From contig CAIUHP010000038.1 in the NCBI GenBank assembly GCA_903899015.1, forward strand, positions 1 through 64,000: a stretch of 64,000 nt of DNA, read 5' to 3'. The DNA comes from an uncultured Armatimonadota bacterium (lineage in GTDB: Bacteria; Armatimonadota; Fimbriimonadia; Fimbriimonadales; Fimbriimonadaceae). The notes under the pieces are model-generated. The model ran no database searches and was not told the origin of the DNA. It saw only the letters and a program-made list of their open reading frames with translations. The translations under genes were made by a program, and so were the position numbers. How positions within the stretch are numbered: position 1 is the stretch's first letter; each line of letters begins with the position of its first letter. Shown one piece after another: positions 1 through 64,000 of this stretch.

Positions 1-271
1 AGTTTGTAGTTTCATGTTGGTTTGTTCTTTAATTCCTTGTTTCGATTGACTCGATGATTCTTTCGATCAACGTGCCTTACTCCTATAGTGTTACTTGGAG
101 AAGAACTACCAACAAGCCGCACCTTTCCTGCACCGCCTAACCCGGAGTCATAAGTGGTGCCTTAGTTCGGGGGTAGGGATTCCGGGTAGCGGAATGAAGG
201 GACACGACTTTTGTGCAGGCGGCATTAACTACCGCACCACTTGCCTTCCCAACCTCGCCTACAATAGAAAC
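1..271. other. Upstream region with structured segment at 152-242
   Basis: No convincing coding sequence lies here. A TATAGT hexamer at 84-89 could be a -10 box, but its -35 is poor. The segment 152-242 is closed by a perfect 9-bp inverted repeat, AAGTGGTGC (152-160) with GCACCACTT (234-242). Inside it GGTAG (172-176) can pair with CTACC (229-233), and ATTCC (179-183) with GGAAT (191-195). This multi-helix arrangement sits 30 nt before the esterase start and may be a structured 5' leader or small RNA. It matches no riboswitch consensus that I know. Confidence 0.35.
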
Positions 272-1030
272 ATGCCGAGTTTCGAATTACGATATTTTTC
301 CAACGCGCTTCAGATGGCGACTGCGGCAAATGTCATCCTTCCCAGTCCCGAAGTCAATGGACCGTACCACGTCATGTTTTTGCTTCACGGCCTGTCTGAC
401 GACCACACCATCTGGAGTCGAAGAACGAGCATTGAGCGTTATGTAGAAGGCTTACCGTTAATCGTGGTTATGCCGGATGGCGGTCGCGGCTGGTATTGCG
501 ATGCTTTTCAAGGGTTTGCGTATGAGACCGCGATAGCCGTTGAGCTTCCCAAGATTATCGAAGGATATTTCTCAACCAAACTCCCATGGTGCGTAACGGG
601 GCTCTCAATGGGTGGATATGGAGCCGCGAAACTCGCTCTAAAATATCCTGCGCGATTTCAGTCAGGACATTCCCATTCCGGTGCACTGCTATTTGGACAC
701 CTAACACCCGAAGTTGCCTCCGATTCCAATACGAGTCGACGCGACGTTCAACCAGAATTTCAACGTATTCTCGGCGAATCACCGTTGGGTGGTCCCAATG
801 ATCTTTGTGGAATTGCTGAAAGACTTCCAGCCGGCTCGCGCCCTGCCTTACGAATTGACTGTGGAACCGAGGATTTCTTGCTTGAAGATAATCGAGCGTT
901 TATCAAGCAGTTAAACAGCTTTGGATTTGAACATGAGTACCAAGAATTTCCAGGGAGCCACGAATGGGGCTACTGGGACTGCCACGTTCAAGATGCCATC
1001 GCATTCCACCGCAAGAACCTCCATTTTTAG
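272..1030 (+). CDS. Esterase-D/tributyrin-esterase-like alpha/beta hydrolase
   Basis: A 252-residue serine hydrolase of the putative-esterase family (esterase D, tributyrin esterase, S-formylglutathione hydrolase relatives), probably hydrolysing short acyl esters in the cytoplasm since no signal peptide is seen. The nucleophile elbow is GLSMGG with Ser112. D201 (in GTEDF) and H230 (in GSHEWGYWD) are in the right order for the acid and base. An oxyanion-type LLHGL motif lies near residue 38. The reading frame is open upstream to about position 95, but that extension resembles nothing; the esterase fold begins right after ATG 272, so this start was chosen. The RNA methyltransferase gene starts 5 bp after the stop, suggesting co-transcription. 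Substrate unknown. Confidence 0.85.
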   Translation: MPSFELRYFSNALQMATAANVILPSPEVNGPYHVMFLLHGLSDDHTIWSRRTSIERYVEGLPLIVVMPDGGRGWYCDAFQGFAYETAIAVELPKIIEGYFSTKLPWCVTGLSMGGYGAAKLALKYPARFQSGHSHSGALLFGHLTPEVASDSNTSRRDVQPEFQRILGESPLGGPNDLCGIAERLPAGSRPALRIDCGTEDFLLEDNRAFIKQLNSFGFEHEYQEFPGSHEWGYWDCHVQDAIAFHRKNLHF

Positions 1031-1035
1031 GACGC

Positions 1036-1584
1036 ATGAAAACGATTCATAGCAAGATGGGAGTGCGGAAACTCCACAAGGAATACGCCGAATCACACCG
1101 TCGGAAAATGCATCTCGCATTTCTTCTACAAGACTGGGATGATCCGTATAATGTGGGCGGGATGTTCCGAGTTGCCGATGCATGCGGAGCTCAAGAGTTG
1201 ATTCTTTCAGGTCGAACTCCCGCACCCCCCGACCCTCAAATTCATGTCACTTCTTTGGGTCATCATCGTCGAGTTTCCTGGCGTCACCTTGGGCGAAATG
1301 AGGAAGCAGCGATCAAACTCAGGGAAGAGGGATACACCCTCGTTGCAGTTGAAATAGCGGAAGGCGCGACGCATTACATGGAATACGAATATCCCGAGAA
1401 GACTTGCCTGGTGCTAGGGAATGAAGTCAAGGGAGTCTATGGAAGCGTGATGAAACAGTGTGAAGCCGCTGTCTTTGTTCCGATGGCAGGGAAAGGGCGG
1501 TCTCTCAACGTGCATGTGGCCGGAGCCGTGCTAGCGTTTCACGTGCTGGACGGATCCAACCCAGTCCCGAGTGAAATCGAATAA
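1036..1584 (+). CDS. TrmH/SpoU family RNA 2'-O-methyltransferase
   Basis: A 182-residue SPOUT-class methyltransferase that should 2'-O-methylate a ribose in tRNA or rRNA using S-adenosylmethionine. The three SpoU motifs are present: motif 1 as NVGGMFRVADACG, motif 2 as LVLGNEVKGV, and motif 3 as PMAGKGRSLNVHVAGAV, which form the trefoil-knot SAM site. It is a bare catalytic domain without the N-terminal L30e-like substrate-binding domain of RlmB-type enzymes, closer in size to TrmL/TrmH. Start ATG 1036 lies 5 bp after the esterase stop; ATG 1057 is an alternative. The RNA target cannot be decided from sequence. Confidence 0.85.
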   Translation: MKTIHSKMGVRKLHKEYAESHRRKMHLAFLLQDWDDPYNVGGMFRVADACGAQELILSGRTPAPPDPQIHVTSLGHHRRVSWRHLGRNEEAAIKLREEGYTLVAVEIAEGATHYMEYEYPEKTCLVLGNEVKGVYGSVMKQCEAAVFVPMAGKGRSLNVHVAGAVLAFHVLDGSNPVPSEIE

Positions 1585-1611
1585 AAATGGGGGCCAAGCG
1601 GCACCCCATTT
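1585..1611. terminator. Bidirectional hairpin between convergent genes
   Basis: AAATGGGG near 1586 pairs with CCCCATTT ending at 1611 around a short GC-rich loop. A-rich sequence lies on the left and T-rich on the right, so it could terminate both the rightward methyltransferase transcript and the leftward oxidoreductase transcript. Confidence 0.6.
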
Positions 1612-1629
1612 CTATTTCCTGACTTTCGA

Positions 1630-2736
1630 TTACATCGTCGCAGCAGTGCTAACCGATGCAGCTTGAACTTCTTCCGCTGAAACTTCTCGATTAAGCTTTT
1701 GAGACATATAGATGCCTTCAGAAATAAGCATTGTGTTCAACGCGATTTCTGCAGTTGGAAGAAGTGGCACCTTACCTTGAAGAGCAGCCACCCAGTGATG
1801 CTGGGAATCGCCGTAGATCGCTCCGTCACCATTCACGCTGTTCCAACGCGATCGTGCACTGCCGAGATCGACCGTTGAATTGCAATCAAGGTCACCGTTA
1901 GCGGTGAAGTAACCAAAGGGGCTCAGGCGAACGCCGCCAGCGGAACCCACCAAGTAAGACCCTTCGAACGAGTCGAGATGAATAGCCCATGACTCGATGA
2001 TATCCATCGAAACATCTCCCGCAAAGCGGACGAATCCCATTCCGAGTTCTTCGACATCGTAGCCGGAAATCTCTTGTCTGGCCGGATCCATCGCGACCTT
2101 TTGATAGGTTTTGCCGGTGATCCGCTCGACATTCGGGTTGCCCAATAGATAGAGAATCTGCGAGATATGATAAACACCCATGTCGTATAGGGCGCCACCT
2201 GCTGAATTTCTCTTTTGAACGAAGCTGGGCGCACCGTAACCGTCTACGTAGGGTCGCCCTCGGCGTCGGAACCCGGTTGAACGAGCATGATAAATGTCGC
2301 CAAGCTTGCCAGCGTCGATCAATTCCTTAGCCGCTCGAGTTTCGTTCGAATAAAGCGTTGAGAGCTGAATGTGGAGGTTTTTGCCGAGCTCTTTGGCTTT
2401 GTTGAACATCGTCAACGCATCGACATACGATCCAGCCATTGGCTTTTCGCAGTACACATGCTTGCCTGCTTCAAGGGCAGCCAAGGTTGCGGGCATATGA
2501 AAATTATTGTGAAGGCAGACGTCGATGGCGTCGATATCATCGCGAGCAATCAATTCTCGGAAGTTGGTGGTCGCAAATTCGACACCGTATTCTTTCGCTG
2601 ATCGCTCAACCGCGTCTTTGCTGATGTCGGCAAATCCGACCATCTTCGCATCCGCGATCTTCGCATATGTCGACATATGGTGCTGCGCGATTTGACCGCA
2701 GCCAATTATTCCAATACGTATTGCTTCCTTGCTCAT
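1630..2736 (-). CDS. Gfo/Idh/MocA family NAD(P)-dependent oxidoreductase
   Basis: A 368-residue dehydrogenase of the glucose-fructose oxidoreductase/inositol dehydrogenase family, expected to oxidise or reduce a sugar or cyclitol with NAD(P). The N-terminal Rossmann fold begins with IGIIGCGQIAQHH (GxGxxA type) and is followed by the family signature EKP in YCEKPMAG near residue 95. The C-terminal alpha/beta domain contains the usual GGALYDMGVYHI motif that helps form the active site. No signal peptide, so cytoplasmic. It is transcribed alone, 153 bp downstream of the gat operon. Many such genes in carbohydrate-degrading bacteria have uncharacterised substrates and the same holds here. Confidence 0.88.
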   Translation of the reverse strand: MSKEAIRIGIIGCGQIAQHHMSTYAKIADAKMVGFADISKDAVERSAKEYGVEFATTNFRELIARDDIDAIDVCLHNNFHMPATLAALEAGKHVYCEKPMAGSYVDALTMFNKAKELGKNLHIQLSTLYSNETRAAKELIDAGKLGDIYHARSTGFRRRGRPYVDGYGAPSFVQKRNSAGGALYDMGVYHISQILYLLGNPNVERITGKTYQKVAMDPARQEISGYDVEELGMGFVRFAGDVSMDIIESWAIHLDSFEGSYLVGSAGGVRLSPFGYFTANGDLDCNSTVDLGSARSRWNSVNGDGAIYGDSQHHWVAALQGKVPLLPTAEIALNTMLISEGIYMSQKLNREVSAEEVQAASVSTAATM

Positions 2737-2889
2737 CGGGGGGGATGCTACCGGTTTTTTTCGGTGTTCGTCGTGATTTATAGGACCGTTAATGTGAAAA
2801 AGGTTTTACAGCGGAGCTCGTAGGTTCCAGCAACCGTTGAAATTTCTGCCGAGAATTCGGGATTGAGTTGAGAGGAAAACCGCCGTAAC

Positions 2890-3687
2890 TTACTCTCGAA
2901 TCTTCAATCGTTCAACGATTTCTTCTGGCATTGGAGGAGGAACCACTGAAATCGTCTTGGGATAATGCCCAAGATCCAATTCGTCCAATGCCGTGTCGAT
3001 CGATTGTAACTGCGCACGCGCTTCAGCCAATGCTTCTAAGAAATCGTGCGAAGACATCTCAGGGCTTCGGCCGACCAGTCGATATCCGATCATCTTCATT
3101 CGCAAAGTATCTAGCGTTGTCATAAAGACCGCGCTCTGGGCTTCGGTCCTTTGGACTCCTGCCATAACTCCTGCGAATTGAGCTCGATACTCGGCGATAT
3201 TCTTGTCGGCGAGGCGATAAAGCTCCTGCGACTGAGCGTCACGGGTCGGCGTTTTCCAAGAGGGAGGTTCGTTATAGAGGCCTTTTTCAGAGAGTTGGAC
3301 CTCGTGAGAAATAATATCGGCTCGCCTAAGTGCCAAGTAAATGGATTTGGAAACGCTTCGAATGGTCGCGGGCATTTCATGGAGATCAGCAATCTGATCC
3401 TTCCGCACTTTCTTAAGGACTTCTTCAAAGCGTGCTAAGCGGTCTTGACAACCTAACCACAAGGATCGGAATCGCTTGTTAAGGAATCGCTTCTTGTCCG
3501 CTTCCATCCACGCCATAACGGCGGAAACGAAGGTGACGACGATCGCAAACGGAATAACGATCGGGCCAAACGAGGCCCCATTGCCTAGCAATACTCCGAC
3601 GATCGCAATCGTACAAATGAGACGCCATGGGGCTAAAAGCTCTCGTACAAACAGCCGCATATCCTGTCGGCGGATGTCATCCATCAT
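2890..3687 (-). CDS. Two-TM membrane protein in gat operon, function unknown
   Basis: Not recognised as a named family. The 265-residue protein has two hydrophobic segments close together (about residues 20-38 and 43-62) forming a membrane hairpin. A long soluble, charged, probably helical domain (about 65-265) and a proline-rich patch (VPPPMP) near the C-terminus follow. It is the last gene of a leftward operon: its start is 6 bp after the gatA stop. A role linked to tRNA-Gln/Asn amidation cannot be concluded from position alone. Start ATG 3687 is followed immediately by a second ATG at 3684. Confidence 0.7.
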   Translation of the reverse strand: MMDDIRRQDMRLFVRELLAPWRLICTIAIVGVLLGNGASFGPIVIPFAIVVTFVSAVMAWMEADKKRFLNKRFRSLWLGCQDRLARFEEVLKKVRKDQIADLHEMPATIRSVSKSIYLALRRADIISHEVQLSEKGLYNEPPSWKTPTRDAQSQELYRLADKNIAEYRAQFAGVMAGVQRTEAQSAVFMTTLDTLRMKMIGYRLVGRSPEMSSHDFLEALAEARAQLQSIDTALDELDLGHYPKTISVVPPPMPEEIVERLKIRE

Positions 3688-3693
3688 GGGTCA

Positions 3694-5145
3694 CTACGCG
3701 ATTGACGGTTTGATTGTGCCAGATGGCAACGCTTGTTCTACACAATAAGCGATCTGCAGCAATTTTTCGTCATCCAGAGGTGCTCCCATTAACTGTAATC
3801 CGACTGGAAGTCCTTCTGCAAATCCACAATTCAACGAAATTCCAGGCATTCCTCCTAAATTGGCAGGAATCGTGCAGAAATCAAGCAACTTTAGGGCGAG
3901 GGGATCTTTCTTGAGCTCACCAAGTTTGAAGGCTGGGATGGGACTGGTGGGTGAAAGTACAACGTCGAAGGATTCGTAAACTTTCTGAAACTCCTGTTGC
4001 ATCATCGCTCGAACCTGCTGAGCTTTCAAATAGAAGGCATCGTAGTAGCCCGCTGAAAGCGCATACGTTCCGATCATGATCCGGGTTTTAACTTCGTGGC
4101 CAAATCCTTCCGATCGGGTCTTTTCAACCATGCCAATATGGCCCTGACCATCTTTTCGTACTCCGTATCGGATTCCGTCGAATCGGGCGAGGTTGCTGCT
4201 TGCTTCAGCCGGTGCAATGATGTAATACGTCGTCACTCCAAGTTCGATCGAAGGTATCGAAACCTCTTGGAACTCGACGCCTTCCTTTTGAAGCACGTTG
4301 ATAGCATTTTGGATCTGCTCCAGAACTTCTGGGTGAGTAGCGGAACCGAAGAGTTCTTTCGGTAACGCGACTCGCAATCCTTTTAACGAGCCAGACTTCA
4401 GGTTTTGCGCAGATATCGGCCCGAGATCGAGCGATGTTCCATCTAGCGGATCCTTGCCGGTGATTGCTTCGGTCAGCAGTGCGGTGTCCTCAACCGTCTT
4501 AGCAAAGGGACCGATTTGATCGAGGCTAGAGCCAAACGCGATAAGCCCGTACCTTGAGCATCGACCATAGCTCGGCTTGAATCCCACCACGCCGCATAGA
4601 GCGGCTGGTTGGCGAATTGAGCCTCCTGTATCGGATCCAAGAGCCAACGGGGCGAGCTCGGCGGCTACGGCGGCCGCCGAGCCTCCCGAGCTTCCCCCCG
4701 GAGATCGTCCTAAATCCCACGGATTGCGTGTTACTTGAAAGGCTGAATTCTCGGTGGACGTTCCCATCGCAAATTCATCGAGATTGGTTTTTCCAATTAA
4801 CGTCATCCCAGATTCTTTCAACCGAGTCACGACTGTTGCGTCAAAAGGCGGGATGTAGCCTTCAAGGATCTTGGATGCACAAGTAGTCTCAATCCCTTCG
4901 GTGGACATGTTGTCCTTCACGGCGATCGGAACACCGGTCAGTGCTTTACCTTCACCGCGATCGAGCATCGATTGGGCAAGTTTGGCGCTCTCGAGAACCT
5001 TGTCAGGCTCGACCTTAAGGAAACTGCCAATCTTGGAATCGAGGATGTGAATCCGTTGAAGGAACGCTTCCGCAACTTCGACGCACGATGCCTCACGGGA
5101 CGCGACTAGGCGCGCAATTTCGGAAGCGGTCAGATCAGTTAGCAA
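3694..5145 (-). CDS. gatA: Asp-tRNA(Asn)/Glu-tRNA(Gln) amidotransferase subunit A
   Basis: The glutaminase subunit of GatCAB, which releases ammonia from glutamine so that misacylated Glu-tRNA(Gln) or Asp-tRNA(Asn) can be amidated by GatB. The 483 residues carry the amidase signature with the Ser-cisSer-Lys triad: K77 (in VAVKDN), S152 (in PGGSSGGS) and S176 (in DTGGSIRQP). The length is normal for GatA. It starts at TTG 5145, 7 bp after the gatC stop, and is followed 6 bp later by the membrane-protein gene. gatB is not in this window. Identification is secure. Confidence 0.97.
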   Translation of the reverse strand: MLTDLTASEIARLVASREASCVEVAEAFLQRIHILDSKIGSFLKVEPDKVLESAKLAQSMLDRGEGKALTGVPIAVKDNMSTEGIETTCASKILEGYIPPFDATVVTRLKESGMTLIGKTNLDEFAMGTSTENSAFQVTRNPWDLGRSPGGSSGGSAAAVAAELAPLALGSDTGGSIRQPAALCGVVGFKPSYGRCSRYGLIAFGSSLDQIGPFAKTVEDTALLTEAITGKDPLDGTSLDLGPISAQNLKSGSLKGLRVALPKELFGSATHPEVLEQIQNAINVLQKEGVEFQEVSIPSIELGVTTYYIIAPAEASSNLARFDGIRYGVRKDGQGHIGMVEKTRSEGFGHEVKTRIMIGTYALSAGYYDAFYLKAQQVRAMMQQEFQKVYESFDVVLSPTSPIPAFKLGELKKDPLALKLLDFCTIPANLGGMPGISLNCGFAEGLPVGLQLMGAPLDDEKLLQIAYCVEQALPSGTIKPSIA

Positions 5146-5152
5146 CTACTCG

Positions 5153-5443
5153 TTAAACCTCGATGATCATCGGTACGACAAATAAACCGGCTTTCGAAAG
5201 CGGTGCACTTGCCAGAACCTGATGCCGTGCTAAGGTTCGCCCGGGCAGGTCTTCGGACCAAACATTCTGGATGGCAACGGCGTGCGATTTTGGCTCGATG
5301 CCTGATCCTTCGATTACTTGGATATCCTCAAAGTGTCCAAGTAGCGCGTTTAATTCGCCCTGGAAAGAAAGGATTTCAGTCTCGTCAAGTGCCAGACGCG
5401 CCAACCGCGCGACGTGCCGAACCTCATCGAGTGAGATCGACAT
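5153..5443 (-). CDS. gatC: Asp-tRNA(Asn)/Glu-tRNA(Gln) amidotransferase subunit C
   Basis: The 96-residue GatC subunit, which wraps around the GatA-GatB interface and stabilises the complex. The N-terminal pattern VRHVARLARLALDETE, the following ELNALLGHFEDI helix, and the C-terminal segment ending in LFVVPMIIEV are typical of the family. It is the first gene of the leftward gatC-gatA operon. Its ATG at 5443 is only 46 bp from the divergent thioredoxin-fold gene, so the two promoters must lie in or overlap this short spacer. Confidence 0.95.
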   Translation of the reverse strand: MSISLDEVRHVARLARLALDETEILSFQGELNALLGHFEDIQVIEGSGIEPKSHAVAIQNVWSEDLPGRTLARHQVLASAPLSKAGLFVVPMIIEV

Positions 5444-5489
5444 GAAGAAAGTTTAGCACAGCGATCATAATTCCCACCGAAGGCCCTAA

Positions 5490-7559
5490 ATGTTTAAGCC
5501 CAGCTATATCGTGGTTTCGTGTGTGCTGGTCGTCTTGGCCATTCTCGCTTTTGCGCGTCAATTGTTGGTCGGATTGATCCCTCCTGCTGCTTCCAACAAG
5601 CTGGAAGGCTCCCATCAAGCCTTTCTTGCCGCTGCCGGTCACTTTCCAATTAATTGGCATACCGTTGAAGACAGCGGAATGAAAAGTGCGAAATTATCCG
5701 AAAAGCCGATTTTATTAGTGGTCGGAATTTTTGGCAATCGAATTTCGCGGGATATGGATCGGGCCATGTTTGAGGATCCTGATACCGCTCAATTTGTCTC
5801 GCAGAATTTTTATTGCGTTCGAGTAGATGGCTACGAGCATCCGGAATGGCTGAACTCAATTCTTCCCATTACCCGGATGAAAATGAAACTTTTCCCGGGA
5901 TACCAAGCCTGGGTGTTGGATTCAAGCGGACATGTCCTTAGTTTTATTGGCCACTGGCAAGATTCTCCGACAATCGACAATCAGGAAATCTTCAATGAGC
6001 TGGTCCAGTCCCGCCGACGATTTGACGAGTTAAAACAAGGCGGTACGGGCATTCAAACCGGAGTCGATCAGCAAAGGGTTGATCTCGATTTACTGGGAAG
6101 CCAATCGGGCTCGGCCGTACCCAGCTTTACGGCGTACACCGCGTCGCTTTCAAGACAAGGTGACCTTCAGAATGGTGGATTCCCACGCGACAAGATCCAG
6201 AGCCTGTTTCCAAATACATGGCGATTCCTTTCGCTCACGGGTAACACCAAACTCCTAAAGACCACGATGGACCCGGTTCTCTTTAGTCCACTCTTGGACT
6301 TGCAGGATGGCGGATTCTTCCGATTGAGCAATACCGTCGATTTCAGCCACATTGAGTTTGCCAAGCCATCCCGGACCAACGCAGAGATGATGCTAATGTT
6401 GGCAATCGAAGGGCGAATTGAGGGAGATCAATTCTACGAGGAAATCGCAACCTCTACATTCGATTGGCTATACAACGAAACACTCCACAATCCGATGATT
6501 CCTGCGTGCCAGGAAGACGACGAAAACGCTCAGGGGCGTAGTCCGAGATTAAGCTTTCCGCAATGGAAATTGAGGGATTACCTCAACGATCAAGATCAAG
6601 CTTGGGCGGCAGATCAATTAAATCTTGATCCTCGCACTAATAACCAAATGGTGCCATTCATTCGTTCAAAAACGATCCTCTTGGACCCTGAAAAGCGTTA
6701 CGAGCGAATTTTAGAGCAGCTAAAAACTTCTTCGCATCTAAGACCTCGATTCAGTGACCCAGGATATTTGGATGTCAACGGTCACACTTTGGCTCGGATG
6801 CTGGAAGTTGCCCGCATGTGGGGTGCACCAGAACGCATTCTACGCCTCGAACCAAGCATTGAGAAATTGGCGCGATTTAAGTCAGGTCAAGACTTCATTC
6901 ATCGAATCGATAATGTAAACGGTCCGACGGGTTATCTGGGAGATTACTTGGCTTACTCGGACGTGATGCTTCAGATGTACCTTGCTACCGGTCGCATGGA
7001 TTGTTTTCAAGAGGGACTACGAGTCTTGAATCGCACGTTGCAGGTATTCAAGGGCGATCGAATGGGGCAACTTAATCTCAGCTCTTCAAGTGTAAGGATG
7101 GGTGGGATGGATACGTTGAGTGTGCCTGAAATTGCAGACGATCTCGGAGAGTCATGTACCGCCCAAGAAATTCGACTGTTATTGGCATTCGGCCGCCTAC
7201 TCGGAGATACCGCCGCCGGAAAGGAGCTTCTGCAACTCGCTCAAGAAGCTACCTACCTGTTCGCCGATATAGCAGCTGTCGGTGGGCCCGACGCCTCGGG
7301 TTACTTTTGCGCCGCATCTGAGGTAGCAGACGATCAATATGCGATTGCCGTAGGTCCACGAGCGCTCGACTTGGCAAGCATTCTTTACCACCGGATTCCA
7401 ACCCGGTTTATTGCGCCGGCTGTGGGGGGAATCAGAAGGGATCTTCAAGGGCGAAATTCCGGTATCTATCTTGTCGGCAAGACTGTTGAAGGACCCTTTT
7501 CGATCGAAGAAGCAGCTCAGAGATTACCAACGAGTTTAGTTGGTCGCCGTAATCGGTGA
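5490..7559 (+). CDS. Membrane-anchored thioredoxin-fold protein, SPATA20/YyaL-like, no CxxC
   Basis: A 689-residue protein with an N-terminal hydrophobic segment (about residues 6-30) acting as signal anchor. A domain at roughly 52-165 resembles the thioredoxin-like N-terminal domain of the DUF255 (SPATA20/YyaL) family: KPILLVVGIFGN, then DMDRAMFEDPD, then VRVDGYEHPEW. At the place where relatives carry a CHWC-type motif it has GIFGNRISRDM, so no redox pair remains. The rest is alpha-helical with GGFPRDK and GYLGDYLAY motifs reminiscent of the toroid domain of that family. A short extracytoplasmic role is likely, but activity is unknown. The tRNA-Ser promoter overlaps its stop codon. Confidence 0.6.
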   Translation: MFKPSYIVVSCVLVVLAILAFARQLLVGLIPPAASNKLEGSHQAFLAAAGHFPINWHTVEDSGMKSAKLSEKPILLVVGIFGNRISRDMDRAMFEDPDTAQFVSQNFYCVRVDGYEHPEWLNSILPITRMKMKLFPGYQAWVLDSSGHVLSFIGHWQDSPTIDNQEIFNELVQSRRRFDELKQGGTGIQTGVDQQRVDLDLLGSQSGSAVPSFTAYTASLSRQGDLQNGGFPRDKIQSLFPNTWRFLSLTGNTKLLKTTMDPVLFSPLLDLQDGGFFRLSNTVDFSHIEFAKPSRTNAEMMLMLAIEGRIEGDQFYEEIATSTFDWLYNETLHNPMIPACQEDDENAQGRSPRLSFPQWKLRDYLNDQDQAWAADQLNLDPRTNNQMVPFIRSKTILLDPEKRYERILEQLKTSSHLRPRFSDPGYLDVNGHTLARMLEVARMWGAPERILRLEPSIEKLARFKSGQDFIHRIDNVNGPTGYLGDYLAYSDVMLQMYLATGRMDCFQEGLRVLNRTLQVFKGDRMGQLNLSSSSVRMGGMDTLSVPEIADDLGESCTAQEIRLLLAFGRLLGDTAAGKELLQLAQEATYLFADIAAVGGPDASGYFCAASEVADDQYAIAVGPRALDLASILYHRIPTRFIAPAVGGIRRDLQGRNSGIYLVGKTVEGPFSIEEAAQRLPTSLVGRRNR

Positions 7560-7585
7560 CACAGGCCGCAAAGATCAGCCATAAT
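7556..7585 (+). promoter_or_regulatory. Sigma-70-type promoter of tRNA-Ser
   Basis: GTGACA (7556-7561) and CATAAT (7580-7585) are separated by 18 bp, and the tRNA begins 7 nt after the -10 box. The -35 box overlaps the TGA stop of the preceding gene. Confidence 0.55.
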
Positions 7586-7592
7586 AGCCGCT

Positions 7593-7680
7593 GGAGAGGT
7601 CGCATAGTGGTCTAGTGCGCCGCACTCGAAATGCGGTGAGGCGCAAGTCTCCGAGAGTTCGAATCTCTCCCTCTCCGCCA
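7593..7680 (+). tRNA. tRNA-Ser(CGA)
   Basis: A class II tRNA reading UCG codons. The acceptor stem pairs GGAGAGG (7593-7599) with CCTCTCC (7670-7676), with discriminator G and an encoded CCA (7678-7680). The anticodon stem CCGCA/TGCGG encloses the loop CTCGAAA with anticodon CGA at 7627-7629. A long variable arm that can form its own stem, and a T-arm of GAGAG-TTCGAAT-CTCTC, fit serine identity. Confidence 0.96.
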
Positions 7681-7848
7681 CTATCCTTCGCGACCTTTGC
7701 TGAGCTCCTTAGCATCTAACTCCTAGCAATTATTTCCGAGAACATAGTCTCTTTGGCGATAAGGATTTTCTTGATTTCCTAACTTTGTGATGAATTGGGT
7801 CGAATTGACAGTGCAAGGTTTGGTACCCCATTGTCATACTTTCCCCAC

Positions 7849-8439
7849 ATGAAGGGAGTCCCCGAAAGTGGAGCAGACTTAGAAATTCACGAGGCCATTC
7901 TTTTGGCGAACTCGATGGATGCCAAGTCAATGCTTTGGTTTCGCCTTGGCTCACTGGCGGCTTCGCTTGTCATCATGGGATTAGTGGTCTATTTCATGAT
8001 CATACGGAGAGAAGTGTCTCCGCTGACTGAGATGGTCGCCCCCGCGACAACTTTCCTTGAGAAAGGCGTTCACGATAACAAGGATCTACCGACCTTATCC
8101 ACGCAAATGCATTTCGCGGTCATTTGGCCCGATCTGCGCCAATTGGGTGTCAAGCTATCTCGCTCGACTGCATCTCGATTTGGTGGGGTTCCCGCAGCAG
8201 TAATGGAATGCCAGTACGGCAAGTCCGTACTTCTGCTTTACCGATTTAACAAACCTTCCAATCTGTTCAATGACATGAAAAAGTCAAGAGGGAAGTCCAA
8301 TCTGTTCTTTTACGTGTCTGACCAAGCCGTTTCAGTTGTTGTGTGGAAAGACAAGAAAGTGGGTTACTACGGACTAGCGGCAAAAGCCACCGAAAAGGAT
8401 CTACTTACGCTCGCCGACAAAATGGTCCCGCAGTTGTAG
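7849..8439 (+). CDS. Single-TM anti-sigma-like protein
   Basis: A 196-residue protein with a short cytoplasmic N-terminus, one membrane segment (about residues 30-50, SLAASLVIMGLVVYFMI) and an extracytoplasmic domain of about 140 residues. The C-terminal pattern KVGYYGLAAKATEKDLLTLAD is like that of many anti-sigma or zf-HC2-type membrane regulators, but no zinc-binding HxxxCxxC and no ECF sigma gene are present next to it. ATG 7849 was chosen because sequence upstream of it (open to TTG 7795) looks unlike protein; neither start has a good Shine-Dalgarno sequence. Family assignment is tentative. Confidence 0.5.
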   Translation: MKGVPESGADLEIHEAILLANSMDAKSMLWFRLGSLAASLVIMGLVVYFMIIRREVSPLTEMVAPATTFLEKGVHDNKDLPTLSTQMHFAVIWPDLRQLGVKLSRSTASRFGGVPAAVMECQYGKSVLLLYRFNKPSNLFNDMKKSRGKSNLFFYVSDQAVSVVVWKDKKVGYYGLAAKATEKDLLTLADKMVPQL

Positions 8440-8520
8440 AATTGAAAGTAGGCTCTCTCTCAACTTCGCGACCTCGATCTTAATCCGAAGTGGATGTGGC
8501 CCTGAGAGGAGAATAGAAAC

Positions 8521-8949
8521 ATGGACGAAACATCTCCGCTAATTTCGGCTAGGACAGAAGCTTTAGGAAAAGCGTATGCCGCACTGAATCGAAACGATGT
8601 GCCTGGATTTGTCGCCATGTTCGACCCACAGGTCGAACGTATAGAAGACTTTGGGGAAATAAAGACAATTCATGGCTTAGACGCAGTGAGGGCACACGTC
8701 TTGGAGGGCCGAAGAAAATGGGCGGAAGGCAGCTGCAAGCCAGAAAGGTTTGTCGCTTCCGGTGATCGGATCATTGTGAGAGTCAAGGTAAGGGTTAGGT
8801 TGAAAACGGAGGAATACTGGCGCGAAGGGCTCATCGGGGATGTCTTCACATTCCATAGCGGCAAGGTAACTCAGTTCTGTTCATTCATTGACGAGCGTCG
8901 AGCAATCGAATGGGTTGATGTTTCGGATTCAAATGGCCCGACGAGCTAA
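8521..8949 (+). CDS. SnoaL-like/NTF2-fold protein
   Basis: A 142-residue cone-shaped NTF2-like domain. It begins with a helix (ALGKAYAALNRNDVPGFVAMF), followed by a strand-rich region with the typical TIHGLDAVRAHV and GDVFTFHSGKVTQF motifs that form the ligand pocket. Members act as isomerases, hydrolases or ligand binders, and nothing here fixes a substrate. A clear Shine-Dalgarno sequence (GAGGAG) lies about 10 nt before ATG 8521. Transcribed alone or with the preceding membrane protein (81-bp gap). Confidence 0.7.
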   Translation: MDETSPLISARTEALGKAYAALNRNDVPGFVAMFDPQVERIEDFGEIKTIHGLDAVRAHVLEGRRKWAEGSCKPERFVASGDRIIVRVKVRVRLKTEEYWREGLIGDVFTFHSGKVTQFCSFIDERRAIEWVDVSDSNGPTS

Positions 8950-9014
8950 GCCTGGTTTGCATCATCTCAAGGGTGCGAATTTGGGCTCAACGCTACCAGC
9001 CGCCTCGAAGATAG

Positions 9015-9091
9015 AGACCCCCACATAAGCGCATGGCAAATGGTGACATTCGCTTATCCTGGGTTTTGATCGATTACACGAAAGGGGGTCT
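9015..9091. other. Nested inverted repeats upstream of GH3 gene
   Basis: The outer arms AGACCCCC (9015-9022) and GGGGGTCT (9084-9091) are perfect, and so are the inner arms ATAAGCG (9025-9031) and CGCTTAT (9051-9057). The element sits in the 238-bp gap between the SnoaL-like and GH3 genes. No T-run follows, so it is not a standard terminator; a structured leader or operator is possible. Confidence 0.4.
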
Positions 9092-9187
9092 TGTCGGTGG
9101 ATTTAGGTTTCAGATTCATTCGCGGCAATGCCTAATGACTCATGCTTAATTCTATGTAGGTAGCATCTGTGGGCACGCGGAACAATC

Positions 9188-11773
9188 ATGCTTGTCCTAA
9201 CCCTCTTTTCAGCCTTGACCTCGATGTCCTCTCTAGGCGATCTCCATCGGGACCTGCCTCTTTACAAGAATGCGACTGCGCCCCTTGAAGCACGAGTAGA
9301 AGACCTTTTGAAGCGGATGACCCTTCAAGAGAAGCTGAATCAGCTTCGATGTGATGGGCAACTTTGGGAGAAGGCGATTGAGAATGTTGGTTTTGGCGAA
9401 ACCTTAGATATTCTGCGACCGATGACTAGCTTGGACGCGGCGAACAAGGCGAACGAAGTCCAACGCCGGTCGTTGAAATCGCGACTGGGTATTCCAATGG
9501 TCATTCACGACGAAGCACTTCACGGGTTGATCGGGAATGGAACAACTAGCTTCCCTCAGTCCATTGCCATGGCGGCAACCTGGGATCCCTCCATGGTTGG
9601 AAAAGTCACCACCGCGATCGCAGAAGAAACGCGCGCAAGAGGAGTCCGACACGTTTTATCCCCTGTTATCAACGTCGTGCGGGATGCTCGCTGGGGGCGA
9701 GTAGAGGAAACCTATGGCGAGGATCCCCTTCTCAGTTCAAGGATGGGAGTGGCCTTCGTCAAGGCGTTTGAATCGCACGGCATCGCGACAACTCCGAAAC
9801 ACTACATCGATAACTCGGGAGATGGAGGTCGAGACAGCCACAGCATCGATATTTCTGAGCGACTGTTGAGAGAAATCTATCTGCCGCCGTTCGAAGCGGT
9901 CGTCAAAGAGGGCGGTGCGAGCACCATTATGTGCTCATACAATTCATTAAACGGAGAAGCTTGCGCTGCAAACAAGTGGCTCCTCACGGATGTTCTGCGA
10001 AAAGAGTATGGGTTCAAAGGCTGGGTTGCTTCGGATTATGGAGCGGTCGCGGGAATCCTTGAACTACACCACACGACTTCGAATCCGAAGGAAACGGCGG
10101 CAGCCGCTCTCAATGCCGGCATGGATTCGGAATGGCCAAACGTCTATATGTTTGGAAAAGGACTCGATGATGCGGTGAAAGAAGGCTTGATCTCACCGAA
10201 AACCATTGATGAGTCCGTTCGCCGGATCCTACGAATTAAGTTCAAGACCGGGATGTTTGAAAATCCCTATGCCGACCCTCAGCATGTCGAGCAGATTGTT
10301 CAATCCCCTGCTCATCGCCAAGTAGCCCTTGATGCTGCAAGAGCATCGATGACTTTGCTCAAAAACGATCATCAGACCTTGCCCTTTAGCAAGTCCGTTC
10401 ATTCGATTGCGGTACTCGGTCCAACCGCGAAAGACGGCATTCCTCTCGGTGGATACAGTGGTTTTAACATCCCAACTGTTTCAGTAGTGGACGGCATTAA
10501 AAACAAAGTTGGTCCCAACGTTTCGGTTGAATGGGCTAAGGGCAGTGACTTTGGTGTGGCGCAAGGCAGGCCAGCCATTCCTGCGAAAGGCTTTAAGGAT
10601 CTCAAAGGTGAGTATTTTACAAATCAAGAACTCAAGGGTGATCCTGAATTGGTTCGATCAGATGCCCAGATCGACTTTAACTGGGAAGGTACACCTGCAA
10701 AAGGATTTGCTCACGACTATTTCTCGGTCCGGTGGACCGGCAGTTTGATAGCGCCTATTACCGGTGAATACACCCTGTCGATGACTTCTGACGACGGGGC
10801 CCGACTCTACATAAACGGAAGCAAAGTCATTGACGATTGGAACGTGCATGCGAGCAAAGTCGATGAAATCAAAATTCACTTTGAAGCAGGCGTTCCCGTT
10901 CCCTTCAAAATGGAGTACTTCCAGGATTCCGGCGGCGCGACTGCCAAACTAGGCTGGGGAATTGCGGGCCAAATCAATCCAGAAATGTCCGATGCTGTTG
11001 AGCTCGCGAAAAAATCGGATGTCACCGTAATTGTCACGGGAATCATCGAAGGTGAAGGGCAAGATCGAGCATTCCTAGATTTGCCAGGCAACCAGGAACA
11101 GCTTATTCAAGAAGTGGCTTCAACCGGTAAGCCGTTTGTTGTGGTGCTTATCGCCGGATCACCCGTGACGATGCAGCATTGGATTGATCGAGCTCCCGCA
11201 ATCTTGGATGCATGGTATCCAGGCCAGGAAGGTGGAACTGCGATTGCAGACGCCCTGTTTGGAGATGTCAATCCGGGCGGTAAGTTGCCTATGACCTTCC
11301 CGCTGAGTATCGGGCAGGTTCCAACTTACTACAACATGAAACCAACGGGGCGAGGCTACGACTATGTAGATCTCAGCGGCAAGCCTCAATTCCCGTTCGG
11401 CTTTGGATTGAGTTACACCACTTTTGGCTACTCCAATCTGAAAGTCTCTCCTGAAAAACCGACCAAGTCCGAATCTGTAACCGTCACTTTTGACGTTCAG
11501 AATACGGGGAATGTAGCCGGAGACGAAACTCCTCAGCTCTACATTCATCAATCCGTTGCCTCACTTGTTCGTCCATTGAAGGAACTAGGCGCTTGGCAAA
11601 GGATTTCGCTTGCTCCGGGAGAGAAAAAGCAAGTGTCGCTAACGCTTCAACCCGATCAGTTTGCGATTTGGAATATGACGATGAAGCGCGTAATCGAGAA
11701 AGGAAAATTCGAGTTGATGGTTGGATCGTCCTCTGAAGACATCAAACTCAAAGGCGAAATTACCGAGAGGTAA
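9188..11773 (+). CDS. Secreted GH3 beta-glucosidase with PA14 domain
   Basis: An 861-residue family 3 glycoside hydrolase, expected to release glucose or xylose from the non-reducing ends of beta-linked oligosaccharides outside the cytoplasm. A short N-terminal signal peptide precedes the TIM-barrel domain; the catalytic nucleophile is D283 in the canonical WVASDYGAV motif. The second alpha/beta domain is split by a PA14 carbohydrate-binding insert (about 470-610) with the motifs GEYTLSMTSDDGARLYINGS. A fibronectin-III-like domain closes the protein (about 755-861). This is the usual order for PA14-containing GH3 enzymes. It ends 5 bp before the end of a convergent gene. Confidence 0.95.
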   Translation: MLVLTLFSALTSMSSLGDLHRDLPLYKNATAPLEARVEDLLKRMTLQEKLNQLRCDGQLWEKAIENVGFGETLDILRPMTSLDAANKANEVQRRSLKSRLGIPMVIHDEALHGLIGNGTTSFPQSIAMAATWDPSMVGKVTTAIAEETRARGVRHVLSPVINVVRDARWGRVEETYGEDPLLSSRMGVAFVKAFESHGIATTPKHYIDNSGDGGRDSHSIDISERLLREIYLPPFEAVVKEGGASTIMCSYNSLNGEACAANKWLLTDVLRKEYGFKGWVASDYGAVAGILELHHTTSNPKETAAAALNAGMDSEWPNVYMFGKGLDDAVKEGLISPKTIDESVRRILRIKFKTGMFENPYADPQHVEQIVQSPAHRQVALDAARASMTLLKNDHQTLPFSKSVHSIAVLGPTAKDGIPLGGYSGFNIPTVSVVDGIKNKVGPNVSVEWAKGSDFGVAQGRPAIPAKGFKDLKGEYFTNQELKGDPELVRSDAQIDFNWEGTPAKGFAHDYFSVRWTGSLIAPITGEYTLSMTSDDGARLYINGSKVIDDWNVHASKVDEIKIHFEAGVPVPFKMEYFQDSGGATAKLGWGIAGQINPEMSDAVELAKKSDVTVIVTGIIEGEGQDRAFLDLPGNQEQLIQEVASTGKPFVVVLIAGSPVTMQHWIDRAPAILDAWYPGQEGGTAIADALFGDVNPGGKLPMTFPLSIGQVPTYYNMKPTGRGYDYVDLSGKPQFPFGFGLSYTTFGYSNLKVSPEKPTKSESVTVTFDVQNTGNVAGDETPQLYIHQSVASLVRPLKELGAWQRISLAPGEKKQVSLTLQPDQFAIWNMTMKRVIEKGKFELMVGSSSEDIKLKGEITER

Positions 11774-11778
11774 TTCGG

Positions 11779-12510
11779 CTAGCCTTTCAAGACCTGATGG
11801 ATGGGAATCTCAGTTGTTGCAACCGCAGGCTCTGACTGAGAGTCACCTAAATCATGTTCAACGAAACGCTCCAAACTATTGATCAATGTCTGAGCCTTTG
11901 CGAGTCTGCCTTTGGCAATCGAGCGATAGAGTGATCGGCAACCGAAAAGTGATCCTACGAGCAAGAGTAAGCCAAGAGAGGCTCCGACCTCAGGACCCAG
12001 TTCGGCGAGCATGATGACTCCCAAGGCGGCGATTAGCGACATTGGCAGAACAAAGGCAACTCCGATCCATGCGCCAAATTCAGCGTGAACTTCGATGTAT
12101 GTCTTTCCTCCACGGGGAGTCAAGGAGAGGTGAATGCCATCTGGTTCCGCGCTTTGCCACTCCAACGATCGACCGACCGTTTTTGGTGTTCCGACACGGT
12201 TGGTGAGGGTGCGAATATGATTGAGGATGACGGGAACATCATCCCCGTTAAATTCCCGATTGACGGTGCGATGCAATTCCGCCCTTATAGGACCCCCTAA
12301 TAAGGTTGAACTGCGAGTGTTGCTGCTTAAAGCAACTTCGCTTGCTGCTTGACTTACTAGCTCGGGAGAAATCCCCAATTCAGAGGCTGCCTGCTGAATT
12401 TGCTCCAGGGTCGCTCCCGAATGTTTCTCGGTTGACGCGCCCTGCTGTAACGCAGCCGCCCGCTGAATGATTGCATTCATCTCTCGATCACTAAATCGAC
12501 GCTCTGCCAT
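11779..12510 (-). CDS. Two-TM protein with N-terminal helical motif, function unknown
   Basis: A 243-residue protein. The N-terminal 60 residues form two short helices, FSDREMNAIIQRAAALQ and LEQIQQAASELGISPELVSQAA. This is a motif seen at the start of many uncharacterised bacterial membrane proteins. A soluble domain (about 70-145) and two membrane segments (about 149-190, separated by LGPEVGAS) follow. The short cytoplasmic tail contains KGRLAKAQTLINSLERF. No catalytic residues are recognised. It is convergent with the GH3 gene and lies 40 bp downstream of the divergently unrelated beta-helix gene on the same strand. Confidence 0.6.
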   Translation of the reverse strand: MAERRFSDREMNAIIQRAAALQQGASTEKHSGATLEQIQQAASELGISPELVSQAASEVALSSNTRSSTLLGGPIRAELHRTVNREFNGDDVPVILNHIRTLTNRVGTPKTVGRSLEWQSAEPDGIHLSLTPRGGKTYIEVHAEFGAWIGVAFVLPMSLIAALGVIMLAELGPEVGASLGLLLLVGSLFGCRSLYRSIAKGRLAKAQTLINSLERFVEHDLGDSQSEPAVATTEIPIHQVLKG

Positions 12511-12550
12511 ATCTAAGAATTGTTACGGGAATGCGATCGACGAGGTTCAA

Positions 12551-14503
12551 CTATCGCCCAATCGGTTTGAGATTTGCTCGAATCGCGTCGGTGTAAATCC
12601 CCATCCTTGATTTTGGAATGGGAAGGACCTTCGTGAAGTCAGTGTTCGTTTTGGTTTCGACATTCCCTTCCATTTGAACCGTTTTCCTGTAGGGTGCTTC
12701 CATCTGTTGATCGACTTTGCCCGACCGAATCAGCAGATTTCGAATAATACGGTTCCCTCTTGGGGCCATCGGATCCTCGTTCAAAATATTGGCGAGTGCA
12801 GGATAGCTCGATCTCCAGATTGGGGACTGATAAGGTACGGCATTGAGGTTGTTCAACATCGTCTGCTTACCTTTTGCAGCCCAGCCTAATCCGCGAGCAT
12901 CGCATTGCATTGCCAGATCGCAATCGATAAGTACATTGCGTTCAATTACATTTTCTCGACCGCCACCGATCAGAAATCCCCAATGGCAGCGTTCGATGAG
13001 ATTACCAACCATCTTGATTCCTGAGCCTTGATCATCAACATAGATCGCCGGCTCCCATTTTCTCTGACCGACATTGTCGTGAAAGTAGTTGTATTGAATC
13101 GCCGTGCCTCGCGCAGTCCAGTCTCGGCCACAGTAAACAACACCTCCGTCACCGGTTAAGGAAATAGTGTTAAAGAATTCGTTGAATTCAATGACGTGAT
13201 TGTTTCCCCCGTAAATAATCGCCGAGTGGGGCGCATCATGAATGGAGCAATGGGAAACGACATTCCCGACTCCCGCAATGATCACCGCAGGGCGATAAGT
13301 TTGGGATCGTCGCTGGTAATCGCCAATATCACAATTCGTTACGAACAGCTTCGCCGGCTCTAAATTCTTCCGGTCGCCTCCCGAAAGGGCGACTCCTCCT
13401 TCACCCATGTGAGCAATATTGCAGCTCATGAGCCCCGAACGATGTCCCCGTTCAAACACGGCTGCGCGAGCACCAAGGGAGTAGAATCGGCATCCTTCGA
13501 ATCGCGCATTTTCGCAATCGCGAACCAATGCGCCGTCGCCACGCGAAAGACATAAGTCGAGGCCCGAAATGGTGATGTTTGCGGACTTTGTGATCGAGAT
13601 CAGTGGCTTTGCTAGCGTGGAAATAAAAAGTTGAGGGGCGTCACTTCGGTCAGTGCGGTTAATAAAAAAGAGCTTGCTACGGGTTCGATCGATCACGTAT
13701 TCGCCTGGCTGATCTAGTTCTTCAATCAGGTTTTCAGCATAGAACGGTGTGTTTGCGGCGACTCCGTAAACGTGAGGATGGGCGAGAGTAATGGCTCCCG
13801 TTTCGGCATTGATAGCGGAAGCATGGATACTTTCATCCGCCCAATCAAAGAACCAGTAGCCGTACAGCCACGGATCTTCTGCCTGTGCCCACTTTTTGGC
13901 TCGGTCTCCACCGTCGAACATGGGCTTTCTCTTTGGTTTATCCTGATCGTTCTCGCCGTTACCCGGATCGATGACCTTGCCAACCTTGGCATATCCATAA
14001 TTGGGCCATCGAGCAAGGGTGCCAGGTCTTGAAAAGAAGAACAACTCCTCGGGCGATGCAGATGGAGAATGGGGAAACCCCCGGTCTTGGATGGGGTCTA
14101 GGTGCTGAATCCCCAAAGCTTTGAGGTCTACTTCCTTCACCACCCGGCGAGCAAGGGGATCAATAATCCGATTCAGAACGGCTGGGTCTTTGCAATCCTG
14201 GATAGCGGCGACCGGGATATCGATACCGCCGACGAGTAACGGATGTGCTCCAGGGGCAGCCAAGAGAGTTAATCCTGAATCTCGGCCATCAAGCTCGAAA
14301 CTGTCACGAAGTCGATACCGTCCGTCTCGAAGCACGATGCGATGGATTTGATTGCGTCGAGCAATGTCGCGAGCCTCTTCGAGCGATGCCACCGGTCGAG
14401 CTGGCGTCCCAGGATTGGTATCCAATCCTTGAGGCGAAACAACCACATCAGTTTGTGCGAGAGGAGCAAAAAGCACGCCGAATGCAATCGGAAGCAGCAT
14501 CAA
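12551..14503 (-). CDS. Secreted right-handed beta-helix protein, GH141-like
   Basis: A 650-residue exported protein with a signal peptide (about 1-18). The start of the mature chain, VVSPQGLDTNPGTPARPVASLEEARD, is the hallmark of secreted parallel beta-helix proteins with a DUF1565-like N-terminus. Later motifs such as ARWPNYGYAKVGK, YGYWFFDWADE and FYAENLIEELDQPGEY resemble GH141 glycoside hydrolases acting on plant cell-wall polysaccharides. The central part (about 300-540) consists of beta-helix coils with repeated N-V-I-E-R/F-N patterns. Enzymatic role is inferred from this likeness only; a structural or adhesive role is possible. Confidence 0.75.
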   Translation of the reverse strand: MMLLPIAFGVLFAPLAQTDVVVSPQGLDTNPGTPARPVASLEEARDIARRNQIHRIVLRDGRYRLRDSFELDGRDSGLTLLAAPGAHPLLVGGIDIPVAAIQDCKDPAVLNRIIDPLARRVVKEVDLKALGIQHLDPIQDRGFPHSPSASPEELFFFSRPGTLARWPNYGYAKVGKVIDPGNGENDQDKPKRKPMFDGGDRAKKWAQAEDPWLYGYWFFDWADESIHASAINAETGAITLAHPHVYGVAANTPFYAENLIEELDQPGEYVIDRTRSKLFFINRTDRSDAPQLFISTLAKPLISITKSANITISGLDLCLSRGDGALVRDCENARFEGCRFYSLGARAAVFERGHRSGLMSCNIAHMGEGGVALSGGDRKNLEPAKLFVTNCDIGDYQRRSQTYRPAVIIAGVGNVVSHCSIHDAPHSAIIYGGNNHVIEFNEFFNTISLTGDGGVVYCGRDWTARGTAIQYNYFHDNVGQRKWEPAIYVDDQGSGIKMVGNLIERCHWGFLIGGGRENVIERNVLIDCDLAMQCDARGLGWAAKGKQTMLNNLNAVPYQSPIWRSSYPALANILNEDPMAPRGNRIIRNLLIRSGKVDQQMEAPYRKTVQMEGNVETKTNTDFTKVLPIPKSRMGIYTDAIRANLKPIGR

Positions 14504-14803
14504 AACTCACCTTACCACTGATGACACCTCGCGCAAAGCGATTAATTGCCGGGATTACCTCCTACGCCACTGCGGCGACGAACTAGTCGAATCCGCAAGG
14601 CTTTCCTGCACAATGACATCAAGAGCATTCGGGTTACAGTCGCCGCGTCGGCCCGCGAGGATTGTTTGTCCTTTAAGTTTCCATCCTTGCCTACGCACCT
14701 CCCTAGTGAAGAGGTCTATCCCCCATTCAGGACGGTGGATATCGCGTGAACGACAATCAATGTGGCACGCTCTCCGAGCAAGATAAGCGAGGTGAATATG
14801 AAG
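14504..14803. other. Intergenic region with one doubtful minus-strand reading frame
   Basis: This spacer separates the beta-helix gene from the HTH regulator. A minus-strand frame of 85 codons (14555-14812) is open, starting with an ATG inside the left arm of the inverted repeat at 14804-14847. Its product (with motifs such as GWKLKGQTILAGRRGD) matches no family I recognise. I regard it as unproven; it could be a small gene, a remnant or chance. Confidence 0.25.
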
Positions 14804-14847
14804 CCTTACCATATATTTCTATGTCGCCATAGAAATGTATGGTGAGG
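14804..14847. promoter_or_regulatory. Near-perfect inverted repeat over the regulator's ribosome-binding site
   Basis: Two 20-nt arms (14804-14823 and 14828-14847) match at 18 of 20 positions around a TCGC loop. The right arm includes GGTGAGG, the likely Shine-Dalgarno sequence 7 nt before the regulator's ATG at 14855. It could be the regulator's own operator or an RNA hairpin that hides the ribosome-binding site. Confidence 0.6.
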
Positions 14848-14854
14848 TTCACAA

Positions 14855-15412
14855 ATGGGCGTTTCAGACGTCTTACTCGATACTCCAATGAAGTGGAAGG
14901 CGGCGTCCCACCCGTTGCGTCTGGGAATCTTGCGACTCCTGGCGGACGGTGAGATGACCAACGAAGAACTCGCGCGTCAACTCGAAGTCGCATCCGGCAA
15001 ACTTTACTTTCACACAAAGAAGCTTCTTGAAGCTGGCCTGATTGAAGCGGCTCCAACGCGTATCAAGGGCTCACTGATCGAAAAGCCCTACCGTCGAGTT
15101 TCTGATGGCTTTATCGTTCCGATGGTTGAGGACGGGACAGCCCCGCCACTACTGCATCTCTTGGTGAATGCAGCGCAACTCTATCAGTCGACCTGGGCCG
15201 AGGCGACCAACAAGCACTTTATCCAATTCGGATATCACGTCATGTACTTTCAAACCGCTGAAAAAGAAGCGGAGTATTACGAACGCATCAACCAACTGGC
15301 CAGCGATTTCATCGCGACTGCAGTCCCTGCATCGCACCCCGATGCCCGAATCGTCTCGATGGGCCTGCTCGCTCATCGATGTCCGAATCGATCGACTTCC
15401 GAAAATTCCTGA
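14855..15412 (+). CDS. ArsR-like winged-helix transcriptional regulator
   Basis: A 185-residue regulator with an N-terminal winged helix-turn-helix (about residues 10-75): HPLRLGILRLLADGE, then MTNEELARQLEVASGKLYFHTKKLLEAGLIEA. This matches the ArsR/HTH_20 pattern. No metal-binding cysteine pair is visible in the DNA-binding domain. The C-terminal half is helical and probably senses a ligand or mediates dimerisation. The gene is 21 bp upstream of a run of secreted proteins with which it may be co-transcribed, and a strong inverted repeat at 14804-14847 covers its ribosome-binding site, so self-control is likely. Function of the C-terminal domain is unknown. Confidence 0.8.
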   Translation: MGVSDVLLDTPMKWKAASHPLRLGILRLLADGEMTNEELARQLEVASGKLYFHTKKLLEAGLIEAAPTRIKGSLIEKPYRRVSDGFIVPMVEDGTAPPLLHLLVNAAQLYQSTWAEATNKHFIQFGYHVMYFQTAEKEAEYYERINQLASDFIATAVPASHPDARIVSMGLLAHRCPNRSTSENS

Positions 15413-15433
15413 TTTTCAAAAGAGGCACAATTC

Positions 15434-16528
15434 ATGAAAACACTACAGATCATCTCAATTCTCAGTCTCAGCATTCTATCCGTTACGGCGATGCCACAAC
15501 AGAAGAAGGCGGCGAAAAAGAAGCCGTCGGTAAACCAAACCAAAGGCCGTGAGCAACAACAGGGAGGGCCTGGGGTGTTTGGGACGACTTACTCAATCCG
15601 AGGCTACTTCAATAACTTCAATATTAGCCTTGATAAAGCCTGGTATGACGTCGCTGTTCCAGCTGGGTATGCGCTACTGCCACAAAGAACTGAAAAGTTT
15701 CTATACACGAATTGGAGCATCAAGAACACTGCTGCCGGTTCACAGGGCATGCCGGGAGATGGGATTCCAGTGAGCCTGGTCTTTGCCGACGGTAACACCA
15801 AGGATGACTATATTCGCCTGTATCGACGGGTGGACTCGCAGCCTCTAACCTTGGATTTCAAGCCAGGGCAAGGGGTGAATGACGTTGTCGGATTCCTCGT
15901 GATGCCTGCCGATGCGCGCGTCACAAAGATCATCTTGAACGTCGCACGCGCTCAGGTAGCAAGCGAGCAGGTCATTCGATATTTTGTGGTGGGTGGTGGA
16001 ACTGACACCAAGCCAGATCCGAAAAACGTCATTGCACCACTTTCTACAGCTTGGCGTGACACGACCGATGCTTCGGGAGCGAAGGCTCTTGAGACCACGA
16101 AGGCAGAGTTCGGACAGGAATATGCGATCTCGATGTTTGCGGCAACGGTTGAGAGCATTTCGTTTGCGCAGAAGTTTGGCGACACGACCGCGGCAGACGA
16201 CCAACGACTCGTCATCGCGACGCTCAAGATTCGAAACCCGCTCGGATCTAACATTAGTTTCGGCACGACAGGCATGCGAAGCGGAATGGAACTGCTGGTA
16301 GTCGATGGAGACGGCGAGACTGCCAACGTCAGTTCTCAATGGTTCAAAGCGACGCGCGAAGAACCGGTCGGCGATCACGAAATTAAGCCCGATGAAACTT
16401 ATCGCGTTCGGGTCGTATTCCCGATCCGTAAGTTTGACAAGCCGCTCAAGTCATTGACTCTCCGTGAAGATGAATACAAGTCTCGGGGGCTCAGTTTTGA
16501 CGGTGCAAAGCTCGGGAGTGGAAATTAG
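15434..16528 (+). CDS. Secreted protein with DUF4352-like domains
   Basis: A 364-residue exported protein of unknown function. It has a signal peptide (about 1-20) and a basic Lys/Gln-rich linker (QQKKAAKKKP), followed by two beta-rich domains. The second contains the pattern RLVIATLKIRNPLGSNISF with a closing RVRVVFPIRKFDKPLKSLTLRED strand pair. This resembles DUF4352/TRF2-like immunoglobulin folds found in bacterial lipoproteins and exported proteins. A GAGG ribosome-binding site precedes ATG 15434. The stop codon TAG shares its G with the GTG start of the next gene, so translation is probably coupled. The locus with regulator and tandem relatives looks like one operon. Confidence 0.65.
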   Translation: MKTLQIISILSLSILSVTAMPQQKKAAKKKPSVNQTKGREQQQGGPGVFGTTYSIRGYFNNFNISLDKAWYDVAVPAGYALLPQRTEKFLYTNWSIKNTAAGSQGMPGDGIPVSLVFADGNTKDDYIRLYRRVDSQPLTLDFKPGQGVNDVVGFLVMPADARVTKIILNVARAQVASEQVIRYFVVGGGTDTKPDPKNVIAPLSTAWRDTTDASGAKALETTKAEFGQEYAISMFAATVESISFAQKFGDTTAADDQRLVIATLKIRNPLGSNISFGTTGMRSGMELLVVDGDGETANVSSQWFKATREEPVGDHEIKPDETYRVRVVFPIRKFDKPLKSLTLREDEYKSRGLSFDGAKLGSGN

Positions 16529-17799
16529 TGCTGGCAACATTACTTGCCCTTTGCGCTTTCGGAATTCAGGATGTCAAGCCGGCTCCGGAGGCGCTGATGA
16601 CGGTAGACAACCGAAGTTTTACCGTCTACGACGTTAGTGGCGGCGATCCTTATGCTGACATCGTGAGTCAGGTAATTGGAGGCGCTGCCCCAAAACACGT
16701 TAATAGTATTAATTATTCTCCGGTACATCTGAGGCTGGATCGAGAAGGGTTTGCGGGCTTACGTTCGTGGATTACTGGCACCCTTGCATCGGGTTCAAAG
16801 ACCCAAGACGGAACAATCTCCTTTAACGGACGTGAACTCAGTTTCAAGGGAGCGTTGATTACATTGGTTACTTTTCCGTCATTTGCTCCCGGTGATTCGG
16901 GAATGATCGATCTGGAGTTTATCGCCGAGCAATATCGCTATGGAGTCTCTCGACAGGGCGCGGTAAGTGGAAAGCGTACACCGTTTACGAGCGCAACGAT
17001 GCAGATCGTGGGCCTCGGGAACCCGAGCATTGATTCAGTTACGTCGAAACCCACATTTGCTGCCGTGATAGCGGCAGACCAAATCGGAAGCTTTAGGGAA
17101 TCGACTAAGCATCCTGCAAAGGTGACCGTTAGCGATCTCACCGTCGAGCAAACCCGAAGTCAGCCTGGGGGCATCTCCGACTGGGTGAAACCATGGTTTA
17201 TCGATGGTCACCACTCGGAACAGGACGAGAAGACCAGCCGTATCACCTACTTTGTAGCGGGTAAGGCCGAATTTGCGATCGAGTTCGGGCATTGCGGCTT
17301 GAAGAATGTGACCGACATCCTGAATCCAACCGACAAGATCCTCGCCACACTCTATGCGGCTTCAATGACGATCGCTGCACCGGCAACCGGAGAGTCCGCA
17401 TCGAAATCAAATGCGAACTCAAACGATGCATTGCCGCCTACGGAAGACGGCACTTTTGGCAAGTTTTATCTCGACTCTAGCGATAAGAACGTCGCGGTAA
17501 ATGTAACGGGTGCAAGCTACGTCGGTGAACGTTATGCAACTGGGATTACTGCCCAAACGTCCAACATTTGGCTTCTGAATTCTAACGAGAAGTTCTTCGT
17601 CTTGACGGTGAAGGTGAAAAACCTCGGTACGGAAGAGTTTCAGGTCGGATATGACCACGTTCACTTCAACATTGAGGACGATACGGCAATCAAGGTCGAT
17701 GGAATCAAAAGTGCGTTTCGACTGAGTGATCGTCTCGATTACCACGCTCTGCTTGCGGGCGGTAAGTCAGTCGATCTTCAGTATTTAGTGGCGATGTAG
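16528..17799 (+). CDS. Secreted DUF4352-like protein, upstream part of a stop-interrupted gene
   Basis: 423 residues are encoded from GTG 16528, overlapping the previous stop by one base. It has a short signal peptide (about 1-12), a beta-rich region (about 20-280), a Ser/Asn-rich linker (ESASKSNANSNDA), and a DUF4352-like domain (about 312-423) with the motif KFFVLTVKVKNLGTEEFQVGYD. The frame meets TAG at 17797-17799 just before the last beta-strand of this domain. The missing strand (KLRVWV) and a whole second DUF4352-like domain continue in the same frame after the stop. As it stands the product would lack its final strand. The intact gene would be 603 residues long. Confidence 0.65.
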   Translation: MLATLLALCAFGIQDVKPAPEALMTVDNRSFTVYDVSGGDPYADIVSQVIGGAAPKHVNSINYSPVHLRLDREGFAGLRSWITGTLASGSKTQDGTISFNGRELSFKGALITLVTFPSFAPGDSGMIDLEFIAEQYRYGVSRQGAVSGKRTPFTSATMQIVGLGNPSIDSVTSKPTFAAVIAADQIGSFRESTKHPAKVTVSDLTVEQTRSQPGGISDWVKPWFIDGHHSEQDEKTSRITYFVAGKAEFAIEFGHCGLKNVTDILNPTDKILATLYAASMTIAAPATGESASKSNANSNDALPPTEDGTFGKFYLDSSDKNVAVNVTGASYVGERYATGITAQTSNIWLLNSNEKFFVLTVKVKNLGTEEFQVGYDHVHFNIEDDTAIKVDGIKSAFRLSDRLDYHALLAGGKSVDLQYLVAM

Positions 17800-18339
17800 A
17801 GCCTATCCAAGGCTTCAAAGCTTCGCGTATGGGTGGAAGATCCCGCGATTTCAACCGCTTACGACCTCGCTAAAAACAAGGTCGATCCACTACCTACTGC
17901 ATTGACGGATGCGTCTGGTTCGAAGATGTTCGAGACGGTCGATGCTTCGATAGGTGCCTGGTTCCCGACAGGCTATTTTGATGTTCAGGTGGAACGAATT
18001 GGCACGACTGCTGGCCCGATCATGGCGACTCCACCGGACGAAGGGAAGATCTACACGACCATCAGCTGCAAGATCCGAAACGCTAGCCGGGGAGAAGCGG
18101 CACTCAACTACGATACATTCCACTTCGTCGGCTATACCAAGGACGGCCAGGAATTTACTGGTGCCGATCCGGTTGATAAGGCCATGAAATCATCAGTACA
18201 CCGCACCTTTCAGCCGTCTGGGACTGATGGCTCCGAAAGTCAGGTTGTCTATTACTTTCAATTCCCGAAAGAGAAAAACCTAGCGTACGTGACATTCAGA
18301 GAAGCTACCGGACACTTGTTTAAAATCAAGCTTAACTAG
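17800..18339 (+). pseudogene. Downstream part of the stop-interrupted DUF4352-like gene
   Basis: In the same frame as the preceding gene, directly after its TAG, the sequence completes the interrupted domain (SKASKLRVWVEDP). It then encodes a further DUF4352-like domain with TTISCKIRNASRGEAALNYD and a final YYFQFPKEKNLAYVTF strand pair. Independent translation could begin at GTG 17833 (168 residues), but there is no Shine-Dalgarno sequence and no signal peptide, so a separate exported protein is unlikely. The simplest reading is one gene with a nonsense substitution; stop readthrough is the alternative. Confidence 0.6.
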
Positions 18340-18423
18340 TTTGTGCCGCTCAAGAAGTTCATTGTTTTGACCTTTCATGAACGTCATATATCGCGGAAAG
18401 TGTTACACGAGATATTTGTCAAA

Positions 18424-18453
18424 TTGACTCGCCATGCGTTGTAGCAATATCTA
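18424..18453 (+). promoter_or_regulatory. Sigma-70-type promoter before beta-helix gene
   Basis: TTGACT (18424-18429) and TATCTA (18448-18453) are spaced by 18 bp, 37 bp before the ATG at 18491. Confidence 0.5.
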
Positions 18454-18490
18454 CATCGTAGTCCGACCAAACTCCCCATAATGAAAGGTT

Positions 18491-19966
18491 ATGGGGCTAC
18501 GGTTTAATGCTGCTACGGTGATTGGATCGGGGCTTCTGATTGGAGGGATATTTTGGCAAGGTAGTGTGCCGACTGCGCATCTGAAGACACCAATGGATTT
18601 TGGTGCCGTTGGCGATGGACTAGTGGATGACACCGTCGCGGTCCAAAACGCGATAAATGCCACCCAAAACGGAGGGTCGCTTTACTTTCCCGGTGGCCAC
18701 AAATACCTTGTTCGAAGCCTTCACGCGACGGGTGAAGTTCACTGGCTTGGACCAGGAGGAAGTTGGCTGAATGATCGAGCGGCGGATGGTGCGGTCATCA
18801 TTCAGGGCAACAACGCTGCGGAAGACTTAGTGACTCTCACAAACGCCGCTTATTCAAACATTAGCGGTGTCGCCTTCGATGGCAATAAGCTTAATCAAGC
18901 AAAACCGCTCAACGGTATCCGCCTTATCAACTGTGAATTCACTCGGTTTGACAATATCTATGTGACCTCTTGTAGCGGACACGGCATCCTTCTCGAAAAC
19001 ATCAATACTGTCCAGACTTCAGACGAAATCGATCTTGTTGATTGCTACTCCGTCCTGAACGGATTAGATGGAGTTCACTATGATTTCAGTCTCCCAGGGG
19101 GAGTGTTTGCGCCCGGCGACTGTGAAATCATTGGTGGCCACTACGATTTTAATACCGGTGCGGGAATTTCACTCCACGTGTCTGCTTACACCTCGATAAA
19201 CGGGGCCAACGTATTATCCAATGGTGCGGCAGGCATCTCTGCGATCTATTGCACAGGACTTAACATCACTGGGAACATGGTACGCAACAATCGAGCACAA
19301 GGAATCGTGCTCGGAAATGGACCGTCTTTCACCCAATGCACCAATTGCTCGATATCGGGAAATCAAGTTCATCTGAACTCGCGTGAAGGAATCGGTAAGT
19401 ATTCCAATATTGACGTCGGTTTCGGCACAACGAACACACGGATTATCGGTAATTACTGCGGCGACGTGAACCCGAGCCCAACTTATCCCATTTCATCGGC
19501 GTATGGAATTTGGCTTCACGATGGAGCGAGACAAACCCTGGTGGTAGGTAACACGTGTCCTTCATCAGAGAACTTTAAGGGTGGATTTCGTGCCGAAGCA
19601 GACGCTACGTACGTTTCAACTACAAACACGGGAATCCCAGATTTCGATACCGAAACCGCCAAATTTGCCAACCAGAAAATTACAAGTAATGGTGCGAACT
19701 TGGGAACCATCCATGTAGGTTCTGCCAAGGATGTCTGGGTGGGTATCACGGGCGGGAAAGGTGGAGTGATCTATCTGCCACCAGCCGAATCTTTATCCAG
19801 TGGGTACTCGATGGTCATCAAAGATGAAGGTGGCAAAGCAACCCAGCATCCCATTTCGGTCGACGGAAACGGTACGACGATTGAAGGTTCTCTAGTGTCA
19901 AAAATCGAAACGAATTTTGGTAGCCTTCGCCTCCGGTTTGATGGGAAGGCTTGGTGGAAGTGGTAG
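18491..19966 (+). CDS. Exported pectate-lyase-superfamily beta-helix protein
   Basis: A 491-residue protein with an N-terminal signal or anchor segment (about 8-28). It then has the characteristic start of the Pectate_lyase_3 superfamily, MDFGAVGDGLVDDTVAVQNAIN with GGSLYFPGG. Beta-helix coils run from about residue 90 to 360 with repeated ISGN/ITGN turns. A C-terminal beta domain (about 385-491, SLRLRFDGKAWWKW at the end) resembles appendages of phage tail-spike-like proteins. Likely role: polysaccharide lyase, hydrolase or surface binding; no catalytic triad can be assigned. A GAAAGG ribosome-binding site is 3 nt before the ATG. Confidence 0.75.
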   Translation: MGLRFNAATVIGSGLLIGGIFWQGSVPTAHLKTPMDFGAVGDGLVDDTVAVQNAINATQNGGSLYFPGGHKYLVRSLHATGEVHWLGPGGSWLNDRAADGAVIIQGNNAAEDLVTLTNAAYSNISGVAFDGNKLNQAKPLNGIRLINCEFTRFDNIYVTSCSGHGILLENINTVQTSDEIDLVDCYSVLNGLDGVHYDFSLPGGVFAPGDCEIIGGHYDFNTGAGISLHVSAYTSINGANVLSNGAAGISAIYCTGLNITGNMVRNNRAQGIVLGNGPSFTQCTNCSISGNQVHLNSREGIGKYSNIDVGFGTTNTRIIGNYCGDVNPSPTYPISSAYGIWLHDGARQTLVVGNTCPSSENFKGGFRAEADATYVSTTNTGIPDFDTETAKFANQKITSNGANLGTIHVGSAKDVWVGITGGKGGVIYLPPAESLSSGYSMVIKDEGGKATQHPISVDGNGTTIEGSLVSKIETNFGSLRLRFDGKAWWKW

Positions 19967-20057
19967 GACCCGAGCTCGTCTTACTTTTATCTCAGCAACT
20001 CATTCAGTATTTACAGAAAATGTGACCCGAGTCTCGACTTTCGTGTAGATTCGATTG

Positions 20058-20393
20058 ATGCCGCGATTCGTTAGGATGTTCATATCAATCGCGTTCGCGG
20101 TTTTGATTTCATTTGGATGCGGTGCAAAGACTGCTTCAAAAATCCGGCCACTTGCTCCAAAGTCTGAACTTCCGGTGTCTTCGACAACAAAAGAGCGGGG
20201 CAATGAGAATTCACCTGAACTTCAAGCGCTGATCGATCAAGAAAAAGACGAAGCGGCCAATAAGCCAGAACCGCCCACGGGAGCCACGGCCGAATGTCTC
20301 GACGATACCTATTCTTTTGAACATGATCGCAAGCGAGCTTGTGAGGGGCATAGGGGAATCAAGAAGTGGCTTAACAAATCGACAGGCCATTAG
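20058..20393 (+). CDS. Small exported DUF3761-like protein
   Basis: A 111-residue protein with an N-terminal hydrophobic export segment ending near FGCG, which could be a lipoprotein cleavage site though the lipobox is weak. A low-complexity Ser/Glu/Pro linker follows. The C-terminal 32 residues carry the DUF3761 pattern: GATAECLDDTYSF, then ACEGHRGIKKWL, with two cysteines likely forming a disulfide. Function unknown. ATG 20058 is preferred over the adjacent TTG 20055. Confidence 0.65.
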   Translation: MPRFVRMFISIAFAVLISFGCGAKTASKIRPLAPKSELPVSSTTKERGNENSPELQALIDQEKDEAANKPEPPTGATAECLDDTYSFEHDRKRACEGHRGIKKWLNKSTGH

Positions 20394-20433
20394 CCTCTCA
20401 ATCCCAGGGTAATACCGAATAGACTATTCAACC

Positions 20434-21021
20434 GTGGTTACTTCCAGCCAACTGTTGAAAGTATGGTTTTCAATTGGAATCCAGTCTTTCGGCGGAGGGA
20501 CCACTACCATGACATTGATTCGACGTGCCTCTGTCGATCAACATCGCTGGTTGACTGACGAGGAGTTCAATCGAGATTGGGCGCTCTGTCAGATGACGCC
20601 CGGCATCAATTTGATCGCTCTGAGCATTCTCATAGGGCGAAGGATTGCGGGATGGAGAGGCGTTGCCATCTGCTTACTGGGACTCGTTTTCCCGAGCGCC
20701 CTTCTCACGATCCTCCTGACGGCTGCTTACGTCTCGATTCGTGGATTGCCAGCTATTCAAGCGACTCTCAAAGGGCTATTGCCTGCTTCGGTTGGTTTAG
20801 GACTCGTAACGGCTGTTCAAATGGGGCGAAAACCGGCGGGAGACGCCTGGCAACTTGGTATTTGGACAACGGTTTTCGTTGTTTTCCTCACTGTAGGAAG
20901 CGGAGCCCTTCTTGCTTCCGGCAAACTATCAGTCACGTTGGTGCTGCTGTGTGCTGGGATCATTGGAGCAGTTGAGAATTCGATCCGGTATCGCTTATCA
21001 GGTTCAAAGGATGAACAATGA
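20434..21021 (+). CDS. chrA: Chromate transporter, first half-size subunit
   Basis: A 195-residue membrane protein of the CHR family, which moves chromate or an unidentified anion across the inner membrane. It shows the family's N-terminal signature FGGGTTTMTLIRRASVDQHRWLTDEEF and the QMTPGINLIALSILIG motif, with about five to six membrane segments. It corresponds to one half of full-length ChrA. The next gene encodes the other half, and the two overlap by ATGA at 21018-21021, so they are translationally coupled and presumably form a heterodimer (short-chain CHR pair). Start is GTG 20434. Confidence 0.88.
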   Translation: MVTSSQLLKVWFSIGIQSFGGGTTTMTLIRRASVDQHRWLTDEEFNRDWALCQMTPGINLIALSILIGRRIAGWRGVAICLLGLVFPSALLTILLTAAYVSIRGLPAIQATLKGLLPASVGLGLVTAVQMGRKPAGDAWQLGIWTTVFVVFLTVGSGALLASGKLSVTLVLLCAGIIGAVENSIRYRLSGSKDEQ

Positions 21022-21527
21022 GCCCATTCGTCCTTTTTTTCTACATGTGCCGAGCAGCGCTTCTCTCAACAGGTGGATTCGGCAACGTTTCCAGCTTGCA
21101 CGACGATTTTGTAGGGCATCGATGGGCAAACAATAATCAATTTGTAGAAGCTTTGACGGTTGGACAGGTATCTCCGGGACCGAATGGATTATGGGTTGTG
21201 AGCCTCGGATATTTGATGCTTGGCGCATGGGGTTCAGTGGCGGCCATGGTCGCGATTACGTTGCCTCCGTTCTTGGTGATCGGAGTTGAGAAACTCTATC
21301 GAAGGGTTCAACATCATCCAGCGGTGGAAGGGTTTGTTCGCGGCATTATGCTGGCCGTAATCGGCACGTTGGTTACAGTCTTAATGAACTTGTTGAACAG
21401 TTCAGGCCTCGACACTTTGAAGGTGACGCTAACGTTGCTGTCTTTTGGTCTAGGGTGGTTGCCTAGAATTCCGGTCGTGGCAATTATTAGCTTCTGCGGT
21501 CTTGTAGGTTTTCTCGCTTACAGATAG
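21018..21527 (+). CDS. chrA: Chromate transporter, second half-size subunit
   Basis: A 169-residue CHR-family membrane protein, partner of the upstream half. The matching signature occurs as STGGFGNVSSLHDDFVGHRWANNNQFVEALTVGQVSPGPNGLWV, with about five membrane segments. The ATGA overlap with the upstream gene argues for stoichiometric expression. The substrate may be chromate or sulfate-like anions, and resistance cannot be assumed from sequence. The gene ends one base before the end of the convergent dehydrogenase gene. Confidence 0.88.
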   Translation: MSPFVLFFYMCRAALLSTGGFGNVSSLHDDFVGHRWANNNQFVEALTVGQVSPGPNGLWVVSLGYLMLGAWGSVAAMVAITLPPFLVIGVEKLYRRVQHHPAVEGFVRGIMLAVIGTLVTVLMNLLNSSGLDTLKVTLTLLSFGLGWLPRIPVVAIISFCGLVGFLAYR

Positions 21528-21528
21528 C

Positions 21529-22524
21529 CTACGGCGACTGAAGGACCTCAGGATTAACTGGGTTTCTCACTTTGTTGTGAACGAGAAAATCAATTAAGCT
21601 CTCCGCCGCATATCGAGACATCGCGTCCCGTGTTTCCTCGGTCGCAGAACCAATGTGAGGTGCAAGAACGACGTTTTGCATGCCGATGAGCGGAGAACTT
21701 GCTGGAAGCGGTTCGGTCTCAAACACGTCGAGTCCAGCACCATGAATGGTCCCCTGCTGAAGCGCTTCAATCATCGCATTTTCGTCAATAACCGCTCCTC
21801 GCGCGATATTCACGATGATTGCGGTTTTCTTCATGAGGGAGAACTCATTTTTACCAATGAGATGGGTTGTTTCGGCACTTAACGGAACGGCGACGACTAC
21901 GAAATCAGACTCGCTAAGCAATTCGTTTAGGGAACACCTCCGGGCGCCAAGCTGATTTTCGGCGTCAACTTTGGGAGTCCGCGCAGTGTAAAGAACTTTC
22001 ATCCCACATCCAAGGGCTCCTCGCCGAGCGATCGCAGCGCCAATCCGCCCCAAGCCCACGATTCCAAGAGTCTTGCCGTGAATGTCGACTCCAAATTGCT
22101 GTTTTGAAACCGCTCTTTCCCATTGTCCCTGCCGCATCCACCCATCGAGCTCTACGATTCTTCGAGCGGATGCCATGAGCAAAGCAAACGCAAGATCGGC
22201 AGTTGTCTCTGTTAGCGGGTCAAACAGGTTCATGAGAAGGACCCCTTGGTGGTTCAACTCAGAAACGTCAAAGGAATCGTATCCCGCCGAAATCGTTGTG
22301 ATGACTTTTAGGTGCTTTGCAGGTTTCAGTTCCAACGTGGAAACAGGTAGTCCCATTCCAATAATCCCGTGGGCCTCGCTGACCGCCGCAAGAAACGAAA
22401 GCTTGTTCTCAGCATCGACCTTTGGAAAGTGCGTGAGCTCAAAGTGGGATTCAAGAAGATCAATCACATCTTGAGGAACTGGGTGATACAGGACTACTTT
22501 GGGTTTCATAGGGAAGGGCACCAT
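21529..22524 (-). CDS. D-isomer-specific 2-hydroxyacid dehydrogenase
   Basis: A 331-residue NAD(P)-dependent dehydrogenase of the glyoxylate/hydroxypyruvate reductase type, interconverting a D-2-hydroxyacid and its 2-oxoacid. The nucleotide-binding motif GIVGLGRIGAAIARRG is followed by VVAVPLSAETTHLIG. The catalytic Arg is in NIARGAVIDE, the Glu in ETEPLP, and the His in VLAPHIGSAT. No ACT domain is present, so it is not a typical SerA. ATG 22524 begins the frame; ATG 22509 is an equally plausible start, neither with a clear ribosome-binding site. Confidence 0.88.
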   Translation of the reverse strand: MVPFPMKPKVVLYHPVPQDVIDLLESHFELTHFPKVDAENKLSFLAAVSEAHGIIGMGLPVSTLELKPAKHLKVITTISAGYDSFDVSELNHQGVLLMNLFDPLTETTADLAFALLMASARRIVELDGWMRQGQWERAVSKQQFGVDIHGKTLGIVGLGRIGAAIARRGALGCGMKVLYTARTPKVDAENQLGARRCSLNELLSESDFVVVAVPLSAETTHLIGKNEFSLMKKTAIIVNIARGAVIDENAMIEALQQGTIHGAGLDVFETEPLPASSPLIGMQNVVLAPHIGSATEETRDAMSRYAAESLIDFLVHNKVRNPVNPEVLQSP

Positions 22525-22675
22525 TCAATCGGTGGGCTAGGAACAAAAGATTGTAAAGATGTATCGTGTTCAGGCATCCATTTCATCCGTTTCCAGGGCC
22601 TCATCTTAGAATTTACATACCTATACGTTTGTTGATGCGAGCGGTGGTGTAATTTCCGACATTACAAGGACTTTT

Positions 22676-25228
22676 ATGAACTTTACGCGATCTCATTTAT
22701 CTCTCGCGCTAGCATTAGCGTTTTGTGCGTGCCTTGCGGTGCCCGCAAGTGCGCAAACTCCACAACGACGTCCCCGTCCAGCAGGCGGTGCAACCGCTGC
22801 ACCAGGAGCTGGCCCTCAAATGGGTCCGAGCGGCTCGATGGCCCAAGCCACGATTAAGCCATATGAAGATGTTGTAACGAAGGAAGCCAAATCTCAGGAA
22901 GGTGTTTTCAAAGTTCACCGTGTGAAAGACAACGTGATGTGGGAAATCCCGGCGAACCTTTATGGTCGCGTCTTCCTTTGGCAAACAGAAGTTGCTGAGG
23001 TTCCAGATGGTAGCGCCTATCCTGGAGTTGCGGCGGGCACCCATGTTGTTTATTTCGAACGACATGAGAATCTGATTTACATGCGCGAGCAGCACTTCAA
23101 TGTGCGAACCCACGCTAAAGACGGACTTGCAGATGGCGTCAAGATGACCAACATCTCCCCAATTCTTGCCTCGTTCCCAATTCAAGCAGAAGGGAAAGAT
23201 AAGTCTGCAGTTATCGATGTCACGCGATTGTTCACGAGCGACCAAGCTCCGTTCAGTGCGGGAAGCCGAGTGGGTGGAAGTGGGGTCGATTTGTCCCGTT
23301 CATATATTGAGCGCGTAAGCGACTTCCCAACCAACATTGAGACTCGCTCCATGTTGACGTTCCAGGCACCGGATGCCCGAACGGCTCTCATTCACTACAG
23401 CTTGGATTTGTTGCCTGAGAAGCCGATGATGCCTCGTTATCGAGATGACCGAGTCGGATTCTTTGGCACCTCGTTCACGGAGTACGGCAGACCCGAAGAA
23501 AAAGCCATTACGCTGACCTATGCCGATCGCTTCAGACTAGAGAAAAAGGATCCTTCGGCGGCAATTTCAGAACCGAAGAAGCCAATCGTTTTCTATCTAA
23601 GCCGTGAAATGCCTGACAAGTGGCGACCATGGATCAAAGTCGGAATTGAAAACTGGAACATCGCGTTCGCAAAGGCTGGCTTTAAGAATGCCATCATCGC
23701 CAAGGATGCTCCTTCGGTGAAGCAAGATCCAACTTGGGACCCAGAAGATGCAAGGTATTCCGTCATTCGATGGGCTCCATCGCCCATTGCAAACGCCCAA
23801 GGTCCTCACGTAGCAGATCCACGAAGCGGCGAGACGATCTCGGCTCACATTATCGTTTGGCACAACGTGTTGAACTTAGTCCAGCAGTGGTATTTCTCCC
23901 AAGCATCGGTCATGGACAAGCGTGCCCAGCACCTTCCTTTCTCCGATGAACTGATGGGTCAACTGATCCAGTATGTTGTCTCGCACGAGGTTGGTCACAC
24001 CCTTGGCTTAGAGCACAACTTTAAGGCCAGCGCGGCATATTCGGTCCACCAGTTGAGAACTCCCGGTTTCGTCTCCGACCATGGAGTTGCAGCCTCGATC
24101 ATGAGCTATTCGCGGTTCAACTATGTTGCTCAGCCGGGAGACAAGCTCAGCACGAAGGATCTGCTTGGACGAATTGGCAACTATGACAAGTTCGCTATCG
24201 CTTGGGGCTACACCCCAATTCCAGGTGCATCGAGTCCCGATGAAGAGAAGCCAACTCTCGATAAGTGGGCGGCTCAGCAGGTAACTCATCCTGATCTTCA
24301 ATTCGGTAACTACGCACATCCTGAAGATCCGGAAACTCAGAGTGAATGTATCGGTAAGGAAGCGGTTCGCTCAAGCGAACTCGGCCTCATGAATATCGAT
24401 CGGGAAGCGAAGTTCCTGTATGCCGCGGTGGCAAAGCAGGGCGATAACTACGATTCACTCCGAGAGCTGTATACAACCTTGCTCGGGCAGCGTTCGACTG
24501 AAATCATGCGAGTCTTGCGATACGTGGGTGGCGTCGTCGAGACCAACTACCATGTTGGACATGGTCAAACCGTCTTCAAGCCCGTCTCTAAGGCAGATCA
24601 GGCCCAAGCCGTTAAGTTCTTGATGACTGCCGGGACCCATATGCCGGCGGTCCTTACGGATCGATGGTTACTCTCCAAGCTTTACCCAGCAGGCGATGTT
24701 TCCCGAGTTGTCGGTCGACAAGGCGCGATTGTTTCCTCACTCTTGGGCGAAGCAAGGATTCAGCGCTTGCTGGACTACGAAGCCCAGTTCGGCGGTTCCG
24801 CGTACACCGTATCCCAGCTTGCTTCAGACGTTCAGAACGGCGTTTGGGACGAACTCAACCAGAAGCATCCAAACATCGATGTTTATCGAAGAACGCTTCA
24901 ATCGGACTACTTGGTAACGATTGATTCTCGAATCAACGGTGCAGGGGCAACCAAGAGTGACCTCAACGGAATCGAGCGGGAGAACCTTCGCAAACTGGCA
25001 AAAACGATCGACAAAGCGATTGGAAAGGCCGCAAACGAAGCAACCGCTCGTCACCTTCGAGAGTGCCGACGGGTCATCAACCTCATTGAAGATGGCAAAT
25101 ACCCTCAAGCTCCTGCAGCTGCTGTATCTGCTTTCTCGCCATTCGGGTTGACCGCTGAAGAAGCAGCTGATCAAGGATGCTGGCCAACTTATCCATGGCT
25201 ACAGGTTCTTGCTCAATCTGGTAACTAA
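22676..25228 (+). CDS. Exported zinc-dependent metalloprotease, DUF5117/DUF4953 type
   Basis: An 850-residue exported protein with a clear signal peptide (cleavage near ASA-QT, about residue 27) and a Pro/Ala/Gly-rich linker. The DUF5118/DUF5117-like region follows (about 55-400), then a metzincin-type zinc site HEVGHTLGLEHNFK with HEVGH at 437-441. The later SIMSYSRFNY segment supplies the Met-turn-like motif. Family members are large periplasmic or surface proteases with unknown targets. An AAGGA ribosome-binding site precedes ATG 22676, and an intrinsic terminator follows the gene, so it forms its own unit. Confidence 0.88.
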   Translation: MNFTRSHLSLALALAFCACLAVPASAQTPQRRPRPAGGATAAPGAGPQMGPSGSMAQATIKPYEDVVTKEAKSQEGVFKVHRVKDNVMWEIPANLYGRVFLWQTEVAEVPDGSAYPGVAAGTHVVYFERHENLIYMREQHFNVRTHAKDGLADGVKMTNISPILASFPIQAEGKDKSAVIDVTRLFTSDQAPFSAGSRVGGSGVDLSRSYIERVSDFPTNIETRSMLTFQAPDARTALIHYSLDLLPEKPMMPRYRDDRVGFFGTSFTEYGRPEEKAITLTYADRFRLEKKDPSAAISEPKKPIVFYLSREMPDKWRPWIKVGIENWNIAFAKAGFKNAIIAKDAPSVKQDPTWDPEDARYSVIRWAPSPIANAQGPHVADPRSGETISAHIIVWHNVLNLVQQWYFSQASVMDKRAQHLPFSDELMGQLIQYVVSHEVGHTLGLEHNFKASAAYSVHQLRTPGFVSDHGVAASIMSYSRFNYVAQPGDKLSTKDLLGRIGNYDKFAIAWGYTPIPGASSPDEEKPTLDKWAAQQVTHPDLQFGNYAHPEDPETQSECIGKEAVRSSELGLMNIDREAKFLYAAVAKQGDNYDSLRELYTTLLGQRSTEIMRVLRYVGGVVETNYHVGHGQTVFKPVSKADQAQAVKFLMTAGTHMPAVLTDRWLLSKLYPAGDVSRVVGRQGAIVSSLLGEARIQRLLDYEAQFGGSAYTVSQLASDVQNGVWDELNQKHPNIDVYRRTLQSDYLVTIDSRINGAGATKSDLNGIERENLRKLAKTIDKAIGKAANEATARHLRECRRVINLIEDGKYPQAPAAAVSAFSPFGLTAEEAADQGCWPTYPWLQVLAQSGN

Positions 25229-25252
25229 TCGGTAACCAAGAACATTGAATCG

Positions 25253-25284
25253 GAGGGTTGAAGCATACGCTTCGGCCCTCTTTT
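25253..25284 (+). terminator. Intrinsic terminator after zinc protease
   Basis: GAGGG...GAAGC (25253-25264) pairs with GCTTC...CCCTC (25269-25280) around ATAC, followed by TTTT. Confidence 0.8.
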
Positions 25285-25312
25285 AATGACTAAGAAAGAA
25301 TTTTCTTATGTA

Positions 25313-25372
25313 TGCCAATTTTTTGGCCCCCTCCTCTTGACATCTCGAACGCCCCGTGCCAATAATTTGGCA
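25313..25372 (+). promoter_or_regulatory. Promoter with two BlaI-type operators
   Basis: TGCCAA-N4-TTGGCA is perfect at 25357-25372 and has one mismatch at 25313-25328 (TGCCAA-N4-TTGGCC), with centres 44 bp apart. Between and over them lie TTGACA (25337-25342) and AATAAT (25361-25366) with 18-bp spacing, so the downstream operator covers the -10 box. The BlaI-like gene starts at 25382, giving a very short or absent leader. This is the expected layout for autorepression. Confidence 0.75.
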
Positions 25373-25381
25373 TGGGGCGAA

Positions 25382-25774
25382 ATGAGTAAGAAAGAGAAAG
25401 TTGGAGGACTCAGCCGACGTGAGCGCGAGATTATGGACGCGCTTTATCGTTTGGGAAAGGCTTCGGCCGCCGACATTCGGGAATCAATGCAAGATCCCCC
25501 GACCTATACTGCCGTTAGAACCCATCTTGCGATTCTTCAAGAAAAAGGGCATGTCAAGTTTGAGAGTGATGGGACCCGCTACATATATGAGCCGGTAGTA
25601 CCTCACGCTGAAATGGCAAAGAGCGTCATGGATGGCGTTCTCCAAACATTCTTCGGCGGTTCCATCGAGCGAGTTGTGACCACTTTGATCGACAGTGAAG
25701 AGTCCTCGATTACTCAGGAACAACTTGACCGGCTTGCTCAAATAATCGAACTAGCTCGAAAGGAAGGGCGATGA
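25382..25774 (+). CDS. BlaI/MecI/CopY family transcriptional repressor
   Basis: A 130-residue winged-helix repressor. LSRREREIMDALYRLGKASAADIRESM is the N-terminal helix set; YTAVRTHLAILQEKGHVKFESDGTRYIYEP contains the recognition helix and wing. The C-terminal helices (about 75-130) form the dimer. Such repressors are inactivated by cleavage through the partner M56 membrane protease. The frame is open farther upstream, but ATG 25382 begins exactly at the conserved domain and just after the operators. Its stop overlaps the M56 gene by ATGA. Confidence 0.92.
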   Translation: MSKKEKVGGLSRREREIMDALYRLGKASAADIRESMQDPPTYTAVRTHLAILQEKGHVKFESDGTRYIYEPVVPHAEMAKSVMDGVLQTFFGGSIERVVTTLIDSEESSITQEQLDRLAQIIELARKEGR

Positions 25775-27981
25775 ACGAGGAGTTTGCCACCCGAATCGGC
25801 TTGCTATTTGCTGACCTGGCGGTCAAAAGCATGCTCGTGTTGGGAACTGCTTGGATTGCGAGTTTCTTCCTGCGCAAGCGTTCGGCTGCAACGAGGCATA
25901 TGGTTTGGCTGATTGCGTTTTCAGCGTTGATCTTCATGCCGGTCCTGATGGCGATCCTTCCATCGCATCCCGTTGGGATTATTCAGTCGCAAGATCCTGC
26001 CGCTCAAGCCGTTACGCCAAGTGTCAAGCACGAGATTTCGAAAGTTGATCTCCAGGCTTTGGAAGATAGCATCGTCGAACCTTATGATTCATCGTTGACA
26101 CAGCCAGAACCGGTCGCACCCGTTTCCCCACCACCCTCTCGGTGGAAGCCACAGCAATCTGTTCTGATCGTCGGTATCTTATGGGTCGCCGGTTGTATTT
26201 TGATTGTTCTCCAAAGTGCATTGGCGTTGAGAGCCATACGCAGAATGCGCAAGCTGTCGAGTCTCGCTACCGGCGAGCTACAAGCCAAGATTAATTTTAC
26301 GGGTCTCTCTCAAAGAGTGGGCATTTCAAGAAGTTGGGAGCTGCGAACTTCTGCAGGCTCCAAACCTCCAACCGCGATGACATGGGGATTCATGAAACCC
26401 ATCGTCCTACTGCCGAAGGAGTCGTCTAGTTGGTCATCCGAGCGGTTGGAAGCAGTGTTGCTTCACGAACTCGCTCACGTGCGCAGATACGACAGTGTGA
26501 GTCAATTCATAGCGGTCGTGACCTGCGCACTCTATTGGTTCAATCCGGTGGTCTGGCTCTGCGCGCGAGCCATGCGAGCCGAAGCCGAAACTGCAGCGGA
26601 CGATACGGTTCTGCGGCATGGGGTCAAACCTTCCGTGTACGCAGGTGAACTGATTCGTATCGCCGCCGAGTTGGGGCATCGTCGACAACCTTTCTCACCT
26701 ATTGGAGTCCCAGTCATGAAACAATCCAAAATCGAATCGCGCGTCCAGGCGATTTTAGACCCCTCTCCTCGATTACGTCGTGGAGTGACACTCATCGAAG
26801 CCTTGGCGATCATTGCTGTTGCCGCTGGCATCGTGATCCCAGTCAGCTCAGTGCGTGCAACGATTGCACCGCCAATCCATACCAACCTCGCTTCTCTGGA
26901 ATCGGTTGTTCGATCATCATCCATCACGGTTCCTAGCCCTCCGATGGGCGTTGTCCAAGTGGATCAAACGGCAGTCAGCCACCATGCAGATGTCGTGAAT
27001 GTGCCGAAGAGTTCAGTTGCTTGTAGAACTCCCGCCGCTGCACATAAAGCCCAGGCCCAAAAGAACGATTCAGATATGGAAAAGGCCAAGCTGGAAAAGC
27101 TCGAAAGGGATCAAGCCCAGTTAGACAAGGCAAACGCTGAACTTCTTGCTCGACAGGCAAAACTTCAAGCGAGCCAAAACAAGCTCACGAAGTCACAAAC
27201 CCAAGCCAAGCTGAGTCAGAGACTAGCCGAGATGGCCAAGCGAGATGCAGAGATTGTCCAACTCAAGGCTGAAAGGCTTGAGCGGTTGGCAAAAGATAGT
27301 CGTTGGGCGGAAGGGAAATCTGCTGCGGAACGGCAAAAGCTTGAGGCAGAAGCAGAAGCAATGCGACTCCATTCGGACTCATTGCAGAACCTTCTTGCAA
27401 AGAATCAGGCTGAAAATGCCCAACATGCTTCGGATAGAGAGAAGGCTCTTGCCGAGTTACAGGAACGGCTCAGTCATTCAGAGCGCCTGCAAGCTGAAAA
27501 ACAGGAGATGATGCTTCAAAGTCAGCAGCAGCAGGCGAAGATGGTCGATGAAATCCTTGCCCGCGATCTTGCCAGTCAGAAAGAAGCTGCGGAAGCACGA
27601 ATGAAATATCAAGCAGTCGTGGATCGGCTGTTGAAGGCTGCTTTCTCGCAAAAGAGCGTCGACTTGAGGGAACAAAAAATCGCGAAGGAACAGCTTCATC
27701 GACTTCTCGAATCCTATCGCGCCGACCAAAAGCGATCGGCATACTCAAAGAATATATTGAACTCGTGGAAGTCAAAGTTCAATCAAGATGCGGAGTTGAA
27801 AAGGGCGAAGTTGTTGATGGAACAATCCGTTCGATCCCAAGCAGATGCCCAACGGCTCTTCGGTCAGCACTCCCTGTCGAGCGGAGAATATGCGAAAGCA
27901 AAGGAAGCGCTCCGAATTGCTCAGATCCAACTCGAAGTTGCCAGAAAGCTCCTTGAAGTCAAGAAAAACAAACAACCATAG
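25771..27981 (+). CDS. BlaR1-like M56 metallopeptidase with coiled-coil C-terminus
   Basis: A 736-residue membrane protease predicted to inactivate the BlaI-like repressor encoded just upstream (ATGA overlap). N-terminal membrane segments (about 13-33, 40-60 and 131-152) surround the M56 domain with the zinc motif HELAHVRRYD (HELAH 232-236) and downstream EAETAADD. Another membrane segment lies near 345-365. Instead of the penicillin-binding sensor domain of BlaR1/MecR1, the region after about 435 is a long charged coiled coil rich in Lys, Glu, Gln and Ala, ending in a helical LESYRADQ...AKEALRIAQIQLEVARKLLE tail. The stimulus is therefore probably not a beta-lactam. Confidence 0.85.
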   Translation: MNEEFATRIGLLFADLAVKSMLVLGTAWIASFFLRKRSAATRHMVWLIAFSALIFMPVLMAILPSHPVGIIQSQDPAAQAVTPSVKHEISKVDLQALEDSIVEPYDSSLTQPEPVAPVSPPPSRWKPQQSVLIVGILWVAGCILIVLQSALALRAIRRMRKLSSLATGELQAKINFTGLSQRVGISRSWELRTSAGSKPPTAMTWGFMKPIVLLPKESSSWSSERLEAVLLHELAHVRRYDSVSQFIAVVTCALYWFNPVVWLCARAMRAEAETAADDTVLRHGVKPSVYAGELIRIAAELGHRRQPFSPIGVPVMKQSKIESRVQAILDPSPRLRRGVTLIEALAIIAVAAGIVIPVSSVRATIAPPIHTNLASLESVVRSSSITVPSPPMGVVQVDQTAVSHHADVVNVPKSSVACRTPAAAHKAQAQKNDSDMEKAKLEKLERDQAQLDKANAELLARQAKLQASQNKLTKSQTQAKLSQRLAEMAKRDAEIVQLKAERLERLAKDSRWAEGKSAAERQKLEAEAEAMRLHSDSLQNLLAKNQAENAQHASDREKALAELQERLSHSERLQAEKQEMMLQSQQQQAKMVDEILARDLASQKEAAEARMKYQAVVDRLLKAAFSQKSVDLREQKIAKEQLHRLLESYRADQKRSAYSKNILNSWKSKFNQDAELKRAKLLMEQSVRSQADAQRLFGQHSLSSGEYAKAKEALRIAQIQLEVARKLLEVKKNKQP

Positions 27982-27993
27982 TGGCGGTCCTTA

Positions 27994-28027
27994 GCTCCCA
28001 TCGACTTGAAACCGAGCCGATGGGAGC
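27994..28027. other. Stem-loop after M56 gene
   Basis: The 10-bp perfect arms GCTCCCATCG (27994-28003) and CGATGGGAGC (28018-28027) enclose a 14-nt loop. No T-run follows, so if it terminates transcription it is not a classical intrinsic terminator. Confidence 0.5.
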
Positions 28028-28073
28028 AGCGTAGTGGAAATTGCTTTCTGACCAAGCACAGGACTCAATCGCA

Positions 28074-28328
28074 ATGAAAATTTCTCAGACACTACTCGCA
28101 GGACTTGTACTCTCCAGTTCAATGGCGCTTCCGTTAACGGCAATGGCCCAAGACAAACACACCAAGCTGAAATCGGTGGCTGCTGGCGTAGCCGCCTACG
28201 AGCTAGCCAACCATTCGGGTAAGCACAAAGCTCACAAGAACTTTATGCAAAAGCATCCAGTCCTTACGGGGATCGCAGCCGCTGCGGTCGTTCGCCACGA
28301 ACTGAAGAAGAAGCCTAAGCACCATTAG
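28074..28328 (+). CDS. Small exported Lys/His-rich protein
   Basis: An 84-residue protein with a good signal peptide (cleavage after AMA, about residue 26). The mature part is very basic, with DKHTKLKSVAAGVAAYELANH, a HPVLTGIAAAAVVRHELKK hydrophobic stretch and a KKKPKHH tail. No family is recognised. ATG 28074 was chosen because the signal peptide begins there. It lies between the M56 gene and gmhA, and its link to either is unknown. Confidence 0.6.
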   Translation: MKISQTLLAGLVLSSSMALPLTAMAQDKHTKLKSVAAGVAAYELANHSGKHKAHKNFMQKHPVLTGIAAAAVVRHELKKKPKHH

Positions 28329-28361
28329 TTAAACCTCGTTTGGCGGTAACTTAGAAGCGCC

Positions 28362-28934
28362 ATGCGTTCGTCGCTCTCAGAAGCCTTGGAGCAAGCAGAG
28401 TCTTGCCTTAATCTATTTCGAAATGATCCATCGATTCTCACATCGATGGATCAAATCACCGAAGCAATTTCAGCCGCGTTTCTAAGAGGCAACAAGCTCA
28501 TGACGTGCGGAAATGGCGGCAGCATGGCGGACGCAATGCATATTGCGGAGGAATTTAGCGGTCGATTTAAAAATGATCGACGCCCTTATCCCGCGATGGC
28601 GTTTAGTGATCCCGCCCATTTAAGTTGTGCCGCAAACGACTACGGTTATGAGCACGTTTTCGAGAGGATGGTCGAAGCGTTCGGAAAGTCGGGAGATGTC
28701 CTTCTCGCTCTAAGCACATCTGGCAACTCTGCCAATGTAGTTCTCGCTGCGCAGAAGGCGCGAGAACGCGGCGTAACCGTAGTCGGAGCTCTTGGGGTCT
28801 CTGAAGGAAAGCTAGGATCGCTTTGCGATTTAAAAATCAACGTACCGAGCACCCGTTCAGATCGTATTCAGGAGATTCACATGTTGGCGTTTCACGCCAT
28901 CATCGAAGCTGTTGAAATTGATCTCGGCCACTAA
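28362..28934 (+). CDS. gmhA: Sedoheptulose-7-phosphate isomerase
   Basis: A 190-residue SIS-domain isomerase that makes D-glycero-D-manno-heptose 7-phosphate, the first step towards ADP-heptose for lipopolysaccharide cores or surface glycans. The GmhA pattern is clear: LMTCGNGGSMADAMHIAEEFSGRF, the SDPAHLSCAANDYGYE loop, and LALSTSGNSANV for phosphate binding. Length is normal. The next gene is an ArnT-like glycosyltransferase, consistent with envelope glycan work. The second heptose-pathway enzymes are not in the window. Confidence 0.93.
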   Translation: MRSSLSEALEQAESCLNLFRNDPSILTSMDQITEAISAAFLRGNKLMTCGNGGSMADAMHIAEEFSGRFKNDRRPYPAMAFSDPAHLSCAANDYGYEHVFERMVEAFGKSGDVLLALSTSGNSANVVLAAQKARERGVTVVGALGVSEGKLGSLCDLKINVPSTRSDRIQEIHMLAFHAIIEAVEIDLGH

Positions 28935-28975
28935 TCGCAAGGTTATGAGCCTTCACCGGGCCGAACGATAGGTTT

Positions 28976-28989
28976 TGAAGGTACCTTCA
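28976..28989. promoter_or_regulatory. 14-bp perfect palindrome before GT39 gene
   Basis: TGAAGGTACCTTCA reads the same on both strands, 5 bp before the GTG start at 28995, and contains the likely Shine-Dalgarno GAAGG. It may be an operator; no second copy was noticed. Confidence 0.35.
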
Positions 28990-28994
28990 CTCCG

Positions 28995-30440
28995 GTGTCA
29001 TCTCGTCGTCACTGGTATCTGGTTTGGGTTCTTGCATTTCTTCCGCTAGCCGGTTGGTGGTTGTACGGGCTCTTGGATGTGGACGAAGGATTCTACGGCG
29101 CAGTTGTTGCCGAGATGAATCGACGAGGGGAGTGGATCACTCCTTTTTACAACGGCAAGCCCTGGTTCGAGAAACCCATTCTTCTCTACTGGCTGGCAAA
29201 ACCGTGCCTGGCTATTTTTGGCGAGATGGTTGGACCTCGGTTACCGAGCGTGATCACTGCACTCGGAACGTACGGCGTAGTCGCATGGTTTGCCAACCGG
29301 CATTTTGGAGCTAAGATTGCTCAACTTGCCGTGCTGATGCTGGCGAGCTGTCTCCTAGTTATTGGCACGGGACGCATGATGATGACTGACTTGCCTCTAC
29401 TGGTGAGTCTGAGCGCTGCGTTCGCCACGTTCTGGGAATCGCTGGTTGATCGTCCTAAATGGAGGATTTTGACCGCCGTCTTTCTGGGTTTTGGGGTCTT
29501 AGCGAAGGGGCCAGTCGCATTAATTCTGTTTGTGATTGTAGCGGGTTGGACTTATTGGCGAGAGCCTCAACTGCGCCCTTCATTCAAGGGTTCCTGGGCG
29601 GTGGGAACGATCGCACTACTCGTAGTGATTTCAACTTGGTACGTTCCTGCCTACCTTGTTAACGGCCAGCTCTTCGTCCAGAAATTCCTTATTGAACAGA
29701 ATATTGGGCGGTTTACGGGAGGAGATGCTGCCCACACGTTGGGAGGAATTCAGGGACTCGTATTCTATATTCCGCTGTTTCTGTTGGGCATGTTCCCATG
29801 GTCGCTGTTTTTATGGAAGGCGTGGCCCAGAAGGAAGGGCGAGGCTAGCGAACTTTCAGAAGCACCCCTAATGCGCTATTTAGCCACGTGGGGTGGTGCG
29901 ATCTTTGTTTTCTTCACCATTAGCGGTGCCAAGCTTCCTCATTACATCCTCCCAATGTTTCCGCCGCTAGTGATTGTTGTGGCGGCTTACGCAGTGAACA
30001 AAAGCAGCCATGTCAAACGGTGGTTTATTGCGGCAGGGACCAGTTGTGTACTGATGTCCGCCATTGCAAACGGAGTCTTCATCTTCTGGTATGCAAAGAG
30101 CGGACAGCAAGAGGTTCACGGAATCGCTCGGTATGTTCGTAAAGTTGGCGGGGAAGTGGCCATGTATCAAATGGGTCGACGGCAGAAAGAGCTTGGCACC
30201 GGCAAGCTCAAGCTTCAAGAAACGAGCCTTCCATCCGTGCTGATGTACCTCGATCGAACAGCCATTGATACCGACAAACTTAGCGAGATCCTTCAGGTGA
30301 AGCCTCCGGTATGGATTATTACGAGAGAAGATCGCATCCAGCCCGAAGACTTCATTACTGCCCAACGTGCAAATCGTCGCCTTTTCGAAGTGAAGCCACC
30401 TGTCAAGCAGGATCACTTTAAACTTTACCGAGTCGAATAG
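28995..30440 (+). CDS. ArnT-like GT39-family glycosyltransferase
   Basis: A 481-residue integral membrane glycosyltransferase with about ten to eleven membrane segments, of the type that moves a sugar from a lipid carrier to protein or lipid at the periplasmic face. The catalytic loop DVDEGFYGAVVAEMNRRGEWITPFYNGKPWFEKP near residues 29-60 is the ArnT/PMT_2 signature. MMMTDLPLLV and HYILPMFPP loops follow. The C-terminal 110 residues are soluble. Start is GTG 28995, with a 14-bp palindrome (28976-28989) immediately before. Donor and acceptor are unknown; a lipid A aminoarabinose transferase is only one option. Confidence 0.85.
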   Translation: MSSRRHWYLVWVLAFLPLAGWWLYGLLDVDEGFYGAVVAEMNRRGEWITPFYNGKPWFEKPILLYWLAKPCLAIFGEMVGPRLPSVITALGTYGVVAWFANRHFGAKIAQLAVLMLASCLLVIGTGRMMMTDLPLLVSLSAAFATFWESLVDRPKWRILTAVFLGFGVLAKGPVALILFVIVAGWTYWREPQLRPSFKGSWAVGTIALLVVISTWYVPAYLVNGQLFVQKFLIEQNIGRFTGGDAAHTLGGIQGLVFYIPLFLLGMFPWSLFLWKAWPRRKGEASELSEAPLMRYLATWGGAIFVFFTISGAKLPHYILPMFPPLVIVVAAYAVNKSSHVKRWFIAAGTSCVLMSAIANGVFIFWYAKSGQQEVHGIARYVRKVGGEVAMYQMGRRQKELGTGKLKLQETSLPSVLMYLDRTAIDTDKLSEILQVKPPVWIITREDRIQPEDFITAQRANRRLFEVKPPVKQDHFKLYRVE

Positions 30441-30449
30441 GTTGCGTGT

Positions 30450-32282
30450 TTAACTCTTGGCATGGGGAGCAGCCAGCTGAGTCAGGAGGTCAGGTTTTGA
30501 GGCATCTCGCTCTAAGTGCGGATACCTTGCCCCTCCTCGGTAAGGAATTGAAAGCGTGCTTAACGACTCGTCGCCAATGTCAGTAAGCAACTGAAGTTTC
30601 GCCCCAGGTTTGTTACTGTCTTCAATTGCGGACTTCAGCCGATCCAACGTGAATTTCATTCCGTTCACTGCCGCAATTTTCATTCCAACACTTAGCTTTC
30701 CTTTTGCGGATGCACTATCTGGCAAGACATCTCGTACCGTGCCATCATCGTCGATCGCAAACCCGGCTGAGTAATAGAATGAGGCTCCCTTCGGTCCTTC
30801 ATATTGCTTAGCAGCATCATTGGGTTTATCCGTGTAGACTACTTTCCAGCCGGAGGCTTCAATTCCTTTGGTTGGAGCATGTTTTTGAACGTCGTAGACA
30901 CGTTCGGTCAAGAATGTCTTCCAATCAAAGGGAGCAACCCGATTGAGGGTGTTGATAACATCGGATAACGAATAAGGCACAACTTTTGGACCGGTCCCCT
31001 CGCCACCATGGAAGATCTTGCAGAAATCATCCATGCACTTCTTGTTTTCCGTTAGAGAACGAATTTTCATGTCTGCTTCTAGCCAAATAAGGACCATTTC
31101 ATAGTAGTAGTCAGCACTTCGGCGGGCAGCGGACCAAGCCGGATTTGCCCCATTAAAGAGTTGAACTGATCGCGCGGTGTCGACCAGTGGTCGCCATGTC
31201 CTGCCCTGGGTGTATTCCATTAAGGCCGCCAATTCCGCGAGAGCTTCCCGGTAGTGATCAAAGCTCCAGAGCCCACTTCTTGGATTCAATGTTGTACCAA
31301 TGAACTCAGTCATACCTTCATAAACCCACAGAAGTTCACCCGCCATCGGTTCCTGGAAATTAGGAGTGTTAAGGCCTGCGGGACGCCGAAATTTGCCATT
31401 CCATGAGTGGGTGTATTCGTGGGAAAGTAAATAACCGAGATATTGACCGCTTGTTTCGTCAGAAAGGGCGTTTTCTTCTGTTCCATCCTCACTCGATTCG
31501 TGGTGTTCGAGTCCTTCGTCGCCTCCATGACCGCTCAAAGTAAGTAGGAAACTGTAGGAATCGTAATGGTGTACGCCAAAAAGCGCGTGAGCTTCTGAAA
31601 CGAGATTCTTAAACTTTTGAATGGTCTCGGGCTTTGCATCAAGGGCTTTCTGATTGTCTGAAAAGATCTCGACCGCTTCAAGTCCGTCCCGGAGTTGGAT
31701 CTTCTTATAAAACTTTCCAATCAACGCAGGTGAATCGACGAGTCGTGTAAGGGATACCGGCTGGAATTGAACGGAACTACCCTCAGCCCTGGATTGCTTC
31801 AACGCGGTCGCTAGTTTCCAATTTTTGGGCGAAATCAAATTGGCTCGAACCATGACTTGGTCGCTGGTTGATCCTGCAGGATAGAAAACGAGGCGATTCC
31901 ACTTAATGCGGGAGAAGTTTGGACTTGCGATGCGAGCCGGGGAAGTTGCAAGGTCAAAGTCAACGTCTATGGATTGAACGCCAGCCGGTACCTCAAGATT
32001 GATCTTGAACATATCAATGTCGTCTCTTTGCCACTTGATGTCCTTCCTTTGAGTAGAAATTCTAAACCCGATGACATCGTTAATTGGACCGGTTGGGCTG
32101 TGCTCTCCTGGAATCCACTTCGGATATACGATGCTCAGCGGACCTGCAGAGGCTGGAATCCTTAGGTGGGAATGAATGGTATTACGCCCCGCTTGTGACG
32201 CGTCTACTTCAAGCACGATTGTCTTGTCAAGACTTGTATAAAGGGCGTTGAAGCACGCAAGAGATATTGCAACCAGGGACAT
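30450..32282 (-). CDS. M61 glycyl-aminopeptidase-like protease with PDZ domain
   Basis: A 610-residue peptidase of family M61, with an N-terminal beta-sandwich. The zinc-binding catalytic domain carries LLSHEYTHSWNGKFRRP (HEYTH 288-292) and a downstream Glu in YEGMTEFIG. A C-terminal PDZ-like domain (about 500-590) has SASAKGKLSVGMKIAAVNGM. A short hydrophobic N-terminus may be a signal peptide. The gene starts 9 bp after the full-length end of the hybrid kinase gene, so the two form an operon on the minus strand. It converges on the GT39 gene. Confidence 0.88.
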   Translation of the reverse strand: MSLVAISLACFNALYTSLDKTIVLEVDASQAGRNTIHSHLRIPASAGPLSIVYPKWIPGEHSPTGPINDVIGFRISTQRKDIKWQRDDIDMFKINLEVPAGVQSIDVDFDLATSPARIASPNFSRIKWNRLVFYPAGSTSDQVMVRANLISPKNWKLATALKQSRAEGSSVQFQPVSLTRLVDSPALIGKFYKKIQLRDGLEAVEIFSDNQKALDAKPETIQKFKNLVSEAHALFGVHHYDSYSFLLTLSGHGGDEGLEHHESSEDGTEENALSDETSGQYLGYLLSHEYTHSWNGKFRRPAGLNTPNFQEPMAGELLWVYEGMTEFIGTTLNPRSGLWSFDHYREALAELAALMEYTQGRTWRPLVDTARSVQLFNGANPAWSAARRSADYYYEMVLIWLEADMKIRSLTENKKCMDDFCKIFHGGEGTGPKVVPYSLSDVINTLNRVAPFDWKTFLTERVYDVQKHAPTKGIEASGWKVVYTDKPNDAAKQYEGPKGASFYYSAGFAIDDDGTVRDVLPDSASAKGKLSVGMKIAAVNGMKFTLDRLKSAIEDSNKPGAKLQLLTDIGDESLSTLSIPYRGGARYPHLERDASKPDLLTQLAAPHAKS

Positions 32283-32291
32283 ATCCGCTGA

Positions 32292-32480
32292 TTATTCACC
32301 AGAATTGGAATTTCCAGAGGTCTTTACCGGAGCCCACGTCTTCAGCATTTTCTCGAGATCTTCTCGTTTGAATGGTTTGGAGAGGAAGTCGTCCATTCCA
32401 GCATCTTGACAAGCTTTCTTGTCTTCTGCAAATGCGGTGGCGGTAAGAGCCACGATAGGGATGTGTGAGCCCGTGGGTAT
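32292..32480 (-). pseudogene. In-frame tail of receiver domain after premature TAG
   Basis: These 62 codons, in the same frame as the kinase gene and directly after its TAG, encode HIPIVALTATAFAEDKKAC, AGMDDFLSKPFKREDLEKML and a polar tail. They supply beta-4, the conserved Thr/Ala switch region and the invariant Lys of a receiver domain (in LSKPF). The upstream product lacks exactly these elements. They have no start or ribosome-binding site of their own. Confidence 0.75.
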
Positions 32481-34952
32481 CTATCGTGTGCGAATAGATC
32501 TTGTGGCCTGAAGTCCGTCCATCTCGGGCATCTGAATATCCATCAGCACGACATCATAAGGATGATTCTCGAACATCTGGACCGCTTGTCGGCCATTGTT
32601 GGCGACGTCCACCACACAACCCAACATTTCAATTTGAATCTTGGCGACCTCAACGTTGATGAGGTTGTCTTCCGCAAGCAAAACTCTCATGCCTTCGAGA
32701 GATACATTAGGCGGACTTTGCAGTCCCTTGGAAATGGCCTTCGTGATCTTAGAAAGGGGTAGCTCGACCCAGAACAGACTTCCGGATCCGTAGTGGCTCT
32801 CAACTCCAATCGTTCCGCCCATCAGGTCGGTAAGCCGCTGTGAAATGGTAAGGCCAAGACCACTACCACCGTATCGGCGATGCATGGAATTATCTGCTTG
32901 TGTAAACCCTTCGAAGATTGCTTCAGCTCGGTCGGGCCGAATTCCGATCCCCGAGTCAATCACTTCGATTCGGAGAATCAAAGCGGTGTGAGTCTCACGA
33001 ACAAGCCGAACTTGAACCTTGACTCCACCGACTTCGGTGAACTTCACCGCGTTGCTTACGAGGTTGGCAACCACCTGTTTAACTCGGGCTGGGTCAGCAT
33101 AAACCTGGAGGCTCGTCATGCCGTCGCAATCGATTCCAAGCGCGATGCCTTTTTCGTGAGCCGCACCTTGAAACAGTGAGACAATGTCATGGAGGGCGCT
33201 GATCACGTCAATAGCAAGTGGCGCAATCGTAAGTTTGCCAGCCTCAATGCTCGAGAAATCAAGCACATCGTCGATGACCCTTCTAAGTATTTCGCCGCTG
33301 GCTTGAATCGTGCGTACGTAACCCATTTGAGTCGAGGTGAGTGGAGTCTCTGCCAGAAGGTTCGTCATTCCGAAAACTCCGTTGAGAGGCGTTCGGATTT
33401 CATGGCTGACCGTCGCAAGGAACTGACTCTTTGCGCGAGACGACGCTACCGCCGCATCGCGAGCTTCTTCCAAGGCTTCTTGTGCCATCAGTTTCTCGGA
33501 GACATCGTGAGACAATCCCACGAAGTGAGTTGGTTTTCCTTGCTCATCAAAAACGACGGAACCGCTTGTTTCATGCCAATGGATCGTGCCGTCGGTATGG
33601 AACACTCGATAAACGCAGGATCCTCTGAAGGCTGGATCTCGAAATAACCGTCGTGTGTATTCAGTTCCCCGAGCACGGTCATCGGGATGAACAAATTCGA
33701 TAAATCGGTGGCCGATAACTTCATCGATGCTATGCCCAAGATGACGAGTCCAACTTGGGGACACGAAAGTAAATCTTCCTTCTAGGGATAAGGTGTAAAT
33801 AATCTCATCCGTGTTTTCGACGATGGTGCGATAGCGAGCCTCGCTTTCCTTCAGGCGCTCTTCGGCGAGACGGATAAACGTAAGGTCTTGCCATACGACC
33901 AATTCCATCGATTTTCCGCCAACCAATAATTTAGAAGCCGAAACAAAGACTTGAGTTTCGCTTCCGTCTGCCCGTCGATGAGTCCACTCAAAGCTGCATT
34001 GACCAACCGTGTCCAGTTCATGATTAACCGCGTTCAGCTTAACCTCGGAAAGAGTGCCATCCTTTTGGTACTCTGGCGAGAACGAAGAGAAAGACCTGCC
34101 AATCGCTTCCGACTTTTCAGATAGTCCGAGTTGCTTCAACGCTGCTGAATTGCAATCGGAAACTTGCTCTTGATCGAAGAGAAAGTACGGTGTATTTGAA
34201 TGATCGAAAAGCACACGGAATTTCTCTTCCGTCAGCAAACGATTAGTGATGTCGTTGAGGATCCAGAACTCATCGTTCTCGTTAAGAAATCCACTGAATT
34301 CAATATGTCGCAGACTTCCATCTTTTCGAGTCAACGAGCACAGAACAGAGTCGGGAAATCCTGCTGCTCGCAATTGATCGTAACGCGAACGACTTTCAGC
34401 GGGATCGTCCAAGTAGAGCTTGGAAAACCAGTCGTCCAATGTGCGAATTTCTTGTTGGCTATAGCCTGTCAGGCGTTGCGCAGCTCGGTTAAGCCAAAGG
34501 TTCTCACCTTCGCGGAATACTGCCCCTGCAGGCAAGTTCTCAACCATGTTGGTGAAGCGCGTCTCGCTTGCCAACAACGCTTCCTGCGATTGCCTGCGCT
34601 CGGAAACGTCTCGAAAATATACTGCGAGTCCAGAACTTGAAGGATGAGCTGAGATTTGAAGCCAAGAATGGATGGGCGGATAAAAAGCTTCGAAGCTAAC
34701 GGGTTTGTATTCGTGAACCGCCTTTTCGTATTCGATTTGAAAAACGGATCCGATTGCCTCTGGGAACACGTCCCAAATCGAACGACCAAGGAGTTCACCA
34801 ACCGGCTTTTGAAGCAATTTGCCGGCGTGCCTATTCACGAAAAGGAACTTCCATTCGAGGTCCAGCGCAAAAAAACCATCGCTGATGTGTTCCAGCACAT
34901 CGGCAAAATTCTGCAGCATATTTGGGAAGCTTGATTCGTGGGGACTTGGCAT
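32481..34952 (-). CDS. Hybrid PAS-sensor histidine kinase, receiver domain cut by TAG
   Basis: A soluble 823-residue multi-PAS hybrid kinase with no membrane segments. Four PAS domains (about residues 15-120, 130-240, 245-365 and 370-495) precede the HisKA H-box SHEIRTPLNGVFGM. The ATPase domain has VVANLVSNAVKF (N), DSGIGIRPD (G1) and GGSGLGLTISQR (G2). A receiver domain begins with VLLAEDNLINVEV and contains the phospho-acceptor region VLMDIQMPEMDG. A TAG (32481-32483) ends the frame in the alpha-3/beta-4 loop, but the rest of the receiver follows in frame to 32292. ATG 34952 is preferred; the frame is open to 35096. It heads an operon with the M61 peptidase. Confidence 0.85.
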   Translation of the reverse strand: MPSPHESSFPNMLQNFADVLEHISDGFFALDLEWKFLFVNRHAGKLLQKPVGELLGRSIWDVFPEAIGSVFQIEYEKAVHEYKPVSFEAFYPPIHSWLQISAHPSSSGLAVYFRDVSERRQSQEALLASETRFTNMVENLPAGAVFREGENLWLNRAAQRLTGYSQQEIRTLDDWFSKLYLDDPAESRSRYDQLRAAGFPDSVLCSLTRKDGSLRHIEFSGFLNENDEFWILNDITNRLLTEEKFRVLFDHSNTPYFLFDQEQVSDCNSAALKQLGLSEKSEAIGRSFSSFSPEYQKDGTLSEVKLNAVNHELDTVGQCSFEWTHRRADGSETQVFVSASKLLVGGKSMELVVWQDLTFIRLAEERLKESEARYRTIVENTDEIIYTLSLEGRFTFVSPSWTRHLGHSIDEVIGHRFIEFVHPDDRARGTEYTRRLFRDPAFRGSCVYRVFHTDGTIHWHETSGSVVFDEQGKPTHFVGLSHDVSEKLMAQEALEEARDAAVASSRAKSQFLATVSHEIRTPLNGVFGMTNLLAETPLTSTQMGYVRTIQASGEILRRVIDDVLDFSSIEAGKLTIAPLAIDVISALHDIVSLFQGAAHEKGIALGIDCDGMTSLQVYADPARVKQVVANLVSNAVKFTEVGGVKVQVRLVRETHTALILRIEVIDSGIGIRPDRAEAIFEGFTQADNSMHRRYGGSGLGLTISQRLTDLMGGTIGVESHYGSGSLFWVELPLSKITKAISKGLQSPPNVSLEGMRVLLAEDNLINVEVAKIQIEMLGCVVDVANNGRQAVQMFENHPYDVVLMDIQMPEMDGLQATRSIRTR

Positions 34953-35114
34953 TCCGTTTACAGTCCATTGGGGACTTAAAGTGCGTACAAGTTTGAACGG
35001 AAACGGCAACGAATATTCTGGAAATACTGGGAAATTGAATGAGAATAAAACAAATTGCCGAGATAACCGCTTAGATTCAAAGTGGCTTATTCGCATTCTT
35101 TAGTCAATGATTTA

Positions 35115-35147
35115 AAAGTACCATAACGCGTTTGTGGAGGGTACTTT
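35115..35147. promoter_or_regulatory. Inverted repeat in kinase/hydrolase divergent spacer
   Basis: AAAGTACC (35115-35122) and GGTACTTT (35140-35147) are perfect arms 17 bp apart, in the spacer between the divergent kinase and hydrolase genes. This is a candidate operator. Confidence 0.45.
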
Positions 35148-35175
35148 CAAAAACAACGCAGCCCGCTAGGTTGGT

Positions 35176-35227
35176 CGGTGACACGGCACTCTTTTAGGCA
35201 CCCATCAATCGTGCTATCGTGTCACCG
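35176..35227 (+). promoter_or_regulatory. Start-masking hairpin of the GH gene
   Basis: CGGTGACACGGCAC (35176-35189) pairs with GTGC (35211-35214) and CGTGTCACCG (35218-35227), giving 14 bp with one 3-nt bulge and a 21-nt loop. The right arm ends on the first base of the GTG start at 35227 and covers the place where a ribosome-binding site should be. It may instead be a DNA operator. Confidence 0.55.
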
Positions 35228-37404
35228 TGAGCTTGGTTTTGTCTGTTCTCGCATTTGCTTGTTCCTCTCCCATGTCAGAAGTCAGAGTTCTCCATCACGA
35301 TTGGCTAGTTGACGCATTGCCAACGCATTCGCGGTCAGTGACTCATGGCACAAATGAGATTTCGATAGAAAACGGATTGATCCGGAGAACTTTCAGAATC
35401 GCGCCCAATGCTGCGACCGTCGCGCTCGATAATTTGATGACGGGAGAATCCATGCTCCGTGCGGTCAAGGCAGAGGCGGTCCTGGAAATTGATGGGCGAT
35501 CATACGACGTAGGTGGCCTGAAAGGCCAACCCAATCTGGCGTTTCTTAGACCCGATTGGCTTGATCGGATGACCGCAGACGCAAAGGCATTCCAGTTCCG
35601 CGCCTACCACGTTGGCACTGTTCAGGCTCCCATGAGTTGGAAGAAAGCTCGGCATGCTGGAAATGAGGCATGGCCGCCAAAAGGAATTTCTCTCACATTT
35701 GACTATGTTCAGCCAGAGCTGCCTGGAATTGACGTCCAAGTCGTCTACGAGATGTACGATGGCATCCCTTCTTTGATGAAGCGTATAGCCATCCACAACC
35801 ATACTTCCATGCCAATTCGACTCAACTCCTTCAAGTCGGAAGTTCTGGGACTTGTGGAGGCGGAGTCAGAAGTCGACTCCTATAATAATTGGCTATTACC
35901 GAATATCGATGCTTATTCCGACTATTCATTCAACGGTATGACCTCCGTCGGCGCTTCAAAAGTCATCCATTGGGTTGCGGATCCTGCATATGGAAGCCAA
36001 GTAAATTATTCGCTTCAAACGCCATGCGTCATGGAGAGTTCACCGCCTTTAGGGCCCAACTATCTGATCGCTCCTGGCCTGACGTTTGATAGCCATCGGA
36101 CCTACGAACTGATCCACGACTCTACGGATCGTGAGCGTAAATCGCTCGCGATTCGAAAGCTCTTCCGCATGTTCGCACCTTGGTCGACCGAAAACCCAAT
36201 CATGTTGCATCTCACAACCACCGACCCACAGAAAGCTCGTGAGGCGATGGATCAGGCAGCAGAGTGCGGATTTGAGATGGTGATTTTCAGTTTTGGTAGC
36301 GGGCTCGATGCAGAAGATGTGTCGGCCGCGAACATTGCGAAGTACAAGGCGTTTGCTGATTACGCGCATTCGAAGGGTCTTCAATTAGGTTGTTATTCGC
36401 TGTTGGCCAGTCGAAGTATTGATCCTGAGAATGACGCAATCAACGCTTCAACTGGAAAGCCAGGCGGAATGATTTTCGGGAATTCGCCCTGCCTTCAGAG
36501 CAAATGGGGAATCAATTATTTCAAACACATCAAGACATTTCTTGAAGGAACAGGATTTGATTTACTTGAGCATGATGGTAGTTACCCCGGTGACCCTTGC
36601 GCTTCAACCGTTCACCCGGGCCACGAAGGATTACTTGATTCTCAATGGAAGCAATGGCGGGAAATTGCCGATTTCTACGCCTGGTGTCGCGAAAGGGGCA
36701 TCTTCCTAAACGTGCCGGACTGGTATTTGTTGACCGGTTCGAACAAAACCGGCATGGGTTACCGCGAAACTAACTGGTCACTTCCTCGAGACCAGCAACC
36801 CATCCATGCTCGCCAAAATATGTTCGATGGAACATGGTTGAAAGCTCCTTCGATGGGCTGGATGTTCGTTCCCCTCACGGAGTATCAAGGTGGCGGCGCC
36901 GAAGCTACTATCGAGCCGCTTAAGGAGCATCTCGAAGTTTACGGACTCCATCTGGCAAGTGCATTTGGATATGGTGTTCAAGCCTGCTATAGAGGGCCAA
37001 GGCTGTATGACAGCCTAGAAACGAAAGCACTTGTCGTGAAGTGGGTCGAGTGGTTTAAGAAACACAGAGAGATATTGGAGTCAGATGTTATTCACGTGCG
37101 GCGAGCCGATGGTCGAGATCTTGACGTTGCTCTTCATGTCAATAGTCAAATCGCCGAGCCAGCACTGGCCGTGATTTACAATCCCACTCATCAATCGATT
37201 ACCAAGGAAATAACGCTGCCGCTCTATTATTCGGGGTTATCCGACAAGGTTTCCATCATCGATGAGCACGAAAAATCGATGTCAGGTCAGCTTGATCGTG
37301 CCTACCGGCTTACTTTCACAGTAACCGTTCCCGCCATGGGCGTGGTGTCATACGTCATCAAGAAACAGACTCATCTCGGTCATCCCCTCCGGACTTCGTC
37401 GTAG
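35227..37404 (+). CDS. Exported alpha-galactosidase-like glycoside hydrolase
   Basis: A 725-residue protein with a short signal peptide (about 1-14). An N-terminal beta-sandwich (about 30-310) has NEISIENGLIRRTFRI and TVALDNLMTGESML patterns typical of GH36/GH97-like clans. A TIM-barrel follows (about 325-620) with GFEMVIFSFGSG, FDLLEHDGSYPGD and FLNVPDWYLLTGSNKTGMGYRE, where Asp residues at strand ends are candidate catalytic acids. A small C-terminal beta domain completes it. It is related to alpha-galactosidase-like proteins of soil bacteria, but substrate and residues are inferred. Start GTG 35227 lacks a Shine-Dalgarno sequence and lies at the foot of a strong hairpin. Divergent from the hybrid kinase gene. 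Confidence 0.7.
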   Translation: MSLVLSVLAFACSSPMSEVRVLHHDWLVDALPTHSRSVTHGTNEISIENGLIRRTFRIAPNAATVALDNLMTGESMLRAVKAEAVLEIDGRSYDVGGLKGQPNLAFLRPDWLDRMTADAKAFQFRAYHVGTVQAPMSWKKARHAGNEAWPPKGISLTFDYVQPELPGIDVQVVYEMYDGIPSLMKRIAIHNHTSMPIRLNSFKSEVLGLVEAESEVDSYNNWLLPNIDAYSDYSFNGMTSVGASKVIHWVADPAYGSQVNYSLQTPCVMESSPPLGPNYLIAPGLTFDSHRTYELIHDSTDRERKSLAIRKLFRMFAPWSTENPIMLHLTTTDPQKAREAMDQAAECGFEMVIFSFGSGLDAEDVSAANIAKYKAFADYAHSKGLQLGCYSLLASRSIDPENDAINASTGKPGGMIFGNSPCLQSKWGINYFKHIKTFLEGTGFDLLEHDGSYPGDPCASTVHPGHEGLLDSQWKQWREIADFYAWCRERGIFLNVPDWYLLTGSNKTGMGYRETNWSLPRDQQPIHARQNMFDGTWLKAPSMGWMFVPLTEYQGGGAEATIEPLKEHLEVYGLHLASAFGYGVQACYRGPRLYDSLETKALVVKWVEWFKKHREILESDVIHVRRADGRDLDVALHVNSQIAEPALAVIYNPTHQSITKEITLPLYYSGLSDKVSIIDEHEKSMSGQLDRAYRLTFTVTVPAMGVVSYVIKKQTHLGHPLRTSS

Positions 37405-37448
37405 GGAATCGCTGAGACTCGTGGTGAACTAGTCGCTGAAGAAGTTTT

Positions 37449-37476
37449 CATATGCACGATGATAATCGTGCATATG
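37449..37476. promoter_or_regulatory. Perfect 12-bp inverted repeat
   Basis: CATATGCACGAT (37449-37460), spacer GATA, and ATCGTGCATATG (37465-37476) form a perfect palindrome-like site. The ATG in the right arm (37474) opens a 20-codon frame (MESIIKLRLRL...), possibly the remnant of a regulator. No T-run follows on either strand, which argues against a terminator. Confidence 0.5.
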
Positions 37477-37577
37477 GAGTCAATCATCAAGCTACGATTG
37501 CGCCTCTCTGGGCGATCAGTTTCTTCGTTGGAGCGTTGAATGTGAAGGCTCCCAACTTTTCAATCGAGAGACGTTTA

Positions 37578-38453
37578 CTATTGCTTCGGCTGGAATTCGT
37601 CTGGGGCTTCGGCGGGAACGGCGGCTTGTAGCTTGGCGATCTTTGCTTCGAATGCGGCTAGGTTCCTTCCCTCGAGCGTGACGGGACCGCCAGCCAGCAA
37701 GGCGGACAGGGCTTCGCATTCTGCCTTGCTAAAACTTACCGAGCCAAGGATGTGCTCTTCAAATGCTTCGAAGGCAAGTGGGGCAACCGCTTTTGCGCAT
37801 TGGGCCATTGCTTCGGCAAAGACTCGAATCTCGTACTGAGCATGGGGATCCATTCTCAAGCGGAGGAAGTGGAATAAGTTGTGAAGATCAATTTGCCAGT
37901 ACCACTCGGTGTAGAGGCTCAGGGGAAGGTTGTTCCGAGCGATCTCTCTGGCAACGTTAAGCTCTAGCAGCTTTTCGTAGTTCTTGTAGATGTCCTTCTG
38001 CTCGTCGGCAAATAAGCCGATAATTTCCTGCTCTTGCTCGGCAGTAAACCGCTCTTCGCTCCGACCTTGTTTATTATTTTCGCTCTGAGGTCGGATATTT
38101 TCTGGCGACGGCACGTAAAATTCGTCTTTCATCACCGAATATCGGCCCGAGATTTCATTTAATCGAGCGGTTCGATGTCTCACCCATTGGCGAGCCACAA
38201 ATATGGGCATCTTGGTGTGAAAGGTAATTTGAACCTGTTCAAAAGGGCTTGTGTGCCAGTTCTTGATTAGATAGTGGATCAGACCCCGATCTTGGCGGTA
38301 GCTCTTTGTACCGGTTCCGTAACTCACACGAGCTGCTTGTACGATGCGTTGGTCGCCACCCATATAGTCGACCATTCGCACAAACCCCTTGTCTAGGACT
38401 TTTATTTCTTGATCAAGAAGAGCTTCGGCGGTTTCGACAATGATACGTGGCAT
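37578..38453 (-). CDS. thyX: Flavin-dependent thymidylate synthase
   Basis: A 291-residue ThyX that methylates dUMP to dTMP using methylenetetrahydrofolate, FAD and NADPH. The ThyX motif is present as WVRHRTARLNEISGRYS, preceded by HTSPFEQVQITFHTKMPIFVARQ. The helical region WYWQIDLHNLFHFLRLRMDPHAQYEIR contains the conserved His/Arg set. ATG 38453 begins MPRIIVETAEALL at the domain edge; the frame is open to an ATG at 38492. The C-terminal 15 residues are Ala/Pro/Gln-rich. Confidence 0.96.
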   Translation of the reverse strand: MPRIIVETAEALLDQEIKVLDKGFVRMVDYMGGDQRIVQAARVSYGTGTKSYRQDRGLIHYLIKNWHTSPFEQVQITFHTKMPIFVARQWVRHRTARLNEISGRYSVMKDEFYVPSPENIRPQSENNKQGRSEERFTAEQEQEIIGLFADEQKDIYKNYEKLLELNVAREIARNNLPLSLYTEWYWQIDLHNLFHFLRLRMDPHAQYEIRVFAEAMAQCAKAVAPLAFEAFEEHILGSVSFSKAECEALSALLAGGPVTLEGRNLAAFEAKIAKLQAAVPAEAPDEFQPKQ

Positions 38454-38525
38454 GGGGAAATAGTATGGGGCGAGATGACCGTGAACTCGCAAGCTCTAGA
38501 AAGGATTATCGGGAAAACTGCTGTC

Positions 38526-38594
38526 CCTGACACAGTAGCTGATTGCTGTCAGGCTGACTAGGGAAGAAAATCTCTCCTCCTTTAAGGGAAGGAG
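38526..38594 (-). terminator. Two hairpins after the CBM9-like gene
   Basis: On the minus strand AAGGAG/CTCCTT arms (38577-38582 with 38589-38594) lead into a T-rich stretch. A second hairpin has 7-bp arms CCTGACA (38526-38532) and TGTCAGG (38547-38553) and is followed by GTTTT. They lie between the end of the CBM9-like gene and thyX and would end its transcript. Confidence 0.45.
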
Positions 38595-38613
38595 CTAATC
38601 CAGTCGACCTGCC

Positions 38614-39552
38614 CTAAGCCTTCCACAACCTGCCATATGAATCGACGTGCCAATGTCCGATAACCGCTTCATAAAGTGTAGGCGTGGCATACATGCTTGC
38701 ACCGGTTGGATAAACCCCAAGGTCTTTGAGTGTTTTTGCCCAGTGACCTGTTTGAGCGTGGTACAGCCTTTGAGCCTCGTTAATCTCCATGAGCGCTAGT
38801 CGTTCATCAAGACCATCGAGCTTATGAACTGCTCCTTCACCGAATGGAGCAGTTGAAAACTCCAACACTCCCCACATATGCGGTCGGTGCATATCGACAA
38901 CGCCCTGAGGAGACCAGACCCAATTGTCCTCGGGGCGGCCAGGAATCTTGTGGTACTTCCCATCGATGATCTCATGGTGCCACTCGACACGTGAAAAGTT
39001 AATCCGCCATTGATCCCCATGTGCAGGGGGGCAGTGAGTCCCCGCGATCTCTCCGAGATCTTTCCATGGAAACGCGATTTCAAGACTCCATCCTTTGTCT
39101 TTGTCACTAGAGTCATTCAGTGTTCCATCAATATGGACCGCTGATTTGAGGCTGTGCATGTCCCAACCGACCACGGCTGGTCCCCCGTCCCGATAGGCCT
39201 TAATAAGGAGTAGATCCCAAACCGTATTGAGGGCATTCATCTCGAACTCAGCATATAGCTGGTTATCTCCATTGGGATCGATGAAGACTTCAAAGTCGTT
39301 GTCTTGAAAAATCACCGAATCGCGTTGGGTCAAGGTTCCCCATACATGAGGTTCTTCTAGCTCAGCACCGACGAATAGGAATTCGTCGTTCCAGAGCATT
39401 TTTGCGCGAGTTCGAAATCGCGGTTTGGGTTTGGTATCACCTTCAATGTCGACAAAATCATCGGTCCATGCGGCTTGAGTCCATGGCGACTTATCCAATC
39501 GACCATCCAACTCAAATGACTCCGTGGTCTTGTGACATAGATAACTTCTCAT
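38614..39552 (-). CDS. CBM9-like carbohydrate-binding-family protein
   Basis: A 312-residue beta-sandwich protein. The opening ESFELDGRLDKSPWTQAAWTDDFVDIEGD, then AKMLWNDEFLFVGAELEEPHVWGTLTQRDS and FQDNDFEVFIDPNGDNQLYAEFEMN, form the DOMON-like CBM9_2 fold. The later GWSLEIAFPWKDLGE and DQWRINFSRVEW motifs complete it. No signal peptide is visible, unusual for a glycan-binding protein. Homologues are widespread in carbohydrate-degrading bacteria without a proven enzyme activity. A good AAGG ribosome-binding site precedes ATG 39552. Confidence 0.8.
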   Translation of the reverse strand: MRSYLCHKTTESFELDGRLDKSPWTQAAWTDDFVDIEGDTKPKPRFRTRAKMLWNDEFLFVGAELEEPHVWGTLTQRDSVIFQDNDFEVFIDPNGDNQLYAEFEMNALNTVWDLLLIKAYRDGGPAVVGWDMHSLKSAVHIDGTLNDSSDKDKGWSLEIAFPWKDLGEIAGTHCPPAHGDQWRINFSRVEWHHEIIDGKYHKIPGRPEDNWVWSPQGVVDMHRPHMWGVLEFSTAPFGEGAVHKLDGLDERLALMEINEAQRLYHAQTGHWAKTLKDLGVYPTGASMYATPTLYEAVIGHWHVDSYGRLWKA

Positions 39553-39594
39553 TCGATTGCCTTTATATCCTGTTTGAGCCCGTTAAAACAGAAA

Positions 39595-39637
39595 GCCCCC
39601 ACGAAATGCTCAGATAATTCTGAAATTCCGTGGGGGC
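39595..39637 (-). terminator. Intrinsic terminator of FecR/DUF6600 gene
   Basis: GCCCCCACG (39595-39603) and CGTGGGGGC (39629-39637) are perfect 9-bp arms. Read leftward, the hairpin is followed by TTTCTGTTTT. It lies just after the stop of the leftward gene at 39653. Confidence 0.75.
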
Positions 39638-39652
39638 CTTGAGTGTTAGAGT

Positions 39653-41980
39653 CTAGTTTCCGTGACCCTTTCGTCGGTCGTTCGAATCGCCTCGACTACT
39701 CGAGTGGGATGGAGGAGCTGAGTTACCGCGAGAGCGGTCGGAGCTACCAAACGATCCACCTCCGCGTGCGGGAGGATTCGAATTTCCACGTGGTCGATCG
39801 GAGCTACCAGACGAGCCTCGTTCTCGATTAGGAGGAGTCGAGTTTCCTCGCGTTCGGTCTGAGTTACCAAACGAACCTCGCTCTCGATTTGGAGGGGTTG
39901 AGTCGCCTTGTGTTCGATCGGAGCCACCAAACGAGCCTCGTTCTCGATTAGGAGGAGTTGTGTTGCCTCGTGTTCGATCCGCGCTACCAAAAGATCCGCT
40001 GCTACGATTTGGCGGGGTTGTGTTGCCTCGAGTTCGATCCGAGCTACCAAAGGATCCGCTGCTACGATTTGGTGGGGTTGAGGTTCCTCTAGCTCGATCG
40101 GAAGTTCCGAACGATCCAGTACCTCTGGTGTGAGTCGAAGTGCCAAAGGATCCACTGTCTCGACCGCGAGTCGGCGAACTGCCGGTGCGAGTCGTGTTTG
40201 AACCCGTTGATCGAGTCGGGCCGCCAAACGTGTGGCTCGGCTGAGTCGTTGTTCCTCGAGTTGTTCCAGGTCGTCCGTAGCCACCTGTATTGGGGCGAGT
40301 CGTAGTCCTGTTGGATCCGTAGTTTGATCGAGTCGTTGCGGTTCCCCGATTGATGGTTCCGCCCGGGTTCTGGCCGAATCCACGAGTTGGTTGACCGAGG
40401 CGAGATGGGTTCGTTCGGATGGGGCCGCTCGTTTTTGCAATCGCTACCGGTAGTCGTGAACGGAACACGGTACGTTCCATGACACGTTGGTCTGGTCGTC
40501 GAGTCGAGAAGGTTCTTCCCGGCGTGATTGCGGCCAAAGTTGGTCGGACAGATGCAGGTCCGAAAATAGGCGCCTGACCACGAGGAGCTGCAAATCCTCG
40601 TCCTCTTTGGAAGATCGATACGTCGGATGCCGTACCTGATTGGAATCTGCCACGACCATTAAATCCTGCCGTTGTCGTGCGTGTGATCGCAAACGAGGAT
40701 CGGCCATACGTCGGCACGAATCGGCTATTCGTGATGTAAGTATTGTTATTGTAAATGTTAGTCACTCGGTTTACGTTGTAAACGTTTACCGTTCGGTTGA
40801 TATATGTGTTGTGCCATGGGCGAGCAACACAGTAGTCTCTTCCCTCAGGATAGTAGCAAGCTGCTCCACCAATTGAGAAGGAGAAGAACCAGTTTCCACG
40901 TCCGAAGCCAACTGTCAACGCCGGTGGGTAGCAAACTTCTCGTGGTGCAAGTGGGCACCAGGCGACTGCACCGTTATAAGTACTGAAGCTTACGACTGCA
41001 GGAGACCAATATTGGCGTCGAGGTCCAGGGCACCATCCCCATCCGTAGTCGTCATGAATCCATGTTCCGTAGTGATACGGAGCCCATCCCCATGATTCGT
41101 CTGCGACCCAAGTCCATCCAAATGGATCCATCCAAACCCAGTGGCCGTCGTGGTAAGGGCGCCAACCGGCATATCGAACTCTTGGGTACCAAACGTGTCC
41201 GTAGTGAGGATTCGGTCTCCAATATCCGTTGTCTTCTAAGTCGCCCGAGACAATGCCGATGTTGTTCGGAACGTACTGGCTCGGATGATCGAGCATATTG
41301 TCTCTCGAGTCTGAAAACTGGTCCCAGCTGTCTGCATTTGGAAGACGACGGACATCGAATTGGCTGTTATCATCAGGAATGTCAAGATATTCGTTGGCAT
41401 AAAGAGTGGTGTGTCCTTGATTGCCCTCGACATCGGCTTGACCTCTGCGAACTGCGACTTCAACGTCCGATCCAGCACCCACTCGGATGCGGCTTGGGCC
41501 CGACGCTTTGACCGAAGCAAGGGGAGTATCAACTTGATACTGGGAATCCTTGTTGGTCATTGAGAGGGATGCGAGTCCACTGTTGAGCTTTATCTCTGAA
41601 AACTCTCCCTTGTCGTCGCTGTAAAGGGTCTGTAGCACCGCGACAGAACCGGTGCCTAGCCTCAGTCGGCTGCCATCATCAAACTGAACTTCGGCCTTAC
41701 TGCCGTTGCTCACCCAAATCTGAGCCCCTTGTCGAAGAGGCAAGTTCGACGAAGCCTCGGACCAATCGACCGAATCGTTGGGACGCCATGTGACGCTACC
41801 TTGGATGTAGGAGATCCGGGCCATTCGAACCGGTCCGGCATTTGCGTCCGGGGCAGGGGTTGACGAATTATCTTGTGAATACCGATAGCCGTCTTGTGCA
41901 AAGCCCAGCGAGGCTAGGCTTAGTGTCAGGAAGGCAACCGTATTCCTCAAAGTCTGTAGCTTTCCTATTGGTTTCATCAT
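39653..41980 (-). CDS. FecR-domain protein with DUF6600 and repeat tail
   Basis: A 775-residue exported protein with a signal peptide (about 1-28). A FecR-like domain (about 50-200) contains SWRPN-type strands, GAQIWVSNGSKAEVQFDDGSRLRLG and ASVKASGPSRIRVG. A Trp/Tyr/Pro-rich DUF6600 segment (about 250-340) contains HGHVWYPR-like, HWVWMDPFGWTWV and GWGWCPGPRR motifs. The tail (about 430-775) is low in complexity, rich in Gly, Arg, Ser, Thr and Asn, with 20-residue tandem repeats of the type GSFGSSDRTRGNTTPPNR. It probably sits at the cell surface; function is unknown. The gene forms its own unit. Confidence 0.78.
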   Translation of the reverse strand: MMKPIGKLQTLRNTVAFLTLSLASLGFAQDGYRYSQDNSSTPAPDANAGPVRMARISYIQGSVTWRPNDSVDWSEASSNLPLRQGAQIWVSNGSKAEVQFDDGSRLRLGTGSVAVLQTLYSDDKGEFSEIKLNSGLASLSMTNKDSQYQVDTPLASVKASGPSRIRVGAGSDVEVAVRRGQADVEGNQGHTTLYANEYLDIPDDNSQFDVRRLPNADSWDQFSDSRDNMLDHPSQYVPNNIGIVSGDLEDNGYWRPNPHYGHVWYPRVRYAGWRPYHDGHWVWMDPFGWTWVADESWGWAPYHYGTWIHDDYGWGWCPGPRRQYWSPAVVSFSTYNGAVAWCPLAPREVCYPPALTVGFGRGNWFFSFSIGGAACYYPEGRDYCVARPWHNTYINRTVNVYNVNRVTNIYNNNTYITNSRFVPTYGRSSFAITRTTTAGFNGRGRFQSGTASDVSIFQRGRGFAAPRGQAPIFGPASVRPTLAAITPGRTFSTRRPDQRVMERTVFRSRLPVAIAKTSGPIRTNPSRLGQPTRGFGQNPGGTINRGTATTRSNYGSNRTTTRPNTGGYGRPGTTRGTTTQPSHTFGGPTRSTGSNTTRTGSSPTRGRDSGSFGTSTHTRGTGSFGTSDRARGTSTPPNRSSGSFGSSDRTRGNTTPPNRSSGSFGSADRTRGNTTPPNRERGSFGGSDRTQGDSTPPNRERGSFGNSDRTRGNSTPPNRERGSSGSSDRPRGNSNPPARGGGSFGSSDRSRGNSAPPSHSSSRGDSNDRRKGHGN
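39721..40120. repeat. 60-bp tandem repeats in FecR/DUF6600 gene
   Basis: Seven imperfect copies, each exactly 60 bp, encode a 20-residue unit ending in TTPPNR or similar. Copies 39961-40020 and 40021-40080 differ at only a few positions; outer copies are more diverged. The repeats also keep an opposite-strand-frame open for 264 codons, which is an artefact. Confidence 0.85.
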
Positions 41981-42088
41981 AGTTTGCGACTCTTAAGCTA
42001 CCTGCCCGGTTCCATCGACGGGACCTAGTCAGAACGCGGCGGCGATACCTTAACGATTCTTCAGGTTGATTTCAATAAGGCCTCAAGG

Positions 42089-43321
42089 CTAGCCCGGCGA
42101 CAATTCAAACTTGTGTTCAACAGGTTTGGCGAGCTTGTGTTGGAGCCTGATCAGACTGTCTTCTGCCTTCTCATATTCTTTCATCACGCTCGCAACATCC
42201 GATGCTGATTGAGCAGCAAGTCCAAACTCAATTTGTCGCCACATGAAGTAACGAGTCTGAGTTCTGTCAGACGTAACCGCAAAAACCGTGTTTGCTTGCC
42301 CGGTCATCGGCGTGTCGTATTCCGCAAGATTGATCCCGATTGCAAGCGTTGCGTGATCAAATGTTCCGACATTCATTCCATCGATCGAAAGCTTGTACTT
42401 TCCAGGATTGAGATTGGTGACCTTGAGCGTTTCTTGATTCAGCGCTTGGTCAAAATCGGAAGAACGCAACACTAATTTGACTTGGTCATTTTTCCGATCA
42501 AGGGGGAATGGCAATGCCCCTTCTAGCGCGGTCCAACGGATCGTTGATTCAAGCTTGACGTTGCTTACCTTCGCATTTTCAGCCTGAACAGAACCTGATT
42601 TTGCGTCAATCGTTGTACTTGATACGGTCGAAGGTGCTCCCCAATTCTTTAAGATCGACTCTGCCATCACTAAATGACCGGCACTTCCGGGATGGACCCG
42701 ATCTCCAATGATCTTGCTGGCCAGAGCTGCATTATTTTGCTTGGCAGCCGTCAACATATCCACCACCGGCGTGTTCATGTCGATGACGCCGTAGCCACTT
42801 TTTTGAGCAAGCTCGGCGAGGTATTCACCGTACTGGCGCAACACAGAGTTGTATCCTGTGCCTTCGCGTGTAACGTCGTCATACGGCGAAGGCTTTATGA
42901 GGAAGAATCTTGCGTTCGGGATTTGCTTTTTAGATTCGTCGACAATGTGTTGATAGCCTTTCCGATAGGTATCGAAGATTCCTTGATCGAATGGACGATA
43001 GGACCCATCGTTCATCCCAAGCATCACCGTCACAACGGTTGGTTTGCGCGAGAACAAGTCGCGAGGCAAGCGTTGATCGATTGGGCCCATCCAACCTCCA
43101 CTTACTCGATCGCCGCCAACTCCTGCATTGAAGAAGCGAACATTAAGGTTAGGGAAGCGAGTGACGACAAAGGTCTCGACAAAGGTCGTGTAAGGGGAAT
43201 TGTCGGTAATCGAATCTCCGTAGAAAACCACACGATCACGGTTGTGTAAGGCGAAATCGGATCCAAATGCCGCGCAAGTGATAGCCAACGTCAATGTTGA
43301 GGAGAGGACCTTGCCATTCAT
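42089..43321 (-). CDS. Secreted SGNH/GDSL hydrolase
   Basis: A 410-residue esterase-like hydrolase with a signal peptide (about 1-19). The nucleophile block is VVFYGDSIT, block II-like Gly in FFNAGVGGDRVSG, block III Asn in VMLGMNDGSY, and the catalytic Asp/His in GDRVHPGSAGH. The roughly 160 residues after this form an additional, mostly beta, domain with a helical C-terminal tail. Substrates could be acetylated or other esterified sugars. ATG 43321 was chosen since the signal peptide starts there; the frame is open to 43432. Confidence 0.85.
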   Translation of the reverse strand: MNGKVLSSTLTLAITCAAFGSDFALHNRDRVVFYGDSITDNSPYTTFVETFVVTRFPNLNVRFFNAGVGGDRVSGGWMGPIDQRLPRDLFSRKPTVVTVMLGMNDGSYRPFDQGIFDTYRKGYQHIVDESKKQIPNARFFLIKPSPYDDVTREGTGYNSVLRQYGEYLAELAQKSGYGVIDMNTPVVDMLTAAKQNNAALASKIIGDRVHPGSAGHLVMAESILKNWGAPSTVSSTTIDAKSGSVQAENAKVSNVKLESTIRWTALEGALPFPLDRKNDQVKLVLRSSDFDQALNQETLKVTNLNPGKYKLSIDGMNVGTFDHATLAIGINLAEYDTPMTGQANTVFAVTSDRTQTRYFMWRQIEFGLAAQSASDVASVMKEYEKAEDSLIRLQHKLAKPVEHKFELSPG

Positions 43322-43509
43322 AACAAGATCATTTCCATGGCTGTCCAGAGAATTCCTGCTACGTTCGAACGCTTTCACGTATTTCAAACCAATCGAGATA
43401 AATTTCGAGTTACTTGATGCGAAAGAACGCAAAGTTAGGCTCCCTCAGGGCCAAATGAAGTCCCAACGAGGACAAGAATCAATCGGATAAGATCCATTTG
43501 TAAATCACT

Positions 43510-46197
43510 ATGAAAACTCGCTCGATTACCGGCGCATTCCTCCTACTTCTGGCATCCTTTGCGGCGGCCCAAGATGTAAAAGTCGAAAAATATGTCTTGT
43601 CAAATGGGATGAAGGTCATCCTTCACGAAGATCACTCTTTGCCCGTTGCTACCGTAAACATTTGGTATTACGTCGGTTCGAAGGACGAAGCCGATCGTCG
43701 TTCAGGATTTGCTCATTTATTCGAGCATCTGATGTTTATGGGAACCGATCGTGTTCCAACGGGGCAATACGACAAGATCATGGAAGGGGGAGGAGGCTCA
43801 AACAATGCCTCGACCGCGAATGATCGAACGAATTATTACGATGTCGGACCGTCTAACCTGTTGCCGACATTGCTTTGGCTAGAGGCCGATCGGCTGGAAG
43901 ACCTTGGCCGGACGATGACCCAGAAAAAGCTAGATCTTCAGCGTGATGTCGTTAAGAACGAGCGCCGGCAGAATACAGAAAATACGCCGTATGGCAAGGC
44001 TTATGAAGCGATCAACGGCTTGATGTATCCAGTAGGGCACCCCTACCACACGAGTGTTATCGGCAGTATGGAAGATTTGGACAACGCAACCGTGAAGGAT
44101 GTCCAGGGATTCTTTGCGACTTATTACGTTCCCAACAATGCTTCGATGGTCGTTGCGGGCGACTTTAAGTCAGCAGAAATTAAGCCGCTTATCGCTAAGC
44201 TGTTCGGAACCTTGCCTCGACAAAATGATGTTGCCCGTAAGACTTTCAACTCTCCCATTTTTCATGGGATCAAGCGCCTGACGATGGTGGATCAAGTCCA
44301 AGCCTCTAAGTCCATTATGGTTTGGCACAGCCCAGCTTCTTATCAGCCCGGTGATGCCGAAATGAACCTAGCTGGCTCTATCCTAAGCGGTGGATTGACC
44401 AGTCGTCTCTATCAACGCCTTGTTGTCAAAGATAAGCTTGCCACCGATGTAAGTGCAGGGCAGAACAGCATGATGCTAGGCGGCTATTTCGTTGTGGATG
44501 CCACCCTTGCTCAGGGTGCTTCACAGTCAAAACTTGAGGATGCCATTGACAATGAACTTACTCAGTTCGTAAAAGGTGGTCCAACCAACGAAGAGCTGAA
44601 ACGACAATCCGCCTCTCTCGAGTACCAAACTCTGGCCGGCCTTCAATCTGTGGAAGCCAAAGCCGACAAATTGAATGAATACGAGTTCTACTTTGGAGAG
44701 CCCAATTCGTTCAAGAAAGTGATGGATATGTATCGGACGACGTCGCCATCCAAGATTCGAGAGGCAGCGAGAAAAACCCTTAGTTTGAATGATCGATTGA
44801 TCATTCGAGTCGTGCCCCAAGCTGAGAAGCAAGATTCGAACCCTCGGAATGAGAAGCCCGTTCTCACGGCGCCAGGCGACTTTCAGGCGCAGAATCCAAC
44901 TGAATTTACGCTCGCAAATGGCATGAAAGTGTTCTACTGGCACAAGGATGAGCTACCACTCATGTCTGTCGGAGTTCATTTCAAAGGTGGCGCCGATATT
45001 AACGCTACTGAAAAATCGGGCCAAGCGGCAATGACGGCGGACATGCTCAGCGAAGGAGGGGCAGGCGCTCTCGACGCACAACAATTCTCCAAAGCGCTAG
45101 ATACTCTTGGAGCCCAGTTCTCGGCCCAAGCAGGTCATCAGAGTTCGTACGCGAAGTTGTCCGTAACCACGGCCAATTTCGACAAGGCACTCAACCTGTT
45201 CGCAGACGCGCTAGAGCGTCCGAAATTCGACGAGAAAGAATGGGCTCGTGTCCAAAAGTTGACTGCAATTAGCCTTGAACAAGAAAATGATAATGCAAGT
45301 GCAGTGGCGGCAAGGGTAGCGACGAAAGAGTTCTGGGGAACAGAACACCCTTACGGCAAGGCTCTATCCGGTAGTCCCGAAACGATTCGCTCGATAACGG
45401 TTGGCGACCTGAAAAGCGATTATTCACGGATCTTCGACCCGACGAAGGGGACGCTCTTTGTAGCAGGAAGCCTCTCACAGGCTGAGGTCCAAGCTTTGCT
45501 CAATAAGACGCTCGGAAGTTGGAAGAGTGCGACGAATGCGACTTCGACAACACCAGTGTATGGATCGCCTGCAAATAAGCAGCTTCGAGTGGTGATTGTT
45601 GATAAGCCGAATGCTGTCCAGACGGTTATTCGTTTTGTACTCCCTGCTACAAATTCAAGCGATCCCAATCGTTTGAAACTTTCGGCACTGAGTCTGATCC
45701 TGGGTGGCAGTTTCACGAGTCGGCTTAATCAGAATCTTCGTGAAGACAAGGGGTACACCTATGGAGCAGGATCGAGATTCAATCTCGAACCGAGCGTGGG
45801 CACTCTGGTGGCCAATGCCGACGTTCGATCCGACGTAACGGGTGCTTCCATCAAAGAGTTCATGAAAGAGTTCGCCAAGATACGCACCGGCGACATAACT
45901 GAGGCAGAAGCTGACAAGGCGAGTAGTCAGTTAAGGACCGAGACAATCCAGTCGCTCACTGGCATTGACGGATTGATCTCGCGCGCGATGGGGCTTTACA
46001 GCCTTGGAATGCCATTCTCAACCATAGCAACAGATCTATCTAGTCTGGGAATGTTGAAGGCAAAGGACATCAATGCATTGGCCAAAGATGCGATTCCATT
46101 TGAAAAGGGGCTCTTGGTATTGGTTGGTGACAAGGCTGCGATTTTGAAGCAATTGGACGGTTTGGGGCTGCCGACTCCGACAGAAATCAAGCCGTAA
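43510..46197 (+). CDS. Exported M16-family zinc peptidase, two-lobed
   Basis: An 895-residue insulinase/pitrilysin-type protease with a signal peptide (about 1-20, ending AAAQD). The N-terminal lobe carries the inverted zinc motif HLFEH (69-73) and a likely third ligand E151 in KNERRQ. The C-terminal lobe (about 455-890) repeats the fold without the HxxEH, as usual for the inactive half, with a recognisable RLNQNLREDKGYTYG motif. It probably degrades peptides in the periplasm. Transcribed alone, followed by a hairpin. Confidence 0.93.
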   Translation: MKTRSITGAFLLLLASFAAAQDVKVEKYVLSNGMKVILHEDHSLPVATVNIWYYVGSKDEADRRSGFAHLFEHLMFMGTDRVPTGQYDKIMEGGGGSNNASTANDRTNYYDVGPSNLLPTLLWLEADRLEDLGRTMTQKKLDLQRDVVKNERRQNTENTPYGKAYEAINGLMYPVGHPYHTSVIGSMEDLDNATVKDVQGFFATYYVPNNASMVVAGDFKSAEIKPLIAKLFGTLPRQNDVARKTFNSPIFHGIKRLTMVDQVQASKSIMVWHSPASYQPGDAEMNLAGSILSGGLTSRLYQRLVVKDKLATDVSAGQNSMMLGGYFVVDATLAQGASQSKLEDAIDNELTQFVKGGPTNEELKRQSASLEYQTLAGLQSVEAKADKLNEYEFYFGEPNSFKKVMDMYRTTSPSKIREAARKTLSLNDRLIIRVVPQAEKQDSNPRNEKPVLTAPGDFQAQNPTEFTLANGMKVFYWHKDELPLMSVGVHFKGGADINATEKSGQAAMTADMLSEGGAGALDAQQFSKALDTLGAQFSAQAGHQSSYAKLSVTTANFDKALNLFADALERPKFDEKEWARVQKLTAISLEQENDNASAVAARVATKEFWGTEHPYGKALSGSPETIRSITVGDLKSDYSRIFDPTKGTLFVAGSLSQAEVQALLNKTLGSWKSATNATSTTPVYGSPANKQLRVVIVDKPNAVQTVIRFVLPATNSSDPNRLKLSALSLILGGSFTSRLNQNLREDKGYTYGAGSRFNLEPSVGTLVANADVRSDVTGASIKEFMKEFAKIRTGDITEAEADKASSQLRTETIQSLTGIDGLISRAMGLYSLGMPFSTIATDLSSLGMLKAKDINALAKDAIPFEKGLLVLVGDKAAILKQLDGLGLPTPTEIKP

Positions 46198-46211
46198 TCG
46201 GTTCCTCGTCG

Positions 46212-46244
46212 ACCTCAGGGCCGTATTTCATACGGTCTTGAGGT
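46212..46244 (+). terminator. Hairpin after M16 gene
   Basis: ACCTCA (46212-46217) pairs with TGAGGT (46239-46244), and CCGTAT with ATACGG inside. No T-run follows, so termination is possible but weakly supported. Confidence 0.4.
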
Positions 46245-46302
46245 TGAATGATAGTGAGGTGTAACTACTTTTCCGTTCTTAGACCTCGTTGAGTAATTCA
46301 AG

Positions 46303-46989
46303 ATGTACGTTCCCAACTACATTCCGGAACCACTGGAGGTACCAGGTAACGTCACCGAAGAGCCCTATCCGCTTAGGATTCATTTTGTTCGGCGAGTTGC
46401 CGTGCTCTACTTAGTGAGTGTTCTGATTACCGCGGGCATCTGCCACCTTCATTTCCCGCATGCTGAATTTTATGTACCCCTCATTGCGATAGCAGTCTGT
46501 CTGGTCGGATTAGATCTTTTGCGTATCGTGATGCGGGGAAAGCCGGCGGAAGCAAAAGTTTCCTCTCTCTGCCTGCCTGCCGCGCTTGTTTTTTCTGCAT
46601 GGTTACTCAGGGAGATTCAGTGGAACGGGTGGCCAATCTATCAGGCGCTCGTCGGCCCGATCTGTGTTTTCTTGTATGTTTTCTTGAGCGGGCGTGATTT
46701 CAGCTTTGTAGGCTGCTGTGTGCTCTCTTTCATAAGCAGCAGCGTCTGTGTTGCCGGCATTGCGGTCTCGAGCAATCTCGATCGAGTGCACGCCGGGTTC
46801 GCCCTCGGCTTCAATGCGATCTTTGTCATCTACCTCGTTTACGATTTTGCCTCCCTTCTTGCACGTCGAAGGAGGGGTGAAGAATTAGCGGCGGTCGTTG
46901 ATCTGTATCGCGACGTGTTCAATTTTTTCGGATACGCCGTCCGCATGGTCAAACACTGGCGAAAGCACCGCATTTGGACTTCGAAGTAG
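46303..46989 (+). CDS. Polytopic membrane protein, Bax-inhibitor-1-like C-terminus
   Basis: A 228-residue protein with about six membrane segments between residues 28 and 185. The segment IYLVYDFASLLARRRR followed by AVVDLYRDVFNFFGYAVRMV resembles the end of Bax inhibitor-1/YccA family proteins, where an Asp pair and LYLDxxN motif close the fold. The total length and segment count also fit, but the N-terminal half shows no firm match, so the family call is tentative. It is 29 bp upstream of argB on the same strand. Confidence 0.5.
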   Translation: MYVPNYIPEPLEVPGNVTEEPYPLRIHFVRRVAVLYLVSVLITAGICHLHFPHAEFYVPLIAIAVCLVGLDLLRIVMRGKPAEAKVSSLCLPAALVFSAWLLREIQWNGWPIYQALVGPICVFLYVFLSGRDFSFVGCCVLSFISSSVCVAGIAVSSNLDRVHAGFALGFNAIFVIYLVYDFASLLARRRRGEELAAVVDLYRDVFNFFGYAVRMVKHWRKHRIWTSK

Positions 46990-47018
46990 TTTCTCCTTGA
47001 GGCGCTATAATCCAGGCG

Positions 47019-47873
47019 ATGTCCGAAGCTCAGAATCATGCCGAAGTCCTCAACCAGGCCCTCCCTTACATTCAAGAATTTAGGGGGCAAACGTTTGTGG
47101 TTAAGTACGGTGGCAGTGCCATGCGAGACCATCGACTCATGGAAGGAGTCATTCGCAACGTTTTGCTCCTTCATCTGGTGGGGATTCGTTCGATTCTTGT
47201 CCACGGGGGCGGACCCGAAATTGATACCTGGCTCCAGAAGCTAGGCATCAAAAAGAAAACCCTTCATGGACTTCGCGTTACCGACGAAGAAACCATGGAT
47301 GTTGTGGAAATGGCACTAGCCGGAAGGGCGAACAAGGCACTCGTCGCAGAAGTTCAAAAGGCGGGTGGTCAGGCAATTGGGCTGTCGGGGCGGGATGCCG
47401 ACCTACTCGAAGCAGAAGCTGTCTCAGTAGAACTAGGACGAGTAGGCAACGTTACGAAGGTTAATGCGAACGTCCTTACAGTGGCTACTGCGGCTGGCTT
47501 CATACCGGTGGTATGCAGTGTTGCAACCGATGCAGACAAGCGTCCCTTGAATGTCAACGCGGATAGCGCGGCAGCTGCCATTGCCGCTGCAGTTGGAGCT
47601 TCTAAGCTGATTCTTTTAACGGATACCAACGGTGTGCTGGAAGATAAAGACAATCCCGACTCGACAATTTCCAATCTGTCCGCAGTGGAAGCCCGTGAAA
47701 TGCTCGTCAGCGGTAAGGCTGATCGAGGAATGATTCCTAAGCTTGAGGGTGCTCTGCACGCCTTAGATCAAGGGGTTGGCAGCGTTCACCTAATCAATGG
47801 TGGATTGCCAAATTCGCTGCTCATTGAAGTCTTCACCCACGCGGGTGTTGGCACGATGATGACTAAGGCTTAG
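47019..47873 (+). CDS. argB: Acetylglutamate kinase
   Basis: A 284-residue amino-acid kinase performing the second step of arginine synthesis, phosphorylation of N-acetyl-L-glutamate. The nucleotide-binding motif VVKYGGSAM, substrate loop LVHGGGPEIDTWLQKLG, and the NVNADSAAAAIAAAVGASKLILLTD segment are typical. An N-terminal helix (residues 1-22) is present, as found in arginine-inhibited hexameric forms. No other arg gene is in the window. The 3' end overlaps the convergent metallophosphatase gene by 11 bp. Confidence 0.96.
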   Translation: MSEAQNHAEVLNQALPYIQEFRGQTFVVKYGGSAMRDHRLMEGVIRNVLLLHLVGIRSILVHGGGPEIDTWLQKLGIKKKTLHGLRVTDEETMDVVEMALAGRANKALVAEVQKAGGQAIGLSGRDADLLEAEAVSVELGRVGNVTKVNANVLTVATAAGFIPVVCSVATDADKRPLNVNADSAAAAIAAAVGASKLILLTDTNGVLEDKDNPDSTISNLSAVEAREMLVSGKADRGMIPKLEGALHALDQGVGSVHLINGGLPNSLLIEVFTHAGVGTMMTKA

Positions 47874-48582
47874 ACTTCATATCGATCAAGCTTCCGGTGA
47901 GCGTTCCATCGGAATGCCACTCGTACATTCCTGCAAATCGATTGTGGGAACCGCCTTGGCAGATGTAAGTGGAGCCCACACGCTCGGGTTGGGACAAGAC
48001 CGTGTGCGAGTGACCGCCAAAAATAACGTTAATCTCTGGGCAACGTTCCGCTAGTTCCTGGTCTTGGCGATGACCGATGTGAGAGAGGCATATTAGGAGA
48101 TCCACGTTTGGCCTCAATTCGGCCACTTCTTCGCTGGTAGCTTTGAATGGTGGATCCCATAAATAAGCGCTTGCCGCTTTGGTTGCCATCCTTTCAGTGA
48201 CCATGGGGACCATCACGGCAAAGATCCCAATGCGAATGCCTTGGGCCGAAACGATAATATGAGGAAGCAGGGGCCTTGTGCCATCCTTGCGATGAAGGTT
48301 CGCGCAGAGGAGCGGATGCTTTGCTCCGGCGAGCTTGGCGTTGAAGGCACTCTCAAGAATGTGAGTCTCACGGTTTCCTAAGACGCTTGCGGTGCATTCA
48401 AGGCGATCCAACATTGGCCAAGCCGATTCAGGCCGTATGGGAATGCCTAAATTGCCCGATTTGATGATGTCACCCGAGTCGAAATAGAGATCCGCTTGAT
48501 CCCTGATCCCTCGCAATACGTCGAATTTAGGCTCGTCGAGCGTGCCGTGCATGTCGTTTGTATGAAGAATTTTTAAGGTCAC
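47863..48582 (-). CDS. Calcineurin-like metallophosphatase, 5'-nucleotidase type
   Basis: A 239-residue phosphoesterase of the UshA/YfkN catalytic-domain type. The metal motifs are present in order: HTNDMHG (D10, H12), FDSGD (D35), GN at 69-70, LSHIGH and GGHSHT. The third motif reads GNRE instead of GNHE: R71 stands where the transition-state-stabilising His usually lies. No signal peptide and no C-terminal substrate-binding domain are seen, so the protein is probably cytoplasmic. Activity may be changed or lost. The end overlaps argB. Confidence 0.82.
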   Translation of the reverse strand: MTLKILHTNDMHGTLDEPKFDVLRGIRDQADLYFDSGDIIKSGNLGIPIRPESAWPMLDRLECTASVLGNRETHILESAFNAKLAGAKHPLLCANLHRKDGTRPLLPHIIVSAQGIRIGIFAVMVPMVTERMATKAASAYLWDPPFKATSEEVAELRPNVDLLICLSHIGHRQDQELAERCPEINVIFGGHSHTVLSQPERVGSTYICQGGSHNRFAGMYEWHSDGTLTGSLIDMKSKP

Positions 48583-48672
48583 GACACATCTATTCTGGCA
48601 TTCAACCCAGGTTCGCCGAATATACTGAACGTTGCGCTAAAGATTAACGTGTTTAGCTATAAGGAACAAATC

Positions 48673-48969
48673 ATGAATAAATTTATGTCTCTCGCACTTA
48701 TCGCAGTGACTGCCGTTAGCTTTGCTGGCGCTCAGACCGCAAAGAAGTCAACTGACAAGAAGCCAGTTGCTATGACTTGCGCAGTTCAGACTGCAAACAA
48801 GGTTGACATCGCCAAAGCCACTGCCAGCCACATGTATGCCGACTATAAAGGCAATCGATATTTCTTCTGCTGCGGCGGCTGCCCAGAAGCTTTCAAGAAA
48901 GATCCAGCCAAGTACGCAAAGTCAGCTCACATCCCAACTCCTAAAGCTACTCCAGTCAAGAAAAAGTAG
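48673..48969 (+). CDS. Small exported YHS-domain protein
   Basis: A 98-residue protein with a signal peptide (about 1-20). A YHS-type metal-binding domain follows, with MTCAVQ upstream and YADYKGNRYFFCCGGCPEAFKKDPAKY downstream. Cys residues in CCGGC and the first Cys can coordinate a metal such as copper. The tail is Lys/Pro-rich. An AAGGAA ribosome-binding site lies before ATG 48673. Role may be metal handling in the periplasm; targets unknown. Confidence 0.8.
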   Translation: MNKFMSLALIAVTAVSFAGAQTAKKSTDKKPVAMTCAVQTANKVDIAKATASHMYADYKGNRYFFCCGGCPEAFKKDPAKYAKSAHIPTPKATPVKKK

Positions 48970-48985
48970 TTTTTAGACATAAGAA

Positions 48986-49018
48986 AGCCCGGTACCTGAT
49001 GGGTGCCGGGCTTTTTTC
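48986..49018. terminator. Bidirectional intrinsic terminator
   Basis: AGCCCGGTACC (48986-48996), loop TGAT, and GGGTGCCGGGCT (49001-49012) form a strong stem. A T-run follows on the right and A-rich sequence (AAGAA) precedes it on the left, so it serves both the YHS gene and the leftward secG. Confidence 0.85.
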
Positions 49019-49034
49019 TTAATCGCTTAGGCGA

Positions 49035-49331
49035 CTAGTTCGTCTTTTTGTCGGTTGAAACGGGAGCGCTTGTTGGCGACTTAACGGCTGCCATGTTATC
49101 AATTCGATTGCTGACGCCATCGATAAGGAGCATGAGTGCAAAGAACGTTGCTCCGAGAATGAGGGTCCATCGAGACATGAAGTCATCGAAGCTAGCCTTA
49201 CCTTTGAAGCTAGTGCGGACACTTCCGCCACCCGACATGGCATCTCCCTTACCAGTGATCAGCACCAGGAGAGCAAACACGATCGCGACAACAATCGCTA
49301 AGAATAGAAGTACGTTATAGGCAGTCTGCAC
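49035..49331 (-). CDS. secG: Preprotein translocase subunit SecG
   Basis: A 98-residue SecG, the small non-essential subunit of the SecYEG export channel. Two membrane segments (about 5-25 and 55-72) flank a cytoplasmic loop with the conserved GKGDAMSGGGSV and a phenylalanine. The C-terminal tail is polar (about 73-98). The size fits the family. The upstream CBS-DUF1385 gene ends 44 bp before the secG start, so the two may be co-transcribed. Confidence 0.9.
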   Translation of the reverse strand: MQTAYNVLLFLAIVVAIVFALLVLITGKGDAMSGGGSVRTSFKGKASFDDFMSRWTLILGATFFALMLLIDGVSNRIDNMAAVKSPTSAPVSTDKKTN

Positions 49332-49375
49332 GAAAAACTAAAACCTCGAATTACACAGTGTACCTGGATGTGGAA

Positions 49376-50509
49376 TCAGCTCAGTCCAGGAATCGTCAGA
49401 TGAAAGAGAGATGTGATGCCTTCAACGGCTAAGTAGGCCAGTGTGCTGCCCGCAATAACGTGAATAAGACCGCTATTCCATAGCCGCATCGGGACACTGG
49501 CAGTTGACGAATGTGCAGTTGCGAATCGATCTAACAGTTCGTTTCCTGCTTTGATGCCACTACGAAGCTGACGGGGCGAGGGTTTCTTGGTGGTAATGAA
49601 TTGCTGAACAAAAGACCCAAGGGGCCGCCAAGAGAATAAAGAAAGAATGACTCCCACAAACACGCGAATCGAAATATCGTTCACCCATGGAATGAGCGCA
49701 ATTGTCAGAAACATTGAAATGCCCACTGCCAAGTTCGTTCCGCATCGAGGATGAACACGCGGCATCCGAGCCACGATTTCCGGAATCAAGTCCTCTTCAC
49801 GCTCAAGCGCGTGTACGACCATATGCTCCGCACCATGAGTCCCAGAAAGGGGGATGAGTCTCATAAATACAAGGAATAGAAGATAAGGCGTAAGTTGACC
49901 AATTGCGAGCTTGAGATACTCGGGAAGGTGCGAGTGGTCGACCTTGACTGTCAAAGGGTCGGTAATTACGACCGCAATCACCAACATCGAAAACATCAAG
50001 GCACCGGTTGCCATGACGGCAAAGAGGCTCACTCCCCCTCGTACACTTCCCGTTGTAAGGTAGACCCCGAAGGGGGTTGCCATTCCTCCAACCATAGGTG
50101 GTCGTGGCAAATCCTTCTTCTTTGGAAACAAGTCAACTGGACTGATAATGCCGCGAACTCTCTGAAGGTCATCAGCAACGATCAAAAGATCGATTTGCTG
50201 GTCGCTGAACGTTCGAAACGCGTCCGACCCACTGGAATAGGGGGAGATCGTGGCAGGAGCGACCATGATCGTTGAAACCGCAGCTTTCAAATCCGCTTCA
50301 CAGGCCAACGCACGAGCCAGACACTGTTCGTTAACCATCCCGACCAGCTCTTCGTCTGCCACAACAGGAAGAACCGGGCTATTGGAGTGTCGGAAAATTG
50401 TGACCGCGCGTTCAATCGAATCCTCAGCCGCAACAACTCGGGTCGGTCGCATGAGGTGACCAACTGGAGTGACTAGCGGAGAATTGGAAGTTGAATTCAA
50501 TGTGGCCAC
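49376..50509 (-). CDS. CBS-pair plus DUF1385 membrane protein
   Basis: A 377-residue fusion. Residues about 15-135 form two CBS domains (MRPTRVVAAEDSIERAVTIFRHSNSPVLPVV, then LIVADDLQRVRGIISPVDLF), which often bind adenine nucleotides. After a GGMATPFGVYL linker, the DUF1385 region begins, with TM segments near 165-185 and 205-225. The family hallmark SGTHGAEHMVVHALEREEDL with RVHPRCGTNLAVG follows, and further TM segments come after that. DUF1385 proteins are of unknown function. Fusion to CBS suggests the membrane part responds to nucleotide levels. Confidence 0.82.
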   Translation of the reverse strand: MATLNSTSNSPLVTPVGHLMRPTRVVAAEDSIERAVTIFRHSNSPVLPVVADEELVGMVNEQCLARALACEADLKAAVSTIMVAPATISPYSSGSDAFRTFSDQQIDLLIVADDLQRVRGIISPVDLFPKKKDLPRPPMVGGMATPFGVYLTTGSVRGGVSLFAVMATGALMFSMLVIAVVITDPLTVKVDHSHLPEYLKLAIGQLTPYLLFLVFMRLIPLSGTHGAEHMVVHALEREEDLIPEIVARMPRVHPRCGTNLAVGISMFLTIALIPWVNDISIRVFVGVILSLFSWRPLGSFVQQFITTKKPSPRQLRSGIKAGNELLDRFATAHSSTASVPMRLWNSGLIHVIAGSTLAYLAVEGITSLFHLTIPGLS

Positions 50510-50800
50510 GAAACTGATTGCTGATTGTACTTAGCTGCCGGGAGTGCCAACAGAAATTAGGCTAATTACCGTTACGTAATCAGTGCGTCATCCGTTCAAT
50601 CACAATTAAGGACTCGAACGGAAGAGACATATCGCTCCATAAACGGCAATATTCCAATGCTTTACCCTTTCTTACTAGGAGTTATCATGGGAATCCTTAA
50701 CGGATGAGTGGCCGATAAGTTAATATTTTGGCGTGGTGGCAAAACCTTGCCGTGTCACAATGAACCTTGATTTGGGATCAAGGTCCCGGGAGCAGCAAGA
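50510..50800. other. Upstream region of efp
   Basis: No sizeable gene lies here. A six-codon frame (ATG 50687 to TGA 50707, MGILNG) has a good AGGAG five nucleotides before it and might be a leader peptide or a remnant. GGCAA/TTGCC arms (about 50733-50746) form a small hairpin. The last 40 nt hold the hairpin at 50764-50784 and the purine-rich ribosome-binding site of efp. Confidence 0.35.
50764..50784 (+). promoter_or_regulatory. Hairpin just upstream of efp ribosome-binding site
   Basis: ACCTTGA (50764-50770), loop TTTGGGA, and TCAAGGT (50778-50784) form perfect 7-bp arms. GGGAGC follows directly as the Shine-Dalgarno sequence of the TTG-initiated efp gene. Confidence 0.5.
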
Positions 50801-51370
50801 TTGGCGATTGATACAAGCGATTTTAAGAATGGAATGCACTTTTATCTGGATGGCGATGTCTACACCATCGTTGAATTCCAGCACGTAAAACCAGGAAAGG
50901 GCGGAGCTTTTGTCCGGACCCGATTGAGAAAGGTTAAGACGGGGCAAATGTTGGAAAAGACCTTCCGATCGGGCGAGCGTGTGGAACCAGCATTCGTCGA
51001 GAAACTCAAAATGCAATTCCTCTATCGACAGGCATCAGAAATGATTTTGATGGATCTCGATACCTATGAGCAGTTTCCAGTACCGGAGGATTCTTTGGGT
51101 TCTCAGGGCAAATATCTCAAAGAAGATATGGAAATTGTTGCATTATCTGCGAACGGTGAAACCCTCGGCTACGAATTACCGAACTTTGTTGAGTTGGCAA
51201 TCGTCGAGACAGATCCGGGATTCAAGGGCGATACGGTAAGCGGTGGCAGTACCAAACCAGCTAAATTGGAATCAGGTGCGACCGTGAACGTTCCGTTCCA
51301 CTTAAACGTAGGAGATGTCGTCAAGGTAGATACTCGCACGGATACCTATCTAGAACGCGTCAAGAAGTAA
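50801..51370 (+). CDS. efp: Translation elongation factor P
   Basis: A 189-residue EF-P, which relieves ribosome stalling at polyproline. The KOW-like N-terminal domain has HVKPGKGGAFVRTRLRKVKTG with K33 at the modification site, followed by two OB-fold domains ending in YLERVKK. The Pro-Gly-Lys-Gly-Gly context is that of lysine-type EF-P. The start is TTG 50801, preceded by GGGAGC. It begins a tight three-gene operon: 9 bp to the two-CW membrane protein, which overlaps the RtcA-like gene by one base. Confidence 0.96.
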   Translation: MAIDTSDFKNGMHFYLDGDVYTIVEFQHVKPGKGGAFVRTRLRKVKTGQMLEKTFRSGERVEPAFVEKLKMQFLYRQASEMILMDLDTYEQFPVPEDSLGSQGKYLKEDMEIVALSANGETLGYELPNFVELAIVETDPGFKGDTVSGGSTKPAKLESGATVNVPFHLNVGDVVKVDTRTDTYLERVKK

Positions 51371-51379
51371 GAGAACTTT

Positions 51380-52447
51380 ATGAGCAGGGGCGGATTCGGA
51401 TCCAAGGATATTTCGGACACTTTCCAGGAATTCTTGACGGGCTGTGCAAAGGTCGTCATGAGCCTGGGTGGCCTCGCCACGGCAATTTCCGTAGGCCTGC
51501 TCGTATTCACTTGTTTCAAAGTTGGTAGTGACACCACGTCTGCATCGCAGATGGCAGAAGCAGTCCGCAACGTCGGCATTTTTCAGAAAGTGCTCGTGGT
51601 AGGAGTTCTGGGACTCGGTATTGGAGCAAGTTACATGTTCTGGGGAGGCGAATTCCTTGGAGCTGTTCAGCTGGCTTTAGCTGCGGCCCTCTATTTCGCT
51701 CCGCTCTACTTGCCATCGATGTTGGGTGACAAATCAACAGAAGCGACTCAAGGGGCTTACGGCGCCCTTCAAATGGGTGGTTCGGTTCTTGGCATTATCG
51801 GCCTCATTGTCGTGATCATCGACGTTGCAATTCGCGTCAAGCAGCGAGTCGAAACCGGCGCTAAGGCCGATCAGATCAAATATGGTAAGGGCGTGAAGGA
51901 GGAGAGCGACAAGCAAAACATCCTTCTTGGAAAGTGTTGGCAACTTCCTTTCTGCCGTAAATTTGTCCGCGAGAAGTGTCCCATTTATCTTTCCAAGCGC
52001 ACTTGCTGGAAGGAACTCGTGGGATGCATGTGTGAGGAAGCCGTCATTCGCGCGGCAATGGACGACAAGCCGATCCCTAAGGATGCCTTGCTTGCTGCGA
52101 ATTACATTCCTCAAAACAACAAGCTAACGATGTCTCAGAAAAAGGAGCGATGCAACTCTTGCATCATCTATAACGAGCACCAGAGGCACAAATATAAGGT
52201 GACGATGCCAGCGGTCGTTCTGACCTGGGCTCTTGTTTGGGGGCTCTTGCACGGTCCGCTAATTGACGCCGTAACCTCACTCGTTGAGAAGATTAACCAC
52301 GTTGTCAACGTTGGAACACTCGGAGCAGCTGGCAACTACAAACCGCCCACATTCTTCGTGGAAAGCATGCTTGCCGTCGTGATGATCATCATTCTGACTT
52401 ACGGCATGAAGCTCGTCGAATTCCTATACTTCAAGATTAAAGTCTGA
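51380..52447 (+). CDS. Membrane protein with eight-cysteine two-CW-like domain
   Basis: A 355-residue protein. Four membrane segments (about 24-46, 70-88, 92-112 and 133-151) precede a soluble domain (about 152-275), and two more follow (about 278-295 and 329-350). The soluble domain has a pattern like the two-CW domain: GKCWQLPFCRKF, EKCPIYL, TCWKELVGCMC. This gives C186, C192, C200, C209, C216 and C218, followed by RCNSC (C258, C261) and His267/His270. Binding of zinc or an iron-sulfur cluster is likely by analogy. Found between efp and an rtcA-like gene with tight coupling. No known name. Confidence 0.75.
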   Translation: MSRGGFGSKDISDTFQEFLTGCAKVVMSLGGLATAISVGLLVFTCFKVGSDTTSASQMAEAVRNVGIFQKVLVVGVLGLGIGASYMFWGGEFLGAVQLALAAALYFAPLYLPSMLGDKSTEATQGAYGALQMGGSVLGIIGLIVVIIDVAIRVKQRVETGAKADQIKYGKGVKEESDKQNILLGKCWQLPFCRKFVREKCPIYLSKRTCWKELVGCMCEEAVIRAAMDDKPIPKDALLAANYIPQNNKLTMSQKKERCNSCIIYNEHQRHKYKVTMPAVVLTWALVWGLLHGPLIDAVTSLVEKINHVVNVGTLGAAGNYKPPTFFVESMLAVVMIIILTYGMKLVEFLYFKIKV

Positions 52448-53511
52448 TGAGGGGCGGATCTCAAGCGCTCGTCACGATTGACGGAACTCACGGTGAGGGA
52501 GGAGGCGCACTCGTGCGCACCAGCCTGGTGATGGCGGCCCTTACTCAGCAAGGCGTGCGCATCCAAGACGTTCGAGGCGGCACACGGCATCCTGGGCTTG
52601 ACGCAGAAGACCTAACTCTTTTGAAGGCTCTATGTTCTATCTCGCGAGCAGAAACGGTTGGTGATTACTTAGGCTCAAACAGCATCAGTTTCTTACCTAC
52701 GACTCGACCATCTGGCTTCAAAGGCGAGATTCCGTCGATCAGGAATGACTCCAATCGGGGTGCCAATGCCCTCGTTGTTCTCGGCTCGCTTATTCCTGTT
52801 TTGGCCCGCAGCGGAGTCTATTCGACGCTTGAAGTTGAGGGGGAAACCTTCGGCTCCAACGCTATCAGCTACGACTATTTTGACCGGGTTACGTTACCTG
52901 CCTTGCAAAAAGTTGGGCTTTACGCCTATCCCGAACTCACCGCGGTGGGTTTTGGCCGCGAATCCAAGGGGAGAGTCGCCTTAGATGTCGAGCCCAGCAC
53001 GCTCAATGGAATCGATTGGTCCGATCGTGGGGGGCTAAAATCGGTTCAAGCAGTTGTGACAACGAGCGGAATTCCGTTGACGGTGGGCGAACGCATTGTG
53101 TCCCACCTTCGAACACTTGCCCAAAGTACGGGACTCAAAATCCAAGTCCAACTCAATCAAATTGACGAGAAGACTGCGGGAGCATTTGTAACGACATGGG
53201 CTACGTACGAACGAGGGATGGGGGGCGGAACGGCAATGGGGGCTCGAGGTATTCGTGGAGAAACACTCGCTCAACAGGCGTTTCAAGAGATGTTCGAGTG
53301 GATGACGAGTTCCACCACAACGGATCCCTTCCTTGCGGACCAATTACTTTTGCCGTTAGCAATTGCCGAGTCTCCATCTGTCTTTAGCGTCTCAAGGCTT
53401 ACGATGAGATTCTTAACGATTGTGTGGGTCATCAAACAGTTCACACCCATTCATATCACCGTCCGGGGTACCGAGAACGGACCGGGCGTGATCACGATTG
53501 AACGTCGGTGA
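52447..53511 (+). CDS. RtcA-like RNA 3'-phosphate cyclase homologue, apparently lacking catalytic His
   Basis: A 354-residue protein of the RNA 3'-terminal phosphate cyclase family. Recognisable motifs are IDGTHGEGGGALVRTSL, RGGTRHPGL and DPFLADQLLLPLAIAES. In E. coli RtcA the adenylated His309 lies in a SCHLLTN segment; here the aligned segment reads LTMRFLT with R321 in that place. The GGTDNPSAPP-like and PAGGG regions are also altered. It is therefore probably a divergent or non-catalytic member, like eukaryotic Rcl1. The ATG overlaps the upstream stop by one base. Confidence 0.8.
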   Translation: MRGGSQALVTIDGTHGEGGGALVRTSLVMAALTQQGVRIQDVRGGTRHPGLDAEDLTLLKALCSISRAETVGDYLGSNSISFLPTTRPSGFKGEIPSIRNDSNRGANALVVLGSLIPVLARSGVYSTLEVEGETFGSNAISYDYFDRVTLPALQKVGLYAYPELTAVGFGRESKGRVALDVEPSTLNGIDWSDRGGLKSVQAVVTTSGIPLTVGERIVSHLRTLAQSTGLKIQVQLNQIDEKTAGAFVTTWATYERGMGGGTAMGARGIRGETLAQQAFQEMFEWMTSSTTTDPFLADQLLLPLAIAESPSVFSVSRLTMRFLTIVWVIKQFTPIHITVRGTENGPGVITIERR

Positions 53512-53601
53512 TAATTGGAATCAATTCAATGCTAGCGAATAAATCCGCTGTCTTATAGATATCAGCGGTTCCATTCTAAACCGGTTGGGTACCTTGTTGC
53601 G

Positions 53602-54210
53602 ATGCGGCTCCCCTTGGTTCTCGGTGCAATGTCCCTTGTCGCGCTTGCTAGCGCAGATCGTCTGATCGATATTCCCACCGCTCGCAAAATTCCGTTTGAG
53701 GATGTCCGCTACGAATTTCGCTCACAGCCTTTCTCTTCCGGTACGTTTGAGCAATATCTCGGACTAGGCGTCGGGAAATCATTTGAGCTCGATCTGAGAG
53801 CTATGGAGGAGCGGGGGCAAAAACAAGTTGGCACATTCGATTTTGCTTACGACTTAATTGCCGCTCTTCCAGGCGTGTCGCCAGGAATCAGTTTTGGCGT
53901 TCAAGATGGAGCAGATCGAACGGCTGATGGTCGCCGATACTACTTTGCAACGACTTACCGAGATGTGTTGCAGGTCATCGGTGGCTCGGTAAAGACGGAC
54001 GTTACGCTCGGTGTACAGACGGGAAAACTAACGTCGCCATTTGTTGGATTCAGTTTGCCGTTTAGCAAGCACGTCTACTTTATTGGCGAGCATAACGGCT
54101 ATCGAATCAGCGCAGGTCTCGAATTCCGATTCACCGACCGAATTGCGGTTCGATATTACACGCGTGACAAAGAGATGTTTCTTAGTCTGAGTGCTTCTGG
54201 CCGGTTTTAA
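53602..54210 (+). CDS. Exported protein, probable small outer-membrane beta-barrel
   Basis: A 202-residue protein with a signal peptide (about 1-18, ending ASA). Beta-strand-rich sequence follows with alternating polar and apolar residues, and a C-terminal aromatic residue (SASGRF). This is the usual sign for outer-membrane insertion. No named family is certain, though YjbH-like proteins are similar in style. The final 29 bp overlap the convergent plsC gene. Confidence 0.55.
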   Translation: MRLPLVLGAMSLVALASADRLIDIPTARKIPFEDVRYEFRSQPFSSGTFEQYLGLGVGKSFELDLRAMEERGQKQVGTFDFAYDLIAALPGVSPGISFGVQDGADRTADGRRYYFATTYRDVLQVIGGSVKTDVTLGVQTGKLTSPFVGFSLPFSKHVYFIGEHNGYRISAGLEFRFTDRIAVRYYTRDKEMFLSLSASGRF

Positions 54211-54850
54211 GAGCGAGGCCATTCTCGGCGCATAAAGTAAGAATGCTTTGTTGGAGGGCTTGGGTGAATAATTCCCGGTTCTCCTTTTCAGTGGGGGCTG
54301 TCGCGACATCCGAATATCGAAAAGGCTTCCCGTAAGCAACGATCACTTCGGCTTTGCCGCCAGATTTCTTGCCCTTCGGCATGACGACATTGGTTCCGAC
54401 AATTCCCACGGGAACAACCGGGGCGTTGGTGCGTTTAGCCAGCATCGCAACCCCTCGGTTCAAGTCAAGCATCGTTTCTCCGTCTCCTCGAGTACCTTCT
54501 GGAAAAATTAAAACGGCTGCCCCTTCTTCGAGCAATGAAATCGTCTTTCTTATGGATTCGGTGTCTGATTCGCCGCGTTTCACCGGATAGGCACCGATAG
54601 AACTGATTAGCGCGCCAAAAGCTTTGACATGAAAGAGCTCTTCCTTAGCCATAAAGATCAGCTGACGCTTCGTACCGCAAGCAACCGCAGGTGGGTCCAT
54701 GTGGCTAAGATGATTGGGTGCGACCAAAACGCCACCAGTTAATGGCAAATTTTCTTGGTTCACCGATCGAAATCCGCCGTGGGTTCCAAAATAAAGATTC
54801 TTTATCACCCAGCGCACAAGCGCATACCACGTCGGATTCTTGCCTCTCAT
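54182..54850 (-). CDS. plsC: 1-acyl-sn-glycerol-3-phosphate acyltransferase
   Basis: A 222-residue PlsC-type acyltransferase that acylates lysophosphatidic acid to phosphatidic acid in phospholipid synthesis. Block I NHLSHMDPPAV (HxxxxD), block III FPEGTRGDGE and the downstream VPVGIVGTNVVMP are typical. ATG 54850 fits the family; the frame extends to a TTG at 54895. The opposing MFS gene starts 10 bp away, so each promoter must lie within the other gene. The 3' end overlaps the barrel gene by 29 bp. Confidence 0.9.
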   Translation of the reverse strand: MRGKNPTWYALVRWVIKNLYFGTHGGFRSVNQENLPLTGGVLVAPNHLSHMDPPAVACGTKRQLIFMAKEELFHVKAFGALISSIGAYPVKRGESDTESIRKTISLLEEGAAVLIFPEGTRGDGETMLDLNRGVAMLAKRTNAPVVPVGIVGTNVVMPKGKKSGGKAEVIVAYGKPFRYSDVATAPTEKENRELFTQALQQSILTLCAENGLALKTGQKHSD

Positions 54851-54860
54851 CACTTTGATT

Positions 54861-56123
54861 ATGTCGTCTGATCCTTGGTACCGTCGCCTTAACAAGACTC
54901 AATGGCTGATTCTGTTCGTAGCTTGGCTAGGATGGGTCTTCGACGTGATGGACACTGCATTGTTCAATTTTGCAAAGGTGCCCATGATGACGGAAATGCT
55001 AGGGAAGGCTCATTACAAATTAGAAGGGCCGCGAATTGAAGGGCAGATCCAGACGTGGTTCCTTATCGGGTGGGCGATTGGAGGCTTAGTTTTCGGCATT
55101 CTGGCCGATCGATGGGGGCGTACCCGAACACTGATCGTTACGATATTGATGTATTGCTCTTTGACGGGCTTAACTGCATTCTGCCGAACTCCCGATCAGG
55201 TAATTCTTGCCCGATTCCTCACCGCACTCGGTATTGGTGGTGAATGGGCAGCCGGGGCTGCCTTAGTTGCCGAAACCTTTCCCAACGAGCTGAGAGGTAT
55301 TGCCGCCGCCATGCTTCAGAGTGCAGCCGCATTCGGGCCAATTTTTGCTGCGATTGCAAACTTAACTCTGGCGACAACCTCTTGGCGTGCTCTATTCGTG
55401 GTGGGTGTTTTGCCTGCGCTAGTTTGTGTCCTCATTCGATGGCACGTACCTGAACCCAATAGACAAGTGCCGGCTGTGAAGGCGAGTGGCCCCTTGGATT
55501 CCCTTAGGGATCTCTTCGGAAACCCAAGGTGGCGAAGGAATGCGATTGTGGCGATGGTGATTGGAGTGGTCGGGGTCACAGGGGCAGGCATCGCGCCGTT
55601 TTGGATTCCAAATCTCGTTAAAGAAGCCAGCGTTGGAATGTCCGATGTCATCATTCGAACTCGAACGAGTCAGGCAACGATGGTGATTCACATCGGCACC
55701 TTGTTAGGAGTGTTTGCTTTTCCGTTGCTTGCGAACCGAATCGGACGCCGCAAGGCATTTGGCATCTTCTTTATTTGCAGTCCATTGATGACCGCATTGG
55801 CACTTTTTGGAGGAGCCAACTACTACCGGATGCTCATCTTGATGCCCCTCACGACATTCTTTGCTATCGGAGTCAGTGCTGGGTTTGTCTTGTACTTCCC
55901 AGAGCTCTTCCCAACGCGTTTGCGAGCCACTGGCGCGGGCCTTGCCTACAACGTGGGGAGAATCTTCTCTGCTCCGATTCCTTGGTTGACAGGAATTCTA
56001 ATGGGAGCCCTCAATGGTAGTGTCGCATCTGGGGTATTAATCGCGAGCGGGATTTATGTTTTTGGACTCATTGCGATCCCATTTGCACCCGAAACGCGCA
56101 ATCAGCCCCTTCCTGAGGCCTAA
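54861..56123 (+). CDS. MFS transporter, sugar/organic-acid:proton symporter type
   Basis: A 420-residue transporter with twelve predicted membrane segments. The loop-2/3 signature occurs as GILADRWGRTRTL, and LTALGIGGEWAAGAALVAETFP is like the aromatic-acid/sugar symporters. The second-half repeat is NRIGRRKAFG. LYFPELFPTRLRATGAGLAYNVGR is characteristic of the metabolite:H+ symporter subfamily. The substrate cannot be told. ATG 54861 was chosen over 54840 because it directly precedes the WYRRLNKTQW start of the family. Confidence 0.88.
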   Translation: MSSDPWYRRLNKTQWLILFVAWLGWVFDVMDTALFNFAKVPMMTEMLGKAHYKLEGPRIEGQIQTWFLIGWAIGGLVFGILADRWGRTRTLIVTILMYCSLTGLTAFCRTPDQVILARFLTALGIGGEWAAGAALVAETFPNELRGIAAAMLQSAAAFGPIFAAIANLTLATTSWRALFVVGVLPALVCVLIRWHVPEPNRQVPAVKASGPLDSLRDLFGNPRWRRNAIVAMVIGVVGVTGAGIAPFWIPNLVKEASVGMSDVIIRTRTSQATMVIHIGTLLGVFAFPLLANRIGRRKAFGIFFICSPLMTALALFGGANYYRMLILMPLTTFFAIGVSAGFVLYFPELFPTRLRATGAGLAYNVGRIFSAPIPWLTGILMGALNGSVASGVLIASGIYVFGLIAIPFAPETRNQPLPEA

Positions 56124-56136
56124 TTTGTGATCGAAT

Positions 56137-57225
56137 GTGCGTTTTGAGGCGTCTAGATTAATCGTGCTGCTCTCGCAATTAGCAATGACGCTTCTTAGTT
56201 TTTCTAGCTTAGGCGGATCAACTCACTCCACCATTCCTTCGAATGACTCACACGTCCGTTATGTGGGGCGTTTTGACCTGCAAAATGCCGATGGTCCAAG
56301 GTGTGCTTGGCCCGCAAGCATGGTTGAGTTCTCGTTTAAGGGCTCTACCGCCAAAGTTAAATTGCGGGAATCGGGTTTAGACCAGTATCAGGTCGTGATT
56401 GATGGCTCACCGACGTCAATACTTAAACCCGAAAAGGGAGATGGAACTTACGAATTGGCGACCAATCTCCCGTCAAAAGTTCATCGGGTACAGATCGTCA
56501 AGAGGACCGAGAGTTATGTAGGAATGGGGCAATTCCTGGGCTTTGACCTTGACGGGCCGATGATGAATTTACCGAAATCACACCGACTTATCGAGGTTAT
56601 AGGAGACTCGATAAGCTGCGGTTATGGAAACGAAGGCAAGGTCAAGGAAGAACATTTTAAACCTGAGACCGAAAATGCCTACCTTACTTACGGCGCGCTA
56701 ACCGCCCGAGAACTAAATGCGGATTTCCACGATATCGCTTGGTCAGGCCGCAAAATGTGGCCGGATAACACCATTCCGGAAATCTATGACTTAGCGTTGC
56801 CAGAGGACAAGACTTCAACTTGGAATTTAAAAGACAGCATCCCCGATGTGATCGTCATCAATTTGGCCACGAATGATTTTGGAAACAAAAATCCCGATCA
56901 AAAAGGCTGGACAGAAGCGTACTCTGCATTTATTCAAAGGTTGAGAGGCCGGGCACCCAAAGCAAGAATCTACTGCACAGTCGGACCGATGATGACGGAT
57001 AATTGGCCGCCTAATAACAAAGCTTTGACAACCGTAAAGAGTTACCTGGTCGAAGTTCTGAGGCTTCGTGCAAGTGTAGGTGACGATAACATTCGAGTCA
57101 TCGAGTTCGAAACTCAAGATGAAGCGAGAGATGGAATTGGATCAGACTGGCACCCAAATTTGAAAACTCATCGGAAAATGGCTGATGTTCTTGAAGCCGC
57201 GATTCGGTCAGATTTGAAATGGTAG
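56137..57225 (+). CDS. Secreted CE2-like SGNH esterase
   Basis: A 362-residue hydrolase with a signal peptide (about 1-28). The N-terminal jelly-roll (about 40-135) has VRYVGRFDLQNADGPRCAWP and GSTAKVKL. The SGNH domain carries the nucleophile GDSISCGYGNEG, the NDFGN motif in NLATNDFG, and DWHPNLKTH with catalytic Asp/His. This two-domain order matches carbohydrate esterase family 2 (acetyl xylan or glucomannan esterases). It starts at GTG 56137, 13 bp after the MFS transporter stop, so transport and deacetylation of an oligosaccharide may be linked. Confidence 0.85.
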   Translation: MRFEASRLIVLLSQLAMTLLSFSSLGGSTHSTIPSNDSHVRYVGRFDLQNADGPRCAWPASMVEFSFKGSTAKVKLRESGLDQYQVVIDGSPTSILKPEKGDGTYELATNLPSKVHRVQIVKRTESYVGMGQFLGFDLDGPMMNLPKSHRLIEVIGDSISCGYGNEGKVKEEHFKPETENAYLTYGALTARELNADFHDIAWSGRKMWPDNTIPEIYDLALPEDKTSTWNLKDSIPDVIVINLATNDFGNKNPDQKGWTEAYSAFIQRLRGRAPKARIYCTVGPMMTDNWPPNNKALTTVKSYLVEVLRLRASVGDDNIRVIEFETQDEARDGIGSDWHPNLKTHRKMADVLEAAIRSDLKW

Positions 57226-57263
57226 TAGCTCGGGAAGAGAACTTCTTGAGCATGAAAACCGGT

Positions 57264-57300
57264 ACAACCCATTAACGGCAATTGCCGGTTGGTAGGTTGT
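57264..57300 (+). promoter_or_regulatory. Hairpin abutting the M3 peptidase start codon
   Basis: ACAACC (57264-57269) pairs with GGTTGT (57295-57300), which ends at the base before ATG 57301. The inner CGGCAATTGCCG (57276-57287) is self-complementary. The likely ribosome-binding region (GGTAGG) lies inside the stem. Confidence 0.45.
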
Positions 57301-59307
57301 ATGAAGCTTCGTTATTCTCTCGTATCTGTTCTTGGTCTGGGTGCCCTATCGTCAATGTCAATTGCCGAAGTACCAGAAGGGGTCAAGGCTGCCCTCAAGC
57401 AAGCCGACGCTCGAATCGCCCAAATCGTCGCAATCCCGGATAAGCAGCGTACCTTTGCGAATACTCTAGGGGCACTTGACGACCTCTCAGGGATGCTTGA
57501 CGATGCTACTTCGCTTCCCATCTTCATGGAGAATGTCGCTAACGACCCGAAGGCGAGAGCGGATGCACGGGAAGCGGAAGAGTTTGCTGGCAACTGGCAG
57601 ATTGCGGTCGGAAAGAGGGAAGACCTTTATCATGCGATTAAGGCCTATGCTGCGACTCACCCTAAGCTGAAAGGTGAGCACGCTCGATTTCTAGCATTTA
57701 CTTTGCGTGATTACCATCGTGCAGGCATGGATTTGCCGAAAACTCAACGTGCTCGACTACAAGAAATTGAGATGGAGATCAACAAACTCGGTATCGAGTT
57801 TAGTCAGAATATCGCCGACGATTCGACGCACATACCCATCAAAGCAGCCGATCTTAAAGGCGTTCCGACCGACGTTCTGGATCGACTCCAAAAGCAGGGC
57901 GATTCGCTTCTGGTCGGCATGGACACACCTACCGTTGATCCAATCCTCACCTATTGCGATAACGAATCGACAAGAAAATCGGTTTGGCTCGCTTTTAAGC
58001 GACGAGGCGGCGAGAAGAATGTCAAAACACTCGAGAAGATTCTCAGGCTTCGATATGAGCAAGCGCACATTCTTGGATACAAGTCAGCGGCAGACTTTGA
58101 AACGGAAGTTCGCATGGCAAAGAACGCTGCCAATGTGGCGAAGTTCTATCGCGACCTACAGCCAATCGTTCGAAAAAAGGCGATTGTCGATTTCAAAGAG
58201 TATTTAGCCACGAAGCGAGCGCACACCGGCGACCCCAAGGCAACTTTCCACCAGTGGGACCAGGGCTACTACAAGAGCATGCTCATGAAGAGCAAATATG
58301 CCGTCGATCGCGTGAAAATCAGCGAGTATTTCCCCATGCAGAGGGTTGTGGATGGCCTGTTTTCGGTTGCTCAATCGCTTTATGGCTTGAAGTTTAAGGA
58401 TGTCACGGCCGATATTGAGAAGCTCGGATTACCAAAATGGGATAACGACATCAAACTGTTTCAAGTCAACGATGTTGCCTCGGGCAAGTTCTTGGGTCGC
58501 TTCTACATCGACCTGTATCCTCGAAAAGGAAAGTACAGCCATGCCGCATGTTGGGGATTGAAGCCACACATGACTTTCAGCAATGGCACGGAACAACCTG
58601 CCTTAGCCGCTCTCGTTTGCAACTTTACCAAGCCAACTGCAGATAAGCCCAGCTTGTTGCCGCATGACGAAGTGGAAACGTTCTTCCACGAATTTGGTCA
58701 CTGCTTGCATAACCTTATGAGCGAAGCGAAAATGGAGCGGTTTGCAGGCACGAGTGTCGCACGTGACTTTGTCGAAGCTCCGTCGCAAATGTTTGAGAAC
58801 TGGGTTTGGGATTCAAATGTACTCAAGACCTTTGCACGCCACTACAAAACGGGTCAGCCGTTCCCCGATAAACTCCTCAATGGAATGCTTAAGGCCCGTT
58901 ATATGGGAAGTGGAATGGAAGCGGAGCATCAATTCTACTTTGGAATCGTCGACCAAAAATATCACACGGCGCCCGGTGGAGTCGTGGACACGACGAAAGT
59001 TGGCATCGACACCATGCGGCAGGTTGAACTGTATCAAGGCGTTCCTGGAACGATGTTCCAAGCTTCATTTACTCACCTCATAGGTTATCAAGCCGCCTAC
59101 TATGGCTATCAATGGTCGCTTGTATACGCTCAAGATATGTTCCAGAGGTTTGAGCACTTCGGATTGCTTAACCCTAAATCTGGAATGTACTACCGCAAGC
59201 ACATCCTCTCTAAAGGAGGCACCCTAGACGAGATGGAAATGCTCCACGAATATCTTGGTCGTGCTCCGCAGATGGAAGCCTTCCTCAAGCACCTGGGATT
59301 GAAATAG
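57301..59307 (+). CDS. M3-family oligopeptidase, exported
   Basis: A 668-residue thimet/oligopeptidase-type metallopeptidase with a signal peptide (about 1-22, ending SIAE). The zinc motif ETFFHEFGHCLHNL has HEFGH at 463-467, with the third-ligand helix in VEAPSQMFENWVWD. The flanking FSNGTEQPALAALVCNF and C-terminal YQWSLVYAQDMFQRF are family landmarks. Members cut short peptides. The signal peptide suggests a periplasmic place, whereas classic OpdA/Dcp members are cytoplasmic or periplasmic. A terminator follows at 59321. Confidence 0.93.
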   Translation: MKLRYSLVSVLGLGALSSMSIAEVPEGVKAALKQADARIAQIVAIPDKQRTFANTLGALDDLSGMLDDATSLPIFMENVANDPKARADAREAEEFAGNWQIAVGKREDLYHAIKAYAATHPKLKGEHARFLAFTLRDYHRAGMDLPKTQRARLQEIEMEINKLGIEFSQNIADDSTHIPIKAADLKGVPTDVLDRLQKQGDSLLVGMDTPTVDPILTYCDNESTRKSVWLAFKRRGGEKNVKTLEKILRLRYEQAHILGYKSAADFETEVRMAKNAANVAKFYRDLQPIVRKKAIVDFKEYLATKRAHTGDPKATFHQWDQGYYKSMLMKSKYAVDRVKISEYFPMQRVVDGLFSVAQSLYGLKFKDVTADIEKLGLPKWDNDIKLFQVNDVASGKFLGRFYIDLYPRKGKYSHAACWGLKPHMTFSNGTEQPALAALVCNFTKPTADKPSLLPHDEVETFFHEFGHCLHNLMSEAKMERFAGTSVARDFVEAPSQMFENWVWDSNVLKTFARHYKTGQPFPDKLLNGMLKARYMGSGMEAEHQFYFGIVDQKYHTAPGGVVDTTKVGIDTMRQVELYQGVPGTMFQASFTHLIGYQAAYYGYQWSLVYAQDMFQRFEHFGLLNPKSGMYYRKHILSKGGTLDEMEMLHEYLGRAPQMEAFLKHLGLK

Positions 59308-59320
59308 TCAAAGTCAAGGG

Positions 59321-59349
59321 AGCATGGGTTCTATCGAGCCCATGCTTTT
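59321..59349 (+). terminator. Intrinsic terminator of M3 gene
   Basis: AGCATGGG (59321-59328) pairs with CCCATGCT (59338-59345), followed by TTTT. It is embedded in the 3' end of the opposing peptidase gene. Confidence 0.7.
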
Positions 59350-59990
59350 TCGACCGCTGCATATCCTTCTGGATCAAACTGCTTAAGCTCAAACTTCAGA
59401 AATGGAAAGAAGTCGTTTCGTCCAAAGTAAGCCTCGGTACATTCAGCAAAATATTCAAATTTGTTGGTGAGGGCATAAGCTTTTCGTCGCCCCCCTGTCA
59501 CAAACGGAACGGAATCATACAGATGGCTGCTAACCGCATGTTCGTAGGCCGCACCAATCGTTGGTTCGTCTTCTCCGAGATGTAGGAAGTGGTAGGAATG
59601 GGCGAGTTCGTGGAGCACCATGGAGGGTTGGATGTGCTGCCAAGCCAGGAAGTTTTTGAGATTTCCAATCTCGATCCCATGGGCCATGTCTGGGTTGTAT
59701 CCATGGTCCTTGAGCCATGTGGCATCGGGATGAAACGCAGCCGTCGTCGTTGGATCATTCAGTTCAATCCAAAAAGGCACCTTCTTCAAATCCTGAAAGG
59801 CAGAATTGGGAACCTCTTGTTTTACTTGCCGAAGACGGTATCCCAATAATTCCAGGGACGGTTTAAGAAGTTTGGGAGATTTAAGTGCGGTTGGACTCAC
59901 CATCACCGTGAACTCTTCAATGAGCATTTTGCTGTAGCGGTCGGTCGGAGGCTGAGTGAATCCTTGAACGAAGAGAAGAAGCGCCAACAC
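59331..59990 (-). CDS. Anthrax-lethal-factor-like zinc metallopeptidase
   Basis: A 219-residue protein with a short hydrophobic N-terminus that may export it. The zinc motif is VLHELAHSYHFLHLG (HELAH 127-131), and the third ligand is in NKFEYFAECTEAYFG, a gluzincin arrangement. The segment KAYALTNKFEYFAE resembles a family of small bacterial secreted peptidases related to anthrax lethal factor, seen in planctomycete-type genomes. The target is unknown. Its 3' end contains the terminator of the convergent M3 gene. Confidence 0.7.
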   Translation of the reverse strand: MLALLLFVQGFTQPPTDRYSKMLIEEFTVMVSPTALKSPKLLKPSLELLGYRLRQVKQEVPNSAFQDLKKVPFWIELNDPTTTAAFHPDATWLKDHGYNPDMAHGIEIGNLKNFLAWQHIQPSMVLHELAHSYHFLHLGEDEPTIGAAYEHAVSSHLYDSVPFVTGGRRKAYALTNKFEYFAECTEAYFGRNDFFPFLKFELKQFDPEGYAAVEKAWAR

Positions 59991-60065
59991 AAGTAGAGGA
60001 TAGCAAATGATCGCTCCGATTTTGGATCGACCATTTGAATCCTCAGCTTGTTACGTGAGCTAATT

Positions 60066-62498
60066 CTAGTGCAGCACGGTCAGATAAGCGCTAGCCCCAG
60101 AACTTCCATCGGTCGCAAATACCAACGAAGTCAGGGTGGATTGAACTGGCTTCGTTGTGACGGAGAAATTCACCGATGAAGAGCCAGCGGGGACTAAGAC
60201 CGTTGTAGGTAGACCGACGATGCCCGGCGCTCCAGCGGTAAGTTTTACAAGCCAGCCGCCGACTGGCGCAGGGCCTGTCAATGTCACCGTTCCGGTCGCA
60301 CTGGTTCCTCCATTGACCGAAGTCGGCGCGACCGAAACGCTTGTAATTCCGTCGCCTAATACCGTCAGCGTTGTGGATTGGTACGAATTCCCATCCGACG
60401 CGTAAATTCCGGTGGTGTAGGTGTGGCTCGACTCCTTTCCAGAGATCGTGAAGGTCACACTGCTTGCTCCGGCAGGAACGGTGACCGTTCCGGGAAGGCT
60501 CACCGCTCCCGGGACCCCAGCAGATAGATTCACCTTCCATCCGCCAGTGGATGCAGGTAACAGGAGCGTAATCGTTCCAGTTGAAGTGCCGTTTCCTCCG
60601 ATTGTGGTCGGCGAAACAGAAAGTCCGGTGATAAGGTTGCCAACAACGCTAACCGTTGTTGACTTATAGGCAAGTGCGTCCGATGCATAAATCCCGATGG
60701 TCAAAGACCGAGATGTCGCCTTGGTGGTGATTGGAAATGTTACTGACGTTGCTCCTGAGGGGACAACGACGCTCGCGGGAACGGTTACCTCACTCGGAAC
60801 ACCGGACGACAGGTTGACCGTCCATCCATTTGCCGGGGCCGAGGTGTTCAGAGTAATCGTGCCGGTGGTATTCGCGCCGGCCGATATCGTCGTGGGACTC
60901 ACGGTTAAATTTGTAATTCCACAACTTCGAACGGTCAGGTTTGCACTGTGCCAAATGACAGAGTCGTGGGCGCTAATCAGATAGCTGTTAGTCGGCGTCG
61001 AAGTGAGGGAAGTGATCGTGAATGTTGCACTTGATGCTCCCGCCGGGATCGTAACGGTGGCAGGTACGGATACGAAATAGGGGCTTCCACTAATGAGGGT
61101 GACTGTCCAGCCGCCAGCTGGCGCAGGTCCTCCCAAAGTCACTGTTCCAGTTGAAGTAGAACCGGCTCCGATCGAAACCGGGTTTACCGTTACTGACTGA
61201 AGTGCAGTGGTCGCTACGGTTAGAGTTGCGGTCGACTGCGAACTATTTGAGGTAGCCGTTATGAGATCGTTGAATGGAATCGCCCACATTTGAGGAGATG
61301 AAATCGTAAATGTCGCGCTAGATGAGCCTTCAGGCACCGTTACCGATGTTGGCACCGTAACGTAGGTCGGATATTGATGACTCAAGTTAACAACCTGCCC
61401 TCCAGGTGAAGCATTCCAACTCAGAGTCACGGTCGCAGTGGAAGTTGTTACACCTCCTGTAATTGTAGAAGGGCTCAAGGACAGGCTGGATACTGTAGGC
61501 GTACCTGGCGTCCCAATCTCGTAGATCGTGCCGTACGTGGACGCAACATAAAGGCTGCTTCCCGAGCCGATTGCGCACGCAGAATTATAAGAGTCGGCAT
61601 TGGTTTGGCCAGTTGAGTTTGTCCAAACGAGCGTTCCCGATCCGTTGAAAGCGTAAACCAATCCGTTGCCAGTCGGTACGTAAATTGTGCCGTCAGCATC
61701 GACCGAACACGAAGAGTTATAGCGATCGTTGTTAGTTAAGCCAAGATTGTTTGACCAAAGCGATGAGCCATCGGTGCCGATTGCATACAAGGTCCCAAGT
61801 CGACCACAAGCGTACAAGACACCACCTGGTCCAACCGAAGCTGACGACGTAAAGGTGTCTCCATTGGTCCATGCCGCGGCATTGGTCCAAGAATGCGATC
61901 CGTTCGAATGGAAAGCATAAAGAGTTCCGCTAAGGGCAGCCAGGTAGAGAGTTCCGTCAGAACCAATCGTACAAGACGAGTTGAAGGCATCGGTTCCAGC
62001 GTAGTCGCTGTTAGCCCAGCTCAAGGTTCCATCTGAATTGACTGCGTAGAGGTAGCCCGCGTTTCCCGCAATATAAATCGTGCCATCTGACCCAATTGAG
62101 CATCCAGCCAAAAAGCTGTCGCTATTCAAGAATCCCGCGTTATTGGCCCATTTTAGAGTTCCATTGGGATTGAACGCATAAAGATTGCCCCAGTATCCAG
62201 GTTCGTAGATTGTGCCGTCAGAACCGACTGTGCAATTTGAGTTAAATGTGTCTCCACTCGTTGCCGCATCCGTGTTCATCCATTTCGAAGTTCCATCGGG
62301 ATTGATGGCATACAAATTGCCATTCGCACCGGGCTGGTAAATCGTGCCATCTGATCCAATGGTGCAGGAAGCATTGAAGCTCTCATTTGCAGAGCTTGAG
62401 AATGCTGCGCTATTGGTCCACTTGGTTGTGCCGTTTGGATTAAGGGCGTAGAGGTTGCCATTGCCGCCCGGAACGTAAATAGTTCCATCGGAAGCAAT
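60066..62498 (-). pseudogene. Main part of PQQ-like surface protein after in-frame TGA
   Basis: In the same frame as the N-terminal fragment, directly after its TGA, about 810 codons continue. They cover the rest of PQQ-like repeat 1 and repeats 2-8 (each about 40 residues, type CTIGSDGTIY...GNLYAxNPDGTxxWxN), followed by five repeats of about 95 residues (type LSVSPTTIGGNGTSTGTITL...VPAGASSVTFTI), ending at 60066. A TTG (62315) could start translation, but no signal peptide would be attached. Without the stop the protein would be a 900-residue secreted propeller with Ig-like modules. Function unknown. Confidence 0.65.
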
Positions 62499-62786
62499 TC
62501 AGCAGGAGTTGTAAAAGCTGTCGAAATTCGAACCACCAGCGCTGTTCGACCAGTAAGTTGCACCATTGGAGCCACTACCCGTTCCATTGCTGTTGTTGAA
62601 GTTGTTGGCTCCCGCCACGGGCCAGGGTGCCCCTACTTGGTAGGCAAAAGATCGATGCCCCGGCGTCCGGTTTACTCGAGATGGATTCGCAGATTGTCGT
62701 TTGTTCTGCACCCGGCCAGACGTTGACTGCCCCAGACAAAAAGGCGCGACAAGCAAGGCCAAGCAAATTATTCCAGCTATCTTCAA
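62499..62786 (-). CDS. N-terminal fragment of PQQ-like surface protein
   Basis: A 95-residue product. A signal peptide (about 1-19, ending CLGQS) is followed by a Ser/Asn-rich linker (NNFNNSNGTGSGSNG) and the beginning of PQQ-like repeat 1 (NFDSFYNSC). It ends at TGA 62499-62501. All other copies of the repeat have Thr, Ser or Ala at this place (FNASCTIGSDG, FNSNCTVGSDG), so the stop replaces a normal residue. As it stands it would be a tiny exported peptide. Confidence 0.6.
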   Translation of the reverse strand: MKIAGIICLALLVAPFCLGQSTSGRVQNKRQSANPSRVNRTPGHRSFAYQVGAPWPVAGANNFNNSNGTGSGSNGATYWSNSAGGSNFDSFYNSC

Positions 62787-62832
62787 ATAGAAAACTCCCT
62801 GTTTCTAATCCAAATCGGACATTACCGAAAGG

Positions 62833-62858
62833 GCACAATCGTGCTTCCCGGATTGTGC
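62833..62858 (-). promoter_or_regulatory. Hairpin between DUF5612 and PQQ-like genes
   Basis: GCACAATC (62833-62840) and GATTGTGC (62851-62858) are perfect 8-bp arms. A second pair, CCTGTTGA (62860-62867) and TCAACAGG (62918-62925), lies next to it. Terminator of the upstream gene or leader of the downstream gene; no clear T-run. Confidence 0.4.
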
Positions 62859-62977
62859 GCCTGTTGACTGGAAAACGGAAGATGGTAGGGACCTTTACAT
62901 CGAGAAATGCGGTCGATTCAACAGGTGTTCTTTGTTTGACTGAGCCTTACCCTCTATAAATCAAAGATTCCGGTTGC

Positions 62978-63634
62978 CTAAAATCGCTGGCCGCGTACCC
63001 GATCAACGTTGAATTGAGCGGTGTCGGCAATCGCCATGACGGCCATCGTTCCGGCTTGAACGGGATCTGTCACAACGAAGTCGGCAGCGCTAGGAACACT
63101 TCCGGCCATCGCGAGTGAAATCACCGGAATGCCGTATTGAGCTCTCAGTTCACGCACCGCAACCGTAATTTCTCCACCCATAATGCTGCCCGCCAGAACG
63201 AGAATCTTGGCTCGCGGCAATCTACCAACCGCTCGGACGGCTTCCGCGAGCATCTTTTCCCCGACGAGTGGGATCGTGTCCACACTGATGCGTTCGCCTC
63301 GCAAGTTATGTCGGTCCGCTTCTGAAACGGCGCCCATGACTACTTGAGCAACTTGGGCTCCTCCACCCATTACAATGACGCGCTTCCCGAAAATGGACTT
63401 GACGGTGTCGGTGATTTCCACTCGATCGACGTTCGGAACTGTTAAGAGTTGGGTCTTGAGTTCATTTTCCTCGAAGTCACCGGAAATCTCAAAGTGGATC
63501 TCGGTACGTGTTCCAGGATCGTGATGAACCATGTCGATGTTGGCACCCGTATCTGCGATACAAGTCGTCAAATCTCGAAAGAGTCCCGTTCGATCCGAGG
63601 CGAAAACACTGAGCCCCACGTGTGCCATGCCCAA
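62978..63634 (-). CDS. ACT domain plus DUF5612 protein
   Basis: A 218-residue protein. An N-terminal ACT domain (about 4-80, VGLSVFASDRTGLFRDLTTCIADTGANI) is followed by a domain matching DUF5612: RVIVMGGGAQVAQVVMGAVSEADRHN, then RGERISVDTIPLVGE, then VLAGSIMGG and FVVTDPVQAGTMAVM. The latter family is best known from methanogenic archaea and is not characterised; the glycine-rich motif suggests nucleotide or cofactor binding. ACT implies control by an amino acid. ATG 63634 starts the frame; ATG 63628 is an alternative. Confidence 0.8.
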   Translation of the reverse strand: MGMAHVGLSVFASDRTGLFRDLTTCIADTGANIDMVHHDPGTRTEIHFEISGDFEENELKTQLLTVPNVDRVEITDTVKSIFGKRVIVMGGGAQVAQVVMGAVSEADRHNLRGERISVDTIPLVGEKMLAEAVRAVGRLPRAKILVLAGSIMGGEITVAVRELRAQYGIPVISLAMAGSVPSAADFVVTDPVQAGTMAVMAIADTAQFNVDRVRGQRF

Positions 63635-63677
63635 ATACTACTCAGGTCTGGTTTGGCAGGGCTGCGGCGCTGGAGGC

Positions 63678-63719
63678 AAAAAAAGGCCTCTGCCCCCTGA
63701 GAGAGGGGTTGCAGAGGCC
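63678..63719 (-). terminator. Leftward intrinsic terminator
   Basis: GGCCTCTGC (63685-63693) and GCAGAGGCC (63711-63719), with CCCC/GGGG inside, form a strong stem. On the minus strand it is followed by TTTTTTT (A-run 63678-63684). The transcript it ends must come from beyond 63720. Confidence 0.8.
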
Positions 63720-64000
63720 AGTGCCATGTTTACATCTCATCGGATGCTTAAGCTTTCTAGTCTTTAATTCGGACTTGAATTGAGTAAAGACCTTTCTCCG
63801 AGTCCTTGTCTGTCCCTATTTTCTGTATTTACTAAAGCAAGTCTAAAATTCGGTTGAATCCATTCGTTCAGTTTTGAGTCGTGATCGAGCGACTAGGGTG
63901 GCCGGTATCCAAGTGAATCCAAGGCCTAATAATTCAGTAAGACCTAATAAATGTAGCCATGACTACATTTATAGGTAGAATCCTCATATTCTAATTTTTA
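63720..64000. other. Non-coding end region with inverted repeats
   Basis: No credible reading frame was found on either strand. It lies upstream of a leftward terminator (63678-63719). It contains GTCTTT and AAAGAC arms around 63768-63797 and a perfect 10-bp pair, ATAAATGTAG (63947-63956) with CTACATTTAT (63963-63972). It may hold a small RNA or the long 3' untranslated end of a gene outside the window. Confidence 0.35.

Follow-up and report, generated by a model that had tools for sequence, protein, structure and literature searches.

A premature TAG codon interrupts a rare gene with predicted tail-tube-like and DUF4352-like domains in an uncultured Armatimonadota bacterium

In-frame stops are reported to be widespread in bacteria and often short-lived, and the same survey further describes purifying selection on such stops as common and argues that many of them do not mark pseudogenes (PMC7918605). 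The nonsense-interrupted genes and recent pseudogenes surveyed there resemble the locus described below, which shares with them a single in-frame stop, an otherwise open frame and intact relatives. Two Pfam families bear on the encoded protein. Homologues of its N-terminal region match PF06841 (Phage_T4_gp19, a tail-tube protein), one of them in two stretches; however, the region itself gives no match, is fused to DUF4352 and has a hydrophobic N-terminus in front. The C-terminal half, read through the stop, lies above the cut-off of PF11611 (DUF4352, a domain of unknown function), from which it differs in containing two tandem copies, the first one cut by the stop.

The window, a stretch of 64,000 nucleotides from an uncultured Armatimonadota bacterium (4.94-Mb draft assembly, 119 contigs, 99.87% complete), contains on the plus strand a single reading frame (16528-18339) that is broken solely by a TAG at 17797-17799. 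The first part (16528..17799) is a 423-aa ORF starting at GTG 16528, which shares the final base of the stop codon of the upstream gene (a one-base overlap), and is predicted to comprise a hydrophobic N-terminus, two tail-tube (gp19)-like domains and most of DUF4352-like domain 1. The TAG falls in the putative loop preceding the last strand of this domain, in a non-homopolymer context, and amounts to a clean substitution with no frameshift. Past it the frame is open as far as TAG 18337-18339, and this remainder (17800..18339, plus strand) encodes the last strand of domain 1 and a second DUF4352-like domain. The first in-frame start after the stop, GTG 17833, follows a 33-base gap, sits within the final strand of domain 1 and opens an ORF of 168 aa; no Shine-Dalgarno-like stretch is present in the 20 bases preceding it. 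A promoter and terminator scan returned fewer sites than in shuffled sequences and is uninformative.

The segment 17800-18336 codes for protein in the frame of the first part, since its codon score (0.218 bits per codon) is in the middle of the distribution of 331 coding windows of equal length (mean 0.207, sd 0.055 bits per codon) and is reached by none of 1655 off-frame windows. Given the base composition of the window, 179 stop-free codons would occur by chance with a probability of 2.0e-4, and the rest of the interrupted frame is otherwise undamaged. The interruption of this frame by the TAG, which had been proposed from the DNA letters and their translations, is thus borne out by the ORF reading and by the codon score.

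Homologues of the interrupted region are distant, the best being 20-30% identical; no close orthologue of the gene was found, and a protein search of genome contigs for close relatives returned nothing. A direct search located six distant places in five of 60 relatives, none of which has a stop. The family profile A1, built from eight sequences and run on 85 genomes of the same family, finds 58 places in 39 genomes, and only one of these matches, the window's own, holds an internal stop. The stop column is spanned by 45 of the 58 places (spanning being defined as reaching at least ten model positions beyond the column on both sides), namely the window and 44 others, where the stop occurs solely in the window row. 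Among 37 aligned segments of the loci retrieved, the residue at this column is most frequently proline (18), followed by tyrosine (7), histidine (4), phenylalanine (2), aspartate (2), glycine (1) and serine (1), while the remaining two, including the window's own truncated row, are gapped. As in nonsense-interrupted genes generally, the homologues are one protein across the site and the sequence past the stop is still coding. The proposal of a misplaced stop within a longer protein therefore stands, with all 44 of the other spanning homologues open there, and on the combined grounds of homology, frame and codon use the TAG is judged premature beyond reasonable doubt.

The N-terminal region (16528..17433, plus strand) has gp19-like relatives, some of them stand-alone proteins and some fused. 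With its first 302 residues as query, relatives are found in two other genomes among the 291 of the phylum, G116 (E 6.3e-20) and G189 (E 9.9e-6), and a profile of three sequences extends the matches to five other genomes of the phylum. The G116 relative (L115:3739-4674) matches PF06841 in two stretches (E 2.3e-11, 44.1 bits, cut-off 28.2), and the G189 relative (L114) matches it exactly at the cut-off (E 1.9e-6, 28.2 bits). The window's own region has zero matches in Pfam, so its tail-tube label rests on these two relatives. A PF06841 search of the bacterium's own genome found no match anywhere, the controls likewise giving none, and is uninformative. Residues 1 to about 300 thus appear related, by way of the G116 and G189 proteins, to two tail-tube-like domains rather than to DUF4352.

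Read through with X at the stop, the region 17434-18336 scores 31.1 bits against PF11611 (cut-off 25.9) in two stretches, while the two halves scanned separately reach 14.1 and 18.2 bits (E 0.059 and 0.0032) and remain under the cut-off; all eight aligned members match this family at E 0.1 or better. The original description as a DUF4352-like protein accordingly holds for the C-terminal half and fails for the first ~300 residues. A profile search of solved structures gave no match at E 0.1. A predicted structure of low confidence (mean pLDDT 43) places strands at residues 112-120 and 128-135, which flank the stop (residue 122), in weak agreement with the suggested position between the last two strands of the domain; another predicted structure reaches a pLDDT of only 30, and both models are of too low a quality for a comparison of folds. 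The intact gene directly upstream (15434..16528, plus strand, 364 aa) has two DUF4352-like domains and is paralogous to the C-terminal half of its interrupted neighbour.

The architecture of the whole gene is predicted to be two tail-tube-like domains followed by two DUF4352-like domains, a combination present in three of the 291 genomes of the phylum, the window's included. In G189 a single 653-aa protein (L114:1807-3768) runs unbroken from the N-terminal region through the two DUF4352-like domains, and G135 likewise carries the full architecture in a single uninterrupted protein of 635 aa (L122:482-2389), the gene immediately after it, of 355 aa, having two DUF4352 domains; relatives existing as one protein of about 600 residues, a check that had been asked for, are thereby found. 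Tail-tube-like relatives lacking the DUF4352 part occur in three further genomes of the phylum. G116 (L115:3736-4674 and 4703-5803) has a gene with two DUF4352 domains and then one for a 312-aa protein of the N-terminal type alone, which is the gene order of the window except that the DUF4352 tail is missing, while the proteins of G023 and G083 are likewise short (339 and 286 aa). This rare architecture in Armatimonadota, although a by-product of the analysis, is likely to be of greater use than the broken gene itself.

An ArsR/HTH_20-type regulator (14855..15412, plus strand) heads the block to which the interrupted gene belongs, and the block (14855-18339) consists of this ArsR-type regulator and the two DUF4352-type genes. 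The beta-glucosidase-like gene of the window shares 77% identity with one from a Fimbriimonas MAG, which places the bacterium near Fimbriimonas. In G013, a Fimbriimonas relative, the flanking genes (12551-14503 and 18491-19966) adjoin and the whole block is missing (L107). In G005 the upstream gene has an orthologue at a contig edge (81% over 264 aa, L106); the gene after it is unrelated, and a search of L106 at E 0.01 recovers neither the first nor the second part of the interrupted gene. This G005 orthologue is divided between the ends of two contigs, the starts of L106 (C64) and of L109 (C125), whose overlap falls inside the gene. Since the block is missing in G013, and the second gene is missing beside the upstream orthologue in G005, the block is lineage-specific, and it is therefore plausible that one of its genes should be lost.

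The best joint explanation, to which a probability of roughly 0.66 is given, is an ordinary nonsense-interrupted lineage-specific gene whose TAG is most likely a real and recent mutation. The ancestral state would be one gene of ~603 codons for a secreted protein with two tail-tube-like (gp19/Hcp-fold-related) domains and then two DUF4352-like beta-sandwich domains, in which a base substitution would have created the TAG, within the loop that precedes the final strand of the third domain. Translation would end at this TAG and yield a 423-residue protein with the third domain unfinished and the fourth missing, while the downstream frame, presumably lacking translation of its own, persists undecayed, which suggests a recent event. 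The block that holds the gene is lineage-specific and dispensable, and a second large secreted protein of the window is likewise cut, by a TGA. The base is probably real, the event probably recent, the function presumably reduced or lost and the product putatively secreted; the often short life of in-frame stops reported in PMC7918605 fits a recent mutation or polymorphism. It is unlikely that the TAG instead stems from a miscalled base, an assembly error or a minor variant in the consensus, and that the true gene is intact. A draft assembly in 119 contigs, the intact remainder of the frame with its coding-like codon use and the existence of intact homologues of the full architecture would all fit such an error, but the non-homopolymer context and the clean substitution in place of a frameshift argue against it, as does the second clean nonsense codon in the same 64 kb, since random errors would yield two such codons only at a high rate. 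A real mutation is favoured on the same grounds, namely the pair of clean nonsense substitutions within 64 kb and the missing homopolymer at 17797-17799. Somewhat less probable again is a useful truncation, in which the 423-aa product would keep both tail-tube-like domains and work without the DUF4352 tail; it would resemble the stand-alone G116 relative, which stands beside a gene with two DUF4352 domains in the order of the window, and the short forms of G023 and G083, but the G116 form stops after the tail-tube-like part rather than partway through a DUF4352 domain, and the frame past the stop of the window is undecayed.

Programmed or leaky readthrough, by which a short and a long form would be produced, is very unlikely, although the argument in PMC7918605 that many stops are not pseudogenes, together with the purifying selection on in-frame stops cited there, leaves some room for it. 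A short hairpin begins two bases past the TAG, but the RNA fold of the 104 bases from the stop has a z of only -1.88, with 7 of 200 shuffles equally good, and the stop is absent from all of the other spanning homologues, so that neither a conserved stop nor a strong RNA structure is found. The tRNA survey (44 places by Rfam RF00005, all passed through ARAGORN, the first pass having scored 150 of 280 candidates) identified no CTA anticodon at any of the 44 places and hence no suppressor tRNA, the release factor 1 gene prfA is present (474.8 bits), and TAG is the normal terminator of both the interrupted gene and its upstream neighbour; the CTA tRNA, RF1 loss or TAG disuse expected of stop-codon recoding are thus not seen. 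Nothing found supports recoding or programmed readthrough. Slighter still is the chance that the TAG acts as a tolerated or regulated switch, giving mostly the 423-aa secreted tail-tube-like form and a small fraction of a 603-aa readthrough form in which the pair of DUF4352 domains is complete; if true, these two products would parallel the stand-alone and fused versions that are separate genes in other Armatimonadota. Two separate genes, the second one starting at GTG 17833, are disfavoured most strongly and are highly improbable: the 168-aa ORF exists, but it has no ribosome-binding-like sequence before it, its start lies within a domain strand, and homologues split at the TAG site, which were looked for as evidence against a single gene, were not found. 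The original prediction had also considered two genes unlikely and is upheld in this. Under the preferred reading of a nonsense-interrupted gene, gene callers will give a truncated protein and a spurious ORF of 168 aa.

The second interrupted gene of the window (60066-62786, minus strand) encodes a putative secreted protein with beta-propeller repeats (PF25292-like) and is cut after 95 codons by TGA 62499-62501, past which the same frame runs on for 810 codons, and where the TGA substitutes one residue of an otherwise regular repeat. A genus-wide search for this beta-propeller family (159 matches in total) contains at least 11 rows with stops among the matches listed, some of which may run across neighbouring genes. 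Because these rows come from five genomes (G000, G004, G005, G008 and G013), interrupted large secreted proteins seem common in the genus. A codon-bias search comparing 864 kb of the bacterium's own genome with 800 kb of G008 failed to pick up either case of the window and gives no usable rate. A survey of same-frame ORF pairs in the same two genomes lists 42 and 38 pairs, which by eye are mostly ordinary neighbours, and the TGA 62499-62501 case is likewise absent from its list. The survey also brought out, at C43:248384, a decayed remnant resembling an OprB-type porin; it lies in L137 (about 8100-8700, minus strand, corresponding to G000:C43 about 248100-248700), and its frame is broken by a TAA and by upstream stops.
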